Shown in pieces: positions 1 to 64,000 of a stretch of 64,000 nucleotides of DNA. The stretch comes from Chloroflexota bacterium (GTDB lineage Bacteria; Chloroflexota; Dehalococcoidia; UBA2979): contig VGPD01000001.1 of NCBI GenBank assembly GCA_016875635.1, positions 45,641-109,640 on the forward strand. Direction: 5' to 3'. The notes under the pieces are model-generated. The model was not told the origin of the DNA, ran no database searches, and saw only the letters and a program-made list of their open reading frames with translations. Made by a program: the position numbers and the translations under genes. Numbering within the stretch: position 1 is the first letter of the stretch; every line of letters starts with the position of its first letter.

Positions 1-326
1 GAGAGGACGGCGTCCCCGGTGACCTGCGGCGCGACAATCGTCAGCGGGACGGCGCGCGCGGCGAGCTCTGAACCGGCTCCAGCACCCGAAGCGGCTGGCA
101 AACCGGGGAGCGAGATGCGGTTGGCGGCCAACAACGGTTGGGTCGCCGTGCCAGCGACACGGACCGGGAAGAACCCGGCGAAGACCAGGACACCGAGGAG
201 TGCGGCGAAAGCGCCCGAGGGTGCGAGGGAGAGGCGGCGGTGGCGTTGAGGCTGCGCGTGCAGGCGCGCACGGAGCAACGTTCGGCTACGGCGCGGGCGC
301 GTGGGTGGAGCAATGGTGCCTCGCAA
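1..326 (-). CDS. Secreted or membrane-anchored protein, N-terminal part only (runs off the left edge)
   Basis: The ORF track lacks this frame because it has no stop inside the window. Read on the minus strand, a TTG at 326-324 sits about 6 nt after a run of six G (a plausible ribosome binding site). It opens a stop-free frame of 108 codons. The frame encodes an Arg-rich start, then a hydrophobic signal segment (SGAFAALLGVLVFAGFFPV), then a small-residue, export-like region ending in PLTIVAPQVTGDAV at the window edge. A second TTG at 278 is an alternative start. The tail weakly recalls the first strand of Ig-like repeat domains in secreted proteins, but the function cannot be told. It is the next gene downstream of rho on the same strand. 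Confidence 0.5.
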   Translation of the reverse strand, partial: MRGTIAPPTRPRRSRTLLRARLHAQPQRHRRLSLAPSGAFAALLGVLVFAGFFPVRVAGTATQPLLAANRISLPGLPAASGAGAGSELAARAVPLTIVAPQVTGDAVL

Positions 327-523
327 GAGAGACCCCCCACTGGGCCGAGGCACGCCTCGGCCGGCTCCCGTTCTGACCGCCCCTGACGGGCGGCGCCCAG
401 GCCGGCAATCCCGGCTCCCCGCGCGACTGGACGTATTGTGCTTTGCGGTACAAACCGCTGGGCACTGCGGGATCGTACCATGTGAACCCGGCTTAACCAT
501 GTGAGTTAGTGAGAAATAGGCAC

Positions 524-540
524 ATACCCAGGTAGGGTAT
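524..540 (-). terminator. Possible terminator after rho
   Basis: ATACCC and GGGTAT form a perfect 6-bp stem with a 5-nt loop about 110 nt beyond the rho stop. On the minus strand a moderately T-rich stretch follows (GTGCCTATTTCTC). The stem is short, so the call is weak. The rest of the 327-647 interval is locally richer in A+T; I see no gene in it. Confidence 0.35.
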
Positions 541-647
541 TCTGATGCACTTGAACGCCTCGATCTGGGCCGGTATCACCGGCGTCCGCTCCCTGAGCGT
601 GCCCGGAACGCTGCCCCGGCCGCTGCTGTCGGATACGGAATCCTGCG

Positions 648-2084
648 CTACATCCCCTTGAGGGTCGCCAGGAATTCGACGTTGTCCACCGTGCGGCTGA
701 GTCGCTCGATGATCCGCTCCGCGGCGTCGCCGGAGTCTTCCTCGAGCATCGAGGCCATGCGGCGGAGCAGCCACACCTGCTTCAGTTCATCCTCGCCGAA
801 CAGGAGATCCTCACGCCGCGTCGACGAGGCGAGCACGTCGATGGCCGGGAAGATCCGCTTCTCCGCGAGCCGGCGGGAGAGCCGCAGCTCCATGTTCCCG
901 GTGCCCTTGAACTCCTCGAAGATGACGTCGTCCATCCGCGAGCCGGTCTCCACGAGACAGGTCGCGATGATCGTCAGGCTGCCGCCCTCTTCCGTGTTGC
1001 GGGCCGCGCCGAAGAACCGCTTTGGCGGGTACAGCGCGATGGGGTCCATACCGCCGGAGAGCGTGCGGCCGGAGGTCGGCATCGCCGTGTTGTACGCGCG
1101 CGCCAGGCGGGTGATCGAGTCCATCAGGATCACGACATCCACGCCGCCCTCGACCAGGCGCTTCGCGCGTTCCAGCGCCGCCTCGGTCACCCGGGTGTGG
1201 TCCTCCACCGGCTCGTCGAACGTGGAGGCGATGACCTCCCCGCGCACGGAGCGGCGCATGTCCGTGACTTCCTCGGGGCGCTCGCCGATCAGCAGCACCA
1301 TCAGGTGCGCCTCCGGGTGGTTCGCCGTGATGCCGTGGGCGATCGACTTCAGCAGCATCGTCTTGCCGGCCTTCGGCGGGGAGACGATGAGGCCGCGCTG
1401 GCCCTTGCCGACCGGGGAGAAGAGGTCCACCGTCCGCTGGGAGACCTCGTGCTGCACCGTCTCCAGACGAAACTTCTGGTTCGGGAAGATTGGCGTCAGC
1501 GCGTCGAAGTCGGGCCGGCGCTTGGCTTCCTCGGGGTCCATGCCGTTGACCGCGTCCACTCGGAGGAGGCCGTAGTACTTCTCGGAGGTCTTCGGCTGGC
1601 GTACCTGGCCGGTGACGTAGTCGCCGGATCGAAGGCCGAAGCGGCGGATCTGTGACTGCGAGACGTAGACGTCGTTCGGGCCGGGGAGCAGCCGCTCGCC
1701 GCGGAGGAAGCCGAAACCGTCGTCCACGACATTCAGGATGCCGCCGGAGAAGATCGTCCCGTTCCGTTCGGCCTGCGCCTCCAGGATGCGGAAGATCAGC
1801 TCCTGTTTGAGCATCCCCCCCGCGCCCTCAATGTCGAATTCCTCCTCGGCCATCTCGATGAGGTCTTCGCGAGGCTGGGTCTCGAGTTCGGCGATGTGGA
1901 GGACGGGGACCGTCGGGTCGATGTCGGGCAACTGCTCCAGGGAGGGGTCACCCTGCGGCGGACGGCCGTTGCCGCCGCGCGTGCCTCCGGGGCGGCGACC
2001 GCCGCCACCACCACCGGGCCTGCGTCGAGTTCGGTTCGGGACATCCGAAGACGCGAGATCGCGTCCGCGCGGGGATGTGGTCAT
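648..2084 (-). CDS. rho: Transcription termination factor Rho
   Basis: Rho is the hexameric RNA helicase that ends transcription at Rho-dependent sites. The 478-residue protein starts with a disordered Gly/Arg-rich segment (about residues 1-45). It continues with the N-terminal helical domain and an S1-like cold-shock RNA-binding domain (about 110-180), then the ATPase core. The core shows Walker A (PPKAGKTML, about 236-244), the ERPEEV loop (268-273) and Walker B (VVILMDS). The track's longer start at 2234 is rejected: the ATG at 2084 has AGGTGG 5 nt upstream and the extra 50 residues look non-coding. The Gly-rich insertion near the N-terminus resembles the extended Rho of other high-G+C bacteria. 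Confidence 0.97.
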
Positions 2085-2281
2085 GGAACCACCTGAGTCT
2101 GTGCGGGTCTGGATGGATACAACCTGCTCGATCGCAGGCGCCCGGCGCGCAGGGGTGGCACGAGGGGCTTCACAGGGAGCGGTCACGAGCGTGACGGCTC
2201 TCTGACTGTAGGCGTAAATCCGGCCGGAGGGCAAGTGCCATTCCCGCGCATCCCTCCCGTAGCCGGTCTATTCGATGACCG

Positions 2282-2929
2282 TTAGACCGGCGCGTACTTC
2301 TTCGCGTCCGCCAGGAAGATCTCGATCCCCTTGTCCGTCAGGGGGTGGTCCACCATCTGGAACAGCACCGCTGCCGGGATCGTCGCGATGTGGGAGCCCG
2401 CCAGCGCAGCCTCCGTCACGTCGCGTGGGCCGCGGATCGAGGCGGCAAGCACCTCGCAATCGATCTGGTAGGTGTCAAATACCTGCACGATCTCCCGGAT
2501 CACTTCCATGCCGTCGTGCCCGGCGTCGTTCAGCCGGCCAACAAACGGCGAGACGAACGCGGCCCCGGCCTTCGCTGCAAGGAGCGCCTGGTTCGCCGAG
2601 AAGATCAGCGTCGTGTTGACCCGGATGCCCTCGGCGCTCACCCGCCTGATCGCCGCCAGCCCCACCTCGGTCATCGGGATCTTCACCGCGATGTTCGGGT
2701 GCCATGCCGCGACGCGGCGTGCCTCTTCGACCAGCGCTTCCAGTTCCGTCGAGATGCACTCGGCGGAGATCGGGCCGTCCACGACCGAGCAGATTTCGAG
2801 GACGCGTGCCTTGTAGTCGACGCCCTCGCGCGCGACGAGGGTCGGGTTCGTCGTTACGCCGTCGAGCACGCCCATCGCCGCGCCGCGGCGAATGTCGTCG
2901 ATGTTGGCGGTGTCGAGGAAGATCTTCAT
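2282..2929 (-). CDS. tal: Transaldolase, small TalC/fructose-6-phosphate aldolase type
   Basis: This enzyme transfers three-carbon dihydroxyacetone units in the non-oxidative pentose phosphate pathway. The small subfamily also includes fructose-6-phosphate aldolase. At 215 residues it has the length of the compact TalC/FSA group rather than the >300-residue classical transaldolase. The start [16 protein letters not shown], the motif GVTTNPTLV and the Schiff-base lysine in NIAVKIPMT are all present. [15 protein letters not shown] is the usual late strand. Transaldolase versus aldolase activity cannot be decided by eye. It lies about 200 bp upstream of rho and about 50 bp downstream of the membrane protein coupled to pyrG, so it may share their transcript. 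Confidence 0.9.
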
Positions 2930-2977
2930 GTGCGGCCTCGGATCGTGTGCCTGTCCAGGCGATGCTGGAAGGGCGGG

Positions 2978-3445
2978 CTAGAACGGCTTGAAGACGGGGA
3001 GCCAGACCATCAGAGGAATGGTGGCGACGATCAGCGTACCGAAGACGAGCGGGACTTTGTCCTCCAGCGCGTCGTGCAATTCGGGTGTTTCGGAACCATG
3101 CTTCCGCGCTGCCAGCGCGAGGTAGCGCACGCGACGCAGGCCGATCCCCATCAGCGGGACGAAGATGAAGATGTCTAGCATCGTCAGCACCTGGAGCGCC
3201 ACCAGCCAGCCGGTGGTGATCACGTTCCAGTCCGCCGCGGTCGCCCAGAAATAGCCCGAGAAGAACGTCGCGATGAGCCCCGGGAGCAGCACCAGCGTCT
3301 CGCCGCGCTGCGCTTCGTTCAGTAGGAACGACTTCTCCTCGATGGTCGGCGCCACCCAGGCCTTCCAGATCGGCACCACGGTGGCGCCCACCCCTCCCAT
3401 CATGAGGAAGAGCGAGGTCAGGTGGAGGAACCGCCAGAATGTCAC
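2978..3445 (-). CDS. Four-helix integral membrane protein (DUF2269-like)
   Basis: This 155-residue protein is nearly all hydrophobic, with about four membrane spans. It starts VTFWRFLHLTSLFLMMGG, and the conserved HLTS...GG entry and the late VPLVFGTLIVATIPLMVW segment resemble predicted membrane proteins of the DUF2269 type. The GTG start at 3445 overlaps the pyrG stop by 4 nt (GTGA), which indicates translational coupling. The track's 424-residue version is mostly the wrong frame of pyrG and is rejected. No function can be assigned. Only this C-terminal third of that track ORF has real protein character. Confidence 0.8.
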   Translation of the reverse strand: MTFWRFLHLTSLFLMMGGVGATVVPIWKAWVAPTIEEKSFLLNEAQRGETLVLLPGLIATFFSGYFWATAADWNVITTGWLVALQVLTMLDIFIFVPLMGIGLRRVRYLALAARKHGSETPELHDALEDKVPLVFGTLIVATIPLMVWLPVFKPF

Positions 3446-5079
3446 GCGACGCCGGAGGCCGAGGCGGCCGAGGCGCGCGCCTGCTGGCGCTTCACCGCCG
3501 CGCCGATGAAGTCGCGGAACAGGGGGTTCGGCTGGTTCGGGCGGCTCGTGAACTCCGGGTGGAACTGCGCCCCCACCATGAACGGGTGGTCGCGCAGCTC
3601 GCAGATCTCCACGAGCCCCGTGCCCGCGTCGCGTCCAGCGACGACCAGACCCGCCTGCTCGAGCTGAGGCAGCAGCGCGTTGTTCACCTCGTACCGGTGG
3701 CGGTGACGCTCGCGCGCCATCTCGGTGCCGTAGGCCGCGGCCGCCTTGGTCCCCGGCATCAGCAGGCAGTCGTACCCGCCGAGGCGCATCGTGCCACCCA
3801 TCTCGTGGACCTCCTGCTGCTCGGAGAGCAGCGAGATCACCGGGAACGGGGCGCGCGGGTCGGCCTCGGTCGTGTTCGCGCCTGGCATCCCGGCCACGTT
3901 GCGCGCGAACTCGACCACGAGCATCTGCAGGCCCAGGCAGTCGCCGAGGTACGGGATCTTCTGTTCGCGCGCGTAGCGCACGGCCTGGATCTTCCCCTCC
4001 ATCCCGCGGTCGCCGAAACCGGGGCAGAGCAGGATCCCGTCCACGTCGCCGATCACCTGCGCCGGGTCGCCGCCCTCGAGCTCCTCCGAATGCACCCAGC
4101 GGATGTCGAGCGCGGCGTGGTGGTGGACGCCCGCGTGGACGAGGGCTTCCTTGATCGAGAGGTAGGCGTCGTGCAGTTCGACGTATTTGCCGACGATCGC
4201 GATGCTGACCGCCCGCTCCGGGCGGTGCAGCCGTTCGACGAACTGCGCCCACTCCTCGAGGTTGGGCCGTGCCGTGCCGAGGTCGAGCGCCTTCGTCACG
4301 AGGTCGCCGAGCCCCGTCGCTTCGAGGATCAGCGGTACCTCGTAGATCGACTCGGCCGTCTGGAGCGCGATCACCGCTTCTTTCTGCACGTTGCAGAACA
4401 GCGCCATCTTCTCGCGCAGGCTCTCCGGGACGGGGTGGTCGGAGCGCGCCACGATCACGTCCGGCTGGATGCCGAAGGAGCGCAGTTCGCGCACGGAGTG
4501 CTGCGTCGGCTTCGTCTTCAGTTCGTGCGTCGAGCCGATGTGCGGCAGCAGCGTCACATGGATCGAGATGGTCTCGTCCTTCGGGGAGGCGTAGCGCATC
4601 TGGCTGATCGCCTCGAGGAACACCTGGCCCTCGATGTCGCCCACCGTGCCGCCGACCTCGACGATCACCACGTCCGCCCGCGGGCTGGTCGCCGCCAGGC
4701 GCATCCGGCGCTTGATCTCGTTCGTGACGTGCGGGATCGCCTGGATCGTGCCGCCGAGGTAGTCCCCACGGCGCTCCTTCCGGATCACCTCTTCGTAGAT
4801 CTGTCCGGAGGATGAGGAGTTCAGCTTCGACAGGTCAGCCGCGAGGAACCGCTCATAGTGCCCGAGGTCGAGGTCGGTCTCGGCGCCGTCGTCGGTCACG
4901 AAGACCTCGCCGTGCTGGTACGGCGACATCGTGCCAGGGTCCACGTTGATATACGGGTCGAGCTTCAGGATGGAGACGGAGAGCCCGCGCGCCTTCAGGA
5001 TCCGGCCGAGTGAGGCGGACACGATCCCCTTCCCTACGGAAGAAACCACACCGCCGGTGACGAAGATGTACTTGGCCAT
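3442..5079 (-). CDS. pyrG: CTP synthase
   Basis: CTP synthase aminates UTP to CTP using glutamine or ammonia, the last step of pyrimidine nucleotide synthesis. The 545-residue length is normal. The synthetase half opens with the ATP loop (GVVSSVGKGIVSASLG) and shows the UTP/Mg signature DPYINVDPGTMSPYQHGEVF. The glutaminase half carries the nucleophile cysteine in PYLGDCLGLQ (most family members have GICLG, so Asp for Ile is a small oddity) and the HPEF triad residues near residue 515. It is the first gene of a minus-strand unit leading to the membrane protein and probably tal. Confidence 0.97.
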   Translation of the reverse strand: MAKYIFVTGGVVSSVGKGIVSASLGRILKARGLSVSILKLDPYINVDPGTMSPYQHGEVFVTDDGAETDLDLGHYERFLAADLSKLNSSSSGQIYEEVIRKERRGDYLGGTIQAIPHVTNEIKRRMRLAATSPRADVVIVEVGGTVGDIEGQVFLEAISQMRYASPKDETISIHVTLLPHIGSTHELKTKPTQHSVRELRSFGIQPDVIVARSDHPVPESLREKMALFCNVQKEAVIALQTAESIYEVPLILEATGLGDLVTKALDLGTARPNLEEWAQFVERLHRPERAVSIAIVGKYVELHDAYLSIKEALVHAGVHHHAALDIRWVHSEELEGGDPAQVIGDVDGILLCPGFGDRGMEGKIQAVRYAREQKIPYLGDCLGLQMLVVEFARNVAGMPGANTTEADPRAPFPVISLLSEQQEVHEMGGTMRLGGYDCLLMPGTKAAAAYGTEMARERHRHRYEVNNALLPQLEQAGLVVAGRDAGTGLVEICELRDHPFMVGAQFHPEFTSRPNQPNPLFRDFIGAAVKRQQARASAASASGVA

Positions 5080-5197
5080 ACCTTCGGGCTGCCGATCGTC
5101 GGGGAGACGTCCGCGGATTCCCTACTCTACCCGCCCTCGCCGAGGGGTGTCGAACCAGCGTTTGTCACCACTCGACACTCTCCCCGAAGATCGAGGC

Positions 5198-6031
5198 GTG
5201 ACCGCTCCCTACGACCCCACGCTCTTCAGCGGCACGGCCGCCCACTACCTGCGCGGGCGGCCGCCGTACTCCCGCTCACTCTCCGAGTTCCTGGCGACGG
5301 AGGCCCACCTACCCGGGCATCGCGCGCTCGACGTCGGCTGCGGGCCGGGCACCGTCGCCGTCGATCTCGCCCCGTACGCCGCCGAGGTCGTGGGCCTCGA
5401 CCCGGACGGCGAAATGCTGGCGGAAGCGGCGGCCTACGCGGGGCGTCGAGGCGTGCGGAACGTTCGCTGGCTGCAGGGGCGCGCGGAGGACCTTCCGGCG
5501 CTCGCCCTCGGACGGTTCGCGCTCGTCGTGTTCGCCCAGTCGTTCCACTGGACTGACCGCGAGTCCGTCGCCGAGGTGGTCTACGACCTGCTGGAGCCGG
5601 GCGGTGTCATCGCGTTGGTGAGCCACATGGTCGAAGGACGCCCGCGCCTGGTGGGCCCCGCCGGGGCTCCGCCGATCCCCCACGATGCCATCAAAGAGGT
5701 CATCGGCCGTTACCTCGGGCCGGACCGGCGGGCGGGCCAGGGCACGGTCGTGCTTCCAACTGAGCGGTACGAAACACTGTTCACCCGCACCCGCTTCGGG
5801 CGTCCGCGGACGGTCTACCTCGATGGGCGGGCTGATCTCGTCCAGTCCGTCGAGGACGTGCTGGCGAGCGTCCATTCGATGTCGTACGCCGCGCCGCCGC
5901 TCTTCGGCGACCGGCTGGAGGCGTTCGACGCCGACCTGCGCGCGTTGCTGACATCGACTTCCCCTGCCGGCACGTTCTGGGATTGGCCCGGCGACACCGA
6001 GGTGCTGCTGGCCCGGAAGCCGGCCTTGTAG
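5198..6031 (+). CDS. Class I SAM-dependent methyltransferase (SAM domain type 11)
   Basis: The 277-residue protein has the SAM-binding glycine motif ALDVGCGPGTVAVDLA near residue 45, followed by the acidic ribose contact (VVGLDPDGEML). Motif IV is replaced by VVFAQSFHWTD, typical of type-11 methyltransferases in which FHW precedes the substrate region. The substrate is unknown. The track starts at 4931 inside the opposite pyrG; I prefer the GTG at 5198 because similarity to the family begins with YDPTLFSGTAAHY soon after it. It is transcribed divergently from pyrG. Confidence 0.82.
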   Translation: MTAPYDPTLFSGTAAHYLRGRPPYSRSLSEFLATEAHLPGHRALDVGCGPGTVAVDLAPYAAEVVGLDPDGEMLAEAAAYAGRRGVRNVRWLQGRAEDLPALALGRFALVVFAQSFHWTDRESVAEVVYDLLEPGGVIALVSHMVEGRPRLVGPAGAPPIPHDAIKEVIGRYLGPDRRAGQGTVVLPTERYETLFTRTRFGRPRTVYLDGRADLVQSVEDVLASVHSMSYAAPPLFGDRLEAFDADLRALLTSTSPAGTFWDWPGDTEVLLARKPAL

Positions 6032-6176
6032 ATTCGAATCCGCTCCCGAGGCGGCCGAATACCACCGCCGGATGCGTCTCGATCGGTGACAATCCCTCCC
6101 GAGGGGGACGCCTGCTCGGGGCGTCGAGGACAGCATGGGGCGCACCAGACACACACCTATTCGGAAGGACGCCCCC

Positions 6177-7217
6177 GTGACTGCCTATACCGCCGCCCTC
6201 GATGCCACGGCTGGAACATCGCCCGAGGCGCCCGCCGCCCCGGCGCCCGGTCGCTTCCGTCGCATGCTCGACCCCGTATGGGGATGGAAGGTGCCGAAGC
6301 GGGTAGCGTACGTCGCCCTCCAGTTCCCGCTCGGCCTTGCCTACTTCGTCTTCATCGCCGTCGTCTTCTCCACCGGCGGCGCGCTCGCCTGGTCGATCCC
6401 CGGTCTCGCCCTGATCCTCCTTGGGGTCATCGCTTCCCGCTGGGCGGGCGACCTCGAGGCGTGGCTCGCCTGTCGTCTCGTCGGCACCGAGATTCGACGT
6501 CCCCCCACCTGGTACGAAAAGGATGTGCCGAAGCGCGAGCAGGCGAAGCAGGTCCTCACCGACCCCTCCACCTGGACCGGCCTCGTCTACCTCGGCTCCC
6601 ACCTCGTGACCGGGATCGTCGCGCTCGTTGTGTTCTCGGTCCTCTCGGCGACCTCAGTCCTGTTTTCACTCGCTCCGCTGCTCGCCACAGGGGTTGGTCC
6701 CTTCGACGAGCCCCACGAGGCGGTGATCAACTTCGGCGATGTCCCAGCGGGCGACATCGTCTTCGACTTCGGGTCGTGGGGCGCCATCGACTCTGTTGCG
6801 GAGACGCTCTGGTTCGTCCCGCTTGGCCTGCTGGGCATCGTCGCGACGGCGTACGCCGCCTCCGGCTGGGCCGTCCTTCACGCGAAGTGGGCCCGGCTGA
6901 TGCTCGGTAGCCGCGCGCGCGACATCCCCGCCCCACCCGCGACCATCGAGGACGGCCCGGCCGCCGAGCCCGTCACCCTCGACGCGCGCATCGCCACCCT
7001 GACCTCGCGCGAGCGGGATGTCCTCCTGCTGATCGCCCGCGGCTACTCGAACGCCGAGATCGCCGAGGCGTTCGTCGTCAGCGAGGGCACCGTGAAGACC
7101 CATGTGAAGCGCATCCTCGCCAAGCTCGATGTGCGCGACCGCACCCAGGCCGCCGTCCTCTCCTTCGACTCCGGCTTCGTCACTCCCGAGCGCGCCTCCG
7201 AACCCGAGCCCCGGTAG
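6177..7217 (+). CDS. Membrane sensor domain fused to a LuxR-type DNA-binding domain
   Basis: This 346-residue protein joins an N-terminal four-span membrane domain to a C-terminal LuxR/NarL helix-turn-helix. The membrane part (about residues 25-235) resembles the 'putative sensor' domain usually found at the front of actinobacterial histidine kinases. The DNA-binding part (about 275-330) is [20 protein letters not shown]...[17 protein letters not shown]. No kinase or receiver domain lies between them, so it would act as a one-component membrane-bound regulator. The GTG at 6177 has AAGGA 8 nt upstream; the ATG at 6135 has no such site. The signal and target genes are unknown; the next gene is cysE. 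Confidence 0.8.
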
Positions 7218-7221
7218 TGGA

Positions 7222-7250
7222 GTCGGGGTCGCGCACCGGGTGACCCCGAC
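7222..7250 (+). terminator. Inverted repeat after the sensor-LuxR gene
   Basis: GTCGGGGTC and GACCCCGAC form a perfect 9-bp stem around an 11-nt loop, a few bases after the stop codon. No clear T-run follows, so it may be a terminator helped by Rho or simply an mRNA 3' stabiliser. Confidence 0.45.
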
Positions 7251-7342
7251 CTCCTGCCAGATTCGGGCGGCGGCGCGGTACGATAGGTGACCGCGCGAGC
7301 CCCGATCCCCAGGGGGTGGCGCGTGCCGCAAAGGCGACGACC

Positions 7343-8029
7343 GTGGGATTCCTGGACGGTGTGCGCGAAGACATCCACGCCGCGATGCAGCGTGACCCTG
7401 CCGCGCGCTCGGCGCTGGAGGTGCTGCTCACCTACCCCGGCGTCCACGCCCTGATCGCGCATCGGGTCGCCCACCGGGTCGACGCCGCCGGATTCCCGTT
7501 GCTCGCGCGGCTGATCGCGAACACGGCACGGATGGTCACCGGCATCGACATTCACCCGAAGGCGCGGATCGGACACTTTCTGTTCATCGACCACGGCATG
7601 GGTGTGGTCATCGGCGAGACCGCCGAGATCGGCGACCGCTGCCACATCCTCCAGGGCGTGACCCTCGGCGGCACCTCCACCCGGCACGAGAAGCGGCACC
7701 CGACGCTGGAGGACGACGTCCTCGTGGGCGCGGGCGCGAAGGTGATCGGCGCGGTCACGATCGGCGCGGGCGCGAAGATCGGCGCCGGCTCGGTCGTCGT
7801 CTCCTCCGTCCCGCCCGGGGCGACCGTCGTCGGCGTCCCCGGCCATGTGATCGCCTACGCCAACCGCACGAACGACACGATCGAGCGACTGCCCGACCCG
7901 GAGTGGGACCGCATCGACGCCCTCGAGCGCCGTCTGACCGCCATCGAGGCGGAGGTCACGTCGTTTGAGGCGCAGCGCAAACATGACGAGCAGCGCGCAG
8001 GCGGCGAAGGCCGGGAGCCGCTCGGGTGA
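7343..8029 (+). CDS. cysE: Serine O-acetyltransferase
   Basis: CysE makes O-acetylserine from serine and acetyl-CoA, the committed step to cysteine. The 228-residue protein has the helical N-terminus with DPAARSALEVLLTYPG, followed by left-handed beta-helix hexapeptide repeats: IDIHPKARIG, the catalytic-region IDHGMGVVIGETAEIG and GAGAKVIG. It is the short, plant-chloroplast/Bacillus-like form. I chose GTG 7343 over the track's GTG 7316 because AAAGG lies 8 nt upstream and the protein then begins VGFLDGVREDIHAAM, as family members do. Its end overlaps cysS by 4 nt (GTGA), the arrangement seen in Bacillus. Confidence 0.94.
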   Translation: MGFLDGVREDIHAAMQRDPAARSALEVLLTYPGVHALIAHRVAHRVDAAGFPLLARLIANTARMVTGIDIHPKARIGHFLFIDHGMGVVIGETAEIGDRCHILQGVTLGGTSTRHEKRHPTLEDDVLVGAGAKVIGAVTIGAGAKIGAGSVVVSSVPPGATVVGVPGHVIAYANRTNDTIERLPDPEWDRIDALERRLTAIEAEVTSFEAQRKHDEQRAGGEGREPLG

Positions 8030-9468
8030 GGCTGCAGAACACCCTCACCGGCTCAGTCGAGGATCTTGTCCCCGTCACACCGGGCCGGATCGGCCTCTAC
8101 GTCTGCGGTGTCACGCCGTACGACGCCGCCCACGTGGGCCACGCGATGTCGCTCATGGTGTATGACGTGCTCGTCCGCTACCTGCGCTGGCGCGGCCTCC
8201 AGGTGACATTCGTCTCCAACTACACCGACGTGGACGACAAGTTGATCGACCGCGCCGCCCAGCAGGGGCGCGACCCGCTCGAACTCGCCAACGCGAACAT
8301 CGAGCAGTGGGAGCGCGAACAGCAGGCGCTCGGCCTGATCCTGCCGGACGTACGGCCGCGGGTGACCCGGGAGATCGACAACATCATCGGGATGATCGAG
8401 GAGATCGTCGCGAACGGCCTCGCCTACGTGACCCCTGCCGGCGACGTGTACTACCGCGTGCGCTCGAAGGCCGACTACGGCAAGTTGTCGCACCGCAACA
8501 TCGATGACCTTCGCACCGGCACGCGCTTCGAGCCCGGCGACGCCAAGGAGTTCGCGCTCGACTTCGCGCTGTGGAAGGCGCAGAAGCCGGGCGAGCCGGC
8601 GTGGCCGTCCCCGTGGGGGCTGGGCCGTCCCGGCTGGCACATCGAGTGCTCCGCGATGGCGCGCCGTTATCTCGGTGAGCGGTTCGACATCCATGGTGGC
8701 GGCGTCGACCTGATCTTTCCGCACCACGAGAACGAGATCGCACAGGCGGAGGCCGCGCAGCACGCGCCCGGTCCGACCTTCGCGAACATCTGGATGCACA
8801 ACGGCATGGTCCAGCGCGATGGCGAGAAGATGTCGAAATCCCTCGGCAACGTCGTCAACGTCGCCGAGGCCCTCGACCGCTGGTCGCCGGACGCCATCCG
8901 CATGTACGTCCTGAGTTCGAAGTACCGCCAGCCGAACAACCTCACGGACGAGGCCATGGCCGCGGCCATCGCCGGTATCGAACGCCTGACCGCAGCGCTC
9001 CGGCCCGGCCCCGGCACGGCGCCAACCACCATCGACATCGCCGCATCGCGCGCGCGGTTCATCGAAGTGATGGAGGACGACCTCGGGACGCCGCAGGCGC
9101 TGGCGACGCTCTTCGACCTTGCGCGCGCCATCAACCGTGGCCGTGATGCGGGCGAGGAGATCGGGGCCGCTCAGGCGACACTCCGCGAACTCGCGGGCGT
9201 TCTCGGCCTCACGCTCGTCGAGCGGGCGACGGACGAGGCAGCGGCCCGCCTCGACCCCGCACCGTTCGCGAAACTCGCGTCACGGCTGGAAGTGGCGTGC
9301 AGCGGCAACGATGTCGCGAGCACCATTGACGCGCTCGTGGAGCGCCGCATCGCCGCACGCACGGAGAAGTATTGGGCGCTCGCGGACACCATCCGCCAGG
9401 AGCTCGATGCCCTCGGCGTGACGCTGGAGGACAGCGCCGCTGGCACCCGCTGGAGCGTGAAGCGCTAG
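8026..9468 (+). CDS. cysS: Cysteinyl-tRNA synthetase
   Basis: This class I synthetase charges tRNA-Cys. At 480 residues it is of normal size. The ATP-binding HIGH motif appears as AHVGHAMS after the zinc cysteine in LYVCGVTPYD. Further zinc and active-site residues are in GWHIECSAM and FPHHENEIAQ, and the second ATP loop is EKMSKSLGN. The C-terminal helical DALR-like domain runs from about residue 330. Coupling to cysE (4-nt overlap) ties cysteine supply to its use in translation. Confidence 0.97.
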   Translation: MRLQNTLTGSVEDLVPVTPGRIGLYVCGVTPYDAAHVGHAMSLMVYDVLVRYLRWRGLQVTFVSNYTDVDDKLIDRAAQQGRDPLELANANIEQWEREQQALGLILPDVRPRVTREIDNIIGMIEEIVANGLAYVTPAGDVYYRVRSKADYGKLSHRNIDDLRTGTRFEPGDAKEFALDFALWKAQKPGEPAWPSPWGLGRPGWHIECSAMARRYLGERFDIHGGGVDLIFPHHENEIAQAEAAQHAPGPTFANIWMHNGMVQRDGEKMSKSLGNVVNVAEALDRWSPDAIRMYVLSSKYRQPNNLTDEAMAAAIAGIERLTAALRPGPGTAPTTIDIAASRARFIEVMEDDLGTPQALATLFDLARAINRGRDAGEEIGAAQATLRELAGVLGLTLVERATDEAAARLDPAPFAKLASRLEVACSGNDVASTIDALVERRIAARTEKYWALADTIRQELDALGVTLEDSAAGTRWSVKR

Positions 9469-9492
9469 GACGGCGCCCGACCGTCCCCCCGA

Positions 9493-9978
9493 CTAGCGCC
9501 CGTTCTCCTCGATCAGCGCGACCGCCATCGCCGCGATCGCCTCGCCCGTGCCGAGGCTGCCGAAGCGCTCGTTGGTGGTCGCCTTCACGTTCACCGAGCC
9601 GACCGGCAGGCCGAGGGTCTGCGCGATGCACTCGCGCATGGACTCGATGTGCGGAGCCAGCCGCGGACGTTCGGCGATCACCGTGGTGTCAACGTTGTGG
9701 ATGCGGAAGCCCCGCGCGCCGATCAGGCGCTGCACGCGCTTCAGCAACTCACGGCTGTCGATGCCCCGCGTGTCCGGGTCGCCCGGTGGAAAGTGACGGC
9801 CGATGTCGCCCTCGCCCGCCGCACCGAGCAGCGCGTCGATCAGCGCGTGGATGAGGGCGTCGCCATCGGAGTGACCCTCGAGCTGCGGGGCCTCCTCGAT
9901 GTCGACCCCACCAAGGCGGAGGCGCGTGTCTCCGGTGGTGCGGAAACGGTGCAGGTCGTAGCCGACGCCGACACGCAT
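9493..9978 (-). CDS. ispF: 2-C-methyl-D-erythritol 2,4-cyclodiphosphate synthase
   Basis: IspF cyclises CDP-methylerythritol phosphate in the non-mevalonate (MEP) isoprenoid pathway. The 161-residue protein shows the metal ligands in GVGYDLHRF (Asp and His), the HSDGDALIHALIDALLGA signature and the late KATTNERFG segment. The ATG at 9978 follows AGGAGG by 7 nt, so the track's 50-residue upstream extension into ispD is rejected. It starts 1 nt after the ispD stop, a common ispDF pair. Confidence 0.96.
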   Translation of the reverse strand: MRVGVGYDLHRFRTTGDTRLRLGGVDIEEAPQLEGHSDGDALIHALIDALLGAAGEGDIGRHFPPGDPDTRGIDSRELLKRVQRLIGARGFRIHNVDTTVIAERPRLAPHIESMRECIAQTLGLPVGSVNVKATTNERFGSLGTGEAIAAMAVALIEENGR

Positions 9979-9979
9979 G

Positions 9980-10690
9980 TCATGCCTCCTGGGGTGCGCC
10001 TGCGGCGAGCAGCGCCCGCGCGATGGTGAGGTCGGTCGGGGTCGTGATCTTGATGTTCGCCGGATCGCCGGGGACGACGAACACCGGGACGCCGAGCCAT
10101 TCCACCATGGCGGCGTCGTCGGTGACATCGCCGGTCACCTCGGCGTGGGCGCGGCGGAGCAACGGCCCCGCGAACCCCTGCGGGGTTTGCACGGCACGCA
10201 GCGGCGCGCGTTCGACGGTCGCGAGGATCCGGCCATCGGCGTCGATGTGCTTCACCGTGTCCGTCACCGGGATGCCGGGGATCGCTGCACCATGGCGTCG
10301 CGCGCCCTCGAGGACGCGACGGGCCAGGGCGGCCGAGGCGAACGGACGCGCACCGTCATGCACGAGGTACCACGCGGCGTCCGGTGCGGCCGCGATCGCC
10401 GCGGCGACCGAGTCCTGACGGCGTGCCCCGCCCTCCACGCAACGGACATCCACACCCAGCGCGATGGCGTCGGACGCACCGGCGAGGAGATCCGCGTGAC
10501 GCGCAGCCGGCCCCACGAGGACGAGGGTGCGGACGCCCTCCAGCGTGCCCATGGCGGCGATGCTGTGCGTGACCAGGGGACGCCCGAGGAGGTCCGCCCA
10601 GAGCTTGTCGACGCCACCCATCCGCGCGGACGAGCCGGCGGCCAGGATGATGACGGCGAGTCCGCCGGCGGCGGTTTCTGTGGGAGGCAC
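9980..10690 (-). CDS. ispD: 2-C-methyl-D-erythritol 4-phosphate cytidylyltransferase
   Basis: IspD couples CTP to methylerythritol phosphate, the third step of the MEP pathway. The 236-residue protein carries the nucleotidyltransferase start VIILAAGSSARMG, the second motif VHDGARPF, the substrate arginine region and VQTPQGF, then TDDAAMVEWLG. The start is GTG at 10690 without an obvious ribosome binding site; nothing better lies inside. It directly precedes ispF on the same strand. Confidence 0.95.
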   Translation of the reverse strand: MPPTETAAGGLAVIILAAGSSARMGGVDKLWADLLGRPLVTHSIAAMGTLEGVRTLVLVGPAARHADLLAGASDAIALGVDVRCVEGGARRQDSVAAAIAAAPDAAWYLVHDGARPFASAALARRVLEGARRHGAAIPGIPVTDTVKHIDADGRILATVERAPLRAVQTPQGFAGPLLRRAHAEVTGDVTDDAAMVEWLGVPVFVVPGDPANIKITTPTDLTIARALLAAGAPQEA

Positions 10691-10728
10691 GGGACGATCC
10701 TAGCGCGCCGGTGGCCGCGGGACGGGCG

Positions 10729-11028
10729 CTAGTACTCGATCGTGGCTTCGGGGACGGCGGGACGCTCGTCCGACGGCAGGAGGATGGAGCGGCGCTCCCG
10801 ACGGCGCTGCTCGTAATCGCGGAGCGACCGCATGCCGAACAGGCCGAGCAGACTGCCGAGGATGTACGTCAGGACCATGCCGAAGGTCAACGCCAGCGGG
10901 ACCGCGACCTGAAGCGGGAACAGGAACGGATCAGGCGAGGCGGGTACGAAGAGGAGCACGATGCCGCGCAGGACCATGAGGCCCATGAACGCCGCGGCCA
11001 GCAGCCCGAGCACAATCACGACGGACAT
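10729..11028 (-). CDS. Small two-span membrane protein
   Basis: This 99-residue protein has two hydrophobic stretches (VIVLGLLAAAFMGLMVLRGI and LALTFGMVLTYILGSLLGLF) followed by a basic, cytoplasmic-looking tail rich in Arg and Glu. Codon use matches its neighbours and it lies 38 bp upstream of ispD on the same strand, so it is probably real and co-transcribed. I do not recognise the family. Confidence 0.65.
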   Translation of the reverse strand: MSVVIVLGLLAAAFMGLMVLRGIVLLFVPASPDPFLFPLQVAVPLALTFGMVLTYILGSLLGLFGMRSLRDYEQRRRERRSILLPSDERPAVPEATIEY

Positions 11029-11098
11029 CCTCGTTGCGCGGCGACTATAACATTCGCGAACATGCGCGCCGTGACGACATCCCGGACGGGGGCCGACC

Positions 11099-11395
11099 CT
11101 GACGATCTCTCGACCCGACGCGACGCTCTGTCCGCAGGGCTGCTACTGGGAATGCGAGCATCGTATCCCTGCGGTCGAGCCCGTCAGATTCCCCGGGACA
11201 CCGCAACCTGTCCACGACGATGCCGGACACCCGCTCCGTCGCTGCCGGGAATGCGGCGGCTCCTTCTATTCGGCCGGGGTTCACGCGGGTGAGCACGAGC
11301 GGTTGCGGGGACAGGGGCTCCTGCCGGAGCGTTATCCCCAGCGATGGCCGGTGATCCTCCATCGTGACAGAGCGATGGAGGCGCCCTACGGGTAG
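11099..11395 (+). CDS. Possible zinc-binding small protein without a standard start codon
   Basis: A frame absent from the track runs from a CTG at 11099 to a TAG at 11393-11395 (98 codons). Its composition is protein-like: Cys, Trp, Tyr and His are common, as in CPQGCYWECEH and, later, RRCRECGGSFYSAGVHAGEH, which resembles a zinc-ribbon knuckle. No ATG/GTG/TTG opens it; CTG 11099 follows a G-rich stretch, and a TGA lies nine codons further upstream. It overlaps the convergent end of gdhA by about 10 nt. It could be a real gene with a rare start, or the remains of one. It would fill the otherwise empty 11029-11385 interval. Confidence 0.4.
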   Translation: MTISRPDATLCPQGCYWECEHRIPAVEPVRFPGTPQPVHDDAGHPLRRCRECGGSFYSAGVHAGEHERLRGQGLLPERYPQRWPVILHRDRAMEAPYG

Positions 11396-12645
11396 ATGCC
11401 TCGCAGCGTGATCGCCTCCACGACACGTTCGATGGCAACCCAGTTCGCCGCCTGGCGCAACGTGCACGTCCGCGTGCCGATCGGGCATCGTGCGCTGACC
11501 ACCTGGTACGCCCGCGCCATGATCCGTTGGAGCTCCTGGTTGACGCGGTCCTCCGACCAGCGCTGGAACTGGCGCGCCTGGACCCACTCGAAGTAGGAGA
11601 CGGTCACGCCTCCGGCGTTCGCGAGGATGTCCGGGATCACGACAATGCCGCGTTCGCGGAAGATCGCGTCCGCCTCGGGCGTGGTGGGGCCGTTCGCGCC
11701 CTCCACGATCAGTAGCGCCCGTACCGCGCCGGCGTTCGCCTCGGTCAGCACGGTCTCGAGGGCCGCGGGGACGAGGATGTCCACGTCCGCGGTGAGCACA
11801 TCGGCGCCGGCTACGACCTCGACGTCGCGCGCGAACTGGTCGCGCCAGGCGGCGAGCGTGCCGCCGCGCTGGACGAAGGCGTAGGCGGCGCTTGTGTCGA
11901 TGCCGTCGCGGTGGAACAGCGCGGTGTCCTTGTCGGAGACGTGGGTCACCTTCGCGCCGGCCTCGCGGATCAGCTTCGCGGCGACGCCGCCCACGTTCCC
12001 GAAGCCCTGGACGGCGACGCGGCGCCCAGCGACGCCGCCATGCGCGCGCAGGTGCTCCTGCATCACGTCGAGGATGCCGCGGCCGGTCGCCTCGAAGCGC
12101 CCCTCGGATCCGCCGAGGGCCACCGGCTTGCCGGTGACGACCCCGGGGATCGTGTAGCCGTGGGTCATGGAGTAGGTGTCCATCATCCACGCCATGACCT
12201 GGGGGTTGGTGCCCATGTCGGGCGCGGGGATGTCCTTGTCCGGTCCGATGATCGGGATGATCTCGCTCGTGAAGCGCCGGGTCAGGTTCTGCAATTCGTT
12301 GGACGATAGCGAGGCGGGTTCGACGGTGACGCCGCCCTTCGCGCCGCCGAACGGAAGGTCGACCACGGCGCACTTCCACGTCATCAGCATCGCGAGGGCC
12401 TTCACCTCATCGAGTCCGACGTGGGCGGAGTAGCGGATCCCCCCCTTGGTGGGCCCGCGCGCGCCGTTGTGAAGGACGCGGACGCCGTCGAACATCCGGA
12501 TGGAGCCATCGTCCATCTCGACGGGGAATTGCGTCTGGAACACCGTCTTGAACGCGGTGAGGTAGTCCCGTAACTCGTCTCGCAGGCTGACCTGGTCGGC
12601 GGCCTCGTGGAACTGCGCCAGGGCGCCAGCGAGGATCGGCTCCAT
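11386..12645 (-). CDS. gdhA: Glutamate dehydrogenase (Glu/Leu/Phe/Val dehydrogenase family)
   Basis: The enzyme interconverts glutamate and 2-oxoglutarate plus ammonia using NAD(P). The 419-residue length fits the hexameric bacterial/archaeal type. The catalytic lysine lies in PFGGAKGGV, the substrate-site lysine in GPTKGGIRY, the aspartate in DIPAPDMGT and the nucleotide loop is VQGFGNVGG. ATGRG and EGANGPTTPEA are further family signatures. The start ATG at 12645 lies about 160 bp before the rpoC terminator. No GAAAC-N6-GAAAC box is visible upstream, unlike the two glutamine synthetases. Confidence 0.94.
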   Translation of the reverse strand: MEPILAGALAQFHEAADQVSLRDELRDYLTAFKTVFQTQFPVEMDDGSIRMFDGVRVLHNGARGPTKGGIRYSAHVGLDEVKALAMLMTWKCAVVDLPFGGAKGGVTVEPASLSSNELQNLTRRFTSEIIPIIGPDKDIPAPDMGTNPQVMAWMMDTYSMTHGYTIPGVVTGKPVALGGSEGRFEATGRGILDVMQEHLRAHGGVAGRRVAVQGFGNVGGVAAKLIREAGAKVTHVSDKDTALFHRDGIDTSAAYAFVQRGGTLAAWRDQFARDVEVVAGADVLTADVDILVPAALETVLTEANAGAVRALLIVEGANGPTTPEADAIFRERGIVVIPDILANAGGVTVSYFEWVQARQFQRWSEDRVNQELQRIMARAYQVVSARCPIGTRTCTLRQAANWVAIERVVEAITLRGIYP

Positions 12646-12761
12646 GCGGGTGTGTCCTTCCGCTATGCGGGCGGGATGCCGCGTCCATCATCTCACTCTC
12701 GCCGCCGCACGATGAGGCCCGGATGGCCCCGCAGGCATGCTGGAACACCGACAGACAAACA

Positions 12762-12787
12762 GAAGGGCCCCTTTGCAGGGGCCCTTC
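12762..12787 (-). terminator. Terminator of rpoBC
   Basis: GAAGGGCCCC and GGGGCCCTTC form a perfect 10-bp stem with the loop TTTGCA, 22 nt beyond the rpoC stop. Reading on, the minus strand has TCTGTTTGTCTGTC. This is a convincing intrinsic terminator closing the rpoBC unit before gdhA. Confidence 0.85.
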
Positions 12788-12809
12788 GTCTGAACCGGCT
12801 ATGCGTGCG

Positions 12810-20933
<8,124 letters not shown>

Positions 20934-21092
20934 GCGGCGCTCCCCTCACCCCCCGCACCGGGACATCCGGCCGAGGGCTGATCACACTGGGCAGTCGAGG
21001 GACAACGGTCGGGGGCGGCGTCGCCAGTCGGCGAAGGCGCCCCGCTCAACAGCGGTGAAAGAGGGCCACATCCCCGGGGGGACATAGTGAAA

Positions 21093-21119
21093 CCCCGGAC
21101 GGCGAACCAGCCGTCGGGG
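21093..21119 (-). promoter_or_regulatory. Hairpin in the rpoB leader
   Basis: On the minus strand CCCCGACGGC pairs with GCCGTCCGGGG (one bulged base) around the loop TGGTTC. It lies in the roughly 230-nt untranslated leader between the predicted start of transcription and the rpoB TTG. The position suggests an attenuator or stability element, but no T-run follows. Confidence 0.4.
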
Positions 21120-21168
21120 AAGTTACCGCACGCTCCGTTGAACCTGACTGCGCCCCACGCAACATCCA

Positions 21169-21197
21169 AGTCTACGCGCGTTAGCGCAGAACCTCAA
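21169..21197 (-). promoter_or_regulatory. Predicted sigma-A type promoter of rpoBC
   Basis: The minus strand reads TTGAGG, then 17 nt, then TAGACT (four of six matches to each consensus box with ideal spacing). A second -35-like TTGACG lies just upstream at about 21221-21226, so tandem promoters are possible. It lies 235 bp upstream of the rpoB start and drives towards it. Confidence 0.5.
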
Positions 21198-21302
21198 CGC
21201 TAGGGGCACATCGGAGGAAACGTCAATCGCTTCGAATCTGGCTGCAGCCGGGCAGACGGTTTCCGAAGCGCTACTGGAATCTCACCGCGCACCCGGGAGG
21301 GC

Positions 21303-21340
21303 CGGAACCCCGGGACTACGCCCGGGGCGCGAGGCTTCCG
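21303..21340. other. Stable stem-loop of unknown role in the rpoB/SWIM-gene interval
   Basis: CCCCGGG-ACTACG-CCCGGGG is a perfect 7-bp stem, and the flanking CGGAA and TTCCG can extend it as an outer helix. It lies in a 640-bp stretch (20934-21573) with no gene. It does not match the SRP RNA, RNase P, tmRNA or riboswitch signatures I know. It could be part of a small RNA or a divergent-promoter insulator. Confidence 0.35.
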
Positions 21341-21525
21341 ACGATCAGTCTATCAGTCAGCCTCGCTGACGATTTCGCAGCCTCCCGAGGGGTAGCGCCT
21401 CAGGAGTATGCTCACCCCGCAGAGGGTCGAGGAGGGCGTATGGACGCTCGCTCACCTGCTCCCGCGGCAGCCCCCCGGATCCGGGTGGCGGCGCCGCGCT
21501 CCCCAGTGCTGGTCAGCCATCAAGG

Positions 21526-21550
21526 AACGCCGCGGGTTGTCCGCGGCGTT
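21526..21550 (+). terminator. Terminator-like hairpin just before the SWIM gene
   Basis: AACGCCGCGG and CCGCGGCGTT form a perfect 10-bp stem with the 5-nt loop GTTGT, followed by GCTGTTTGCT. The ribosome binding site of the next gene begins 11 nt later. So the hairpin either ends a short upstream transcript or attenuates the SWIM gene. Confidence 0.5.
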
Positions 21551-21573
21551 GCTGTTTGCTGGAGGAGGTCCGT

Positions 21574-21819
21574 TTGAACTCCGGAATGATTGGGAAGATC
21601 GAGAAGGCCCACCGTTACGCCGAGGAGCGCAGCCGGTTCCGCTTCTCCGGCCTCGCGGTCACCGTCCACGGCGACAACGACGACCACGAAGTCCGCATCG
21701 AGGGCGGCGCCCTGATATGCGTCTGTGATTTCTACCGTCACGAATCCGTCTGCGCCCACACGATGGCCGTCGAGCGCCTGCTCGCCGGGATGCTTCCGGT
21801 GCCGGCCGTCGCCGCCTGA
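21574..21819 (+). CDS. Small SWIM-type zinc-finger protein
   Basis: This 81-residue protein carries C49-x-C51 and C60-x-H62 (CVCDFYRHESVCAH), the spacing of a SWIM zinc-binding motif found in DNA- or protein-binding domains. The rest is a small alpha/beta fold with SGLAVTVHGDNDDHEVRI. Translation probably starts at TTG 21574, 5 nt after GGAGGAGG; the ATG at 21586 would be 17 nt away. A strong hairpin lies immediately upstream. Similar short stand-alone SWIM proteins are common in Chloroflexota, with no known function that I can cite. Confidence 0.75.
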   Translation: MNSGMIGKIEKAHRYAEERSRFRFSGLAVTVHGDNDDHEVRIEGGALICVCDFYRHESVCAHTMAVERLLAGMLPVPAVAA

Positions 21820-21976
21820 CCCTCGGCCTGGCGCGGCGTCACGAGGGATTTCGCCTCGTTGACGCCGCGTTCGGGCCGGCCACGCCGATGGCGACGGCGT
21901 ATCCTGAGTGGGTCGTCGGTCACCCGGCGGGGACTGCGGAGCCTGTGCCGGGCCACGGCAGAGTGGGGGTTCCGGC

Positions 21977-22495
21977 ATGTTCCTCTCCAGCCTCAACTGT
22001 CCACATCGGATTCCACGCCGGCTTGAGTCAGGGGCCCGGGTGGCGTCATACGTCGCCGCGGCCGCCGCCGGTGCGGTCGGCCTGGCGCTCTGGCGGCGGG
22101 CCGTTGAACTGGGCCGCACGGTCCGCCGGACCGCCGCCCGGCCCATCTCCCGGGTGGTGAGCCCGTCACCCGCACCCGTCAGCCTCGCAAACGCCGGATG
22201 GGCCGAGATCACCGACGCTCACGGAGCGGTGCTCGGGCGCGCCCGGGTGATGCTCGCCGCAGACGGGCAACCGGCGCAGGGCCAGCCGTTCGAGGGCGAG
22301 CTGGGCTCGCTGAGGCTGGCCCCCGGCGTGCTCCGGCTCATCCCGGGGCGGTACTGGGTGCGGTTTGAGGCGAGCCAGAGCGCCCACGCCATCGAGGTCA
22401 ACGAGACACCGGGGGACGGCCGCACGGGCGCGGTTCCCATCCGCTGGGATGACCTCGACCTGCCGGCGAGCCTGGTGGAGCGCGCGGCCAACTAG
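21977..22495 (+). CDS. Hypothetical protein with an N-terminal membrane anchor
   Basis: From the ATG at 21977 (GGGGG about 7 nt upstream) this gives 172 residues. A single hydrophobic helix at about residues 23-40 (VASYVAAAAAGAVGLALW) is followed by a beta-rich domain of about 100 residues (LANAGWAEITDAHGAVLGRA...GRYWVRFEA). That fold looks like a small beta-sandwich displayed at the membrane. I do not recognise the family. The track's longer start adds a low-complexity stretch. Confidence 0.6.
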   Translation: MFLSSLNCPHRIPRRLESGARVASYVAAAAAGAVGLALWRRAVELGRTVRRTAARPISRVVSPSPAPVSLANAGWAEITDAHGAVLGRARVMLAADGQPAQGQPFEGELGSLRLAPGVLRLIPGRYWVRFEASQSAHAIEVNETPGDGRTGAVPIRWDDLDLPASLVERAAN

Positions 22496-22583
22496 CCAGC
22501 TCAGGGCCGCCCGCGGGAGACCCCCCGGGTTCGGCCCTCGGTGCCCCGCGCCCGGCGCCCCACCCGCCGTACACTCGCCTCCC

Positions 22584-23975
22584 ATGGCCACCATCCCACC
22601 GCCCGCACCGGACGCCGCCGCGCTGGCCGCCTACGCGGAGGCCGCGCGCGGACTGCTCGCACGGGGCGGGTTCGAGCGATCCGGGAACGCCGCCGAGGCG
22701 AAGAAGTGGGACGTCGCCCACATCGAGGCCTGGCTGGACGGCCGAGGGCGCCCCGACCGGCGGCCGACCGTCCACGTCGCCGGGTCGAAGGGGAAGGGCA
22801 CCGTCTCCACCCTGACGGAGGCGATCCTGCGCGCCGCGGGCGCGCACACCCTGCTGCTCACCTCTCCCGACCTGCACTCTGCCCGCGAGCGGATCGTCAT
22901 CGACGGCGTCCCGGTCGCCCCGGACGCCTTCGCGCGGTTCGCGCACCATGTCCTCGCTGACCCGGCGACGGTGGGATGGTCGTACTTCGAGATGCTGACG
23001 GCGATGGGATGGTTGGCGGGCGCGGAGGCCGGGTGCGAGTGGCAGGTGCTGGAGGTGGGCCTCGGCGGGCGGCTCGACACGACGAACGCCGTCGACCCCG
23101 GCTCCAAGCGGGTCGCCGTGATCACCCCGATTGACCTTGAACACACAGAGATCCTCGGCGACACCATCCCGCTGATCGCGGCGGAGAAGGCGGGGATCAT
23201 CACCGCCCCGTGCGCCGTGATCGCCTCGCCCATGCGGGAGAGCGCGCTCATGGTGATCCGCGCGAAGGCCGCCGCGGCGGGGGCGACGCTGCACGAGGTC
23301 ACGGCGGAGTGCGCGCTGCGCGTCACCACCTCGAACCTCGACGGGCAGACGCTGGACCTGAAGACACCGAAGCGTACCTACCGCGGGCTGAAGTCGCCGC
23401 TCGTCGGGCCGCACCAGTCGGAGAACATCGCGACCGCCGTGCGCGCGGCCGAGGAGGCGTGGGCGACGACCGAGGCGTCAGAGATCGGCCCGATCCCGGA
23501 GGCCGCCGTGAAGCGCGCGCTGGAGACGACGCGGATGCCCGGCCGCTTCGAGGTGATCCGGCGCACGCCGCTGACGATCCTTGACGGCCTGCACACGCCG
23601 CTGGCGGCGCGCCGCTTCGCCGAGGCGGTGCGCGGCCTGGCGATCCCGGCGCGGCGCGTCTGGGTGCTCGGCATCCTCTCCGGCAAGGACCTGCCCGCGA
23701 TCCTCGACGGGCTGGGGATCGGCGAGGGTGACGAGGTGGTGGTGACGCCGCCGCCGACCCCACGCGCCGCCGACCCGCTCGCCGTGACGCGCGCCATGCG
23801 CGAACGCGGCGCGATCCCCCAGCGCTCGACCGACGTCCCGCTTGCCCTCGAAATCGCGTCCGCCCTCGCGGGCGAGCGTGGCGCGATCCTCGTGGTGGGG
23901 AGCCTGTACACCGTCGCCGCCGCGCGCGAGCACCTGCTGGGGCTCACCGGCGATCACGCGCTCGGGCTGCGCTGA
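22584..23975 (+). CDS. folC: Folylpolyglutamate synthase / dihydrofolate synthase family
   Basis: The family adds glutamate to dihydropteroate or to folates. The 463-residue protein has the Mur-ligase-like ATP loop VAGSKGKGTV, the omega loop, TSPDLHSARERI and EVGLGGRLDTTN. The C-terminal domain motif is ILDGLHTPLA, where most FolC proteins have an Asn (DGAHNP); the Thr substitution is a point to check. The loop sequence SKGKGT rather than TNGKGS is also a variant. The start ATG 22584 is chosen because the track's extra 73 residues lie in the previous gene and a Pro-rich shadow. fabF follows 89 bp downstream. Confidence 0.85.
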   Translation: MATIPPPAPDAAALAAYAEAARGLLARGGFERSGNAAEAKKWDVAHIEAWLDGRGRPDRRPTVHVAGSKGKGTVSTLTEAILRAAGAHTLLLTSPDLHSARERIVIDGVPVAPDAFARFAHHVLADPATVGWSYFEMLTAMGWLAGAEAGCEWQVLEVGLGGRLDTTNAVDPGSKRVAVITPIDLEHTEILGDTIPLIAAEKAGIITAPCAVIASPMRESALMVIRAKAAAAGATLHEVTAECALRVTTSNLDGQTLDLKTPKRTYRGLKSPLVGPHQSENIATAVRAAEEAWATTEASEIGPIPEAAVKRALETTRMPGRFEVIRRTPLTILDGLHTPLAARRFAEAVRGLAIPARRVWVLGILSGKDLPAILDGLGIGEGDEVVVTPPPTPRAADPLAVTRAMRERGAIPQRSTDVPLALEIASALAGERGAILVVGSLYTVAAAREHLLGLTGDHALGLR

Positions 23976-24064
23976 TTCGAGCCCGCCTTCCACAGATCGA
24001 CGGGCAGCGGACGGACTAACATGGTGACTCCGCCACGAACAGTTCCGGGGTGAGGGGATTTCCG

Positions 24065-25315
24065 ATGGCCGAGCGACGACGCGTGGTCGTGACCGGAATG
24101 GGCGTGGTCAGTCCGCTCGGGGACACCCTTGAGGAATTCTGGACGCGCGTGGTCGCGGGCGAGAGCGGCATCGCGCGGATGACCCTCGCCGACCCGGAGA
24201 AGTACCCCTGCCAGGTTGCCGCCGAGATCAAGGACTGGGACTACACCCGGTACATGGACCGCAAGGACGGCCGCCGGATGGCGCGCTTCTCCCAGTTCGC
24301 GATCGGCGCGGCGCGGATGGCAATCGAGCACGCGCAACTCAACCTTGAGGGGATCGACCGCGAACGGGTCGGCGTCGTGATGGGGAACGGCGGCGGCGGC
24401 CTACAGAGCGACGAAGAGGCCGTGCGCACGATGGACACGCGCGGCGGCATGAAAGTTGACCCGTTCTTCGTCTCGAAGCGGCTGAACAACATGGCCGGCG
24501 CGAACATCGCAATCCAGTTCGGGCTGCTCGGCTACAACACCACCGTCGTCACCGCATGCGCGGCCGGCACGCAGGCGATCGGCGACGCGACCGAGGTGAT
24601 CCGTCGGGGCGCGCTCGACGTCGCGCTGGCGGGCGGCGCGGAAGCGGGGATCTGCGAACTCGGGCTGGCCGGATTCTCCTCGATGCGCGCGCTCAGCACC
24701 TCGTTCAACGACACGCCGGCACGCGCCTCCCGGCCGTTCGACCGCGACCGGGACGGCTTCGTGCCGGGCGAAGGCTCCGGCGTGCTGGTGCTCGAAGGCC
24801 TCGACCACGCGCTCGCCCGCGGCGCGACCCCGCTTGCCGAGGTGATCGGCTACGGCGTGACGGCGGACGCGGCGTACCTCGTGGCCCCGTCGGAGAACGG
24901 CGCCGGCGCCGCACGCGCGATGCGGCTGGCGCTGCGCGACGCGGGGGTGGAGGCGTCAGTGATCGACTACATCTCGGCGCACGCGACGAGCACGGACGTG
25001 GGCGACCTGACGGAGACGCAGGCGATCCACACGGTCTTCGGGGAGCGTGCGACGCAGATCCCGGTGTCGGCGATGAAGTCGCAGATCGGACACCTGCTCG
25101 GCGGTTCGGGCGGCGTGGAGACGATCGCGGCGGTGCAGGCGCTCCGCACGGGCTGGGTGTCGCCGACGTTGAACATGGACCAAGCGGGCGAGGGCTGTGA
25201 CCTCGACTACGTGCCGCACCAGGCGCGCCGGGTGAACCCGCGGATCGTCCTCAAGAACTCATTCGGCTTCGGCGGCCAGAACGCCGTGCTCGTGCTGCAG
25301 AAGTACGAGGGCTAG
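24065..25315 (+). CDS. fabF: 3-oxoacyl-ACP synthase II (KAS II)
   Basis: FabF condenses malonyl-ACP with the growing acyl chain. The 416-residue protein starts AERRRVVVTGMGVVSPLG. The nucleophile cysteine lies in VVTACAAGTQ and the two catalytic histidines in SAHATSTDVGD and KSQIGHLLGGSG. FGFGGQNAVLVL is the standard C-terminus. GAGGGGA lies 7-8 nt before the ATG at 24065, so the track's start five codons earlier is rejected. It is isolated from other fab genes, but a two-gene dehydratase for the same cycle is at 41.1-42.0 kb. Confidence 0.95.
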   Translation: MAERRRVVVTGMGVVSPLGDTLEEFWTRVVAGESGIARMTLADPEKYPCQVAAEIKDWDYTRYMDRKDGRRMARFSQFAIGAARMAIEHAQLNLEGIDRERVGVVMGNGGGGLQSDEEAVRTMDTRGGMKVDPFFVSKRLNNMAGANIAIQFGLLGYNTTVVTACAAGTQAIGDATEVIRRGALDVALAGGAEAGICELGLAGFSSMRALSTSFNDTPARASRPFDRDRDGFVPGEGSGVLVLEGLDHALARGATPLAEVIGYGVTADAAYLVAPSENGAGAARAMRLALRDAGVEASVIDYISAHATSTDVGDLTETQAIHTVFGERATQIPVSAMKSQIGHLLGGSGGVETIAAVQALRTGWVSPTLNMDQAGEGCDLDYVPHQARRVNPRIVLKNSFGFGGQNAVLVLQKYEG

Positions 25316-25327
25316 TCCGCCTCGCCT

Positions 25328-26259
25328 GTGAACGACGACGAACCGAAGCACGCCCCCGCCGGGAAGATGCACGCGGGGGAGTTTGATATCGACGAACCCC
25401 TCGTCCGCCGGCTGCTTGCCGGGCAGTTCCCGCAGTGGGACGGCCTTCCGCTGAAGCCGGTGACCTCCGCAGGCACCGACAACGCGCTCTACCGGCTCGG
25501 CGAGGAGATGGCGGTCGCCTGCCGCGCGTCGATTGGGCCATCGGGCAGGCGGAGAGAGAGCGCCTGTGGCTGCCGGTACTCGCCCCACATCTACCGCTCG
25601 CCATCCCCGTCCCGATCGCGAAAGGCGTACCCGCGGAAGGGTATTCGTGGGATTGGTCGGTCTACCGATGGCTCCCCGGCGAGAACGCGATCAGCGGACG
25701 TATCGCTGACTTGCGGGAGGCGGCGACCGCTCTGGCGCAATTCGTGAGCGCGCTGCACGGGATCGACGCCACAGGCGGGCCCGGGCCAGATCAGTACAAC
25801 TCGTTCCGTGGCGTGCCGCTGGCCAGGCGTGATCCCGCGGTCCGGAATGCCCTCGCAGCCCTCTCTGGCACGGTCGATGTCGAGGCAGCGACCGAGGTGT
25901 GGGAAGCGTCCCTGCGGGCGCCAGTATGGCAAGGCCAGCCCGTCTGGCTGCATGGAGACATCCACGCGGGAAACCTACTGGTCGACGGCGGCCGGCTCAG
26001 CGCCGTCATCGATTTCGGGTGTCTCGGTGTAGGCGATCCGGCGTGCGACCTGATGGTTGCGTGGAACCTCCTCACAGATGAGAGCCGAGCCGTCCTTCGA
26101 GTCGCCCTCGACGTGGACGACGCGACGTGGGCACGAGGTCGAGGGTGGGCGCTGTCGATGGCGCTGATCGCGCTGCCGTACTACCGGGACACGAATCCAG
26201 TGATCGTGGCCGCTTCGAACCGCACCCTGGCAGAGGTCCTCGCCGAGCGGGACTCCTAG
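25328..26259 (+). pseudogene. Aminoglycoside phosphotransferase (APH)-family protein, broken by a one-base frameshift
   Basis: Two overlapping frames together make one protein. The first (from GTG 25328, or more likely ATG 25367) reads up to LYRLGEEMAV. The second continues RLPRVDWAIGQAERERLWLP to the end. Adding one base near 25515-25519 (GGTCGCC to GGTCCGCC) joins them perfectly. The second part keeps the catalytic HGDIHAGNLLV and the metal-binding DFGCLGVGDPACDL of small-molecule kinases. All other positions look intact, so the shift is either very recent or a sequencing error. The natural substrate is unknown; many such proteins are not resistance enzymes. Confidence 0.8.
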
Positions 26260-26621
26260 AGCACCGTCGTCTGGGAGTCGGTGCGCATCACCGTCAGATG
26301 GGTCATCGGTGACCCGGTGTCGCCGGCGCCGTGCCAGTGGTCGGTGTTGGGCGGGATGACGACCGCGTCGCCGGTGGCGATCGTCGCGACGCCGTCGCGA
26401 TCGCCGACCTGGCCGACGCCGTTCAGGACATAGAGGAACTGCTCGCTGGTGTGGCGGTGCATGCGCGTCCGCGCGCCCGGCGCGAAATGGACGAGCGACG
26501 CACCGATGTGCTGGCTGTCGCTGCCCGTGAGGGCGTGGCCGTAAACCTCGCCCTCGAAGATCGGCTGGCCGGTGCGGTGGACGGTCTCGCCCTCGGCGGC
26601 ACGGATGATCCTGAGTGTCAT
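26256..26621 (-). CDS. Single-domain cupin protein
   Basis: The 121-residue protein has both cupin motifs: the metal-binding RMHRHTSEQFLYVLNG and the second PPNTDHWHGAG. Such cupins bind a metal ion and act as small oxygenases, isomerases or sensors; the reaction here is unknown. Its end overlaps the convergent phosphotransferase by 4 nt. The ATG at 26621 is the only good start. Confidence 0.85.
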   Translation of the reverse strand: MTLRIIRAAEGETVHRTGQPIFEGEVYGHALTGSDSQHIGASLVHFAPGARTRMHRHTSEQFLYVLNGVGQVGDRDGVATIATGDAVVIPPNTDHWHGAGDTGSPMTHLTVMRTDSQTTVL

Positions 26622-26780
26622 ATGGGGTTCCCTCGCTGGTCACACGCGACGAGGCGCGAGTGTAAGGGCGAGAGCCGGCGCGCCCTGTGTCGGAGTGACC
26701 GGGCTCGATGGTGGAGAGCGTTCGATGACGGCGTGAGGCTCGTACCGCCTCGGCTGTGCCGGAGGCGCCACATCCCCCTG

Positions 26781-26803
26781 CCCCGTTCCCCGAGGGAGCG
26801 GGG
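26781..26803. repeat. Palindromic intergenic element
   Basis: CCCCGTTCCC and GGGAGCGGGG form a 10-bp stem (one G-T pair) with a 3-nt loop. It lies in a 244-bp gene-free gap with CATCCCCCTGCC before it. It resembles the second hairpin of the element after secA (40784-40805), suggesting a small dispersed repeat family. Confidence 0.35.
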
Positions 26804-26865
26804 TGAGCGAGAGGCGCGACGCTCCTCACTACACGCGTTGGGGACGACCTCGGTACCCTTTCTCC

Positions 26866-27588
26866 ATGCCATCAACTCGACCTGACCTCTGGCGACCTGT
26901 TGAGGAATCGCCCGACCACCCGATGCGCACGATCGCGGGGGCGATCGTGGGGAACGGTGTGCGGCTGCGGATTGAGATCGGGCCGAAGAACAACGTCGGC
27001 AGCGACTACTTCCGGATCACGCTGGTCACGGACCTCGAGGGCGCGGCGGACGAGGCGGTCTGCTTCGGGCTGATCAACCGCGGCCAGTTCCCCGGCTTCA
27101 ACTGGGTGGAGGTCACTGACTTCCAGGGGCGCTTCCCGCTGGCGGGGTCGACCGTCGAGGTGCCGGAGGGGATCGACGGCAACATCGTGAAGACGCTGGG
27201 CCGGCTGGTGCCGGCGGGCGGGCACCTGATGATGGAGTACGACTCCGCGCACCGCTCGATCACGGCAAAGGCGCTCGCGCAGCAGGTGCCGCCGGTCGCC
27301 ACGCCCCTCGGCGGGATGATGTTCGCGGCGAACTGCGGCACCTGGTTCACCGACTGGTACATCTCGGAAGGCGGCCGCGAGGGCGCGCGGAAGCTCCAGG
27401 GGTTCCGCGCGGTGGACGCCGACCACGCCGCGCGGCGCGGCCGCGAGATGCTGGAGGGCCTCGAAGCCTTCCTCGGACGGGCGAAGGACTGCGACTGGGA
27501 CGTGCAGGCGGCCTGCATCCCCGTGGCCCAGGCGACCGTGACGGCGCTCCGCGCACGCCTCCTCGTCCCGGACGGGCCGCTGGCGTAG
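26866..27588 (+). CDS. Conserved-looking hypothetical protein upstream of fbp
   Basis: The 240-residue protein is soluble and rich in Gly, with no signal or membrane segment. GNGVRLRIEIGPKNNVGSDY near residue 35 and GGMMFAANCGTWFTDWYISE in the middle look like conserved motifs. The start vaguely recalls DUF1122-type proteins, but I am not sure of this. ATG 26866 is preferred over the track's GTG 26803, which adds a low-complexity leader. It lies 150 bp upstream of fbp. Confidence 0.65.
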   Translation: MPSTRPDLWRPVEESPDHPMRTIAGAIVGNGVRLRIEIGPKNNVGSDYFRITLVTDLEGAADEAVCFGLINRGQFPGFNWVEVTDFQGRFPLAGSTVEVPEGIDGNIVKTLGRLVPAGGHLMMEYDSAHRSITAKALAQQVPPVATPLGGMMFAANCGTWFTDWYISEGGREGARKLQGFRAVDADHAARRGREMLEGLEAFLGRAKDCDWDVQAACIPVAQATVTALRARLLVPDGPLA

Positions 27589-27737
27589 GCGAGAGCCGCC
27601 TGTCAGCGTCATCGCCGAATCTGGATTGCCGGGTTCGGCGGCGCCCGATAGCATCGTGGCATCCCCGGCCGCAGCGATACGGCAAGCCGTGCCTCCGAGG
27701 TCGCCTCGAGGGTGCGGGCAGGACGTGAGGACGCAGC

Positions 27738-28832
27738 ATGCCCCAGACGTTGAGCGTGATCAAAGCGGACATTGGCGGATTCGTTGGCCATTCCGCGATG
27801 CACCCGGAGGTCCTCGCCGAGGGCCGTGAATGGATGGCGAAGGCCGTCCAGTCCGGGATGTTGATCGACGCGCAGGCACAGTCCTGCGGCGACGACATGT
27901 TCCTGATCATGTCCCACGACCGGGGCCAGGACAACACGGAGATCCACAAGCTGGCGTGGGACACCTTCATCGCCGGCACCGAGATCGCGAAGAAGCTGAA
28001 GCTGTACGGCGCGGGCCAGGACCTGCTGGTGGACGCCTTCTCGGGCAACATCCGCGGGATGGGCCCCGGCTCCGCGGAACTCGAGCTCGTCGAGCGCCAG
28101 TCCGAGCCGATCATGGTGTTCATGGGCGACAAGACGTCGTCCGGCTCGTTCAACCTGCCCTTCTACAAGGTGTTCTCCGACCCGTTCAACACGGCCGGGC
28201 TCGTGATCGCGGAGGCGCTGCACGACGGCTTCGCGTACGAGGTCCACGACCTGAAGAACGGCAAAAAGATCGTGTTCAACTCGCCGGAGGAGATCTACGA
28301 CCTCCTGGTGTTCATCGGATCGCCCGCGCACTATGCGATCAAGCGCGTGGTCGCGCGTTCGACCGGCGAGGTCGCCGCGGTGTCGTCGACGGACAAGCTG
28401 TCGCTGATCGCCGGGCGCTACGTCGGCAAGGACGACCCGACCGCCATCGTGCGGATGCAGGGCGCCTTCCCCGCCGTGGGCGAAGTGCTCGAACCGTTCA
28501 CGACGCCTTACATCGTCGAGGGGTTCATGCGTGGATCGCACTACGGGCCGTGGATGCCGGTGAGCCTGGCGGATGCGACCCCGACGCGGTTTGACGGTCC
28601 GCCGCGCGTGGTGGCCCTCGGTTTCCAGCTGGCGAACGGGAAGCTGGTCGGACCGCGCGACATGTTCGCGGACATCTCGTTCAACAACGCGCGCCAGGAG
28701 GCGAACGACATTTCCGACTTCCTGCGCAAGCACGGCCCGTTCGAGCCGCACCGCCTGCCGCTGGACGAGATGGAGTACACGACGATGCCTGCGGTCGCCG
28801 CGAAGATGGCCAACCGCTGGTCTGACATCTAG
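27738..28832 (+). CDS. fbp: Bifunctional fructose-1,6-bisphosphate aldolase/phosphatase
   Basis: One active site condenses triose phosphates and then removes the 1-phosphate, giving a one-way gluconeogenic step. The 364 residues fit the class V enzymes of archaea and deep bacterial lineages. Family signatures are LSVIKADIGGFVGHS at the N-terminus, GDDMFLIMSHDRGQDN (metal ligands), PIMVFMGDKTSSGSFN and the lysine in STDKLSLIAGRYVGK expected to form the Schiff base. The presence of this enzyme suggests gluconeogenesis directed from C3 units, often in thermophiles or autotrophs. A hairpin terminator follows. Confidence 0.95.
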   Translation: MPQTLSVIKADIGGFVGHSAMHPEVLAEGREWMAKAVQSGMLIDAQAQSCGDDMFLIMSHDRGQDNTEIHKLAWDTFIAGTEIAKKLKLYGAGQDLLVDAFSGNIRGMGPGSAELELVERQSEPIMVFMGDKTSSGSFNLPFYKVFSDPFNTAGLVIAEALHDGFAYEVHDLKNGKKIVFNSPEEIYDLLVFIGSPAHYAIKRVVARSTGEVAAVSSTDKLSLIAGRYVGKDDPTAIVRMQGAFPAVGEVLEPFTTPYIVEGFMRGSHYGPWMPVSLADATPTRFDGPPRVVALGFQLANGKLVGPRDMFADISFNNARQEANDISDFLRKHGPFEPHRLPLDEMEYTTMPAVAAKMANRWSDI

Positions 28833-28855
28833 CGAGCCGGTCCGGCTCATGCACT

Positions 28856-28881
28856 GACGGGCCTCGCCAGCGAGGCCCGTC
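28856..28881 (+). terminator. Terminator after fbp
   Basis: GACGGGCCTCGC and GCGAGGCCCGTC are perfect inverted repeats almost back to back, giving a long G+C-rich hairpin 24 nt after the fbp stop. No strong T-run follows. Confidence 0.6.
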
Positions 28882-28896
28882 CTGATCAGAGGCCCC

Positions 28897-29487
28897 ATGC
28901 CACGCCTGCTGCTTTCCACCTCCAATGCCGGCAAAGTGCGGGAGATCCGCGAGATCCTCGCGGGCACCGGCTGGGACGTCGTGACCCCGCGCGAGGTCAA
29001 CGTGACCTTCGCCGCGCCGGTCGAGACGGCACGTTCCTACGCGGAGAACGCCATCGCGAAGGCGGTCGCCGCCGCGGAGGCCTCCGGCCTGCCCGCCCTC
29101 GCCGACGACTCCGGCATCGAGGTGGACGCCCTCGACGGAGCGCCCGGCCCGCTTTCGGCGCGCTTCGGCGGCCCGACGCTGAGCGATGCGGAGCGCTGCG
29201 CGCTGCTGCTGCGCCGGCTGGAGGGTGTCCCCCCTGGGCGGCGGGGCGCCCGGTTCCGCGCGGTGGTCGCCCTCGCGCTCCCCGGCAACCGCGTGGTCGC
29301 GCGCGAGGGCGTCCTCGAAGGGCGGATCGCCCTCGCGCCGCGTGGCGCGAATGGATTCGGCTACGACCCGGTGCTCGAACTGCCCGACGGACGCACGGTC
29401 GCCGAGATCGGGGCGGAGAAGCAGACGCTCTCCCACCGCGCCCGCGCCATCGCCTCGATGGCGGAGGTGCTGCGCGGGCTGGCGTAG
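28897..29487 (+). CDS. rdgB: XTP/dITP diphosphatase (RdgB/HAM1)
   Basis: The enzyme removes non-canonical purine nucleoside triphosphates from the pool. The 196-residue protein has the family markers LLLSTSNAGKVREI, the metal/catalytic ADDSGIEVDAL, RRGARFRAVV, GANGFGYDPV and LSHRARAI in the usual order. It starts 15 nt after the fbp terminator. It is followed by moaA with a 39-nt gap. Confidence 0.95.
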   Translation: MPRLLLSTSNAGKVREIREILAGTGWDVVTPREVNVTFAAPVETARSYAENAIAKAVAAAEASGLPALADDSGIEVDALDGAPGPLSARFGGPTLSDAERCALLLRRLEGVPPGRRGARFRAVVALALPGNRVVAREGVLEGRIALAPRGANGFGYDPVLELPDGRTVAEIGAEKQTLSHRARAIASMAEVLRGLA

Positions 29488-29526
29488 CGTCATGCACCGT
29501 CGTGCCAGACGGCCTACACTGAGCGC

Positions 29527-30594
29527 ATGAGCCCGGCAGCCGGTACGCCGCACCCGGAGTGGGACGACCTCGACAACGGGGGAGCCGGCGGCGGCGCATT
29601 GGTCGACACCCTCGGGCGACCGATGCGGGACCTGCGGATCTCGGTGACGGATCGCTGCAACTTCCGCTGCCGGTACTGCATGCCGAAGGAGATCTTCGGG
29701 CCCGACTTCGCGTTCCTCACCCGGTCGGCGGTGCTGAGCTTCGAGGAGATCGCGCGGCTGGCCCGGCTGTCCGCGGCGCTGGGTGTGCGGAAGTTCCGCC
29801 TGACCGGCGGCGAGCCGACGCTGCGCGCGCAACTCCCGGCCCTCGTCCAACTCCTGCGTGAGATCTCGGACGTCGAGATCGCGATGACCACCAACGGTAC
29901 GATGCTGAAGCCGCTTGCTGCGCCGCTGCGCGAGGCCGGCCTCGACCGCGTCACCGTGAGTCTCGACTCCCTCGACGACGCCGTCTTCCGGTCGATGAAC
30001 GACATGGACTTCCCGGTCGCGCTCGTCCTCGAAGGGATCGAGGCGGCGGCGGCTGTTGGTCTGCCGGTGAAGATCAACGCGGTGGTGCGCCGGGGGGTGA
30101 ACGACCACACGCTGATCGACCTCGCCGGGCGGTTCCGCGGCACGCCGCACACCGTGCGGTTCATCGAGTTCATGGATGTGGGGACGACGAACGGCTGGCG
30201 GCTGGACGAGGTGCTCCCGGCGTCCGACCTCGTGCGGATGATCAACGAGCGATGGCCGCTCGAAGCGGTCGAAGCGCAGTACACGGGCGAGGTCGCCCGG
30301 CGGTACCGCTACCGCGACGGTGCGGGCGAAATCGGAATGATCACGTCGGTGACGCAGCCGTTCTGCGGCACCTGCACGCGCATCCGCCTCTCCGCCGAGG
30401 GGAAGATCTACACCTGCCTGTTCGCCGCGGACGGCGTCGACCTGCGTGAGGCGATGCGCGCGGGCGCCACAGACGACGTGCTCACCTCGCTGATCGAGGG
30501 CACCTGGCGCGCGCGCGAGGACCGATACTCGGAACTGCGATCGCAGTCCACGCCCGACCTGCGCAAAGTCGAGATGTCGTACATCGGTGGGTAA
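29527..30594 (+). CDS. moaA: GTP 3',8-cyclase (molybdenum cofactor biosynthesis MoaA)
   Basis: MoaA is a radical SAM enzyme that starts molybdopterin synthesis from GTP. The 355-residue protein has an extra ~25-residue N-terminal tail, then the SAM iron-sulfur motif [13 protein letters not shown], the [10 protein letters not shown] motif and TTNGTML. The second cluster reads [18 protein letters not shown]. The invariant C-terminal GG (YIGG) needed for activity is present. It overlaps moaC by 8 nt. Confidence 0.96.
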
Positions 30595-31081
30595 CGACGA
30601 ACACCCCGGCGGCCTCTCCCACCTCGACGCGCGAGGCGAGGCGCGGATGGTCGACGTCTCCGAGAAGGCGACGACGACGCGCGAGGCCACCGCGCGTGGA
30701 CGTGTGTTCCTCGCGCCGGAGACGCTCGCGCTGATCGTCGAGGGACGCGCGCCGAAGGGCGACGTGCTGGCGACGGCGCGCGTGGCGGGGATCATGGCGG
30801 CGAAGCGCACGCACGAGTTGATCCCGCTCTGCCACCCGCTCCCGATCACCGCCGTGCGTCTCACGCTGGATCCCGACCACGCCGCCTCCACCATCGAGGT
30901 GGAGGCCACGGTGCGCGTCACGGGTCAGACCGGCGTGGAGATGGAGGCGCTCACTGCCGTGAGCGTCGCCGCGCTCACCGTGTACGACATGGTGAAGGCG
31001 GTCCAGCGCGACGTCCGCATCGGCGACATCCGCCTCGTCGCGAAGTCCGGCGGGCGCTCTGGCGATTACCGCGTGGAATAG
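30587..31081 (+). CDS. moaC: Cyclic pyranopterin monophosphate synthase (MoaC)
   Basis: MoaC converts the MoaA product into cyclic pyranopterin phosphate. The 164 residues include [18 protein letters not shown], the active-site [30 protein letters not shown] and a terminal lysine-glycine region (KSGGRSGDY). The start at 30587 overlaps the moaA stop, so the two are translationally coupled. No other mo genes are nearby, although the pathway needs more. Confidence 0.95.
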
Positions 31082-31087
31082 TCCCGG

Positions 31088-31465
31088 CTAGCGGTTTTCG
31101 AGGTAGGCGGTCGCGGAGACGATCGCGCGATGGGCGTACGTGACGAACTCCGCGGGGGGCACCTCCAGCGGCACCAGTTCTTCGTAGCGCGTCCCCACTT
31201 GGTCGGAGTCGATGGCGGCCTGGGCCGCGTCCACGCCGATCTGCAGTTCGTAGAACGCCCCGTCGTCACCGAGGATCACGCAGCCCTGATCCGTACCGAT
31301 CGGCTCCACCTCGATGCCGTAGGCGAAGACGGCGCCCGGAAACGCGGGGAACGGGTCGATCGCCGCGGCGACGCGCTTCAGCTGCTCACGCAGCTGCTGC
31401 GCGGCGCGCGTCACTACCGCATCCGCGATCGCGCGCTCCTGCATCGGGTCGAGGGGATCCGGCAT
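31088..31465 (-). CDS. Hypothetical protein
   Basis: This 125-residue acidic protein begins MPDPLDPMQERAIADAVV, has an amphipathic helix, then a beta-rich centre (GCVILGDDGAFYELQIGV) and a C-terminal helix with HRAIVSATAYL. Composition and codon use look genuine. I do not recognise it. It is convergent with moaC (6-nt gap) and lies 58 bp downstream of the large propeller protein on the same strand. Confidence 0.65.
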   Translation of the reverse strand: MPDPLDPMQERAIADAVVTRAAQQLREQLKRVAAAIDPFPAFPGAVFAYGIEVEPIGTDQGCVILGDDGAFYELQIGVDAAQAAIDSDQVGTRYEELVPLEVPPAEFVTYAHRAIVSATAYLENR

Positions 31466-31523
31466 CGCGGCCTCTTTGCATTCACTCCAAGGGTGAGGCC
31501 TCGATCATATCGAGGCACGGCGG

Positions 31524-33650
31524 CTACCTCGCGGGGGTTGCAGTCGGGGTTGCCGTCGGCGTCGGTGTGGCGGTCGTCGACGGCGTGGCCGTGATCGAGG
31601 GTACGGGGGTCGCGACGCCGCCCGGGGCGACGCTCGGCGGACGCGGCTGGAACCACGCGATGCGGTCGCCGGTCAGGATGTAGACGCGCGCGCCGTCCGA
31701 GGAGACCCCGACGCCTCGCAGGTCGCCGAAGTCGGCGTGGCGGTACTGGCGCTGGAACGCGAGCTCACGGTCGCCGGCGACGATGCGGCGGTTGCCCCGG
31801 TCGGCGACGTAGAGGATGCCGCGCAGCAGGTCTTCGCTCAGCGCGATCGGCGCCTGCAACGGCTTGTCGATCCCCTGTAACAGCGCGGCCTGTTCGCGTC
31901 CCTGACGGAAATGACGCAGACGCACACCGTCCAGCAGGAAGATATCGCCGTCCACCGCCAGTTCACTCGCCTGCGCGATCTCCGCACCGCCGAGCGCGCC
32001 AGTGCGTTCCGAATCGAACCCGTAACCCGCCGGGAGGTAGCGCCAGACCTCGCCGCCCGCGCTGTCCAGGATGTAGAGGTTCCCCAGGTACGCGGTCATC
32101 GCCACCGTCGACTTGAGGTCGGCGGCGCCGCGCAGCGCAATCACGACCGGGCGTGCACTTGCATCGTCGCCGATCGAGAACAGCGTGCGCCCGGCATCGA
32201 GGACGAGGAGCCGGTTCTTCGAGCCGTCCCATGCGATCGCGACCGGATCGCGCGCGGTCGTCCGGCTGTAGGACTCCCCGGCGCGGTAGACCTCGATGGC
32301 GGAGTTCTGCGTCTGCGGGTCGACGCGGAACACACGGCCCCGGCCCGACTCCATCAGCCAGACGGCGCGTTCGCCCACCACGAGTTGCTCCGGGTTGAGC
32401 GGCACGGTCAGCGTGCCGGCGAACGTGAGCACCGGCGTCAGCTGCTCAACGTTCGTGATCGCGTCGAGCAGGTCGAGACGTTCACGTGCACTCTTCTCAA
32501 CTGCCTCGACCCGCGGGTCCTGCGAGGAGATCGCACGCGCCTTCTCCACCTCGACCAGGGCCTGCTGCAACGCCTGCCGGCGCTTGTTCGGGCCAGTGGC
32601 GGAGTCCGCCGCGCTGATCTGCTGCGTCGCCGCCGCGAGCGCGCGGTCCAGTTCGGCGGCCCGGTCCTGGTCCAATAGCCGAGGCAGCAACGCCCACGCG
32701 AGCAGCGCGATCACCGCCGCCAGCCCGGCTACCAGCCCGGCCAACCTCCACGGCACGGCCGCGCCCCCACCCCGACCGGCGCGACCCACGGTCCGAGGTC
32801 TTCGCAACGACGGCAGGCGCGATCCCGCCTTGCGCTGCGATGGACGCCGCCGCTCGACCGGGGGGCCGGAGTCCACGTCTGGCCTCGACACGACGGGGCC
32901 CGAGGTATCCCCCCAATCGCTGCCGCCGCGTGCCGGTGTGCCTGCCGCCCTCATGGAGGTACGGCCTTCCGTCCCATAGTCGAGCGGCTCCGCCTCCTGC
33001 GTCTCGTCGATATCCAGGTCGGCGACGAGGACTGCCGTCATGTCCGGCACGCCACGCGTGCGCCGGAACAGCTCGGCGAGCGCGCGCTCCGGCCCGACCA
33101 CCAGCGCCTCCTCGATGACCTCGCGTCCGATCGCCGGCTCGGCGGCGGACGACAGCAGGAGGATCTCGTGGCCGGCGAGGGGCGTCGCGGTGAACATCGG
33201 CTCGATCGCGGCGTCGCCGCCGAGTGCCTGGGCCGCCGGCGTCCCCTCGGTCCCCAGCCGCTCGATCCGCTCGGGCCCGGCGAGGTAGGCAACCCCGGGG
33301 CCGACCTGCGCGATCGTCGCCTCGCCGTCGCGGATCGCCACGCAGGTCACACCGATGGAAACGCGATGCTCCCGCAGCGACCGCCGGTTCCACTCCGAGA
33401 GGTTGCCGTGGGCCTGGCGCAGCGCGCGCAGCAGACCACCGGTGATCGAGAGCGACTCGCGGGCGAAGAGCGAGGCGACGGCCTCGGCCACCTCTTTGCA
33501 GAAGTCGGCGGAGCGGACGTCGGACGGTTCCGTCAGGACGAGAAGGCGCAGCACCTCCTCCTCGCGCTGCCGCTGGCGGTCGACAAGCCAGGGGCCGTGC
33601 TCCTGCACCTGCCCCCCGACGATGGCATAACGGCCAACCCACGTCGTCAC
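31524..33650 (-). CDS. Degenerate PP2C-like domain, membrane span and beta-propeller protein
   Basis: This 708-residue protein has three parts. Residues 1-215 look like a PPM/PP2C phosphatase fold (GVTCVAIRDGEATIAQVGPG...HEILLLSSAA...DMTAVLVADL). The metal-binding aspartates are replaced, for example VGPG instead of VGDS and SSAA instead of SDGL. A basic linker leads to one membrane helix at about 301-323. An alpha-helical stretch and a beta-propeller (about 400-680) follow outside the membrane. The C-terminus is a TP-rich tail (ATPTPTATPTATPAR). GTG 33650 is the likely start. The role is unknown; a pseudophosphatase sensor is one reading. Confidence 0.75.
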   Translation of the reverse strand: MTTWVGRYAIVGGQVQEHGPWLVDRQRQREEEVLRLLVLTEPSDVRSADFCKEVAEAVASLFARESLSITGGLLRALRQAHGNLSEWNRRSLREHRVSIGVTCVAIRDGEATIAQVGPGVAYLAGPERIERLGTEGTPAAQALGGDAAIEPMFTATPLAGHEILLLSSAAEPAIGREVIEEALVVGPERALAELFRRTRGVPDMTAVLVADLDIDETQEAEPLDYGTEGRTSMRAAGTPARGGSDWGDTSGPVVSRPDVDSGPPVERRRPSQRKAGSRLPSLRRPRTVGRAGRGGGAAVPWRLAGLVAGLAAVIALLAWALLPRLLDQDRAAELDRALAAATQQISAADSATGPNKRRQALQQALVEVEKARAISSQDPRVEAVEKSARERLDLLDAITNVEQLTPVLTFAGTLTVPLNPEQLVVGERAVWLMESGRGRVFRVDPQTQNSAIEVYRAGESYSRTTARDPVAIAWDGSKNRLLVLDAGRTLFSIGDDASARPVVIALRGAADLKSTVAMTAYLGNLYILDSAGGEVWRYLPAGYGFDSERTGALGGAEIAQASELAVDGDIFLLDGVRLRHFRQGREQAALLQGIDKPLQAPIALSEDLLRGILYVADRGNRRIVAGDRELAFQRQYRHADFGDLRGVGVSSDGARVYILTGDRIAWFQPRPPSVAPGGVATPVPSITATPSTTATPTPTATPTATPAR

Positions 33651-33872
33651 GTCGTCACGGACTCCCCACCCGACGACGGCGCGCCGAGGTAAGCGATCGA
33701 GGCCAGGCTGGGGGACGGCGAGGAGGCCTCAGCCGGCGGGGCGAACTCGATACCACGCGATATCCCGTGCAAACCCCGCCCGGTCACGTGCGGATGATAT
33801 GGGCTGCGCCGTCGGGGGGGGGCGAATCCCCGAGCCGGGCCGTCGGAGGCCGGGCCGCGGGGTGGACGTAGG

Positions 33873-34871
33873 CTACGTCCGGCGAGCAGGTGGCCGTCGC
33901 TTCACGGTGGGGTGGATATCGAGGGGCGCCTGCGGGCTCACCATCTCATCGAGGTGGGCGAAGGCAGCGGCTGCAATCATCGCGCCGTTGTCGGTGCAGA
34001 AGATCGGCGGCGGCATGGACACGGCGACGGGGGCACGCTCCAGTACCCGTTCGCGCAGGCGCCTGTTTGAGGCCACGCCACCGGCCAGCAGCACCGACGC
34101 CACACTCTCGCGTTCTGCCGCCCGTGCCGCCTTCTCGGACAGCACGTCCACCACGCTCTCCTCGAAGGCCCACGCGATCTCGGCGCGCGGAGGTGGGTTG
34201 GGCGACTGCACCAGCTGCAGCACGGCCGTCTTCAGGCCGGAGAACGAGGTGTCGTCGCTGCCCCGGAGCCAGGCGCGGGGCAGGCTCAGGCGACGTTCCG
34301 TGGCCGTCGCGGCAAGCGCGGAGAGCGGAGGCCCGCCGGGATACCCGAGGCCGAGCAGCCGCGCGACCTTGTCGAAGGCCTCGCCCGCCGCGTCGTCCCT
34401 CGTGCCGCCCAACCGGGTGAAGGAGCCGTCCTCCTCGACGAGGAGCAACTCCGTGTGGCCGCCGGAGACCACCAGCGCCAGCGCGGGCAGTTCCGGCTCG
34501 CGCTCCAGCAGCCAGTTCGCCCGCACATGGCCCTCGATGTGGTCGACCGGGATCAGCGGCAGGCCGCGCGCGTACGCCAGCCCGCGTGCGGCGTTCAGCC
34601 CGACGACGAGCGCGCCCGGCAGCCCGGGCCCTGCCGTCACCGCGATGGCATCGAGGTCGTCCCAGGTGCAGGAGGCCTCAGCGAGCGCGGCACGGACGAC
34701 CGGGACGAGCGCACGCAGGTGCGCGCGCGCGGCCACTTCCGGCACCACGCCGCCCGTCTCGCGGTGCAACTCTGTCTGTGAGGCGATGACGTTCGAGAGC
34801 AAGCGCCGGCCATCCTCGACGACTGACGCCGCGGTTTCGTCGCAGGAGGACTCGACCCCGAGGATGCGCAT
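33873..34871 (-). CDS. tsaD: tRNA N6-adenosine threonylcarbamoyltransferase (TsaD)
   Basis: TsaD transfers threonylcarbamoyl to A37 of tRNAs reading ANN codons. The 332-residue protein starts MRILGVESSCDETAAS. The metal-binding HIEGHVRANW and the ATP-binding SGGHTELLLV, FDKVARLLGLGYPGGP and CTDNGAMIA motifs are present. The ATG at 34871 is chosen over the track's 23-residue longer start, since the family begins there. tsaB/tsaE are not in this window. It is 23 nt downstream of the cysteine-cluster protein. Confidence 0.96.
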   Translation of the reverse strand: MRILGVESSCDETAASVVEDGRRLLSNVIASQTELHRETGGVVPEVAARAHLRALVPVVRAALAEASCTWDDLDAIAVTAGPGLPGALVVGLNAARGLAYARGLPLIPVDHIEGHVRANWLLEREPELPALALVVSGGHTELLLVEEDGSFTRLGGTRDDAAGEAFDKVARLLGLGYPGGPPLSALAATATERRLSLPRAWLRGSDDTSFSGLKTAVLQLVQSPNPPPRAEIAWAFEESVVDVLSEKAARAAERESVASVLLAGGVASNRRLRERVLERAPVAVSMPPPIFCTDNGAMIAAAAFAHLDEMVSPQAPLDIHPTVKRRPPARRT

Positions 34872-34894
34872 GCTGTCCTGACCGGCCTCGTGGC

Positions 34895-35623
34895 CTACGG
34901 CAGCCGTGTGCCGAGCCCCTTCAGTTCGTCCAACTCCCACTGCGCCACGTCGCCGGTCTCAGCCTTCAGCCGCCAGGCGACGTTGAACATGTATGCGGCG
35001 AACGACCACTGCGCCGCCGTCATCGTCCGCGGCAGGCGGTTTGACCGATCGCGCCAGCGGAGCAGGGGCGACCACTCCGGGCAGATCATGATGTCCACCC
35101 AGGTGCAGGCGCGCTGGTACGTGGTGTGCGGGATGACGTGCCAGTCCTGTTTGATGAGTTCGTCATCTGTCACGGTGCTGAAGATCGGGAATTCGCTGCA
35201 TGCGGAATGGCGAGGGCTCCCGAAGAGGCCGCACCGCGTCGTGCCGTCCTTTTCCAGTTCGAGCGCGCGGCAGACAAACGCGGGGCCGTCGCCTTTCGCA
35301 TCCTCATCGCGCCATGCGCGTGGCTTCCCGGCCCTGGTCAGGGGGATGATCAACGGCTCACCACCGTTGAACTTCTTCCACTGGTGCTTCGGCAGGCGTC
35401 CGAAGGTGTACAGGTGCAGCGGCTCGGCGTCGCTGCGGGTGGAGGTGCAGCAGCCGCCGCAGAAGTTGCACTCCCACGAACGCGCCTCCTCCAGCGTGAC
35501 GTAGCGGAAGTTCGCTGGCGGCGTGCTGAAGCGGTCGTTCTCGTTGTACGTGTGGTCGGGGGCGCGGAGCGGAGTGTCTGCGGGCACGCCGTCGTACGAG
35601 TTATGCGGTCGGGGCAACTGCAC
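34895..35623 (-). CDS. YkgJ-type cysteine-cluster protein
   Basis: This 242-residue protein carries C-x2-C-x2-CC near residues 52-59 (WECNFCGGCCTST) and later cysteines (FVCRALE, RCGLFG, HSACSEFP). This is the layout of the YkgJ/Fe-S or zinc cluster family (PF03692). The role is unknown; such proteins are proposed to bind Zn or an Fe-S cluster. I prefer the GTG at 35623, 7 nt after AGAGAGG, over the adjacent GTG at 35629 and the much longer track start at 35707. Confidence 0.78.
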   Translation of the reverse strand: MQLPRPHNSYDGVPADTPLRAPDHTYNENDRFSTPPANFRYVTLEEARSWECNFCGGCCTSTRSDAEPLHLYTFGRLPKHQWKKFNGGEPLIIPLTRAGKPRAWRDEDAKGDGPAFVCRALELEKDGTTRCGLFGSPRHSACSEFPIFSTVTDDELIKQDWHVIPHTTYQRACTWVDIMICPEWSPLLRWRDRSNRLPRTMTAAQWSFAAYMFNVAWRLKAETGDVAQWELDELKGLGTRLP

Positions 35624-35741
35624 GCTCACGCCTCTCTCGACGCCGAGCGCACCGCGGCTCGACCGTTGATGCGATGGATCATCGCACCGACCTGACCCCC
35701 CCGCCATCGGGGCGCGTGATCCGGTGACTACCAGACGGGGA

Positions 35742-36917
35742 TTAGCCCCGCGGAAGCCCGAGGCCGCGCTGGGCGATGATGTTGCGCTGCACCTCGGAGG
35801 TGCCCGCCGTGATCGTCGACGCCACGGCGCTCAGGTAGAGCCTCGAGTAGGCGCCGCCGAGGCGGGCATACGGTGAGCCGGGCATCAACTGACCGGCCGG
35901 GCCCAGTAACTGCATCCCCGTTTGCGCGACGCGCTGGGTCAGTTCGGAGCCATACAGTTTCGAGACGCTCGCCTCGTGGTTCGGCTGGACGCCCTGCTGC
36001 TGCAGGAACGGGATGCGGTAGGCGACGTTGAAGCCCACCTGAAGCTCGATCCAACGGTCGGCGAGTTCGTAGCGCGCGTTCGGGTTGCGCGACATCAGGC
36101 TCTTCTCGTCCTTTGCCGCCTCCACGAGACGTTCGATGTCGCGCTTGCCGCGCGAGAACGCCGCTACGCCGGAACGTTCGAAGTCCAGGGTGGCCGCGAC
36201 CTGGTACCAGCCACGGTTCTCCTGGCCGATTAGGTTCTCTGAGGAGATCCGCACGTTGTCGAAGTGGACCTCGTTCAACGTCTGGCCGCCGGACATGTCC
36301 TCGATGGGCTGGACGGAGATGCCGGCGGAGTCCATCGGAAGGGCAAACATCGAGAGGCCGCGGTGCTTCGCGGCGTGCGGGTCGGTCCGCGCGGCGAGGA
36401 GGCCCATCGAGGCCTCCTGCGCGCCGCTCGCCCAGATCTTCGTACCGTTAATGACGTACTCATCGCCGTCGCGGATGGCGCGCGTCTGGAGCGCCGCAAG
36501 GTCGGAGCCGGCGCCCGGTTCGGAGTAGAGGGTGGTCCAGGTGTCGTCGCCACCCGCGATGCGGGGCAGGTAGAGCTTCTTCTGTTCCTCACTGCCGTAC
36601 ATCATCAGCGCCGGCCCGACCCATGCCACGCCGGCGCCGCCCCCGCCCGGCATCCGGGCGTAGGCGGTCTCCTCGTTCATGATCATCTGCTGGACCTGGC
36701 CCGCCCCGGCGCCGCCGAACTGCTCCGGCCAGGCGAGGGCCAGCCACCGCTGGTCGGCCAACCCCTTGGAGACCGCCTGGGCGAGGGCGGCCCGCTCCTC
36801 GCGGCTCACCTCGCCGGTGAAGTCGCGGTCACCCCATCCCTGCGGCAGACGCTGCGCGAGGAATGCGCGCAACTGCTCGCGGAACCGCTCTTCCTCCGGG
36901 GTAAAGGCGAAATCCAT
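35742..36917 (-). CDS. Acyl-CoA dehydrogenase
   Basis: The family oxidises acyl-CoA to trans-2-enoyl-CoA with FAD and electron-transferring flavoprotein. The 391-residue protein shows the N-terminal helical domain, the FAD/substrate motifs TTLYSEPGAGSDLA and YVINGTKIWASGA, and the C-terminal ITAGTSEVQRNIIAQRGLGLPR. The substrate chain is unknown. It is not in a cluster with other beta-oxidation genes. A related C-terminal fragment sits at 53.3 kb. The perfect palindrome at 36967-36978 lies about 50 bp upstream and could bind a regulator. Confidence 0.93.
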   Translation of the reverse strand: MDFAFTPEEERFREQLRAFLAQRLPQGWGDRDFTGEVSREERAALAQAVSKGLADQRWLALAWPEQFGGAGAGQVQQMIMNEETAYARMPGGGGAGVAWVGPALMMYGSEEQKKLYLPRIAGGDDTWTTLYSEPGAGSDLAALQTRAIRDGDEYVINGTKIWASGAQEASMGLLAARTDPHAAKHRGLSMFALPMDSAGISVQPIEDMSGGQTLNEVHFDNVRISSENLIGQENRGWYQVAATLDFERSGVAAFSRGKRDIERLVEAAKDEKSLMSRNPNARYELADRWIELQVGFNVAYRIPFLQQQGVQPNHEASVSKLYGSELTQRVAQTGMQLLGPAGQLMPGSPYARLGGAYSRLYLSAVASTITAGTSEVQRNIIAQRGLGLPRG

Positions 36918-36966
36918 CCTGAGACCTCCGCTGGGGACGGGGGCGACCGGGGCGTTCGGTGCCGCT

Positions 36967-36978
36967 ACACGCGCGTGT
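36967..36978. promoter_or_regulatory. Palindrome upstream of the acyl-CoA dehydrogenase
   Basis: ACACGCGCGTGT is a perfect 12-bp palindrome in the divergent interval between the dehydrogenase and prs. TetR-family regulators of fatty-acid genes often bind such sites, but no regulator gene is nearby and a 12-bp palindrome in G+C-rich DNA can be chance. Confidence 0.3.
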
Positions 36979-37151
36979 GGTCCGCCCTCGGCCTGTGCTC
37001 TATGAGTTTAGCGCGGCCGCCACTCAACCGCCGCGATCCAGACCGCCCGCCCGTTCCTCAGCGCATTCGACCTCCGAGCGTTAGATTTTGGCGCGCGGCT
37101 CCAAAGAGGCCGAGTGGTAGGATCGATGTCCCCGGTGTGAGGAGTACTCCC

Positions 37152-38096
37152 GTGTTCCAGGAGATGGCCATCTTCACGGGCAATTCGCACCGTGCGCTCG
37201 CGGAGTCCGTCGCCCGCCATCTGGAGATGGCCCTCGGCGACTGCGAGGTCTTCCAGTTCTCGAACGAGGAAGTCTTCGTCCGCTACCTGGACAACATCCG
37301 GGAGCGCGATGTTTTCATCATCCAGCCGATCGTCTCCCCGGTGAACACGCGGCTGATGGAACTGCTGATCATGATCGACGCCGCCAAGCGCGCCTCAGCG
37401 GGCCGGATCACCGCCGTCATCCCGTATTACGCATACGGTCGCTCCGACAAGAAGGACCAGCCGCGCGTCCCCGTCACCGCCCGCCTGCTCGCGAACTTCA
37501 TCGAGGTCGCCGGCGCCAGCCGCGTCCTGACGATCGACATGCACGCCGGCCAGATCCAGGGGTTCTTCAACATCCCGCTGGACGAGTTGACCGCCTTCCC
37601 CCTGATCGCCGAGTACCTCCGCTCCGAGTCCTTCAGCGCCCCGACGATGGTGGCCCCGGACGTCGGCCGCGCCAAACTGGCGCGGGACATCGCCTCCCGG
37701 TTGAACTGCGACATCGCGATCGTGGACAAGAAGCGGACCGGCAACAACGAGCACGCCGAGGCGATGACGCTGATCGGCGACGTCGCCGGGCGCGACTGCC
37801 TGGTCGTGGACGACGAGATCCTGACGGGCGGCACGGTCGCCTCCGCCGTCCGGCTGCTGCGTGAGCGGGGCGCACGGTCCGTCCGCGTCGCCTGCGTCCA
37901 TCCGGTCATGTCCGCCAGGGCGTTCGAGGCACTCGACATCCCCGAGGTGGACGAGATCGTGTTCACGGATACTCTCCCGCTCGTCCACGGGCAGTTCAAG
38001 ACCGTACCCACCCGCGTGCTGAGCGTCGCCCCTCTGATCGGCGACGCCATGCACCGCATCCACACGGGCGGCTCCGTCGGCGCGTTGTTCCGGTAG
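37152..38096 (+). CDS. prs: Ribose-phosphate pyrophosphokinase
   Basis: Prs makes PRPP from ribose 5-phosphate and ATP, feeding purine, pyrimidine, His, Trp and NAD synthesis. The 314-residue protein shows IFTGNSHRALAE, the YYAYGRSDKKDQPR flexible-loop region, TIDMHAGQIQGFF and the PRPP loop in a variant form, CLVVDDEILTGGT (usually DDMIDTAGT). GTG 37152 follows AGGAGT by 6 nt and gives MFQEMAIF; the ATG at 37164 is an alternative. The track's 610-residue version reads through the opposite gene. A 35-nt gap leads to secA. Confidence 0.95.
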   Translation: MFQEMAIFTGNSHRALAESVARHLEMALGDCEVFQFSNEEVFVRYLDNIRERDVFIIQPIVSPVNTRLMELLIMIDAAKRASAGRITAVIPYYAYGRSDKKDQPRVPVTARLLANFIEVAGASRVLTIDMHAGQIQGFFNIPLDELTAFPLIAEYLRSESFSAPTMVAPDVGRAKLARDIASRLNCDIAIVDKKRTGNNEHAEAMTLIGDVAGRDCLVVDDEILTGGTVASAVRLLRERGARSVRVACVHPVMSARAFEALDIPEVDEIVFTDTLPLVHGQFKTVPTRVLSVAPLIGDAMHRIHTGGSVGALFR

Positions 38097-38131
38097 GACG
38101 CCGTGGCTGAGGCCCGAGAGCGAGAACTTCG

Positions 38132-40714
38132 ATGGTGAGTATTTTCCGGAAGATCCTGGGCGGGGGCGACTCCAACGACCGTGTCGTGAAGGACATGGGG
38201 CCGTTGATCGCGAGCATCAACTCGCTCGAGCCGGAGATGCAGGCGCTCGACAGCGCTGCGCTGGCCGCGAAGACCGGGGAGTTCCGCGCCCGCCTCGCCG
38301 CCGGTGAGACCCTCGACGACCTGCTGCCGGAGGCGTTCGCCGTCGCGCGCGAGGCGATCCACCGCACGATGGGCCAACGCCCGTACGACGTGCAGATGAT
38401 CGGGGCGATCACCCTGCACCGCGGCGAGATCGCTGAGATGAAGACCGGCGAGGGCAAGACCCTCGTCTCCATCATCGCGATCTACCTGAACGCCCTCGAC
38501 GGCGAGGGCATCCACGCGGTCACGGTGAACGACTACCTCGCCCGGCGCGACGCGCAGTGGTACACGCCGGCGCTCGACCTGCTCGGCATCACCGTGGGCG
38601 TCATCCAGAACCAGGGTGCGTACGTGTACTCGCGCGACGTGGTGAGCGAGCAGTCGACGTTCGAGCACCTCATCCCCGTGAACCGGGCCGAGGCGTACGC
38701 GACTGACGTCACGTACGGCACGAACAACGAGTTCGGGTTCGACTATCTGCGCGACAACATGGCGACCACCCTCGGCAACCGCGTCCAGCGCAGCCGTCAC
38801 TTCGCCGTGGTCGACGAGGCGGACTCCATCCTCATCGACGAGGCGCGGACGCCGCTGATCATCTCCGGCCCGGCGCAGGACGACACCAGCCTCTACCCGC
38901 GCTTCGCGAAGATCGTCCCGATGCTCCAGGAGGGCGTCCACTACAACGTGGAACTCCGTCACCGCGCCGTGAACCTCACCGAGGCGGGCGTGGAGATGCT
39001 GGAGAAGGCGCTCGGGATCGCCAACATCTACTCGCTGGAGAACTTCCGCCTCACCCGTTACATGGAGGCCGCCCTGAAGGCGCAGGTCCTCTACCAGCGC
39101 GACCACGACTACGTGGTGAAGGACGGCGAGGTCATCATCGTGGACGCCTTCACCGGGCGCCTGATGGAGGGCCGGCGCTGGTCGGACGGCCTCCACCAGG
39201 CGGTCGAGGCGAAGGAGGGCGTGAAGATCCAGCAGGAGACCGTGACGTACGCCACGATCACGATCCAGAACTACTTCCGTCTCTACGACAAACTCGCCGG
39301 CATGACCGGTACCGCCGTGACCGAGGCGGAAGAGCTCGACAAGATCTACAAGCTCGACGTTACGGTCATCCCACCGAACCGCCCGGTGGTCCGCGACGAC
39401 ATGCCGGACCTCGTCTACCGCACGCTGGGCGGCAAGTGGCAGGCCGTCGTCGAGGACATCGTCGGGCGGAACGCCGAGGGCCGCCCCGTCCTAGTCGGCA
39501 CCGTCGCGATCGAGACGTCCGAGATGCTCTCCGGGATGCTGAAGCGCCGCAGTATCGACCACGAGGTGCTGAACGCGAAGCAGCACCAGCGCGAGGCGCA
39601 GATTGTGGCGCGCGCGGGCGAACGTGGCGCGGTCACGATCGCCACGAACATGGCCGGCCGCGGCACCGACATCAAGCTGGGCGAAGGGGTCGCCGAGCGC
39701 GGCGGCCTCCACGTCATCGGCACAGAGCGCCACGAGTCGCGCCGGATCGACAACCAGCTGCGCGGCCGCGCCGGCCGCCAGGGCGACCCCGGCTCCACGC
39801 GCTTCTATGTCTCGTTCGAGGACGAGATCATGAAGCGGTTCGCGCCGGAGTGGCTGCCCGGCCTGATGGCCCGCATGGGCATGGACGACGAGACCCCGCT
39901 CGAGTCCAAGATGGTGACGAAGGCGATCGAGCAGGCCCAGCAGCGCGTCGAGTCCTACAACTTCGACACCCGCAAGCACGTGGTCGAGTACGACGACGTG
40001 ATGAACACGCACCGCGACGTCGTTTACAACGAGCGCGACAAGGTGCTCCGCGGCGAGTCGATGCGCGACACGGTCATGGACATGCTCGAGCAGGAGGTCG
40101 AGGAACTCGCCTCGATCTACCTCGGCCCGGACCCCGACCCGGAGGCGTTCCGCGCCGGCATCGACGCGCTCGCCGACCTGCAGCCGGACGAATTGCCGGT
40201 CGAGTCGATCACCAACGCCGCCGACGCCACCGATGCCGCGCTGGAGATCGTGGACGCGCGCTACCTCGCGCTCGAGGAGAGCGTGGGGGAAGAGACGCAG
40301 CGGCTCGTCGAGCGGCTCGTCATCCTGCGCACGATCGACACCCTCTGGGTGGAGCACCTGACGGCCGTGGAGGAGATGCGCCAGGGCATCGGGCTCCGCG
40401 CCTACGGACAGAGCGACCCGCTGGTCGCGTACAAGCGGGAAGCCCTGGATATGTGGGACCAGTTCCGGGAGCGGATCCGGCAGCACGTCGCCCGCCAGAT
40501 CCTCCACGCCCGTATCGCCCCCCAGGCCGCCGCCGAGGCGATGGCGCAGGAGCGCGCCCCTCAGCACGTCCAGCAGTCCGGCCCCGGCGACCCGGACGGC
40601 GCCGGCGACGCCCCGACCACCGTGACCGCCACCCGCGTCACGGCGAAGGTGGGACGGAACGACCCCTGCCCCTGCGGCAGCGGCAAAAAATACAAGCGCT
40701 GCCACGGTATGTAG
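38132..40714 (+). CDS. secA: Protein translocase ATPase subunit SecA
   Basis: SecA drives preproteins through SecYEG. The 860-residue protein has Walker A ([11 protein letters not shown]), the DEAD-like [18 protein letters not shown], the preprotein-binding domain and the second helicase domain ([27 protein letters not shown]). The C-terminal zinc-binding SEC-C motif is [17 protein letters not shown]. The ATG at 38132 lies 35 nt after prs. The length is normal for a SecA without large insertions. Confidence 0.98.
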
Positions 40715-40718
40715 GTGA

Positions 40719-40805
40719 CCCTCACCCCCAACCCCCTCCCCCTCCATGAGGAGGAGGGGGCTGCCGGAACCCCCTCCCCCTAACCCCTCCCCTCACGGGG
40801 AGGGG
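40719..40805. repeat. G+C-rich intergenic repeat with two hairpins
   Basis: Just after secA, the 13-mer ACCCCCTCCCCCT occurs twice (about 40730 and 40769), each copy leading into a hairpin. The first pairs CCCCCTCC... with GGAGGAGGGGG; the second is a perfect CCCCTCCCC-TCAC-GGGGAGGGG (40784-40805). Such C-run palindromes are scattered between genes in many Chloroflexota. It may also terminate secA transcripts. Confidence 0.6.
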
Positions 40806-40864
40806 AGTTGGCTTCGCTCGAACGACGAACGCTCACCGCTTCATGCAGGCGGGGTAGCAGGGGG

Positions 40865-40932
40865 ACCGCCTCCACCCCTGGGAGCTGCTTCGCCTTTCTG
40901 ACGGTCACCCGTTCCCTGGGAAGGGAGGCGGT
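40865..40932 (+). promoter_or_regulatory. Possible structured leader of the dehydratase operon
   Basis: ACCGCCTCC (40865-40873) can pair with GGAGGCGGT (40924-40932) across about 50 nt that contain further short repeats. A TACTAT -10-like box follows at 40960. The paired arms are only suggestive; no known riboswitch core is recognisable. The rest of the 40806-41064 gap holds no gene that I can see. Confidence 0.25.
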
Positions 40933-41064
40933 GCAAGCGTCACGAGGCACAGAGTGCGCTACTATCCCGCGGGCACCTCGGAAGGGGTGTCTGCGGTAGG
41001 GGCGCGCGCGCACCAGACGGGCGACCGGCCATGGGCGCGACGCGATAGCAGTGGAGGAGGGGCA

Positions 41065-41535
41065 GTGCCAGAACTACCCGACCTGACGCCGGAGATGAAA
41101 GCGGCGGTCGGCAAGCCGGGAGCGCCGACGACCTACGAGGTGACCACCCTCGGCATCCGCACGTTCGCGCGGGCCGTCGGCTACAGGAACCCGATCTACT
41201 TCGACGCCGCGGCGGCGAAGGCGGCGGGGCACAAGGACCTGGTGGCCCCCCCGGGCTACTACGGCATGCCGGTGTACAACCCGAACGCCACGGCTGGCCC
41301 GCGCGCCGACTTCGACTCGCCGTTCACGCGCAACCTCAACGGCGGCACCGGGGTCTACCCGATAGAGCGCGTCTACGCCGGCGACGTCCTGGACGCCGTT
41401 ACAACCCTGGTCGAACTGAAGCTCGAACGCGGCCGGCTGGGCCAGATGCTCATTCGGACATCCGAGACGGTCTACACGCGCAAGTCAGACGGCAAGGTTG
41501 TCGCGAAGACCCGCGGCACCGGGCTGTCCTACTAG
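41065..41535 (+). CDS. MaoC/hot-dog dehydratase subunit, N-terminal type (HadA-like)
   Basis: This 156-residue protein resembles the non-catalytic half of two-part (3R)-hydroxyacyl-ACP dehydratases (FAS1-type dehydratase fold). Typical stretches are TYEVTTLGIRTFARAVGYRNP and VAPPGYYGMP. GTG 41065 has GGAGGAGG 4 nt upstream, so the track's 37-residue extension is rejected. It is followed by the partner subunit after 20 nt. Together they probably dehydrate fatty-acid or CoA intermediates, as HadAB do in mycobacteria. Confidence 0.82.
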   Translation: MPELPDLTPEMKAAVGKPGAPTTYEVTTLGIRTFARAVGYRNPIYFDAAAAKAAGHKDLVAPPGYYGMPVYNPNATAGPRADFDSPFTRNLNGGTGVYPIERVYAGDVLDAVTTLVELKLERGRLGQMLIRTSETVYTRKSDGKVVAKTRGTGLSY

Positions 41536-41555
41536 CGAAGCGCGAGGAGACGACG

Positions 41556-41978
41556 ATGGCACAGACATTCTGGGACGACGTGAAGGAAGGTCAGGAGATC
41601 TCCCTGACCGAACCGACCTCCAGCCAGCGCCTCGTGGTCTGGGCGGCCGCCTCGGGCGACTTCTACCAGATCCACTACGACGACAACTTCGCGAAGGGGA
41701 ACAACCTGCCGGACATCATTGTCCACGGGGCCCTGAAGGGGATGCTCGTCGGCCGTCTGCTGGACGAGTTCGCCGGCGACAAGGGCTCGATCGAGATGTG
41801 GGACGTGTCCTACCGCGGCATGGACAAGGCGCGGGAAGACATCACGATCTGGGGCAAGGTCACTAAGAAGTACCAGGAGGGCGGGAAGAACCTCGTCGAC
41901 CTGGACGTCGGGGTGCGCAAGGTCGACGGCTCGGAGACGACCCCCGGCCGCGCGACGGTGAGCCTGCCGAAGAAGTAA
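41556..41978 (+). CDS. MaoC/hot-dog dehydratase, catalytic subunit (HadB-like)
   Basis: The 140-residue protein has the hydratase-2 motif with catalytic Asp and His, ASGDFYQIHYDDNFAKG, then the helix IIVHGALKGMLVGRLL. The gene directly follows its N-terminal-type partner. No fabZ is visible in the window, so this pair may serve fatty acid elongation. A strong terminator closes the unit. Confidence 0.88.
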   Translation: MAQTFWDDVKEGQEISLTEPTSSQRLVVWAAASGDFYQIHYDDNFAKGNNLPDIIVHGALKGMLVGRLLDEFAGDKGSIEMWDVSYRGMDKAREDITIWGKVTKKYQEGGKNLVDLDVGVRKVDGSETTPGRATVSLPKK

Positions 41979-42004
41979 CGCTCGCCTCGCTGTTTCGAAG
42001 CAAG

Positions 42005-42034
42005 AAGACGCCCGGCCGAGAGGCCGGGCGTCTT
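42005..42034 (+). terminator. Terminator of the dehydratase operon
   Basis: AAGACGCCCGGCC and GGCCGGGCGTCTT form a perfect 13-bp stem with loop GAGA, 26 nt after the stop codon, followed by TGTGTGTG. A strong intrinsic terminator. Confidence 0.88.
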
Positions 42035-42147
42035 TGTGTGTGCGAAGGGGCGTCAGACGCCGGAACTCTCCGGGACAGCCGTACTCGTCCCCTCCGTCTC
42101 GCGCTAACCTCCACTGGCGCGGGAGGGCCGTATGAGACGTCTGGACA

Positions 42148-42861
42148 TCACCCCGAACACGGCAGCCGCTCCACCACAGACGAGAGTTCGGCTCGATCCA
42201 TGGGCGGGACCGCCAGCGGGAACACCTGGAATCGTAGATCCGGATGGCTCACCATGAACCTCAATACGCAATCAGGACGCAAGTAGTCGGCCATCACCAA
42301 CGACTCCTTTGGATTAACAGTCCCAGGCAGCGTCTTTTGAGACCCGATGATGAACAGTCGTGGCCGGCTCTGCGGCACGAAGAAGCGCGCATCGAGCACC
42401 ACTAAGTCGCAGACGTAGCCAAGTTCATTCAACTCTCGGATCGCGTCTTCGAGGTCTTGGCCCGCCTTTGAAGTCGCGAAACTCGGCACATTCTCCAGGA
42501 GCACGGCTTTTGGCCGCCGTCGCTTCATCTCACGGATGACACGCGCGAACTCCCAGAACATGCTCGACTGTTCACCATCAAACCCGGCTCGCTTGCCAGC
42601 CAAAGACAAGTCAGTGCATGGGAATGATGCAGTGGCAACGTCAATATCGGGGATAGAGCCCCCGCTCACGTCACGAACGTCGCCAAGCTGGAAGTCGCTG
42701 GCGTCGAAGTTGGCGGCATACAGCCTGTGCTTGAACGGCTCGATATCGTTGGCGAACACTACACGCCCACCGCAGGGCTCAAGCGCCTTCCGTACCAGCC
42801 CGGCACCAGCGAAGAACTCGGCAACCCGAAAGCCGTCTGGCTTCCCTAGCGTTGTAGTCAT
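42148..42861 (-). CDS. C5 cytosine DNA methyltransferase, apparently truncated at its C-terminus
   Basis: The 237-residue product carries motif I (FRVAEFFAGAGLVRKAL), the catalytic PC loop (ASFPCTDLSLAG), motif VI (LLENVPSF) and motif VIII (QSRPRLFIIG). The C-terminal motifs IX and X, needed to complete the SAM site, are missing; reading stops soon after SSVVERLPCSG. The target-recognition region is also minimal. Base composition is clearly lower in G+C than neighbours. ATG 42861 has GGGGGA 5 nt upstream; the track's start adds lysine/arginine-rich nonsense. No restriction enzyme is next to it. It is likely an inactive remnant of a transferred module. Confidence 0.75.
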   Translation of the reverse strand: MTTTLGKPDGFRVAEFFAGAGLVRKALEPCGGRVVFANDIEPFKHRLYAANFDASDFQLGDVRDVSGGSIPDIDVATASFPCTDLSLAGKRAGFDGEQSSMFWEFARVIREMKRRRPKAVLLENVPSFATSKAGQDLEDAIRELNELGYVCDLVVLDARFFVPQSRPRLFIIGSQKTLPGTVNPKESLVMADYLRPDCVLRFMVSHPDLRFQVFPLAVPPMDRAELSSVVERLPCSG

Positions 42862-42945
42862 CGGTTCCCCCAACCGAATCAAACTATAGAACATACGTCT
42901 TGTCAATTGAAATATGCGCTTGATCTGATTCGAGCGAATTCGCTT

Positions 42946-42990
42946 GCGCCGGTAACTCAGTGGATAAAGTATCAGTCTCCAAACTGACAC
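42946..42990 (+). other. Broken tRNA (5' half, CCA-type anticodon region)
   Basis: GCGCCGG-TAACTCAGTGGATAAAGTA-TCAGTCTCCAAACTGA has the order of an acceptor 5' strand, D-arm and anticodon arm with CCA (tRNA-Trp-like). The anticodon loop is one base short and no T-arm (GGTTCGA) or 3' acceptor strand follows before lysA. It is therefore a remnant, at the edge of the low-G+C methyltransferase segment. Integration into a tRNA gene is the likely history. Confidence 0.5.
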
Positions 42991-43011
42991 TTACCGCCGA
43001 ACCATCCGACC

Positions 43012-44289
43012 TCACAGCGGCTCGTGGCACTCCATGCGCAGGATGTCGTCCAGCGACTCGCGGCGGGCGATGAGGGTGGCGCGGTCGCCTTCCCACGCGA
43101 CCTGTGCGGCGCGGCCCATCGAGACGTAGTTCGAGGACATCGCCGCGCCGTAGGCGCCGGCGTCGTGCAGGACGAGCAGGTCGCCGGGTTCGGGGCGACC
43201 GAGGGCGCGCGGGACGAGGAGTTCCTGGTCGTCGCGGGTGAAGACGTCGCCGCTCTCGCAGAGGGGGCCGGCCACCACCAGCGGCTCGGGTGTCCTTGAT
43301 GCCCCGCGGCCGACGATCGAGATCTCGTGGTAGGAGCCGTACATCGCGGGGCGGATGAGGTCGTTGAATCCGGCGTCCACCATGACGAAGCGGTGGCCGG
43401 GACCCTTCTCGTTGGTGCGCGTCTCCTTCACGTCATGGACGCGTGCGACGAGGACCGCCATCCCGGCGACGGGGTAGCGGCCCGGTTCGATCTCGATCGC
43501 GACGGGGTGGCCCGCCGCCTCCGACAGCGTCGAGGCGGCCTCCAGCATCAGCGTGCGGTAGCCGCCGAGGTCGTACCGCTCGCCCTCGATGCGGTAGGGG
43601 TGCGGGATGCCGCCGCCGAGGTTCACGGAGGTCACGTCCGGGAAGCGCTGGAGCAGATCGTCGAAGACGCCGACCAGCCGGCTCATGTTCCGGTCGAACT
43701 CGCCGATCTCGGGGCCGGTGCCGACGTGCGCGTGGAGGCCGACCACCGGGAACCCGGCGCTCTGCGCGAGGGCGGCGACGGCTTCGATCTCCTCGTACCA
43801 GATCCCGTGCTTCGAGGAGGGGCCGCCGGTGTCGCACGCCTCGACGTGGCCGTGGCCGAAGCCGGGGTTCACGCGGATCGCGATCGGGCCTCGATACCCG
43901 GCCTCGTGCAGTTCGCGGATCATCCCCGGTGAGCCGATGTTTGGCAGGATGCCGTGGCCGACGACGGCGTCCAGCGCGTTGTCGCGGAAGACGTCGGCGG
44001 TGAACATGATCACCGGCGGCTCGTGTCCGGCGGCGAAGCCCGCGCGCATCGCCCGTTCGACCTCGTTGCCGCTGACGGCGTCGATCCACAGCCCCGCCTC
44101 GCGCGCGGCGTCGAGGACGTAGCGCGACGAGTTCGCCTTCATCGCGTAACGGCCGTGCAGCGAGGCGCCCGCGGTGGCCGCGGCCACCTCGGCCATGCGC
44201 TCGCGCAGGATCGCGCCGTCGTACAGGTAGAACGGCGTCCCGACCTGCTGGGCGAGGGTTTCGAGGGGGTACTGGGTGAGGTCCATCAT
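43012..44289 (-). CDS. lysA: Diaminopimelate decarboxylase
   Basis: LysA makes lysine from meso-diaminopimelate using PLP. The 425-residue protein shows the PLP lysine in RYAMKANSS, GLHAHVGTG, NLGGGIPHPY, EIEPGRYPVAG and the dimer-interface active-site CESGDVFTRD. The start is one of two adjacent ATGs (44289 or 44286); the track's longer N-terminus lies in the tail of the upstream gene. There is no obvious ribosome binding site. It is separated by 75 bp from the upstream glutamine synthetase on the same strand. Confidence 0.94.
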   Translation of the reverse strand: MMDLTQYPLETLAQQVGTPFYLYDGAILRERMAEVAAATAGASLHGRYAMKANSSRYVLDAAREAGLWIDAVSGNEVERAMRAGFAAGHEPPVIMFTADVFRDNALDAVVGHGILPNIGSPGMIRELHEAGYRGPIAIRVNPGFGHGHVEACDTGGPSSKHGIWYEEIEAVAALAQSAGFPVVGLHAHVGTGPEIGEFDRNMSRLVGVFDDLLQRFPDVTSVNLGGGIPHPYRIEGERYDLGGYRTLMLEAASTLSEAAGHPVAIEIEPGRYPVAGMAVLVARVHDVKETRTNEKGPGHRFVMVDAGFNDLIRPAMYGSYHEISIVGRGASRTPEPLVVAGPLCESGDVFTRDDQELLVPRALGRPEPGDLLVLHDAGAYGAAMSSNYVSMGRAAQVAWEGDRATLIARRESLDDILRMECHEPL

Positions 44290-44363
44290 CGGGAAAATGT
44301 AGACGACAGCGGGCCGGGCCGCAGCGGACGCGTCAGTGCCGGGGCCAGCAGGGGCGGTTGCCG

Positions 44364-45698
44364 CTACAGCGCGCCCAGGTAGCGGTTGAGCTCGTAGGGC
44401 GTGACCTGGCTGCGGTACTCCGCCCACTCGATCCGCTTATTCGAGACGAGCGACTCGAAGACGTGGTCGCCCAGCGTCTCCCGCATGATCGACGAGCCCG
44501 AGAACTGCTGGATCGCGTCGCCGAGCGACAGCGGCAGCGAGCGCGAGCTGCGCGCCGCACGCTCCGCCTCGGTGAGGCCGGCACGCGCCGGGTCCGGCAG
44601 GGGCGCCTTCGACGCGATGCCGTCGAGGCCCGCCGCGAGGACGGCGGCGAACGCCAGGTACGGATTGCAGCCGGGGTCCGGCGAGCGGTACTCGACGCGC
44701 GTGGACACGGTGGCCTCGGGCCGGTGGGCGGGGACGCGCACGAGGTCGGCGTCGTTGGTGTGCGACCACGTCGCGTAGACGGGCGCCTCGAAGCCGGGCA
44801 CCAGCCGCTTGTACGAGTTCACCCACTGGTTCGTGACCAGCGTGATCTCCGGCGCGTGCTGGAGCAGCCCCGCCACGTAGTGCTTCGCGTCCGCGGAGAG
44901 CGTGTCCGGCGACTGCGGGTCGTGGAAGGCGTTCGACTCGCCGCGGAAGAGCGAGAGCTGGAGGTGCATCCCGCTGCCGTTCTGGTCCGCGATCGGCTTC
45001 GGCATGAAGGTCGCGTGGACACCGGCGCGCGCCGCGACTTCTTTCACGACAAGGCGGAAGGTCATCACCGCATCGGCCATCGTCAGCGCGTCGGTGTAGC
45101 GCAGGTCCATCTCGTGCTGGCTCGGGGCCACTTCGTGGTGGCTGAGGGCGACGCCGATGCCCAGCTCTTCCAGCATCAGCACGGTCTCGCGACGCAGGTC
45201 GGAGCCGCCGTCGAGCGGGGTGAGGTCGAAGTAGCCGCCCCGGTCCAGGGGCTCGGTCCCCCCGGCGTCCTTGAAATAGAAGTACTCCATCTCGGGGGAG
45301 ACATAGAACGTGTACCCCTGCTCGGCGGCGCGACGCAGTGTCCGCTTCAGCACGTAGCGGGGGTCGCCCTCGAACGGCTGGCCGTTCGTGCGGTAGATGT
45401 CGCAGAACATCCGAGCGACGGCGTTCGGCCGGGGACGCCACGGCAGCACCTGGAACGTGGCAGGGTCCGGCATTGCGATCATGTCGGCTTCGTCGCGGCG
45501 CGCGAAGCCTTCAATGGCCGCGCCGTCGAAGATGATGCCGTCCGTGAGCGCGTGCTCAAGCTCCTCGATGGTGATCGCGACCGACTTGAGCATCCCGAGG
45601 ATGTCGGTGAACCAGAGCCGGATGAACTTCACATCGTGGTCGCGGCACGCCTGGAGGACGTGCTGCACCGACCCCGCACCTGATTCACGTTCGAGCAT
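44364..45698 (-). CDS. glnA: Glutamine synthetase type I, alpha subtype
   Basis: The enzyme makes glutamine from glutamate, ammonia and ATP. At 444 residues it has exactly the length and C-terminus style (IEWAEYRSQVTPYELNRYLG) of the Bacillus GSI-alpha group, which lacks the adenylylated tyrosine loop. Active-site parts include DGAAIEGF, SPEMEYFYF, HHEVAPSQHEMD, NGSGMHLQLSL, KRLVPGFEAPVYA and RVEYRSPDPGCNPYLA. A GAAAC-N6-GAAAC box lies 24-39 bp upstream of the ATG. It follows a beta-subtype paralogue in the same direction, so the pair probably shares nitrogen control. Confidence 0.93.
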   Translation of the reverse strand: MLERESGAGSVQHVLQACRDHDVKFIRLWFTDILGMLKSVAITIEELEHALTDGIIFDGAAIEGFARRDEADMIAMPDPATFQVLPWRPRPNAVARMFCDIYRTNGQPFEGDPRYVLKRTLRRAAEQGYTFYVSPEMEYFYFKDAGGTEPLDRGGYFDLTPLDGGSDLRRETVLMLEELGIGVALSHHEVAPSQHEMDLRYTDALTMADAVMTFRLVVKEVAARAGVHATFMPKPIADQNGSGMHLQLSLFRGESNAFHDPQSPDTLSADAKHYVAGLLQHAPEITLVTNQWVNSYKRLVPGFEAPVYATWSHTNDADLVRVPAHRPEATVSTRVEYRSPDPGCNPYLAFAAVLAAGLDGIASKAPLPDPARAGLTEAERAARSSRSLPLSLGDAIQQFSGSSIMRETLGDHVFESLVSNKRIEWAEYRSQVTPYELNRYLGAL

Positions 45699-45721
45699 GC
45701 CTCGATCCTACCGTCTCACCT

Positions 45722-45737
45722 GTTTCCGGCATGTTTC
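45722..45737 (-). promoter_or_regulatory. Candidate GlnR box upstream of glnA (alpha)
   Basis: In the 57-bp gap between the two glutamine synthetases the minus strand reads GAAAC-ATGCCG-GAAAC. The spacing equals one a-site/b-site pair of actinobacterial GlnR boxes (gTnAC-n6-GaAAC). The same motif occurs upstream of the other glutamine synthetase. Closeness to the start codon would suit repression or a very short leader. Confidence 0.55.
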
Positions 45738-45755
45738 TGTCGCGGGGCAGGTCAC

Positions 45756-47171
45756 TTATCCGTTGAAGTAGAGCTCGTACTCGTACGGAGTCGGCCGGAG
45801 AGAGGCGGCTTTCGCCTCCTCGCGCTTCATCGCGATCCAGCGCGCCACCAGCTCTTCCGTGAAGACCGCCCCCTCGAAGAGGAACGCCTGGTCCTGGGCC
45901 AGCGCGTCCAGCGCCGCCTCCAGGCTTCCCGGCACCCGGGACACACGTGCTGCCTCTTCCGGCCTCAGCTCGTAGATGTTCCGGTCGATCGGGTCGCCCG
46001 GGTCGATCTGTTTGCGGATCCCGTCGATGCCGGCCATCAGCATCGCGGCGAACGCCAGGTACGGGTTGGCCGTCCCGTCCGGCGGCCGGAACTCGATGCG
46101 CGTGGTGGCCGCCGCCGAGGAGTAGGTCGGGATGCGGATCGCCGCCGAGCGGTTGCGGGCCGAGTACACCAGGTTCACCGGCGCCTCGAATCCCGGTACC
46201 AGCCGCTTGTACGAGTTCGTGGAGGGGGCGCAGAAGGCCAGTAGGGCCGGGGCGTGTGCGAGCAGCCCGCCGATGTACCACCGCGCCGTCTGCGAGAGTC
46301 CCGCGTACCCGTTCGCATCGTGGAAGAGCGGCTGACCGTCTTTCCAGAGCGACTGGTGCGTGTGCATGCCGCTGCCGTTGTCGCCGAACACCGGCTTCGG
46401 CATGAACGTGGCGGCCTTGCCGTGCGCGCGGCCAATGGTGCGGACGAGGTACTTGTACCACTGCGTCTCGTCCGCCTTCTTCCGCAGGCTCGCGTACTTC
46501 GTGGCGATCTCGCCCTGGCCTGGCGCCGCAACCTCGTGGTGGTGCACCTCCACCTCGACGCCCGTGCGTTCGAGGGCCTCGGCGATCGCCCAGCGCACAC
46601 CCGCCGTCTGATCGGCCGGTGGGACCGGGGAGTACCCCTCCTTTGTGGCGATCTTCGCGCCGAGGTTCGGGCGCTCGTCCTGCCCCGTGTTCCACGGTCC
46701 CTCGATCGAGTCGACGGTGTAGTAGGCCGTGTTGGCGCTCTGCTGGAAGCGCGCGTCGTCGAAGAGGAAGAACTCGAGCTCCGGACCGAAGTTCGCCGTG
46801 TCCGCGATCCCGGTCGAACGGAGGTGCAACTCCGCGAGCGCGGCGATGCGGCGCGGATCCCGAGCATACCGGTCCCCCGTCAGTGGCTCCACGACATCGC
46901 AGATCAGGGCGAGCGTCGGGACGGACTCTGAGGGGTCGACGACGGCGGTGTCCAGGTCGGGGACGAGGAGCATGTCCGACTCTTCGATGGCCTGGAACCC
47001 GCGAAGGCTGGAGCCGTCGAACCCGAACCCGTTGACCACGCTCTCTTCCGTCAGCCGGCCCGCCGGCACCGAGAAGTGGTGCCACCGACCCGGAAGGTCA
47101 GTCACACGAAGGTCGACGCGCGTCACACCATCCGCTGCCATCCGCTGGCGGATGTCGGCCAGATTCGCCAT
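45756..47171 (-). CDS. glnA: Glutamine synthetase type I, beta subtype (adenylylation-type)
   Basis: The 471-residue enzyme belongs to the GSI-beta group: FDGSSLRGFQAIEESDMLL, FGPELEFFLFD, HHHEVAAPGQGEI, NGSGMHTHQSLW and KRLVPGFEAPVNL. Near residue 390 it has NIYELRPEEAARV, equivalent to the E. coli NLYDLPPEE loop whose tyrosine is adenylylated; no glnE is in this window. ATG 47171 is chosen because the track's 35 extra residues look non-coding. A GAAAC-N6-GAAAC box lies 116-131 bp upstream. The gene starts 57 bp upstream of the alpha paralogue. Confidence 0.95.
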   Translation of the reverse strand: MANLADIRQRMAADGVTRVDLRVTDLPGRWHHFSVPAGRLTEESVVNGFGFDGSSLRGFQAIEESDMLLVPDLDTAVVDPSESVPTLALICDVVEPLTGDRYARDPRRIAALAELHLRSTGIADTANFGPELEFFLFDDARFQQSANTAYYTVDSIEGPWNTGQDERPNLGAKIATKEGYSPVPPADQTAGVRWAIAEALERTGVEVEVHHHEVAAPGQGEIATKYASLRKKADETQWYKYLVRTIGRAHGKAATFMPKPVFGDNGSGMHTHQSLWKDGQPLFHDANGYAGLSQTARWYIGGLLAHAPALLAFCAPSTNSYKRLVPGFEAPVNLVYSARNRSAAIRIPTYSSAAATTRIEFRPPDGTANPYLAFAAMLMAGIDGIRKQIDPGDPIDRNIYELRPEEAARVSRVPGSLEAALDALAQDQAFLFEGAVFTEELVARWIAMKREEAKAASLRPTPYEYELYFNG

Positions 47172-47286
47172 GGACTGCCTCACGAAGATCCTGCCGCTCG
47201 CTGGAGCGGCTCGCTCGCTTGTACCACGCGTGGCGGTTGAGAGATTAGGGCGGGCGGGGGAGCCCCGTGAATCCATGCCCGCTTTG

Positions 47287-47302
47287 GAAACATAAGGGAA
47301 AC
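47287..47302 (+). promoter_or_regulatory. Candidate GlnR box in the glnA/winged-helix interval
   Basis: GAAAC-ATAAGG-GAAAC, the same motif as at 45722-45737, lies in the 271-bp divergent gap between glnA (beta) and the winged-helix gene. It is oriented with GAAAC on the plus strand, so it could serve either gene. The rest of the gap (47172-47442) holds no gene that I can see. Confidence 0.55.
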
Positions 47303-47442
47303 GATCTCGATATCAAGGATTCACGGTGGTGACGCGGCTCCGAAACCGCCGATTCCCAGACTTCACCCTCAGTCGAGGGGCTCGCGTGACCCTCCGCCCA
47401 TCCGGCGGACGACGTGCGCCTACCCGTCAGGACGAGGAACAC

Positions 47443-47736
47443 ATGGTGATCCGGGCGGGGCATCTCACGATCGATCGAGACCGGTACCTGGTGACTGTCA
47501 ACGGCCGCCCGATCCGGCTCACGTACATGGAGTTCAACACGCTCCTGGTCATCGCCGAGCAGGCGTGGCGTGTCGTGACCTACGACCGGCTGGCCGAAGC
47601 GCTCTGGGGTTCGAGCGGCCCGGAAGCACGCCGTCGGCTCGCCGTCATCGTCTCCCGCGTCCGCTCGAAGCTCGGCGAGGCCTCGGATGCCATCGACACC
47701 GTCACGCGCGTCGGATATCGGCCGGCACCGGAGTAG
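47443..47736 (+). CDS. Stand-alone winged-helix (OmpR/PhoB-type effector) protein
   Basis: This 97-residue protein is only the DNA-binding half of a response regulator: a beta-hairpin start (VIRAGHLTIDRDRYLVTVNG), then LTYMEFNTLLVIAEQAWRVV and RRRLAVIVSRVRSKLG, ending with the wing DTVTRVGYRPAPE. There is no receiver domain. ATG 47443 follows GAGGAA by 3-5 nt, so the track's 39-residue extension is rejected. The closest relative within view is the effector half of the GlnR-like protein next door. It could bind the same kind of site and modulate it. Confidence 0.8.
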   Translation: MVIRAGHLTIDRDRYLVTVNGRPIRLTYMEFNTLLVIAEQAWRVVTYDRLAEALWGSSGPEARRRLAVIVSRVRSKLGEASDAIDTVTRVGYRPAPE

Positions 47737-47852
47737 GTCGCGCACGCTGACCGTGCCCCTCGAAGAAGCAGCCCGATGTACCCGATGTAACAGCCACGAG
47801 TCGGCCACGCTGCTGACTCGTACCCGGAACATCTCACCCATACACTCCAGCG

Positions 47853-48551
47853 ATGCAACGGATTCTGGTGCTCACGCGCGATGGCGAGCATCTGCGCTCG
47901 GTGGAAGCCGCGGCGCGGCCCGATGGCCGCGTGGTGCGTGCCGAACCCTCCGCCGAGGGCGCCTTGATCGCCGTGCGCGACTGGCGGCCTGCCGTGGTCA
48001 TCCTCGACCTCTCGATCGGCCTCACGGCGGGTGGTGTTGCCGCATTGCTGCGCGACGAAGCGCTGGCCGAGAGCACCGCCGTCATCGCGATTGCGACACC
48101 CGGACAGCTCGGCCTCATCGGCCCAGGTACGCAGGTGGACGACTTCGTCCTCTCCCCCGTCGACGATATCGAACTCCGCCTGCGGCTCTCCCGATTGATC
48201 TGGGAGCGGACCGGCGCGACTGACGGCTCGATGATTCGTCACGGCGCCCTCGTGATCGACCTCGAGCGGTATAAGGTCACGGTCGACAGCGAGGTCGTCG
48301 ACCTGACCTACAAGGAATACGAGCTCCTCCGCTTCCTCGCCTCGAACCCCGGCAAGCCGTTCACGCGCGAAGTGCTGCTGAACCAGGTTTGGGGCTACGA
48401 CTACTACGGGGGTTCGCGCACCGTGGACGTCCACATCAGGCGCATCCGGGCCAAGATCGAGCGGCGCGAGCAGTACATCGACACTGTTCGGAACGTCGGT
48501 TATCGCTTTATGGAGACGTTTGGCGCTTCACCCGCGCCCCAATCTCGTTAA
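47853..48551 (+). CDS. glnR: GlnR-like atypical response regulator
   Basis: The 232-residue protein has an N-terminal receiver and a C-terminal OmpR winged helix (LTYKEYELLRFLASNPGKPF, VWGYDYYGGSRTVDVHIRRI). The receiver keeps the central Asp (VVILDLS) but lacks the usual acidic pair at the first strand (ILVLTRDGEH instead of DDE) and the late Lys. Actinobacterial GlnR, the global nitrogen regulator, has the same pattern and a very similar C-terminal half. Its place beside two glutamine synthetases with GlnR-box-like motifs supports this name, although experimental proof in this group is unknown to me. Confidence 0.68.
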   Translation: MQRILVLTRDGEHLRSVEAAARPDGRVVRAEPSAEGALIAVRDWRPAVVILDLSIGLTAGGVAALLRDEALAESTAVIAIATPGQLGLIGPGTQVDDFVLSPVDDIELRLRLSRLIWERTGATDGSMIRHGALVIDLERYKVTVDSEVVDLTYKEYELLRFLASNPGKPFTREVLLNQVWGYDYYGGSRTVDVHIRRIRAKIERREQYIDTVRNVGYRFMETFGASPAPQSR

Positions 48552-48747
48552 CGCGGAGCGCCCGCTGACGAATCGTTCGTGAATCTGACAAGGGTTTCCG
48601 ACGGTGCCCCCTCCGTCTTATGCTTCCCGGGTGGGAAGCCGCGAACGCCAGTGGCTTGGCGTCGCCCGCATCCTGCGAAGACGAACTCTCCCGGCTCCGA
48701 TCGCCGGTTGCTCGCTATCGAGGCGAGGGCACTCGTGAGGCCCGCCC

Positions 48748-49803
48748 ATGTACGTCGTCCACACGACCGACCTGACCAAGATCTACCATGACAAATACAT
48801 CGCCCTGAACGCGCTCAACCTGCGTGTGGAGAAGGGCATGGTGTTCGGCCTCGTCGGCCCCAACGGTGCAGGCAAGTCCACCACCTTCCGCATCCTCCTC
48901 GGGCTTCAGCGCGAGACGGCGGGCGAGGTGCAGGTGCTGGGTGAGGAGATGACACCCGAGCGGGCGGACCTTCGCCGGCGCATCGGCTTCCTGCCCACGA
49001 ACCCGGCCTTCCCGAAGCACATGACGCCGATCGGGTTCCTCCAGTTCGTTAGCCGCATCCTCGGCATGCCCTACGAACGGGCGCGCGTCCAGATGGCGCG
49101 CCTCCTCCAGGCGGTCGACCTCACGCAGGCGGCGTCCCAGAAGATCGAGGGGTTCTCGACCGGTATGCTCACGCGCCTCGGCATCGCCGCGTCGTTGATG
49201 AACGACCCGGAGTTGCTCATCCTCGACGAACCGACTTCCGGTCTGGATCCGGCGGGCCGGAAGCAGACCATCGAGTTGATCCGCGAACTGTCCGGACGCG
49301 ACCGCACGATCATCATCGCGACGCACATCCTGACCGACGTGGAACGCGTGTGCACCGATGTCGGCATCATCTCCCAGGGACGGATGATCTACTCGGGCCC
49401 CATGTCGGAGATGCGCCGGCTCGCCCGCCAGGGCACGATCTCCGTGGAGATCGAAGGCAATGGCACGGCGTTTGAGCAGCAGATCCACACGCTGGATGAC
49501 ATCGGCTCGGTCCGGTACGAGCGGGTGGGCGCGGAGTTCCGGATCACGTTCCTCGGCACGGAGTCGTTGACGGTCTACCTGACGCGCGTGCTGCAACTGA
49601 TCGACCGCACCGGCGTGGAGTTGTTGCGCGTGGACACCGGTTCGGACGAAATCGAAGAGGCCTTCCTGCGCCGGCTGGAGGAGGACCGCACGCGCGGCTT
49701 CCTGCGCGCCGCCGCCTGGGCCGCCACACAGGACCTCTCCCGTCGCACGGGCCGGGAGAATGAGGAGATCGATGCAGGCATTCCTGGCCATCCTCCGGTA
49801 TGA
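48748..49803 (+). CDS. ABC transporter ATP-binding protein
   Basis: The 351-residue protein has Walker A (GPNGAGKST), the Q-loop region, the signature in variant form (FSTGMLTRLGIA), Walker B (LLILDEPTSGLDP) and the switch His (ATHILTD). The C-terminal ~130 residues form an extra domain, as in exporters of the CcmA/DrrA type. The 3' end overlaps the permease by 32 nt. Substrate unknown: antibiotic, lipid and Na+ exporters all share this layout. A MerR regulator lies convergently downstream. Confidence 0.92.
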   Translation: MYVVHTTDLTKIYHDKYIALNALNLRVEKGMVFGLVGPNGAGKSTTFRILLGLQRETAGEVQVLGEEMTPERADLRRRIGFLPTNPAFPKHMTPIGFLQFVSRILGMPYERARVQMARLLQAVDLTQAASQKIEGFSTGMLTRLGIAASLMNDPELLILDEPTSGLDPAGRKQTIELIRELSGRDRTIIIATHILTDVERVCTDVGIISQGRMIYSGPMSEMRRLARQGTISVEIEGNGTAFEQQIHTLDDIGSVRYERVGAEFRITFLGTESLTVYLTRVLQLIDRTGVELLRVDTGSDEIEEAFLRRLEEDRTRGFLRAAAWAATQDLSRRTGRENEEIDAGIPGHPPV

Positions 49804-50488
49804 CCTCGGCATCCTCCTCCGCTCATGGATCACGCGGATCTGGATTCCCCTGCTCATCGCCCCCGCACTGTTTCTCGTCGTGGTCGCCGCGAACGAAAAT
49901 GAGCTCGCGTCCGAGACGCTGGCCGCCTACGTCCAGGCTGTCCTGATCCCGATCTCCGGGCTCGCGATCGCCGTCCTCGGCACGGGCGCCGTGAGCGGCG
50001 AGTCCGGCGTGCTCGCAGATGGCATCCTCTCCCGTTCGGTCACGCGCACCGAGTACATCAGCGCGAAGATCGCGGCCCGCCTCGGCTTCGCCGCCGCGGT
50101 GACGCTGGCCGCGCTGATCCCGTTCGTCTACCTGATCAACCGGTACGCGGAACCGGACACGTCGTGGGCCGGGATCTTCGTCGGGCTGATCATCGTGCTG
50201 CTGCTGCTGCTGTTCCTCGGTGCCATCGGGATCACGCTCTCGACAATGCTCTCGAACGGGCTGCTCTCCACGCTCATCCTCTTCCTCGGCGTCACGCTTT
50301 CCGGTGCGGCGCTGCAATTCCTCGGCCTGACCTGGATGAGCGCCACCGCCGTGATCGTCGGCCTGCCCGCGACGTTCCGCGGTGACACCAACTGGTGGGA
50401 ACTGCTCCGCGTGTTCCTCGTGTTCACGACGCTGACCGGCACCGCCGTCATTACCTCGTTCTGGGTGTTCCGCCGTCGCGACCTGTAG
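49772..50488 (+). CDS. ABC transporter permease (ABC-2 type)
   Basis: The 238-residue membrane protein has six predicted spans, starting ILRYDLGILLRSWITRIW and ending with TAVITSFWVFRRRDL. The sequence YISAKIAARLGFAAAVTLAAL is typical of ABC-2 export permeases. AGGAG lies 4 nt before ATG 49772, so I reject the track start at 49760. It pairs with the overlapping ATPase gene. A terminator follows. Confidence 0.88.
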   Translation: MQAFLAILRYDLGILLRSWITRIWIPLLIAPALFLVVVAANENELASETLAAYVQAVLIPISGLAIAVLGTGAVSGESGVLADGILSRSVTRTEYISAKIAARLGFAAAVTLAALIPFVYLINRYAEPDTSWAGIFVGLIIVLLLLLFLGAIGITLSTMLSNGLLSTLILFLGVTLSGAALQFLGLTWMSATAVIVGLPATFRGDTNWWELLRVFLVFTTLTGTAVITSFWVFRRRDL

Positions 50489-50514
50489 ACGCCGGACTCG
50501 GACGGGAGACACAG

Positions 50515-50539
50515 GCAGGGCGGCCTATGGCCGCCCTGC
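50515..50539. terminator. Bidirectional terminator between the permease and MerR
   Basis: GCAGGGCGGCC and GGCCGCCCTGC form a perfect 11-bp stem with loop TAT, between the convergent permease (plus) and MerR (minus) genes. TCCATCATCTT follows on the plus strand. Confidence 0.8.
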
Positions 50540-50562
50540 TCCATCATCTTCGCGCGGGTTTG

Positions 50563-51060
50563 TCAGACCTTCGTGCCTCGCTTCTGCTCTTCGATCTGCT
50601 GGAGAAGATCCGTCCGACGCGCGTGCATGCGCGCCATCTTCGCGCTCAGTTCTTCCTTCATCGCGGAGAGGTGGGTCACCTTGTGTTCGACGACCTCGAG
50701 CTGGCGCGACAGTGCGGTGATCACGGTGGTCACACGGGCCACACGTTCCGGCAATTCACGGTCCGGACGGAACGTCGCCGCGATCTGCTGCAGTTCTTCC
50801 TCGGCGTCCACCATCTCCTTGATCTCGGAGAGCGTGAAGCCCAGCAGGTCTTGCAGGCGACGGATGTACGTGACCCGGTTGATGTCCTCGTCGGAGTACA
50901 GACGGAAGCCGCCGTCCATCCGCTCGGGCGGGTCGAGCAGACCCTTCTCCTCGTAAAACCGAAGAGTGCGCTGCGTAACGCCAGTACGCTCGGCGACCTC
51001 GCCGATCTGATAACGCTGGGGCTTGGGCGTACCCGCGGCCTCTGCCGTCATCCGGACCAT
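50563..51060 (-). CDS. MerR-family transcriptional regulator
   Basis: The 165-residue protein starts with the MerR helix-turn-helix (YQIGEVAERTGVTQRTLRFYEEKGLL), has the wing GGFRLYSDEDINRV, and continues as a long dimerisation coiled coil without metal-binding cysteines. This resembles the multidrug or stress type. ATG 51060 and 51051 are both possible starts. A 7-bp inverted repeat lies 27-45 bp upstream. It may control the neighbouring ABC exporter. Confidence 0.88.
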   Translation of the reverse strand: MVRMTAEAAGTPKPQRYQIGEVAERTGVTQRTLRFYEEKGLLDPPERMDGGFRLYSDEDINRVTYIRRLQDLLGFTLSEIKEMVDAEEELQQIAATFRPDRELPERVARVTTVITALSRQLEVVEHKVTHLSAMKEELSAKMARMHARRTDLLQQIEEQKRGTKV

Positions 51061-51086
51061 CCATCCGCAGCCCTCGATGGGCCCAC

Positions 51087-51105
51087 GCACACAACACCTG
51101 TGTGC
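51087..51105. promoter_or_regulatory. Candidate operator of the MerR gene
   Basis: GCACACA-ACACC-TGTGTGC is a perfect 7-bp inverted repeat with a 5-nt spacer (19 bp in total), just upstream of the MerR gene. MerR proteins usually bind such dyads between -35 and -10, but I cannot place a convincing promoter around it. Confidence 0.4.
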
Positions 51106-51231
51106 GACGCCACGGTACTCAGCGCCGCGCGCGTCGCAAGGGTACTTGGTCGATTGTTATCTGTCCGTAACGCCGTGACCCGACAGCATCTCGCCGGGAG
51201 ATCCGAAGATTCCGCAGATTCGCGTTATCTC

Positions 51232-51969
51232 TTAGAGGTCATCGTCGTCGTGATCGTGCTCGTGTTCGGAGGGGGCGACCCGCAGTCCCAGCGACGCCGT
51301 CACACCTTCGTTCCGACGCCTCCGGGGAGCGGGCACGGCCTCCGCGGATTCCACCACGGCGCGCAGCGCGGTTGCGTCACCGCGCACCAGCACGGCCGCG
51401 GCCCCTGCATCGCGCCATGCCTCAAGCGCCGCCGTCGAGGGCGTCTGTTCCGAGGCGACCAGCAGCGGCGCGCCCACGTATCCGGCGACGCGCCGGAGCG
51501 CGAGGAGGTCCCGCACCATCAGCGCGTTCGGGTCGCCTGTGACCAGGACGGCATCGAGGTCGATCGCCGCAATCGAGCGGAGCCGTTGCTCGTCGTGGTC
51601 CGCACCGAGCACGAGCACCCGTCCAATCTCCTCGACCGCCATGCTGGAGGCGTGCGCACGCCCGTCGTCGAAGACAAAGAAGTCGGCGCCGGCGTCGCGC
51701 GCGGCCTGCACGCTCTCGCGGTCGGCGTCTTCCAGCCACACCGCCGTGGGCCGGCCTGCCGCCGCCGCCACAGCCCCGATGTCGCCCGCGGTGCCGGTGG
51801 AGACGATCGCGTCTACACCCGCCTCTGCAGCAGCCTTCGCCGCAGCGGCGTCCGCTGCCTCCGCCAGCACCAGGATGTGGCGTGTCTTCGTGGCTTTCGA
51901 CAGCGCAGCAAAGCCGAAGCCGGCGGGTGCCTTGCCGGTGTCGCGGATCAGTTGGCGGAATTTGCTCAT
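51232..51969 (-). CDS. Hypothetical alpha/beta protein with a His/Asp-rich tail
   Basis: The 245-residue protein has repeating Ala-rich helices and hydrophobic strands (RHILVLAEAADAAAA, DAIVSTGTAGDIGAV, ADFFVFDDGRAHASS, DAVLVTGDPNALMV). This suggests a TIM-barrel or Rossmann-like fold. It ends in SEHEHDHDDDDL, a possible metal-binding tail. I do not recognise a family. It begins 68 nt after the tRNA-Thr gene on the same strand with no clear terminator between, so both may be transcribed together. Confidence 0.7.
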   Translation of the reverse strand: MSKFRQLIRDTGKAPAGFGFAALSKATKTRHILVLAEAADAAAAKAAAEAGVDAIVSTGTAGDIGAVAAAAGRPTAVWLEDADRESVQAARDAGADFFVFDDGRAHASSMAVEEIGRVLVLGADHDEQRLRSIAAIDLDAVLVTGDPNALMVRDLLALRRVAGYVGAPLLVASEQTPSTAALEAWRDAGAAAVLVRGDATALRAVVESAEAVPAPRRRRNEGVTASLGLRVAPSEHEHDHDDDDL

Positions 51970-52037
51970 GGGGGACTCCGTGCGCGTTGAAGATCAGGAG
52001 AAAAGAGATCGCGGCACGCGAAGTGTCAGGCGGTCGG

Positions 52038-52112
52038 TGGAGCCGCCGGTGGGACTCGAACCCACGACCTGCTGTTTACGAAACAGCTGCTCTGCCTCTG
52101 AGCTACAGCGGC
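52038..52112 (-). tRNA. tRNA-Thr (anticodon CGU)
   Basis: The minus strand folds into a full cloverleaf. GCCGCTG pairs with CGGCGGC; the D-arm contains GCTCAGAGGCAGAGC; the anticodon arm is GCTGT-TTCGTAA-ACAGC; the T-arm is GTGGGTTCGAGTCCCAC; the 3' end TCCA is encoded. The anticodon CGT in the loop reads ACG codons (Thr). Confidence 0.95.
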
Positions 52113-52125
52113 GTGTCGTCCGGCC

Positions 52126-52154
52126 AGTATAGGGAGCGCCTCACTTCTGGCCAA
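52126..52154 (-). promoter_or_regulatory. Promoter of tRNA-Thr
   Basis: The minus strand reads TTGGCC, 17 nt, TATACT, ending 14 bp before the tRNA 5' end. Five of six -10 positions match and the distance suits a start of transcription just before the mature 5' end. Confidence 0.75.
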
Positions 52155-52211
52155 TGCATGGGATGACGCCAGCGCCGGAGCACCCGCGATCCGACCGCTG
52201 GCCAGTCGCCA

Positions 52212-52237
52212 CGAAGGCCTCCACATGGAGGCCTTCG
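52212..52237 (-). terminator. Hairpin terminator upstream of the tRNA promoter
   Basis: CGAAGGCCTCC and GGAGGCCTTCG form a perfect 11-bp stem with loop ACAT. On the minus strand it lies about 170 nt beyond the methyltransferase stop and before the tRNA-Thr promoter, so it probably insulates the two. The 52238-52405 stretch holds no gene that I can see. Confidence 0.65.
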
Positions 52238-52405
52238 CGCAATGACAACGGCCGCCACACCCACCATTAAGCCTAGGTGTGTATTCATGCGTGCCCTCCG
52301 AGGTGGGCCTGTGGATGCGCGGAACATCGAACCCACCCGCGACCCGCTATCGAAGTGTGAATGCGCTCCGGTGTCGCGGGAGGTGTATAAGGCCCCCGTA
52401 AACGC

Positions 52406-53206
52406 TCAGCGCGGCCGGCGCAGCCCTACGATCAGCACCGGCGGCAGCCCGTCCAGGTCACGCCAGCGGCCCGTATCGCCTTCGGGGAAGGCACTCTCGA
52501 CGAGGCCGTCGAGCACGAGGCCCGCCTCGAACGCCGGGCGCAGCAGCGACTGGAGCGAGCGGTGGAAGTACGGCTGCGGCACCGGTTGGCCGTGGATCGC
52601 CTGTCCGTAGGAGACGCGGTCGGCCAGGTAGCCGCGCACCTTCACGAACTTGCGGCGCACCAGGCCGTTCGCGCTCTCCTCGGTCTCCTCGACGTGGACC
52701 GCGTGCGTGCCGTTGAAGGCGGGGTGCTGCACGGAGAAGACGAACGGCGCACCGGGCCGCAACAGGTGCCCCAGCGCCCGGTAGAGCGGCGCGATCTCCG
52801 CCATGTCCATCAGCACCATGTTGGCGCAGGCCGCGTCGAACCCGCTGCCGCCGAGCGCGCGCAGGGCCGCCTCGTCGGTCGCGTCGACGCGGCGGTAGGT
52901 GATCCGCGCGTCCGCCGCCGCATCGCCGATGGTGCGCGCAGCGGCATGCGCCAGCAGTAGCGCAGAGACGTCGATCCCGGTCACGCGCACGCCGAGAGCG
53001 GCGACCCGGCGGCAGGTGAGGCCGTTGCCGCAGCCGACATCCAGCAGGTGGTCGCCCGGCGCCAGGCTGAGCAGGCGTTCCGTCTCCGGCCATACCAGTT
53101 GCATATGCCAGTCGTTGCCCTCGCCCATGTGGGCGTCCCAGAACGCCGCGTTCACGTCCCATGCGCGGGTGGACTCGGCCTGGCCGGGGGCGGGCTCATC
53201 GGGCAT
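52406..53206 (-). CDS. Class I SAM-dependent methyltransferase
   Basis: The 266-residue protein has SAM motif I (HLLDVGCGNGLTCRRVA), the acidic post-I residue (VTGIDVSALLL) and motif IV (FDAACANMVLMDM). The N-terminal WDVNAAFWDAHMGEGND is typical of type-11/25 small-molecule methyltransferases. The substrate is unknown. It lies directly downstream of the acyl-CoA dehydrogenase remnant and its terminator. Confidence 0.88.
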   Translation of the reverse strand: MPDEPAPGQAESTRAWDVNAAFWDAHMGEGNDWHMQLVWPETERLLSLAPGDHLLDVGCGNGLTCRRVAALGVRVTGIDVSALLLAHAAARTIGDAAADARITYRRVDATDEAALRALGGSGFDAACANMVLMDMAEIAPLYRALGHLLRPGAPFVFSVQHPAFNGTHAVHVEETEESANGLVRRKFVKVRGYLADRVSYGQAIHGQPVPQPYFHRSLQSLLRPAFEAGLVLDGLVESAFPEGDTGRWRDLDGLPPVLIVGLRRPR

Positions 53207-53262
53207 GACACGTCTCCTCGGTGCGGACGGCGGAGGCTACGCGTGAGCGGTGTCCGAACGCA

Positions 53263-53292
53263 AGAACGGCGGGCCACGCGGCCCGCCGTTCT
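53263..53292 (-). terminator. Terminator of the decayed acyl-CoA dehydrogenase
   Basis: AGAACGGCGGGCC and GGCCCGCCGTTCT form a perfect 13-bp stem with loop ACGC, 34 nt beyond the stop of the dehydrogenase fragment. It seems to have survived the gene's decay. Confidence 0.75.
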
Positions 53293-53325
53293 CGATGTGT
53301 CGCTGCAAGAGTGGGAGGCCACCCG

Positions 53326-53496
53326 CTAGCCTCGCGGAAGTCCCAACCCGCGCGTCGCGATGACGTTGCGCTGGATCTCTGATGTGCCACCCGCGATCGT
53401 CGAGGAGACGGAGGAGAGATACACCGTGCCCCAGCGGCCACCCATCGGGACGTACTGCGGGGCGGCGCCGCCCCGCACGCCGCCGCTCACGCGCAA
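53326..53496 (-). pseudogene. C-terminal remnant of an acyl-CoA dehydrogenase
   Basis: A 56-codon minus-strand frame below the track's size limit ends VYLSSVSSTIAGGTSEIQRN, then VIATRGLGLPRG and a stop. The intact dehydrogenase at 35.7 kb ends LYLSAVASTITAGTSEVQRN, then IIAQRGLGLPRG. The homology reaches back only to about APQYVPMGG; the other ~345 residues are gone. The next gene starts close to the break (53517), so a deletion or rearrangement removed the rest. Confidence 0.8.
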
Positions 53497-53516
53497 TGTT
53501 CTTAGTGGCGTGATCG

Positions 53517-53786
53517 CTAGTGGTGCGGTACGTCTGGTTTCTGGAACTCCCAGTCGAGGTGCCGCTCACGCCGGTAGAGGTAGCCCAGCGCCGCGACGGC
53601 GAACACCGCGAGCAGCGCGCCCACGGTCGCGAAGCCGATCATCAGCCCGTCGGCCGGGAGGGCCAGACCGCGCTCTGCCGCGTCCGCGTGCTGCGGATCG
53701 CTCGCACCGACCACCAGCGGCAGCGCCGCCGCCTGCGCGCCTGTCGCCATGGCCGAGGCGCGCACCGCCATCTTCGAGATCTGCAT
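53517..53786 (-). CDS. Small single-span membrane protein
   Basis: This 89-residue protein has a hydrophobic N-terminal stretch (AAALPLVVGAS) and one clear membrane helix (LMIGFATVGALLAVFAVAALGYL). A charged tail follows (YRRERHLDWEFQKPDVPHH). GGAG lies about 6 nt before the ATG, which supports a real gene. Unknown family. Tandem repeats lie just upstream. Confidence 0.65.
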   Translation of the reverse strand: MQISKMAVRASAMATGAQAAALPLVVGASDPQHADAAERGLALPADGLMIGFATVGALLAVFAVAALGYLYRRERHLDWEFQKPDVPHH

Positions 53787-53802
53787 CAGAAGCTCCGTCC
53801 AC

Positions 53803-53862
53803 GCATCGCTCGTGCACGCTCATGCGTCGCCTTGCATCGCCTTGCGTCGCTCATGCATCGCG
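53803..53862. repeat. Degenerate 10-11-bp tandem repeat
   Basis: Units of the form CGC(C/T)TTGC(A/G)T recur head to tail: CGCTCATGCGT, CGCCTTGCAT, CGCCTTGCGT, CGCTCATGCAT. The array lies just upstream of the small membrane-protein gene, within 53787-53932, which holds no other feature that I can see. Confidence 0.6.
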
Positions 53863-53932
53863 CTGGCGAGGCGAGTCTACCGTCGTGCGCCGCTGGGATC
53901 ACGCGGGGGGACGCGGTCGAGATACCCCCTGA

Positions 53933-53962
53933 TTGCCCCAGCGGGTAGCGCATCCCTATACT
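53933..53962 (+). promoter_or_regulatory. Promoter of rpmH
   Basis: TTGCCC, 18 nt, TATACT, about 50 bp before the rpmH GTG. Four of six -35 and five of six -10 positions match. It reads into rpmH-rnpA-yidD. Confidence 0.65.
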
Positions 53963-54013
53963 CACTAAGCCCAACTTGACGAGGGCAATGAGACGACGAT
54001 ATGGAGCAACGCT

Positions 54014-54148
54014 GTGAAGCGTACCTGGCAGCCGAAACGCCTTTCCCGTCAGCGCAAGCTCGGTTTCCGAGCCCGCATGGCCACGTCCGACGGGCGCAAC
54101 GTGATCGCCCGCCGGCGCGCCCACGGCCGCAAGCGGCTGTCGGTCTGA
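54014..54148 (+). CDS. rpmH: Large-subunit ribosomal protein bL34
   Basis: Too short for the ORF track (44 codons), but unmistakable: GTG start, then [26 protein letters not shown] and a basic tail, [12 protein letters not shown]. bL34 sits near the peptidyl-transferase exit region of the 50S subunit. It heads the conserved origin-proximal rpmH-rnpA-yidD-yidC-jag cluster. Confidence 0.97.
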
Positions 54149-54161
54149 ATCCCACCACCGA

Positions 54162-54183
54162 GCCCCGGGCCTCCGCCCGGGCC
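54162..54183 (+). terminator. Inverted repeat between rpmH and rnpA
   Basis: CCCGGGC and GCCCGGG pair around the loop CTCC shortly after the rpmH stop. It may reduce read-through into rnpA, since bL34 is needed in far larger amounts than the RNase P protein. Confidence 0.45.
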
Positions 54184-54220
54184 TGCTAGCGACGCCTTCG
54201 CGGCGACACAGACCAACCCG

Positions 54221-54646
54221 ATGCGGGACCCTGGCGATCCATTCGGCCACGCCGGCCGTACGCCACCGGCGACGCCCCCGGACAGACTGCGCCGCCGCTC
54301 GGAGTTCGCCCTCGTCATGCGTGAGGGTCGCCGAGCGCGCCATTCGTTGCTCCACCTGGTCGTGCGCCACACGGGCGCGCCGGGGACGCGGATCGGGTTC
54401 TCTGTCGGAAAACGGGTCGGCGGCGCTGTAGTGCGCAATCAGGTGAAGCGGCGGCTGCGCATGATCGTCCGTGGGTTCGCCTGGCGTGATGGGTTGGACA
54501 TCGTCATCCTCGCCCAGCCTCCGGCTGCCATCGCTAGTTTCGAGGCGCTTTCTGGTGCTCTCGCGCGTACAAGTGATCAGGCACGTATTCTCGAATCTGA
54601 AACCAGCGGAAGTACCTCCAACACCGACGCAGGGCGCTCTCAGTGA
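54221..54646 (+). CDS. rnpA: Ribonuclease P protein component
   Basis: RnpA is the protein cofactor of the tRNA 5'-processing ribozyme. The 141-residue protein contains the RNA-binding signature FSVGKRVGGAVVRNQVKRRL and a typical N-terminus with RLRRRSEFALVMREGRR. The N-terminal ~20 residues and C-terminal ~20 residues are extra. ATG 54221 has no clear binding site. Its stop overlaps the yidD start by 4 nt. Confidence 0.92.
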   Translation: MRDPGDPFGHAGRTPPATPPDRLRRRSEFALVMREGRRARHSLLHLVVRHTGAPGTRIGFSVGKRVGGAVVRNQVKRRLRMIVRGFAWRDGLDIVILAQPPAAIASFEALSGALARTSDQARILESETSGSTSNTDAGRSQ

Positions 54647-54924
54647 CCGTCAGCCAAACGACTACTGGTGTGTCGAATGACCTGAGCAGCGGCCAGCGTG
54701 CTGCCCTGGGCATGATCCGTTGGTACCAGCGGATGATCTCGCCGAATCTGGGCACGAGGTGCCGGTTTGCCCCATCCTGCTCCCATTACGCCGCCGATGC
54801 CATCGAATTGCACGGATTGTCTCGCGGTATAGCGCTCGCGGTGCGTCGGCTTGCCCGTTGTCGACCCGGCGGCGGCTCAGGATTTGACGCCATCCCGCCT
54901 CGATCAAATGGGGAAGCCTCATGA
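54643..54924 (+). CDS. yidD: Membrane protein insertion efficiency factor YidD
   Basis: The 93-residue protein has the family core MIRWYQRMISPNLGTRCRFA, then PSCSHYAADAIELHG, and RCRPGG...GFDAIP. YidD helps insertion of membrane proteins with YidC. The GTG start overlaps rnpA (GTGA) and the stop overlaps the lipoprotein start (ATGA), so all three are coupled. The N-terminal ~18 residues are extra compared with the family. Confidence 0.93.
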   Translation: MTVSQTTTGVSNDLSSGQRAALGMIRWYQRMISPNLGTRCRFAPSCSHYAADAIELHGLSRGIALAVRRLARCRPGGGSGFDAIPPRSNGEAS

Positions 54925-56174
54925 TCGGCCTCCGGATCGCCCATCTGCGACCTGCCACCGAGCGGATGTTTCACGTGAAACATATCCACAACCTCATCCA
55001 CAACCGGGACTCAGAGGGTGCTGGTTGTGGACAACTTGCGGGTCGCTCACCTGCACGACGACGGGTCACCGCGCTCGCAGGGCTCATCGCGGCCTCGACC
55101 CTCTTGATCGCCGGTTGTGGCGGGATCGCCCCCGCCGCTGGATGGGCGGCCCCGGCTCGCATGCCGGACGGCAGCATCCTGATCCAGGTGAAACCTGGCG
55201 AAGTGCGCGCCATCGACCCCTCCTCCGGGTCGGAGCGGTGGCACTTCCCGAACTCCGTCAAGACGGAGAAATCATCGAAGCGCGTCTCGCGCCCGGTGAA
55301 GGGCACGTTCTACGCAGCGCCCGTATTCGACCAGAATCGGACGTACCTCGTCTCGTACGAGGGGCATCTCGTCCGGCTCGACCGTCCGCAGGGGTCGACG
55401 GAGATTGCGAACCCCTGGACCGTCGAGTTGGGTGAGAACGTCGTCGCGACGCCGGTCCTGAGCGGCGGGCGCCTCTACGTGCCGACAGAGGCCGGCGAGG
55501 TGATCGCGGTCAACGCGGAGGACGGCAGCATCGTCTCGCGCATCAGGATCGAGTCCGGGCGCCTCTGGGGTTCACCGCTGATCTCTGGCGAAAACCTCAT
55601 CCTGTCGAACTTCGACCACAAGACGACGTACGCGATGCGGCTTTCCGACGGTCAGGCCGCATGGTCGACGGGGCACCTTGGCGCCTCCATCGCGGATCTC
55701 GTGGCCTCCGGGCAGAGTGTGCTGATTGGCTCCCTCGACGGCTCGCTGCACGCGATCGATGCCGCGAACGGAGCACCCCGCTGGCAGTTCGCGGCTGATG
55801 GCTGGGTGACCGGCTCCCCGCTCGTGGCCGGCGACACGATCTACGCCGGCACGATGAGGGGCAGCGTTTACGCGCTCACCCTCGACGGCCAGCAGCGCTG
55901 GCGGTTTACGCTCGACGACGCCAAGCCGGAGTTCCGGGCGACGCCGGCGCTGGTGAATGGCATACTAGTGGCCGTGTCGCGCCGCGGTGTCGTCGTCGGC
56001 CTCGACCCGGCGACCGGGCGCCAGCGCTGGCGCAGCGAGATCGCGGATGTCCGGCTGGACGCCAGCCCGCTGGCCGTTGACGGTTCCGTCTTCCTGGCGA
56101 CGACCAAGCACGCGTTGATCCGTGTCGACGCGTCATCCGGCGCAACCCAGACCATCAGCAATCCAAGCGAGTAG
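54921..56174 (+). CDS. PQQ-repeat beta-propeller lipoprotein between yidD and yidC
   Basis: The 417-residue protein has a lipobox (LLIAGC, Cys about residue 66) after an unusually long, Arg-rich N-terminal region. It then forms a beta-propeller of PQQ/BamB-like blades, with repeats such as GSERWHFPN, GQAAWSTGHLG, GAPRWQFAADG, GQQRWRFTL and GRQRWRSEI. ATG 54921 overlaps the yidD stop (ATGA). ATG 54966 or GTG 54975 would give a more normal signal peptide. The first codons contain parS and DnaA-like boxes. A BamB-like role at the membrane surface is possible but this is a monoderm-like set of genes. Confidence 0.8.
   Translation: MIGLRIAHLRPATERMFHVKHIHNLIHNRDSEGAGCGQLAGRSPARRRVTALAGLIAASTLLIAGCGGIAPAAGWAAPARMPDGSILIQVKPGEVRAIDPSSGSERWHFPNSVKTEKSSKRVSRPVKGTFYAAPVFDQNRTYLVSYEGHLVRLDRPQGSTEIANPWTVELGENVVATPVLSGGRLYVPTEAGEVIAVNAEDGSIVSRIRIESGRLWGSPLISGENLILSNFDHKTTYAMRLSDGQAAWSTGHLGASIADLVASGQSVLIGSLDGSLHAIDAANGAPRWQFAADGWVTGSPLVAGDTIYAGTMRGSVYALTLDGQQRWRFTLDDAKPEFRATPALVNGILVAVSRRGVVVGLDPATGRQRWRSEIADVRLDASPLAVDGSVFLATTKHALIRVDASSGATQTISNPSE
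54967..54982. promoter_or_regulatory. parS: parS centromere site
   Basis: TGTTTCACGTGAAACA is a perfect 16-bp copy of the bacterial parS consensus bound by ParB. It encodes MFHVKH-like codons inside the lipoprotein N-terminus. parA and parB lie about 4-6 kb downstream. Confidence 0.95.
54982..55034. other. oriC: Cluster of DnaA-box-like sites; candidate origin region
   Basis: ATATCCACA (54982-54990), TCATCCACA (54994-55002) and TGTGGACAA (55026-55034, reverse orientation) each match the DnaA box TTATCCACA in 8 of 9 positions. They lie directly beside parS in the rpmH-yidC-parAB neighbourhood. No dnaA gene is present and no clear A+T-rich unwinding element is visible, so the origin call is tentative. 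Confidence 0.5.
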
Positions 56175-56182
56175 GGGAGCAC

Positions 56183-57151
56183 ATGCCAATCGGCTACGTC
56201 TGGCAGACGTTCCTCGAAACGCCGCTCATCAACGTGATGGTGGCTCTCACGGCGGTGTGTTTCTCGTCATACGGGCTGGCTATCCTCGTGTTCACCGTGA
56301 TCTCACGCGCGCTTCTTTTTCCATTTACGCTGCGCATGCTGAATTCTATGAAGGCACTGCAGGCGATCCAGCCACAGATGCAGGAGATACAGAAGAAGTA
56401 CAGCGATCCACGACGGCGCCAGGAAGAGACCATGCGTCTCTACAAAGGGGCCGGGGTCAATCCGCTGGGCTGCCTGAGCGGGCAGCTGATCCAGTTCCCG
56501 CTGTTCATCGCGCTCTATCAGGTCATCCGGGTCACGCTCGGAGGGTCGCCGGAGAGCATCCTGGACCTGTCGAGCCGGCTGTACGACGTGCCGTTCATCC
56601 AGGAACAGATCCCGCTGTCCCGTTCGTTCCTGGGAATGGACCTGGGCGCGAACGGCGGCATCCTGCTGCTGGTGGGCGTCTTCTGTGCGATGTGGCTCCA
56701 GCAGCGGATCTCGTCCTCGCGCAGCGCCACCATGGCGTCGCAATCGAGCGAACAGCAGCGCCAGATGGCGATGATGATGCAGTGGATGATGCCCGCTGTA
56801 TTCTCATGGTTCGTCCTGTTCTCCCCTGCCGGTGTCGGCATCTACTGGTTCGCCAGCACCGTCATCGGCATCATCCTGCAGTGGGCCTTCGTGGGCCCGG
56901 GTGACTTCACCTGGGGGTCGCTGGTCCCGAACGTCGCACGCGCGCGACTCGGGATGCCCGCCGCCCCGAAGGCGCACGCCCGAGCACACGCCAACCGTCC
57001 CGCCGCTGAACGCGGCACGTCCGAAACGAGGGAAACCGATGCGGGTAGCAGAAACCAGCGGAAGAACAGTCGACAAAGCGGTGGCGAAGGCGCTGGCCCA
57101 ACTCGGCCTGCGCCGGGATCAGGTCGAAATCGACGTCGTCACCGAGGGTAA
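56183..57151 (+). CDS. yidC: Membrane protein insertase YidC (Oxa1 type, short form)
   Basis: YidC inserts membrane proteins alone or with SecYEG. The 322-residue protein lacks the ~250-residue periplasmic domain of Gram-negative YidC. It has the conserved hydrophilic-groove Arg (ISRALLFPFTLRMLNSMKAL), the cytoplasmic helix QPQMQEIQKKYSDPRRRQEE and five membrane spans (e.g. PLFIALYQVIRV, MMPAVFSWFVLFSPAGVGIYW). The basic, low-complexity C-terminal tail (about 40 residues) overlaps the jag gene for 113 nt in another frame. Confidence 0.95.
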   Translation: MPIGYVWQTFLETPLINVMVALTAVCFSSYGLAILVFTVISRALLFPFTLRMLNSMKALQAIQPQMQEIQKKYSDPRRRQEETMRLYKGAGVNPLGCLSGQLIQFPLFIALYQVIRVTLGGSPESILDLSSRLYDVPFIQEQIPLSRSFLGMDLGANGGILLLVGVFCAMWLQQRISSSRSATMASQSSEQQRQMAMMMQWMMPAVFSWFVLFSPAGVGIYWFASTVIGIILQWAFVGPGDFTWGSLVPNVARARLGMPAAPKAHARAHANRPAAERGTSETRETDAGSRNQRKNSRQSGGEGAGPTRPAPGSGRNRRRHRG

Positions 57152-58262
57152 GGCCGGCCGTTTCGGCTTCGGCTCGGAAGACGCGATCGTCCGCGTCACA
57201 GCCCACGAGTCGGTCCTGACCTCTGGCCCTTCACGTGGCCCGCGGCGCGCCGCTCCCACGCGCCAACGGCAGCCAGAGGCAGCCGATGTCCTGCCGCAGC
57301 GTTACGATGATGACGATGATAACGATGATGACGATCGAGACGACGACGCCCCTCGTTCCGCCGACGATGGCGACGCTGTCCCCGCTGACGGGGACGCGTC
57401 GCGCCGCCGCCGTCGTGGTCGCCGTGGCGGGCGCGGACGCCGCCGCGAAGACGGTGCACCGGCCAGTGACGGTGAGCAGCCGGCCGCCGAGGCGGTCGAA
57501 GCCGCAGCGCCGCGCGCCGTCGCACCAGCCCGGCCGGCTGGATCGTCCGGTGGGCGTGAGCCCCGCGCCGCTGGCCCCGCCCGCGGTGGTGGCCGGGCGC
57601 GCCCGGGCGGCCGGAACGACCGCGGTGGCCGTGGTAGCGGCCGGGATTTCCGTGAGCCCCGCGAACCGCGCGAGGCTCGTCCACAGGGCTTCACCGTCCC
57701 CGGCGAGGAAGAGGTGCGGATCCCGGATGCGCCCGACGAGCTTCCGACCGCCCCGCGGCTCGACGCTGCGGACGACCTCGACCTCGCAGGAGGCATGCTG
57801 CGCGACATCTTGAACCTGCTGGGGCTGCAGGGTACCGAGATCACCGCCCGCGACCCGGAGACCCCCGGCGACGGGGCGGGCCTGATCGCCCAGGTCTTCG
57901 ACGTGTACGGCGAGGACGATGTGGCCTCAGACGAGCTCGGACTGCTGATCGGGCGGCGTGGCGAGACGCTCTACCACCTGCAGTACCTGATGAACACGAT
58001 CGTCGGGCAGCGGCGGGAGAACGCGCCGGTCTTCGGCCTCGACATCGAGGGATACCGCCGCCGGCGCGAGCAGATGCTCGTGGACATGGCGCGCGAGATC
58101 GCCGAAGAGGTTCGGGCCAGCGGTGACGTGATCACGTTGGAGCCGATGCCGGCCCACGAACGCCGGATCATCCACCTGACGCTCGAGACCGAAGCAGGCG
58201 TGCGCACAGAGAGCGTCGGCTCCGGTGAGAATCGCCAGGTCGAGATTCTGCCCGCCGAGTAG
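57039..58262 (+). CDS. jag: Jag/KhpB RNA-binding protein with a very long charged linker
   Basis: The 407-residue protein has three known parts. The Jag-N domain (about 1-52) has TVDKAVAKALAQLG and GKAGRFGFG. The type II KH domain (about 250-325) has the GxxG loop in LLIGRRGETLYHLQYLMN. The R3H domain (about 335-395) has R-x3-H in HERRIIH. Between them lies a ~185-residue disordered region with a poly-Asp block (89-103), an Arg block (121-137) and RGG-like repeats (180-215). Family members usually have a linker of 20-100 residues. GAGGGAAACCG precedes ATG 57039, inside yidC. KhpB acts in cell-size and RNA control. Confidence 0.93.
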   Translation: MRVAETSGRTVDKAVAKALAQLGLRRDQVEIDVVTEGKAGRFGFGSEDAIVRVTAHESVLTSGPSRGPRRAAPTRQRQPEAADVLPQRYDDDDDNDDDDRDDDAPRSADDGDAVPADGDASRRRRRGRRGGRGRRREDGAPASDGEQPAAEAVEAAAPRAVAPARPAGSSGGREPRAAGPARGGGRARPGGRNDRGGRGSGRDFREPREPREARPQGFTVPGEEEVRIPDAPDELPTAPRLDAADDLDLAGGMLRDILNLLGLQGTEITARDPETPGDGAGLIAQVFDVYGEDDVASDELGLLIGRRGETLYHLQYLMNTIVGQRRENAPVFGLDIEGYRRRREQMLVDMAREIAEEVRASGDVITLEPMPAHERRIIHLTLETEAGVRTESVGSGENRQVEILPAE

Positions 58263-58308
58263 CGTCCACAGGTCGAGGACGAGCGAGGAACGCTGAGGGC
58301 ACCCGAGA

Positions 58309-59145
58309 ATGCCTGAAGACTCCTCGCCACGCCTGTCCTTTGCAGACGCCGGTCCCCTGCTGATCGCCGGGCCGCTGACCCTCGACCGGTTCGCGGACGA
58401 GACGCCGGTGCGCGAGTCCCCGGGCGGTGCCGTGCTCTTCGCTGCCCGGACCGCCGAGGCGTTCGGGATCCGTCCGCTTGTCCTGACGAAGGTGAACCGC
58501 GAGCCGCTGCTCTTCGAGCACTCGTACGTCGACGGCGAGCGGCGGCTGCGCCTGGAGCACCCGCCGCGCTCACCGATCGGCGCGATCGATGTCCCCAACG
58601 GGTGGCCGGAACCGCGGACGATTCTCCTCTGCCCGCTCATCCCCGGAGATCTCGAAGTCGCCTCGTTTCTCGACCGGTGGCCGGGGGTCCGCGTTGGCCT
58701 GCTGGCGCAGGGGCTCCAGCGGCGGCGCCTCGACGACGGTTCGGTACGAGTCGTCGGCGCGCCGTCACCGACGCTACTCGGTGCGGCACGGGCTCATGTG
58801 ACGATCTTCCTGGCGGCGGACGAGGTCGCACGATGGTCGCCGGGTGCGCTCGCGCGCCTCGCCTCGCGCGCGGAACGCGTGATCGTGACCGAGGGGAACG
58901 CCGGAGCGCGGGTTATCAACACCGACGGCAGCGGGTCACGGATCGATGCGGCCCCAGCGCAGCCGATCGACACGACGGGCGCGGGCGATGTGTTCGCCGC
59001 GGCCTTTATACTCGGCCTGCGAGCGGGAGTGATGGTAGCGGGCCGCCTGGCTGCGGCCGCGGCTGCCTGCGAGGTCGAGACACTCGGCCCCGCTCCTCTT
59101 CCACCGCTCGCGCAGATCGCCGTTCGAGCGGGAGTCGTCCTGTGA
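58309..59145 (+). CDS. PfkB-family sugar/nucleoside kinase
   Basis: The 278-residue protein has the C-terminal PfkB anion-hole motif DTTGAGDVFAAAFI with the catalytic Asp, and an N-terminal GG segment (ESPGGAVLFAARTAEAFG). It is shorter than ribokinase. Substrate unknown. It sits between jag and parA, a place where such kinases are not common. ATG 58309 lies 46 nt after jag. Confidence 0.82.
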   Translation: MPEDSSPRLSFADAGPLLIAGPLTLDRFADETPVRESPGGAVLFAARTAEAFGIRPLVLTKVNREPLLFEHSYVDGERRLRLEHPPRSPIGAIDVPNGWPEPRTILLCPLIPGDLEVASFLDRWPGVRVGLLAQGLQRRRLDDGSVRVVGAPSPTLLGAARAHVTIFLAADEVARWSPGALARLASRAERVIVTEGNAGARVINTDGSGSRIDAAPAQPIDTTGAGDVFAAAFILGLRAGVMVAGRLAAAAAACEVETLGPAPLPPLAQIAVRAGVVL

Positions 59146-59188
59146 TCATCCTCCCGCCTGTCGCACAGTACGTCACGGGCTGCCCTCG

Positions 59189-60028
59189 ATGAGCGTATGC
59201 ATCGCGGTCACCAACCAGAAGGGTGGCGTCGGCAAGACGACGACGACCGTCTCGCTGGGCGCGTCGCTCGCGGCGCGCGGACTGCGCGTGCTGATCGTGG
59301 ACGCCGACCCGCAGGCGAACGCGACGAGCGCCCTCGGCGTCAAAGGGCGCGACGAGGCCGGTCTGTATGCCGCGCTGATCGAGGAAGAACCGCTGGAGCG
59401 TTCGGTCGAGCCCACCGCGACGGCGAACCTCTGGATCGTGCCGACGACACCGGCGCTCGCGGGCGCCGAGGTCGAACTCGTGACGGTGATGGCACGCGAG
59501 TTCCGGATGAAGCGTGCCCTCGAATCGCTGCGGACGCAGTACGACGTGATCCTGATGGACTGCCCGCCGTCGCTCGGCCTGCTCACGGTCAACGCACTCG
59601 CGGCCGCGGATGAGGTGATCATCCCCGTGCAGGCGGAGTACTTCGCGCTCGAAGGCCTGGGCCATCTCTCGCGCACGGTGGAGATGATCCGCCGGAACCT
59701 CAATCCGCAACTGGCGATCCGGGGCGTGCTGCTCACGATGTACGACTCCCGGACGAACCTCGCGCGCGAGGTGGAGCAGGAGGTGCGCACGCATTTCCCC
59801 GCCACCTTCCGGACCGTGATCCCGCGCTCGGTACGCCTGGCGGAAGCGCCGAGCCACGGCGAGCCGATCACGGCGTACGACCCGTCCTCGACGGGCGCGA
59901 AGGCGTACGAAGAGCTCGCGAACGAACTGATCGAGCGGCTGCGCGAGCGCGAGTTGATCCCTGCCGTCGCCCCGATGCGAGCTCGCGTCGCGGGCGCCCC
60001 CGCCTCGGAGGTCGCACATGGCGCGTAA
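59189..60028 (+). CDS. parA: Chromosome partitioning ATPase ParA (Soj)
   Basis: The 279-residue protein has the deviant Walker A (NQKGGVGKTTTTVSLGA), Walker A' (VLIVDADPQANATSALG) and Walker B (VILMDCPPSLGLLTVNAL). It drives ParB-parS complexes apart. It overlaps parB by 11 nt. The perfect parS is at 54967. Confidence 0.97.
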   Translation: MSVCIAVTNQKGGVGKTTTTVSLGASLAARGLRVLIVDADPQANATSALGVKGRDEAGLYAALIEEEPLERSVEPTATANLWIVPTTPALAGAEVELVTVMAREFRMKRALESLRTQYDVILMDCPPSLGLLTVNALAAADEVIIPVQAEYFALEGLGHLSRTVEMIRRNLNPQLAIRGVLLTMYDSRTNLAREVEQEVRTHFPATFRTVIPRSVRLAEAPSHGEPITAYDPSSTGAKAYEELANELIERLRERELIPAVAPMRARVAGAPASEVAHGA

Positions 60029-60935
60029 GGGCGGACTGGGCCGCGGGCTCTCCGCGCTGATCCCGGACGGCTCGCCGGGCGATCCGGAGACGGCGCCGCG
60101 CGACGAGCGCGTGCCCGCCACCGATGTGGCGATTGAGGATGTCGTCCCGAACCCGCAGCAGCCGCGTACGTTCATCGACCCGGAGCGGCTCGCGGAACTT
60201 GCGGAGTCGATCAAGCTATACGGCATCATCCAGCCGCTGCTCGTCACGGAAGAACGCGGGCAGGATGGGCGGATCGTCTATCAGCTGATCGCCGGTGAGC
60301 GGCGTCTGCGTGCCGCGAAGGCGGCGGGCCTCGCGCGCGTCCCGGTCACGATCCGGCAGACGACCCCGCAGGAACTCCTCGAGATCGCGATCGTCGAGAA
60401 CGTCCAGCGCGCGGACCTCAATCCGCTGGAGGAGGCGGTCGCCTACCAGCGACTGATCGAGGAGTTCCACCTCACACAGGCGCAGGTCGCCGAACGCGTG
60501 AGCAAGTCGCGCGTGGCGATCGCGAACACGCTGCGGCTGATGGACCTGCCGGTGGAGGTGCGGGCCTCGATCACCGGTGGCGATATCTCTGAGGGCCACG
60601 GGCGCGCGCTGCTCGGGCTGCCGGTGGCCGAAGATCGGCTGGCCGCCTGGCAGCGCGTGGTCGACGAGGGCTTGAACGTGCGCCAGACCGAGCGCATGGT
60701 GCGCGAGTGGGGCGGCACCGAGGCGAAGCCCTCGAAGCCGCGCCAGCCGAAGCCGGAGGTCCGCGGTCCGGCGGCGGTCCCCCAGGGGTTCGAGGAGGCG
60801 GTGCAGCGCGCCCTCGGCACGAAGGTGACGCTCAAGCGGAACCAGGCGGGACGCGGGTCCCTCACCATCCATTTCTACAGCGACGAGGAACTCACCGGAG
60901 TCCTCGAACGAATCCTCGGAGAGGGCGTGCTATGA
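60018..60935 (+). CDS. parB: Chromosome partitioning CTPase/DNA-binding protein ParB
   Basis: The 305-residue protein starts RKGGLGRGLSALIP (the ParA-stimulating N-terminus). It has the CTP-binding GERRLRAAK motif, the ENVQRADLNPLEEA motif, a helix-turn-helix for parS (LTQAQVAERVSKSRVAIANT) and a C-terminal dimer domain. It overlaps parA and, by 4 nt (ATGA), the ridA-like gene. Confidence 0.97.
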   Translation: MARKGGLGRGLSALIPDGSPGDPETAPRDERVPATDVAIEDVVPNPQQPRTFIDPERLAELAESIKLYGIIQPLLVTEERGQDGRIVYQLIAGERRLRAAKAAGLARVPVTIRQTTPQELLEIAIVENVQRADLNPLEEAVAYQRLIEEFHLTQAQVAERVSKSRVAIANTLRLMDLPVEVRASITGGDISEGHGRALLGLPVAEDRLAAWQRVVDEGLNVRQTERMVREWGGTEAKPSKPRQPKPEVRGPAAVPQGFEEAVQRALGTKVTLKRNQAGRGSLTIHFYSDEELTGVLERILGEGVL

Positions 60936-61387
60936 GCGTCGCGGACCGACTGAAGGAACTGGGCATCGACCTGCCACTGGTCTCGCCGGTGGCGATCTAC
61001 AAGCCCGCCGTCCGGACGGGGAACCTTGTGTTCATCTCCGGCCAGCTGCCGCTGGTGGACGGCAAACTCACGGTGACGGGCCGGCTCGGCGCGGGCGTGA
61101 GCGTCGAGGACGGCAAGGCGGCGGCGCGGCAGTGCGCGATCAACGCACTCGCGGCGGCGCAACACCTGCTCGGGACGCTCGAAGGCGCGCGCGTGATCCG
61201 CACGGTCGGCTACGTCGCCAGCGCACCGGAGTTCGTCGACCAGCCCCAGGTCATCAACGGCGCGTCGGAACTGCTGCGCGATGTGTTCGGCGCCGACGAC
61301 GGCGTGGGTGCGCGCACATCCATCGGCCTCGCCTCACTCCCCATCAATTCACCCGTCGAGGTAGAGCTGCTGCTGGAGGTGAAGTAG
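60932..61387 (+). CDS. RidA/YjgF-family deaminase-like protein
   Basis: The 151-residue protein fits the Rid family, whose archetype hydrolyses reactive enamine/imine intermediates. The conserved substrate-binding Arg is kept in GARTSIGLASLP, and VFISGQLPLVDG and SPVEVELLLEV match. ATG 60932 overlaps the parB stop (ATGA); the track's earlier start is in parB. Placement after parB is a fusion of operons, not a functional hint. Confidence 0.88.
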   Translation: MSVADRLKELGIDLPLVSPVAIYKPAVRTGNLVFISGQLPLVDGKLTVTGRLGAGVSVEDGKAAARQCAINALAAAQHLLGTLEGARVIRTVGYVASAPEFVDQPQVINGASELLRDVFGADDGVGARTSIGLASLPINSPVEVELLLEVK

Positions 61388-61870
61388 ATGTCGCGCATCG
61401 ACTTCGTCACGGGGGCGCCGGAGAAGTACGCGCACCTCGTCGACGCACTGTCGACGGTGCCGGAACGGCTGCGCTCGGTGGCCGCGAATGCCCGTTCCGC
61501 CTCATGGAACGCGGCGCCCCGCGAGGGCGGCGAATGGACCGCGCAGCACACGCTGGCGCACATGGCCCTCTACGCGCAGAAGAACGGCACGTTCATCCGC
61601 CAGATGGCGACGATGACAGAACCCGCCCGCCTCGCCTTCGACGAGGACGCCGAGACGGCCGCCCTCGAGGCACGCCCCGCCGCGGAACTGATCGCGCTCG
61701 TGGAGGCCGAGGTCGGCAAAACGGTTGACCTGCTCTCCGGCACGCCGGACGCGGGCTGGGGCCGCCCCGGCACGATCCGCGGTGCGCGTCGCTCGCTGCG
61801 TCAGCAGGTGCAGTCGCACGCCGAGCACATGCAGGGTCACGTGGACCAGATCGCAGACGCGCTGGGGTAG
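61388..61870 (+). CDS. DinB-superfamily protein
   Basis: The 160-residue four-helix protein has the DinB/YfiT-like metal-binding histidines: TLAHMALYAQ and, near the end, SHAEHMQGHVDQI. It starts directly after the RidA-family stop. Members include thiol-dependent transferases (bacillithiol or mycothiol type); its substrate is unknown. Confidence 0.85.
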   Translation: MSRIDFVTGAPEKYAHLVDALSTVPERLRSVAANARSASWNAAPREGGEWTAQHTLAHMALYAQKNGTFIRQMATMTEPARLAFDEDAETAALEARPAAELIALVEAEVGKTVDLLSGTPDAGWGRPGTIRGARRSLRQQVQSHAEHMQGHVDQIADALG

Positions 61871-61921
61871 TGTCATCTCGTCGTTCGGGATAGTCGGCTT
61901 CGTCGCTACCGTCCCGCCGTC

Positions 61922-61942
61922 GGCCGGGAAACGCTCCCGGCC
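61922..61942. promoter_or_regulatory. Inverted repeat before the DUF4258/DUF2283 pair
   Basis: GGCCGGGA-AACGC-TCCCGGCC is a perfect 8-bp dyad ending 19 bp before the DUF4258 start. It could terminate the par-ridA-dinB transcript or be the operator of the gene pair. Confidence 0.45.
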
Positions 61943-61961
61943 CGCGGTATCGAGGCACCAG

Positions 61962-62216
61962 ATGACGACCGGAGACCGCGACGCACCATTGCGTTTGGTG
62001 CCGCATGTCCGTCAGCGCATGCAAGAACGCGGAATCTCCGAGGACTCGATCCGCTGGGCACTCGCGAACTACCACACCCAACGACCCGCCGGCACGCGAC
62101 GAGGGGCGAAGCCAGCAATTATCTTTGTTGGGACGTGGAACGGTAGAAACCTCCGCGTGTACGTGGAGCGGGGCTCCCAACCGCCGAGGATCATGACCGC
62201 CGCCTGGGAGGATTGA
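61962..62216 (+). CDS. DUF4258 protein (toxin-like)
   Basis: The 84-residue protein has the DUF4258 layout: VPHVRQRMQERGISEDSIRWAL, then a small beta-sheet (PAIIFVGTWNGRNLRVYVE) and the tail PRIMTAAW. This fold resembles the RelE/BrnT-like small toxins. The ATG at 61962 is used; the track start is in the previous gene. It is 1 nt from the DUF2283 gene, a pairing seen in many genomes. A toxin-antitoxin role is predicted, not proven. Confidence 0.78.
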   Translation: MTTGDRDAPLRLVPHVRQRMQERGISEDSIRWALANYHTQRPAGTRRGAKPAIIFVGTWNGRNLRVYVERGSQPPRIMTAAWED

Positions 62217-62217
62217 G

Positions 62218-62460
62218 ATGGATCACGTCACCTATGACCAGGAGACAGACATCCTCTACGTTCGCCTGCAGGTCGGGGAGAGCGCCAAACAGACCTTCCT
62301 CGACGACGCACGCATCATCGACCGCTCGGCGGACGGCGCCATTCTCGGGGTCGAGTTCTTAGGCGCGAGCGACGGTGTCGACCTCGTCGACGTCCCGTTT
62401 GCTCAAACGGTACAGCGGCTCATCGACGAGAGCGGCCTCGGCCTCAAGGTCTTCGCGTAG
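62218..62460 (+). CDS. DUF2283 protein (antitoxin-like partner)
   Basis: This 80-residue protein has the DUF2283 signature VTYDQETDILYVRL and GAILGVEFLGAS. The conserved D-x-x-Y start is present. It follows the DUF4258 gene with a 1-nt gap, so the two are surely co-translated. The usual reading is that it partners or neutralises the DUF4258 protein. Confidence 0.82.
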   Translation: MDHVTYDQETDILYVRLQVGESAKQTFLDDARIIDRSADGAILGVEFLGASDGVDLVDVPFAQTVQRLIDESGLGLKVFA

Positions 62461-62465
62461 CCGCG

Positions 62466-63320
62466 CTATCCGCGCTCCACCGGCAACTGGGGCAGGCGCG
62501 ACCACTCGGCCCAGGAGCCGTCGTAGTTGCGGGCGTTCTGCCAGCCGAGGATCTCGTGCATCGCGAACCAGGAGGCGGCCGAGCGGACGCCGCCGCCACA
62601 GTACGGGTAGACCTCGCGCGTGCCGTCGATGCCGGCGGCGGCGTAGAGCGAGCGCAGGCGGTCCGGCGGCAGGAATCGGCCGTCGTCATCGACGAGCAGT
62701 TCCCAGTTCAGGTGCTGCGCGCGGGGGATCCGGCCGTAGCGGGGCGCCTCGTGCCCCACGCCCTCGACGCCGCGGAACTCGTCGTCTGTGCGGCAGTCGA
62801 GGATCGCCGCCTCCCGGTCTCCCTTCGACGCCGCGAGGACCTCTTCCCACGACGAGTACACCGTCGCGTCTGCCTCGCCGAGATGGGGCGTGGTCGGTGC
62901 GAAGCGCGGCTCGTCGGTCGTCAATGTGAATCCAGCGCGTGCGAGGGCAGCGGTGGAGCGGTCGGCGATATAGACGTGAGGAAAGCGGTAGTAGCGCAGC
63001 ACCCAGTGGGCGCGGTGTGGCCACATCGACTTGCCGCCCGCGACGCAGACGACGGTGTGCGATTCGTCGATGCCGAGGCGGCCGAGGGTCGCCTCGACCT
63101 CCTCGCGGAGCGGGACGAGGGCGCGGATGCCGCCGCGTTCGACGGTGGTGTCGTCATAGCCGTGCGCCCAGATCGCTCCGGGAAGGTGGCCGGTTTCGTA
63201 CTCCGCCGCGCGGTCGAGGCCGACGTGTAGGATGCGGAGCGAGGGGTCATCGAGGTGGGCGCGCAACCAGTAGGCGCTAACGATCGCATCCGGGTTCGGT
63301 CGGGCGGTCTGGTCAGGCAT
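62466..63320 (-). CDS. Two-domain rhodanese-type sulfurtransferase
   Basis: The 284-residue protein carries an inactive N-terminal and an active C-terminal rhodanese domain. The active-site cysteine lies in VYPYCGGGVRSA, a loop intermediate between 3-mercaptopyruvate (CGSGVT) and thiosulfate (CRKGVT) sulfurtransferases. EYETGHLPGAIW and GRIPRAQHLNWE are typical. ATG 63320 is used; the track adds one GTG before it. Its substrate cannot be fixed. It ends 5 nt from the convergent DUF2283 gene. Confidence 0.88.
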   Translation of the reverse strand: MPDQTARPNPDAIVSAYWLRAHLDDPSLRILHVGLDRAAEYETGHLPGAIWAHGYDDTTVERGGIRALVPLREEVEATLGRLGIDESHTVVCVAGGKSMWPHRAHWVLRYYRFPHVYIADRSTAALARAGFTLTTDEPRFAPTTPHLGEADATVYSSWEEVLAASKGDREAAILDCRTDDEFRGVEGVGHEAPRYGRIPRAQHLNWELLVDDDGRFLPPDRLRSLYAAAGIDGTREVYPYCGGGVRSAASWFAMHEILGWQNARNYDGSWAEWSRLPQLPVERG

Positions 63321-63329
63321 CACTCGAAT

Positions 63330-63980
63330 TCACCGCCCAGTGTCGTCATAGCGATTCCCCTTCTGCAGGTTGTGCCGACTGCACAGCGTCCACAGATTCG
63401 AGAATTCGGTCGGCCCGCCAAGTGACCACGGCTTCTTGTGATCTACATGAAGAATCACGCCATGCTTCCGAGGGCTTCGGAAGCATTTCTGACAAGTGAA
63501 ATTGTCGCGTTCGAATACATCGCTCCGGAGCCCCGGTGAGATACGCCGACGGAGCGCAGCAACTGAAGACGTGCGACGACTACCGAGTGCCTCCCCGCGA
63601 GGATAGGGGAGCAGGTATCCCTTGTTGCCCTGGAAGTGTCCAACGATCAGCGCGGCCTGTAGGAAGTTCGCTACGAAGCCCGGTGCTGTTACATCCAAGA
63701 ACGCACCACTCTGCACTCCGAATGTCCCGAAAACGAGTTGGCGCGCTTCCGAGACATCGAACACCATCTTTCGTAGGTACCGGCTGGCCTCATCGGCTCT
63801 GCGTTGTCGATCGGAAACCGTGAATTCACGCGCGCGCATGGCGATCGTCTGGCCGAGTTCCAGGATCGAGGTGCTCTTTCTTCGAGTCAACGAGAGGTTC
63901 AAGGAGAGCAGCATCCCAGCTCGCGTGTAGGCGAAAAGCCTCCAGAATCCTTGGTCGTTTCTGTAGAGCTGAAGTGACAC
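63330..63980 (-). CDS. HNH endonuclease, lower G+C
   Basis: The 216-residue protein has a C-terminal HNH nuclease with zinc knuckle: FTCQKCFRSPRKHG, LHVDHKKPWSLGG and SNLWTLCSRHNLQKGN. The N-terminal ~130 residues (YRNDQGFWRLFAYTRAGMLL...) resemble no family I know. GTG 63980 is preceded by GAGG. Base composition is clearly lower in G+C than the rest of the window, like the methyltransferase at 42.1 kb. It may be a transferred restriction-type enzyme. The gene lies at the window edge and could continue further upstream only if another start exists there. Confidence 0.78.
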   Translation of the reverse strand: MSLQLYRNDQGFWRLFAYTRAGMLLSLNLSLTRRKSTSILELGQTIAMRAREFTVSDRQRRADEASRYLRKMVFDVSEARQLVFGTFGVQSGAFLDVTAPGFVANFLQAALIVGHFQGNKGYLLPYPRGEALGSRRTSSVAALRRRISPGLRSDVFERDNFTCQKCFRSPRKHGVILHVDHKKPWSLGGPTEFSNLWTLCSRHNLQKGNRYDDTGR

Positions 63981-64000
63981 CTCTGTTCCTCGATACTCCA

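Follow-up and report, generated by a model that had tools for sequence, protein, structure and literature searches.

A chromosomal parS site overprinted on the start of a BamB-like lipoprotein gene in a Dehalococcoidia lineage, with putative DnaA boxes behind it and a probable replication origin about 100 kb away

Clusters of DnaA boxes that lie outside the replication origin are known, such as datA, DARS, and the DnaA-box clusters of B. subtilis. In chromosomal ParABS systems, ParB loads at the centromere site parS and slides outward, and ParA drives segregation of the origin domain (PMC7333895, PMC7022226). The parS sites are usually found in a zone around the origin (PMC7022226, PMC7333895), and their location within coding sequence is known, since nine of the ten sites in P. 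aeruginosa are so placed (PMC4368675). The basal unwinding system of a bacterial origin consists of a DnaA box, a spacer of up to 16 bp, and at least three DnaA-trios (PMC8287927).

The locus described here shares features with each of these systems. Like other chromosomal parS sites, it contains the 16-bp palindrome TGTTTCACGTGAAACA close to parAB, probably in the origin domain, but here the palindrome and its flanking bases form a start codon and the n-region of a signal peptide, and this arrangement is conserved over many genera. The DnaA-like boxes are grouped away from oriC, as in datA, DARS, and the B. subtilis clusters, but they adjoin parS within coding sequence, and DnaA binding to them is putative. 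Clustered DnaA-like boxes are also a feature of oriC with a basal unwinding system (PMC8287927); however, the parS locus has no DnaA-trios by the strict test described below and is not beside dnaA. The encoded protein resembles BamB and other PQQ_2 β-propeller lipoproteins in its PQQ_2 match (E 8e-42) and lipobox cysteine, whereas its gene lies between yidD and yidC and its N-terminus is encoded by parS. In the literature, of which our coverage is incomplete, no earlier description of parS serving as a conserved start codon came to light, nor any mention of the peptide MFHVKH. We consider it likely that the locus is a chromosomal ParABS centromere overprinted on the 5′ end of the lipoprotein gene, that oriC is located about 100 kb away at dnaA-obgE, and that the boxes are genus-specific, putative DnaA boxes. 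The conserved overprinting of the centromere site on a gene start is the more solid finding of the analysis.

The window, i.e., the whole stretch of 64,000 nucleotides analyzed (a Chloroflexota bacterium; Dehalococcoidia, UBA2979; assembly GCA_016875635.1, contig VGPD01000001.1), contains the genes listed in Table 1 in the order rpmH, rnpA, yidD, the BamB-like PQQ_2 lipoprotein gene, yidC, jag, a pfkB kinase gene, parA, and parB. The reading of the ORFs and the Pfam matches agree with the surroundings named for parS and the boxes in the original prediction (rpmH-rnpA-yidD-yidC-jag-parAB). The parS site is situated about 4 kb upstream of parAB. Two further genes on the minus strand of the window should be noted. 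A C-5 cytosine DNA methylase gene (42148-42990), whose product matches the Pfam model over its first half only, lies in a local low-GC patch and is possibly truncated or recently acquired. A gene for an HNH endonuclease-like protein (63330-63980) is located where the contig ends, in a stretch of lower GC content.

Table 1 Features of the parS locus and its neighborhood (positions in the window)
Feature	Position	Strand	Remarks
rpmH	54014-54148	+	GTG start; read by eye
rnpA	54221-54646	+	Putative; from ORF list, position, and sequence inspection
yidD	54643-54924	+	PF01809, E 1.7e-24
BamB-like (PQQ_2 β-propeller) lipoprotein gene	54966-56174	+	PF13360, E 8.3e-42
parS, perfect 16-bp palindrome TGTTTCACGTGAAACA	54967-54982		0 mismatches; within the 18-mer ATGTTTCACGTGAAACAT (54966-54983)
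DnaA-like box 1, ATATCCACA	54982-54990	+	8/9 columns invariant in five species of the genus
DnaA-like box 2, TCATCCACA	54994-55002	+	7/9 columns invariant in five species of the genus
DnaA-like box 3, TTGTCCACA	55026-55034	-	8/9 columns invariant in five species of the genus
yidC	56183-57151	+	PF02096
jag/khpB	57039-58262	+	Jag_N and R3H domains; start inferred
parA	59189-60028	+	PF13614 and CbiA
parB	60018-60935	+	ParB_N, HTH_ParB, and ParB_C

The palindrome is the sole match to parS in the window up to three mismatches (0.05 expected), and a count over the 2.09-Mb, 85-contig assembly gives it as the only perfect copy. Copies with one and two mismatches are present at C9:52227-52242 and C6:54909-54924 of the same assembly. 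Both are intergenic and lie in a common repeat (about 265 bp; the two copies align with mismatches and gaps) that contains TGTTCCACGTGAAAC, CGGTAGATTCGATC, and repeated TTGAGCC...CTCA units; one repeat copy is located upstream of an apparent rpsB. These near-matches are not counted as true parS, since they are within the common intergenic repeat. The two places may act as secondary parS sites, or the repeat may be a regulatory one dispersed in the genome. Two genomes of family f16 (G124 and G092) have 36 and 13 sites, respectively, that match parS with at most one mismatch; they are scattered over the contigs, and their numbers are far above those of the other genomes of the class.

The codons ATG-TTT-CAC-GTG-AAA-CAT provide the start codon and residues 1-6 (MFHVKH) of the lipoprotein, and these residues constitute the n-region of its signal peptide. 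The signal peptide is followed by the lipobox cysteine, the invariant C51, and the PQQ_2 propeller. The original prediction placed a perfect parS inside the start of the lipoprotein gene, and this is true more literally than was claimed, as the start codon itself comes from parS. An alternative ATG at 54921, which overlaps the yidD stop codon, could lengthen the lipoprotein upstream, but the ATG within the parS-bearing 18-mer is favored by the relatives.

We searched 44 genomes of the family, of which the 40 with yidD serve as the base for the parS counts. The site occurs just after yidD in 38 of the 40 (up to two mismatches): the perfect 14-mer GTTTCACGTGAAAC in 36, and sites with one or two mismatches in two others. 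It is absent from this position in the remaining two (G005 and G006). In 33 of the 40 genomes, parS opens the lipoprotein frame as RTG/TTG-TTT-CAC-GTG-AAA-CAN or a close variant, and the frame runs directly into the signal peptide, the lipobox cysteine, and then the propeller domain. The codons TTT-CAC-GTG-AAA, or nearly identical ones, are found in every one of these fusions, and MFHVK is invariant across an alignment of 23 sequences whose rows are 27-84% identical to the window protein. The codons TTT, AAA, and CAT are rare in the window's genome (4%, 10%, and 9% usage, respectively), which points to DNA, not peptide, as the conserved item. In two genomes (G034 and G036), no in-frame start codon is present upstream of parS, so that the start must be a parS codon. 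In two others (G035 and G037), the lipoprotein is read in a frame different from that of parS, and the reduced genomes G001 and G002 have no lipoprotein-type ORF after parS in its frame. These four cases indicate that the position of parS is the primary constraint and that the fusion is a frequent consequence.

Outside the family, the same fusion of parS with a PQQ_2 lipoprotein is found at five loci of a second Chloroflexota group (L112, L130, L132, L141, and L153). The wider search that gave these loci used a DNA pattern of parS plus GWA, which also has many chance matches in unrelated phyla; neither of two lipoprotein alignments has a stretch of sufficient conservation for such a search. 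A frame with MFHVKH at its N-terminus in Mycobacterium colombiense looked like rsmG, but the 61-residue fragment matched no Pfam family. In the sample of the class, most families have no parS at up to one mismatch; where the site is present, it is often located directly 3′ of yidD, including in other families.

Three DnaA-like boxes follow parS, two in direct and one in inverted orientation. As originally predicted, they lie within 52 bp and each matches TTATCCACA at 8 of 9 positions; box 3 further matches TTRTCCACA, the consensus of the high-GC DnaA box, at all nine. The window has one group of three boxes within about 53 bp, and 300 dinucleotide shuffles of its sequence yielded no such group; a chance cluster is rejected on this ground. 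The whole assembly has 15 exact TTRTCCACA sites, one of which is at the parS locus, and no two on one contig are closer than about 24 kb. Looser paired boxes elsewhere in the genus occur at about the rate of the control pattern. The convergent pair TCCACA...TGTGGACA is present at the parS locus in all five genomes of the genus and has only two other matches, one each in G020 and the window's genome.

All three boxes are kept beside parS in the window's genome, G021, and G023. Two boxes at one mismatch are found in G022, and one box with decayed versions of the other two in G020. Within the sampled class, the parS-TCCACA arrangement was found in this genus only, and the other yidD-parS loci of the family showed no comparable box cluster. 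In the alignment of the five species, parS and the three boxes form a nearly invariant island with fixed spacing: 23 of 27 box columns are invariant, compared with 4 of 41 columns from yidD to parS and 9 of 62 in the sequence behind box 3. In all five species, box 3 has the codons TGT-GGA-CAA or TGT-GGA-CAG at a fixed spacing from parS, and TGT and GGA are rare in the genome (11.7% and 5.1% usage). Selection at the DNA level was evaluated by resampling synonymous codons and scoring the box count. The probability of three boxes is 0.0004-0.0012 in the three species that keep them all, and that of the observed count is 0.006 in G022 and 0.05 in G020. The invariant columns, the rare codons of box 3, and the resampling together give good support for a DNA-level function of the boxes inside the N-terminal coding stretch in this genus. 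Of the DnaA-binding regulatory locus embedded in coding sequence that was originally proposed, the DNA-level conservation is established in five species, while DnaA remains a putative binder.

DnaA is the best guess for that binder, judging from the box sequences. It is also possible, though less probable than our preferred reading, that the conserved element is bound by another protein, e.g., a transcription regulator of the yidC operon, or that it contains accessory sites for ParB. The restriction of the element to one genus, the deviation of the boxes from the consensus, and their weakening in G020 and G022 are consistent with this idea. However, the invariant core of the element is that of the DnaA box (CCACA or TCCACA) in all three copies, box 3 is perfect for a high-GC DnaA box, and no ParB-type half-site is visible in the element. 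A more elaborate arrangement, which we regard as rather unlikely, is a composite cis-element, in which a ParB loading site and three DnaA boxes fused in one coding sequence about 100 kb from oriC would allow DnaA to tune or sense the segregation complex, or ParB/ParA to sense DnaA, and would control the lipoprotein-yidC operon as well. It is improbable that the boxes simply reflect conservation of the protein (HIHN..IHN and CGQ residues) and have no function as DNA. The ATC, CAC, and AAC codons of boxes 1 and 2 are indeed the preferred ones, but n-regions of signal peptides are otherwise free to vary and do so here, and we reject a mere coding by-product on the codon usage of box 3 and the excess of three-box counts over synonymous resampling.

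The location of the origin was examined through dnaA and GC skew. As the original prediction stated, dnaA is not beside rpmH; a different contig carries it (C34:9884-11185), between what we read from the ORFs as coaX and obgE. With dnaA and parS on different contigs in the window's assembly, their distance there is inferred from G023 of the same genus, in which dnaA (149.7 kb) and yidD (46.3 kb) are 103 kb apart on one contig. The distance between dnaA and yidD/parS is 111, 78, and 44 kb in three other genera (G030, G001, and G027, respectively). In G030, a member of the same family with a 543-kb contig, the cumulative GC-skew minimum (413,704) is just past dnaA (412,064-413,356), in the dnaA-obgE gap. 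The parS locus of G030 is 109 kb from this probable origin and falls within the usual zone of chromosomal parS (PMC7022226, PMC7333895). The third-position skew, corrected for gene strand, switches from -0.25 to +0.28 at dnaA in G030 and stays positive on through parS at 523 kb, with no switch at the parS/yidD locus. No switch is found at parS in G027 either, where the minimum is near dnaA and close to the contig end. The skew is ambiguous in G001 and G185, and that of the window's contig and G023 is too weak to place the origin alone. For this reason, the placement of oriC in the window's genus relies on the relatives and on the conserved dnaA-obgE block. In G185, which belongs to another family, yidD and two parS sites (C1:266-288 kb) are near a skew extremum (at 287.5 kb, where the cumulative skew is maximal); dnaA is located at 413 kb, and several skew switches occur. 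The strand counts for G185 were taken from frame-filtered ORFs; longest-ORF counts disagreed and were dropped.

In many genomes of the family, the dnaA-obgE gap contains tandem DnaA-like boxes followed by CTA repeats, e.g., TTATCCACAAATCCACGCTACGACTACTACTACTA in G030, an arrangement that matches the basal unwinding system (PMC8287927). By a strict test, which requires three or more DnaA-trios starting no more than 16 bp after a DnaA box, five of the nine family genomes examined have the module at dnaA; it was not found at any of eight parS loci, including that of the window. The window's genome and G023 fail the test at dnaA, where the block deviates: the homologous block of the genus, GAATCCCC[AG]CTACGACGATGACGATCAG, is conserved with a deviant trio. 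Between dnaA and obgE on C34, positions 2827-3228 of the locus examined (L006) have weak DnaA boxes and the conserved CTACGACGATGACGATCAG block, and this region is the candidate oriC of the window's genome. These observations make the dnaA-obgE intergenic region, about 100 kb away, the most likely oriC. The original suggestion that oriC, or a second origin, is embedded in coding sequence at parS is very improbable: three clustered boxes by parS, the classic rpmH neighborhood, and a weak shift of the local skew near 55-56 kb of the window speak for it, but the skew minimum in G030 and the unwinding module are at dnaA, the boxes are missing from the parS locus outside the window's genus, and the weak skew of the window's contig has its minimum at 55 kb of the contig, with parS at 100.6 kb.

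The overprinted centromere with a distant oriC would function as follows. After loading at parS, ParB would slide from there out into the yidD-lipoprotein-yidC cluster, while segregation of the origin domain would be the task of ParA. The palindrome and its flanking bases at the same time supply the start codon and the MFHVKH n-region. Replication would start elsewhere, in the dnaA-obgE gap with its own module of DnaA boxes and DnaA-trios for unwinding. The conserved three-box element, which lies in coding sequence downstream of parS, has been gained in the window's genus only. It may bind DnaA by the ParB loading site; titration of DnaA or tuning of the downstream yidC operon would be its most likely role.

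The persistence of parS across many genera as start codon and signal-peptide segment illustrates how firmly its position can be fixed. The fusion would tie ParB loading to the translation start of one gene and to transcription through the yidC operon. If ParB loads at this parS, transcription into the lipoprotein gene and yidC has a ParB-loaded site to cross; immediately behind this site, in the window's genus, lies an element that DnaA possibly binds. The dnaA-obgE gap emerges from the analysis as the likely origin of this uncultured lineage, and the genus-specific DnaA-like boxes beside parS are a concrete candidate for crosstalk between replication initiation and segregation.
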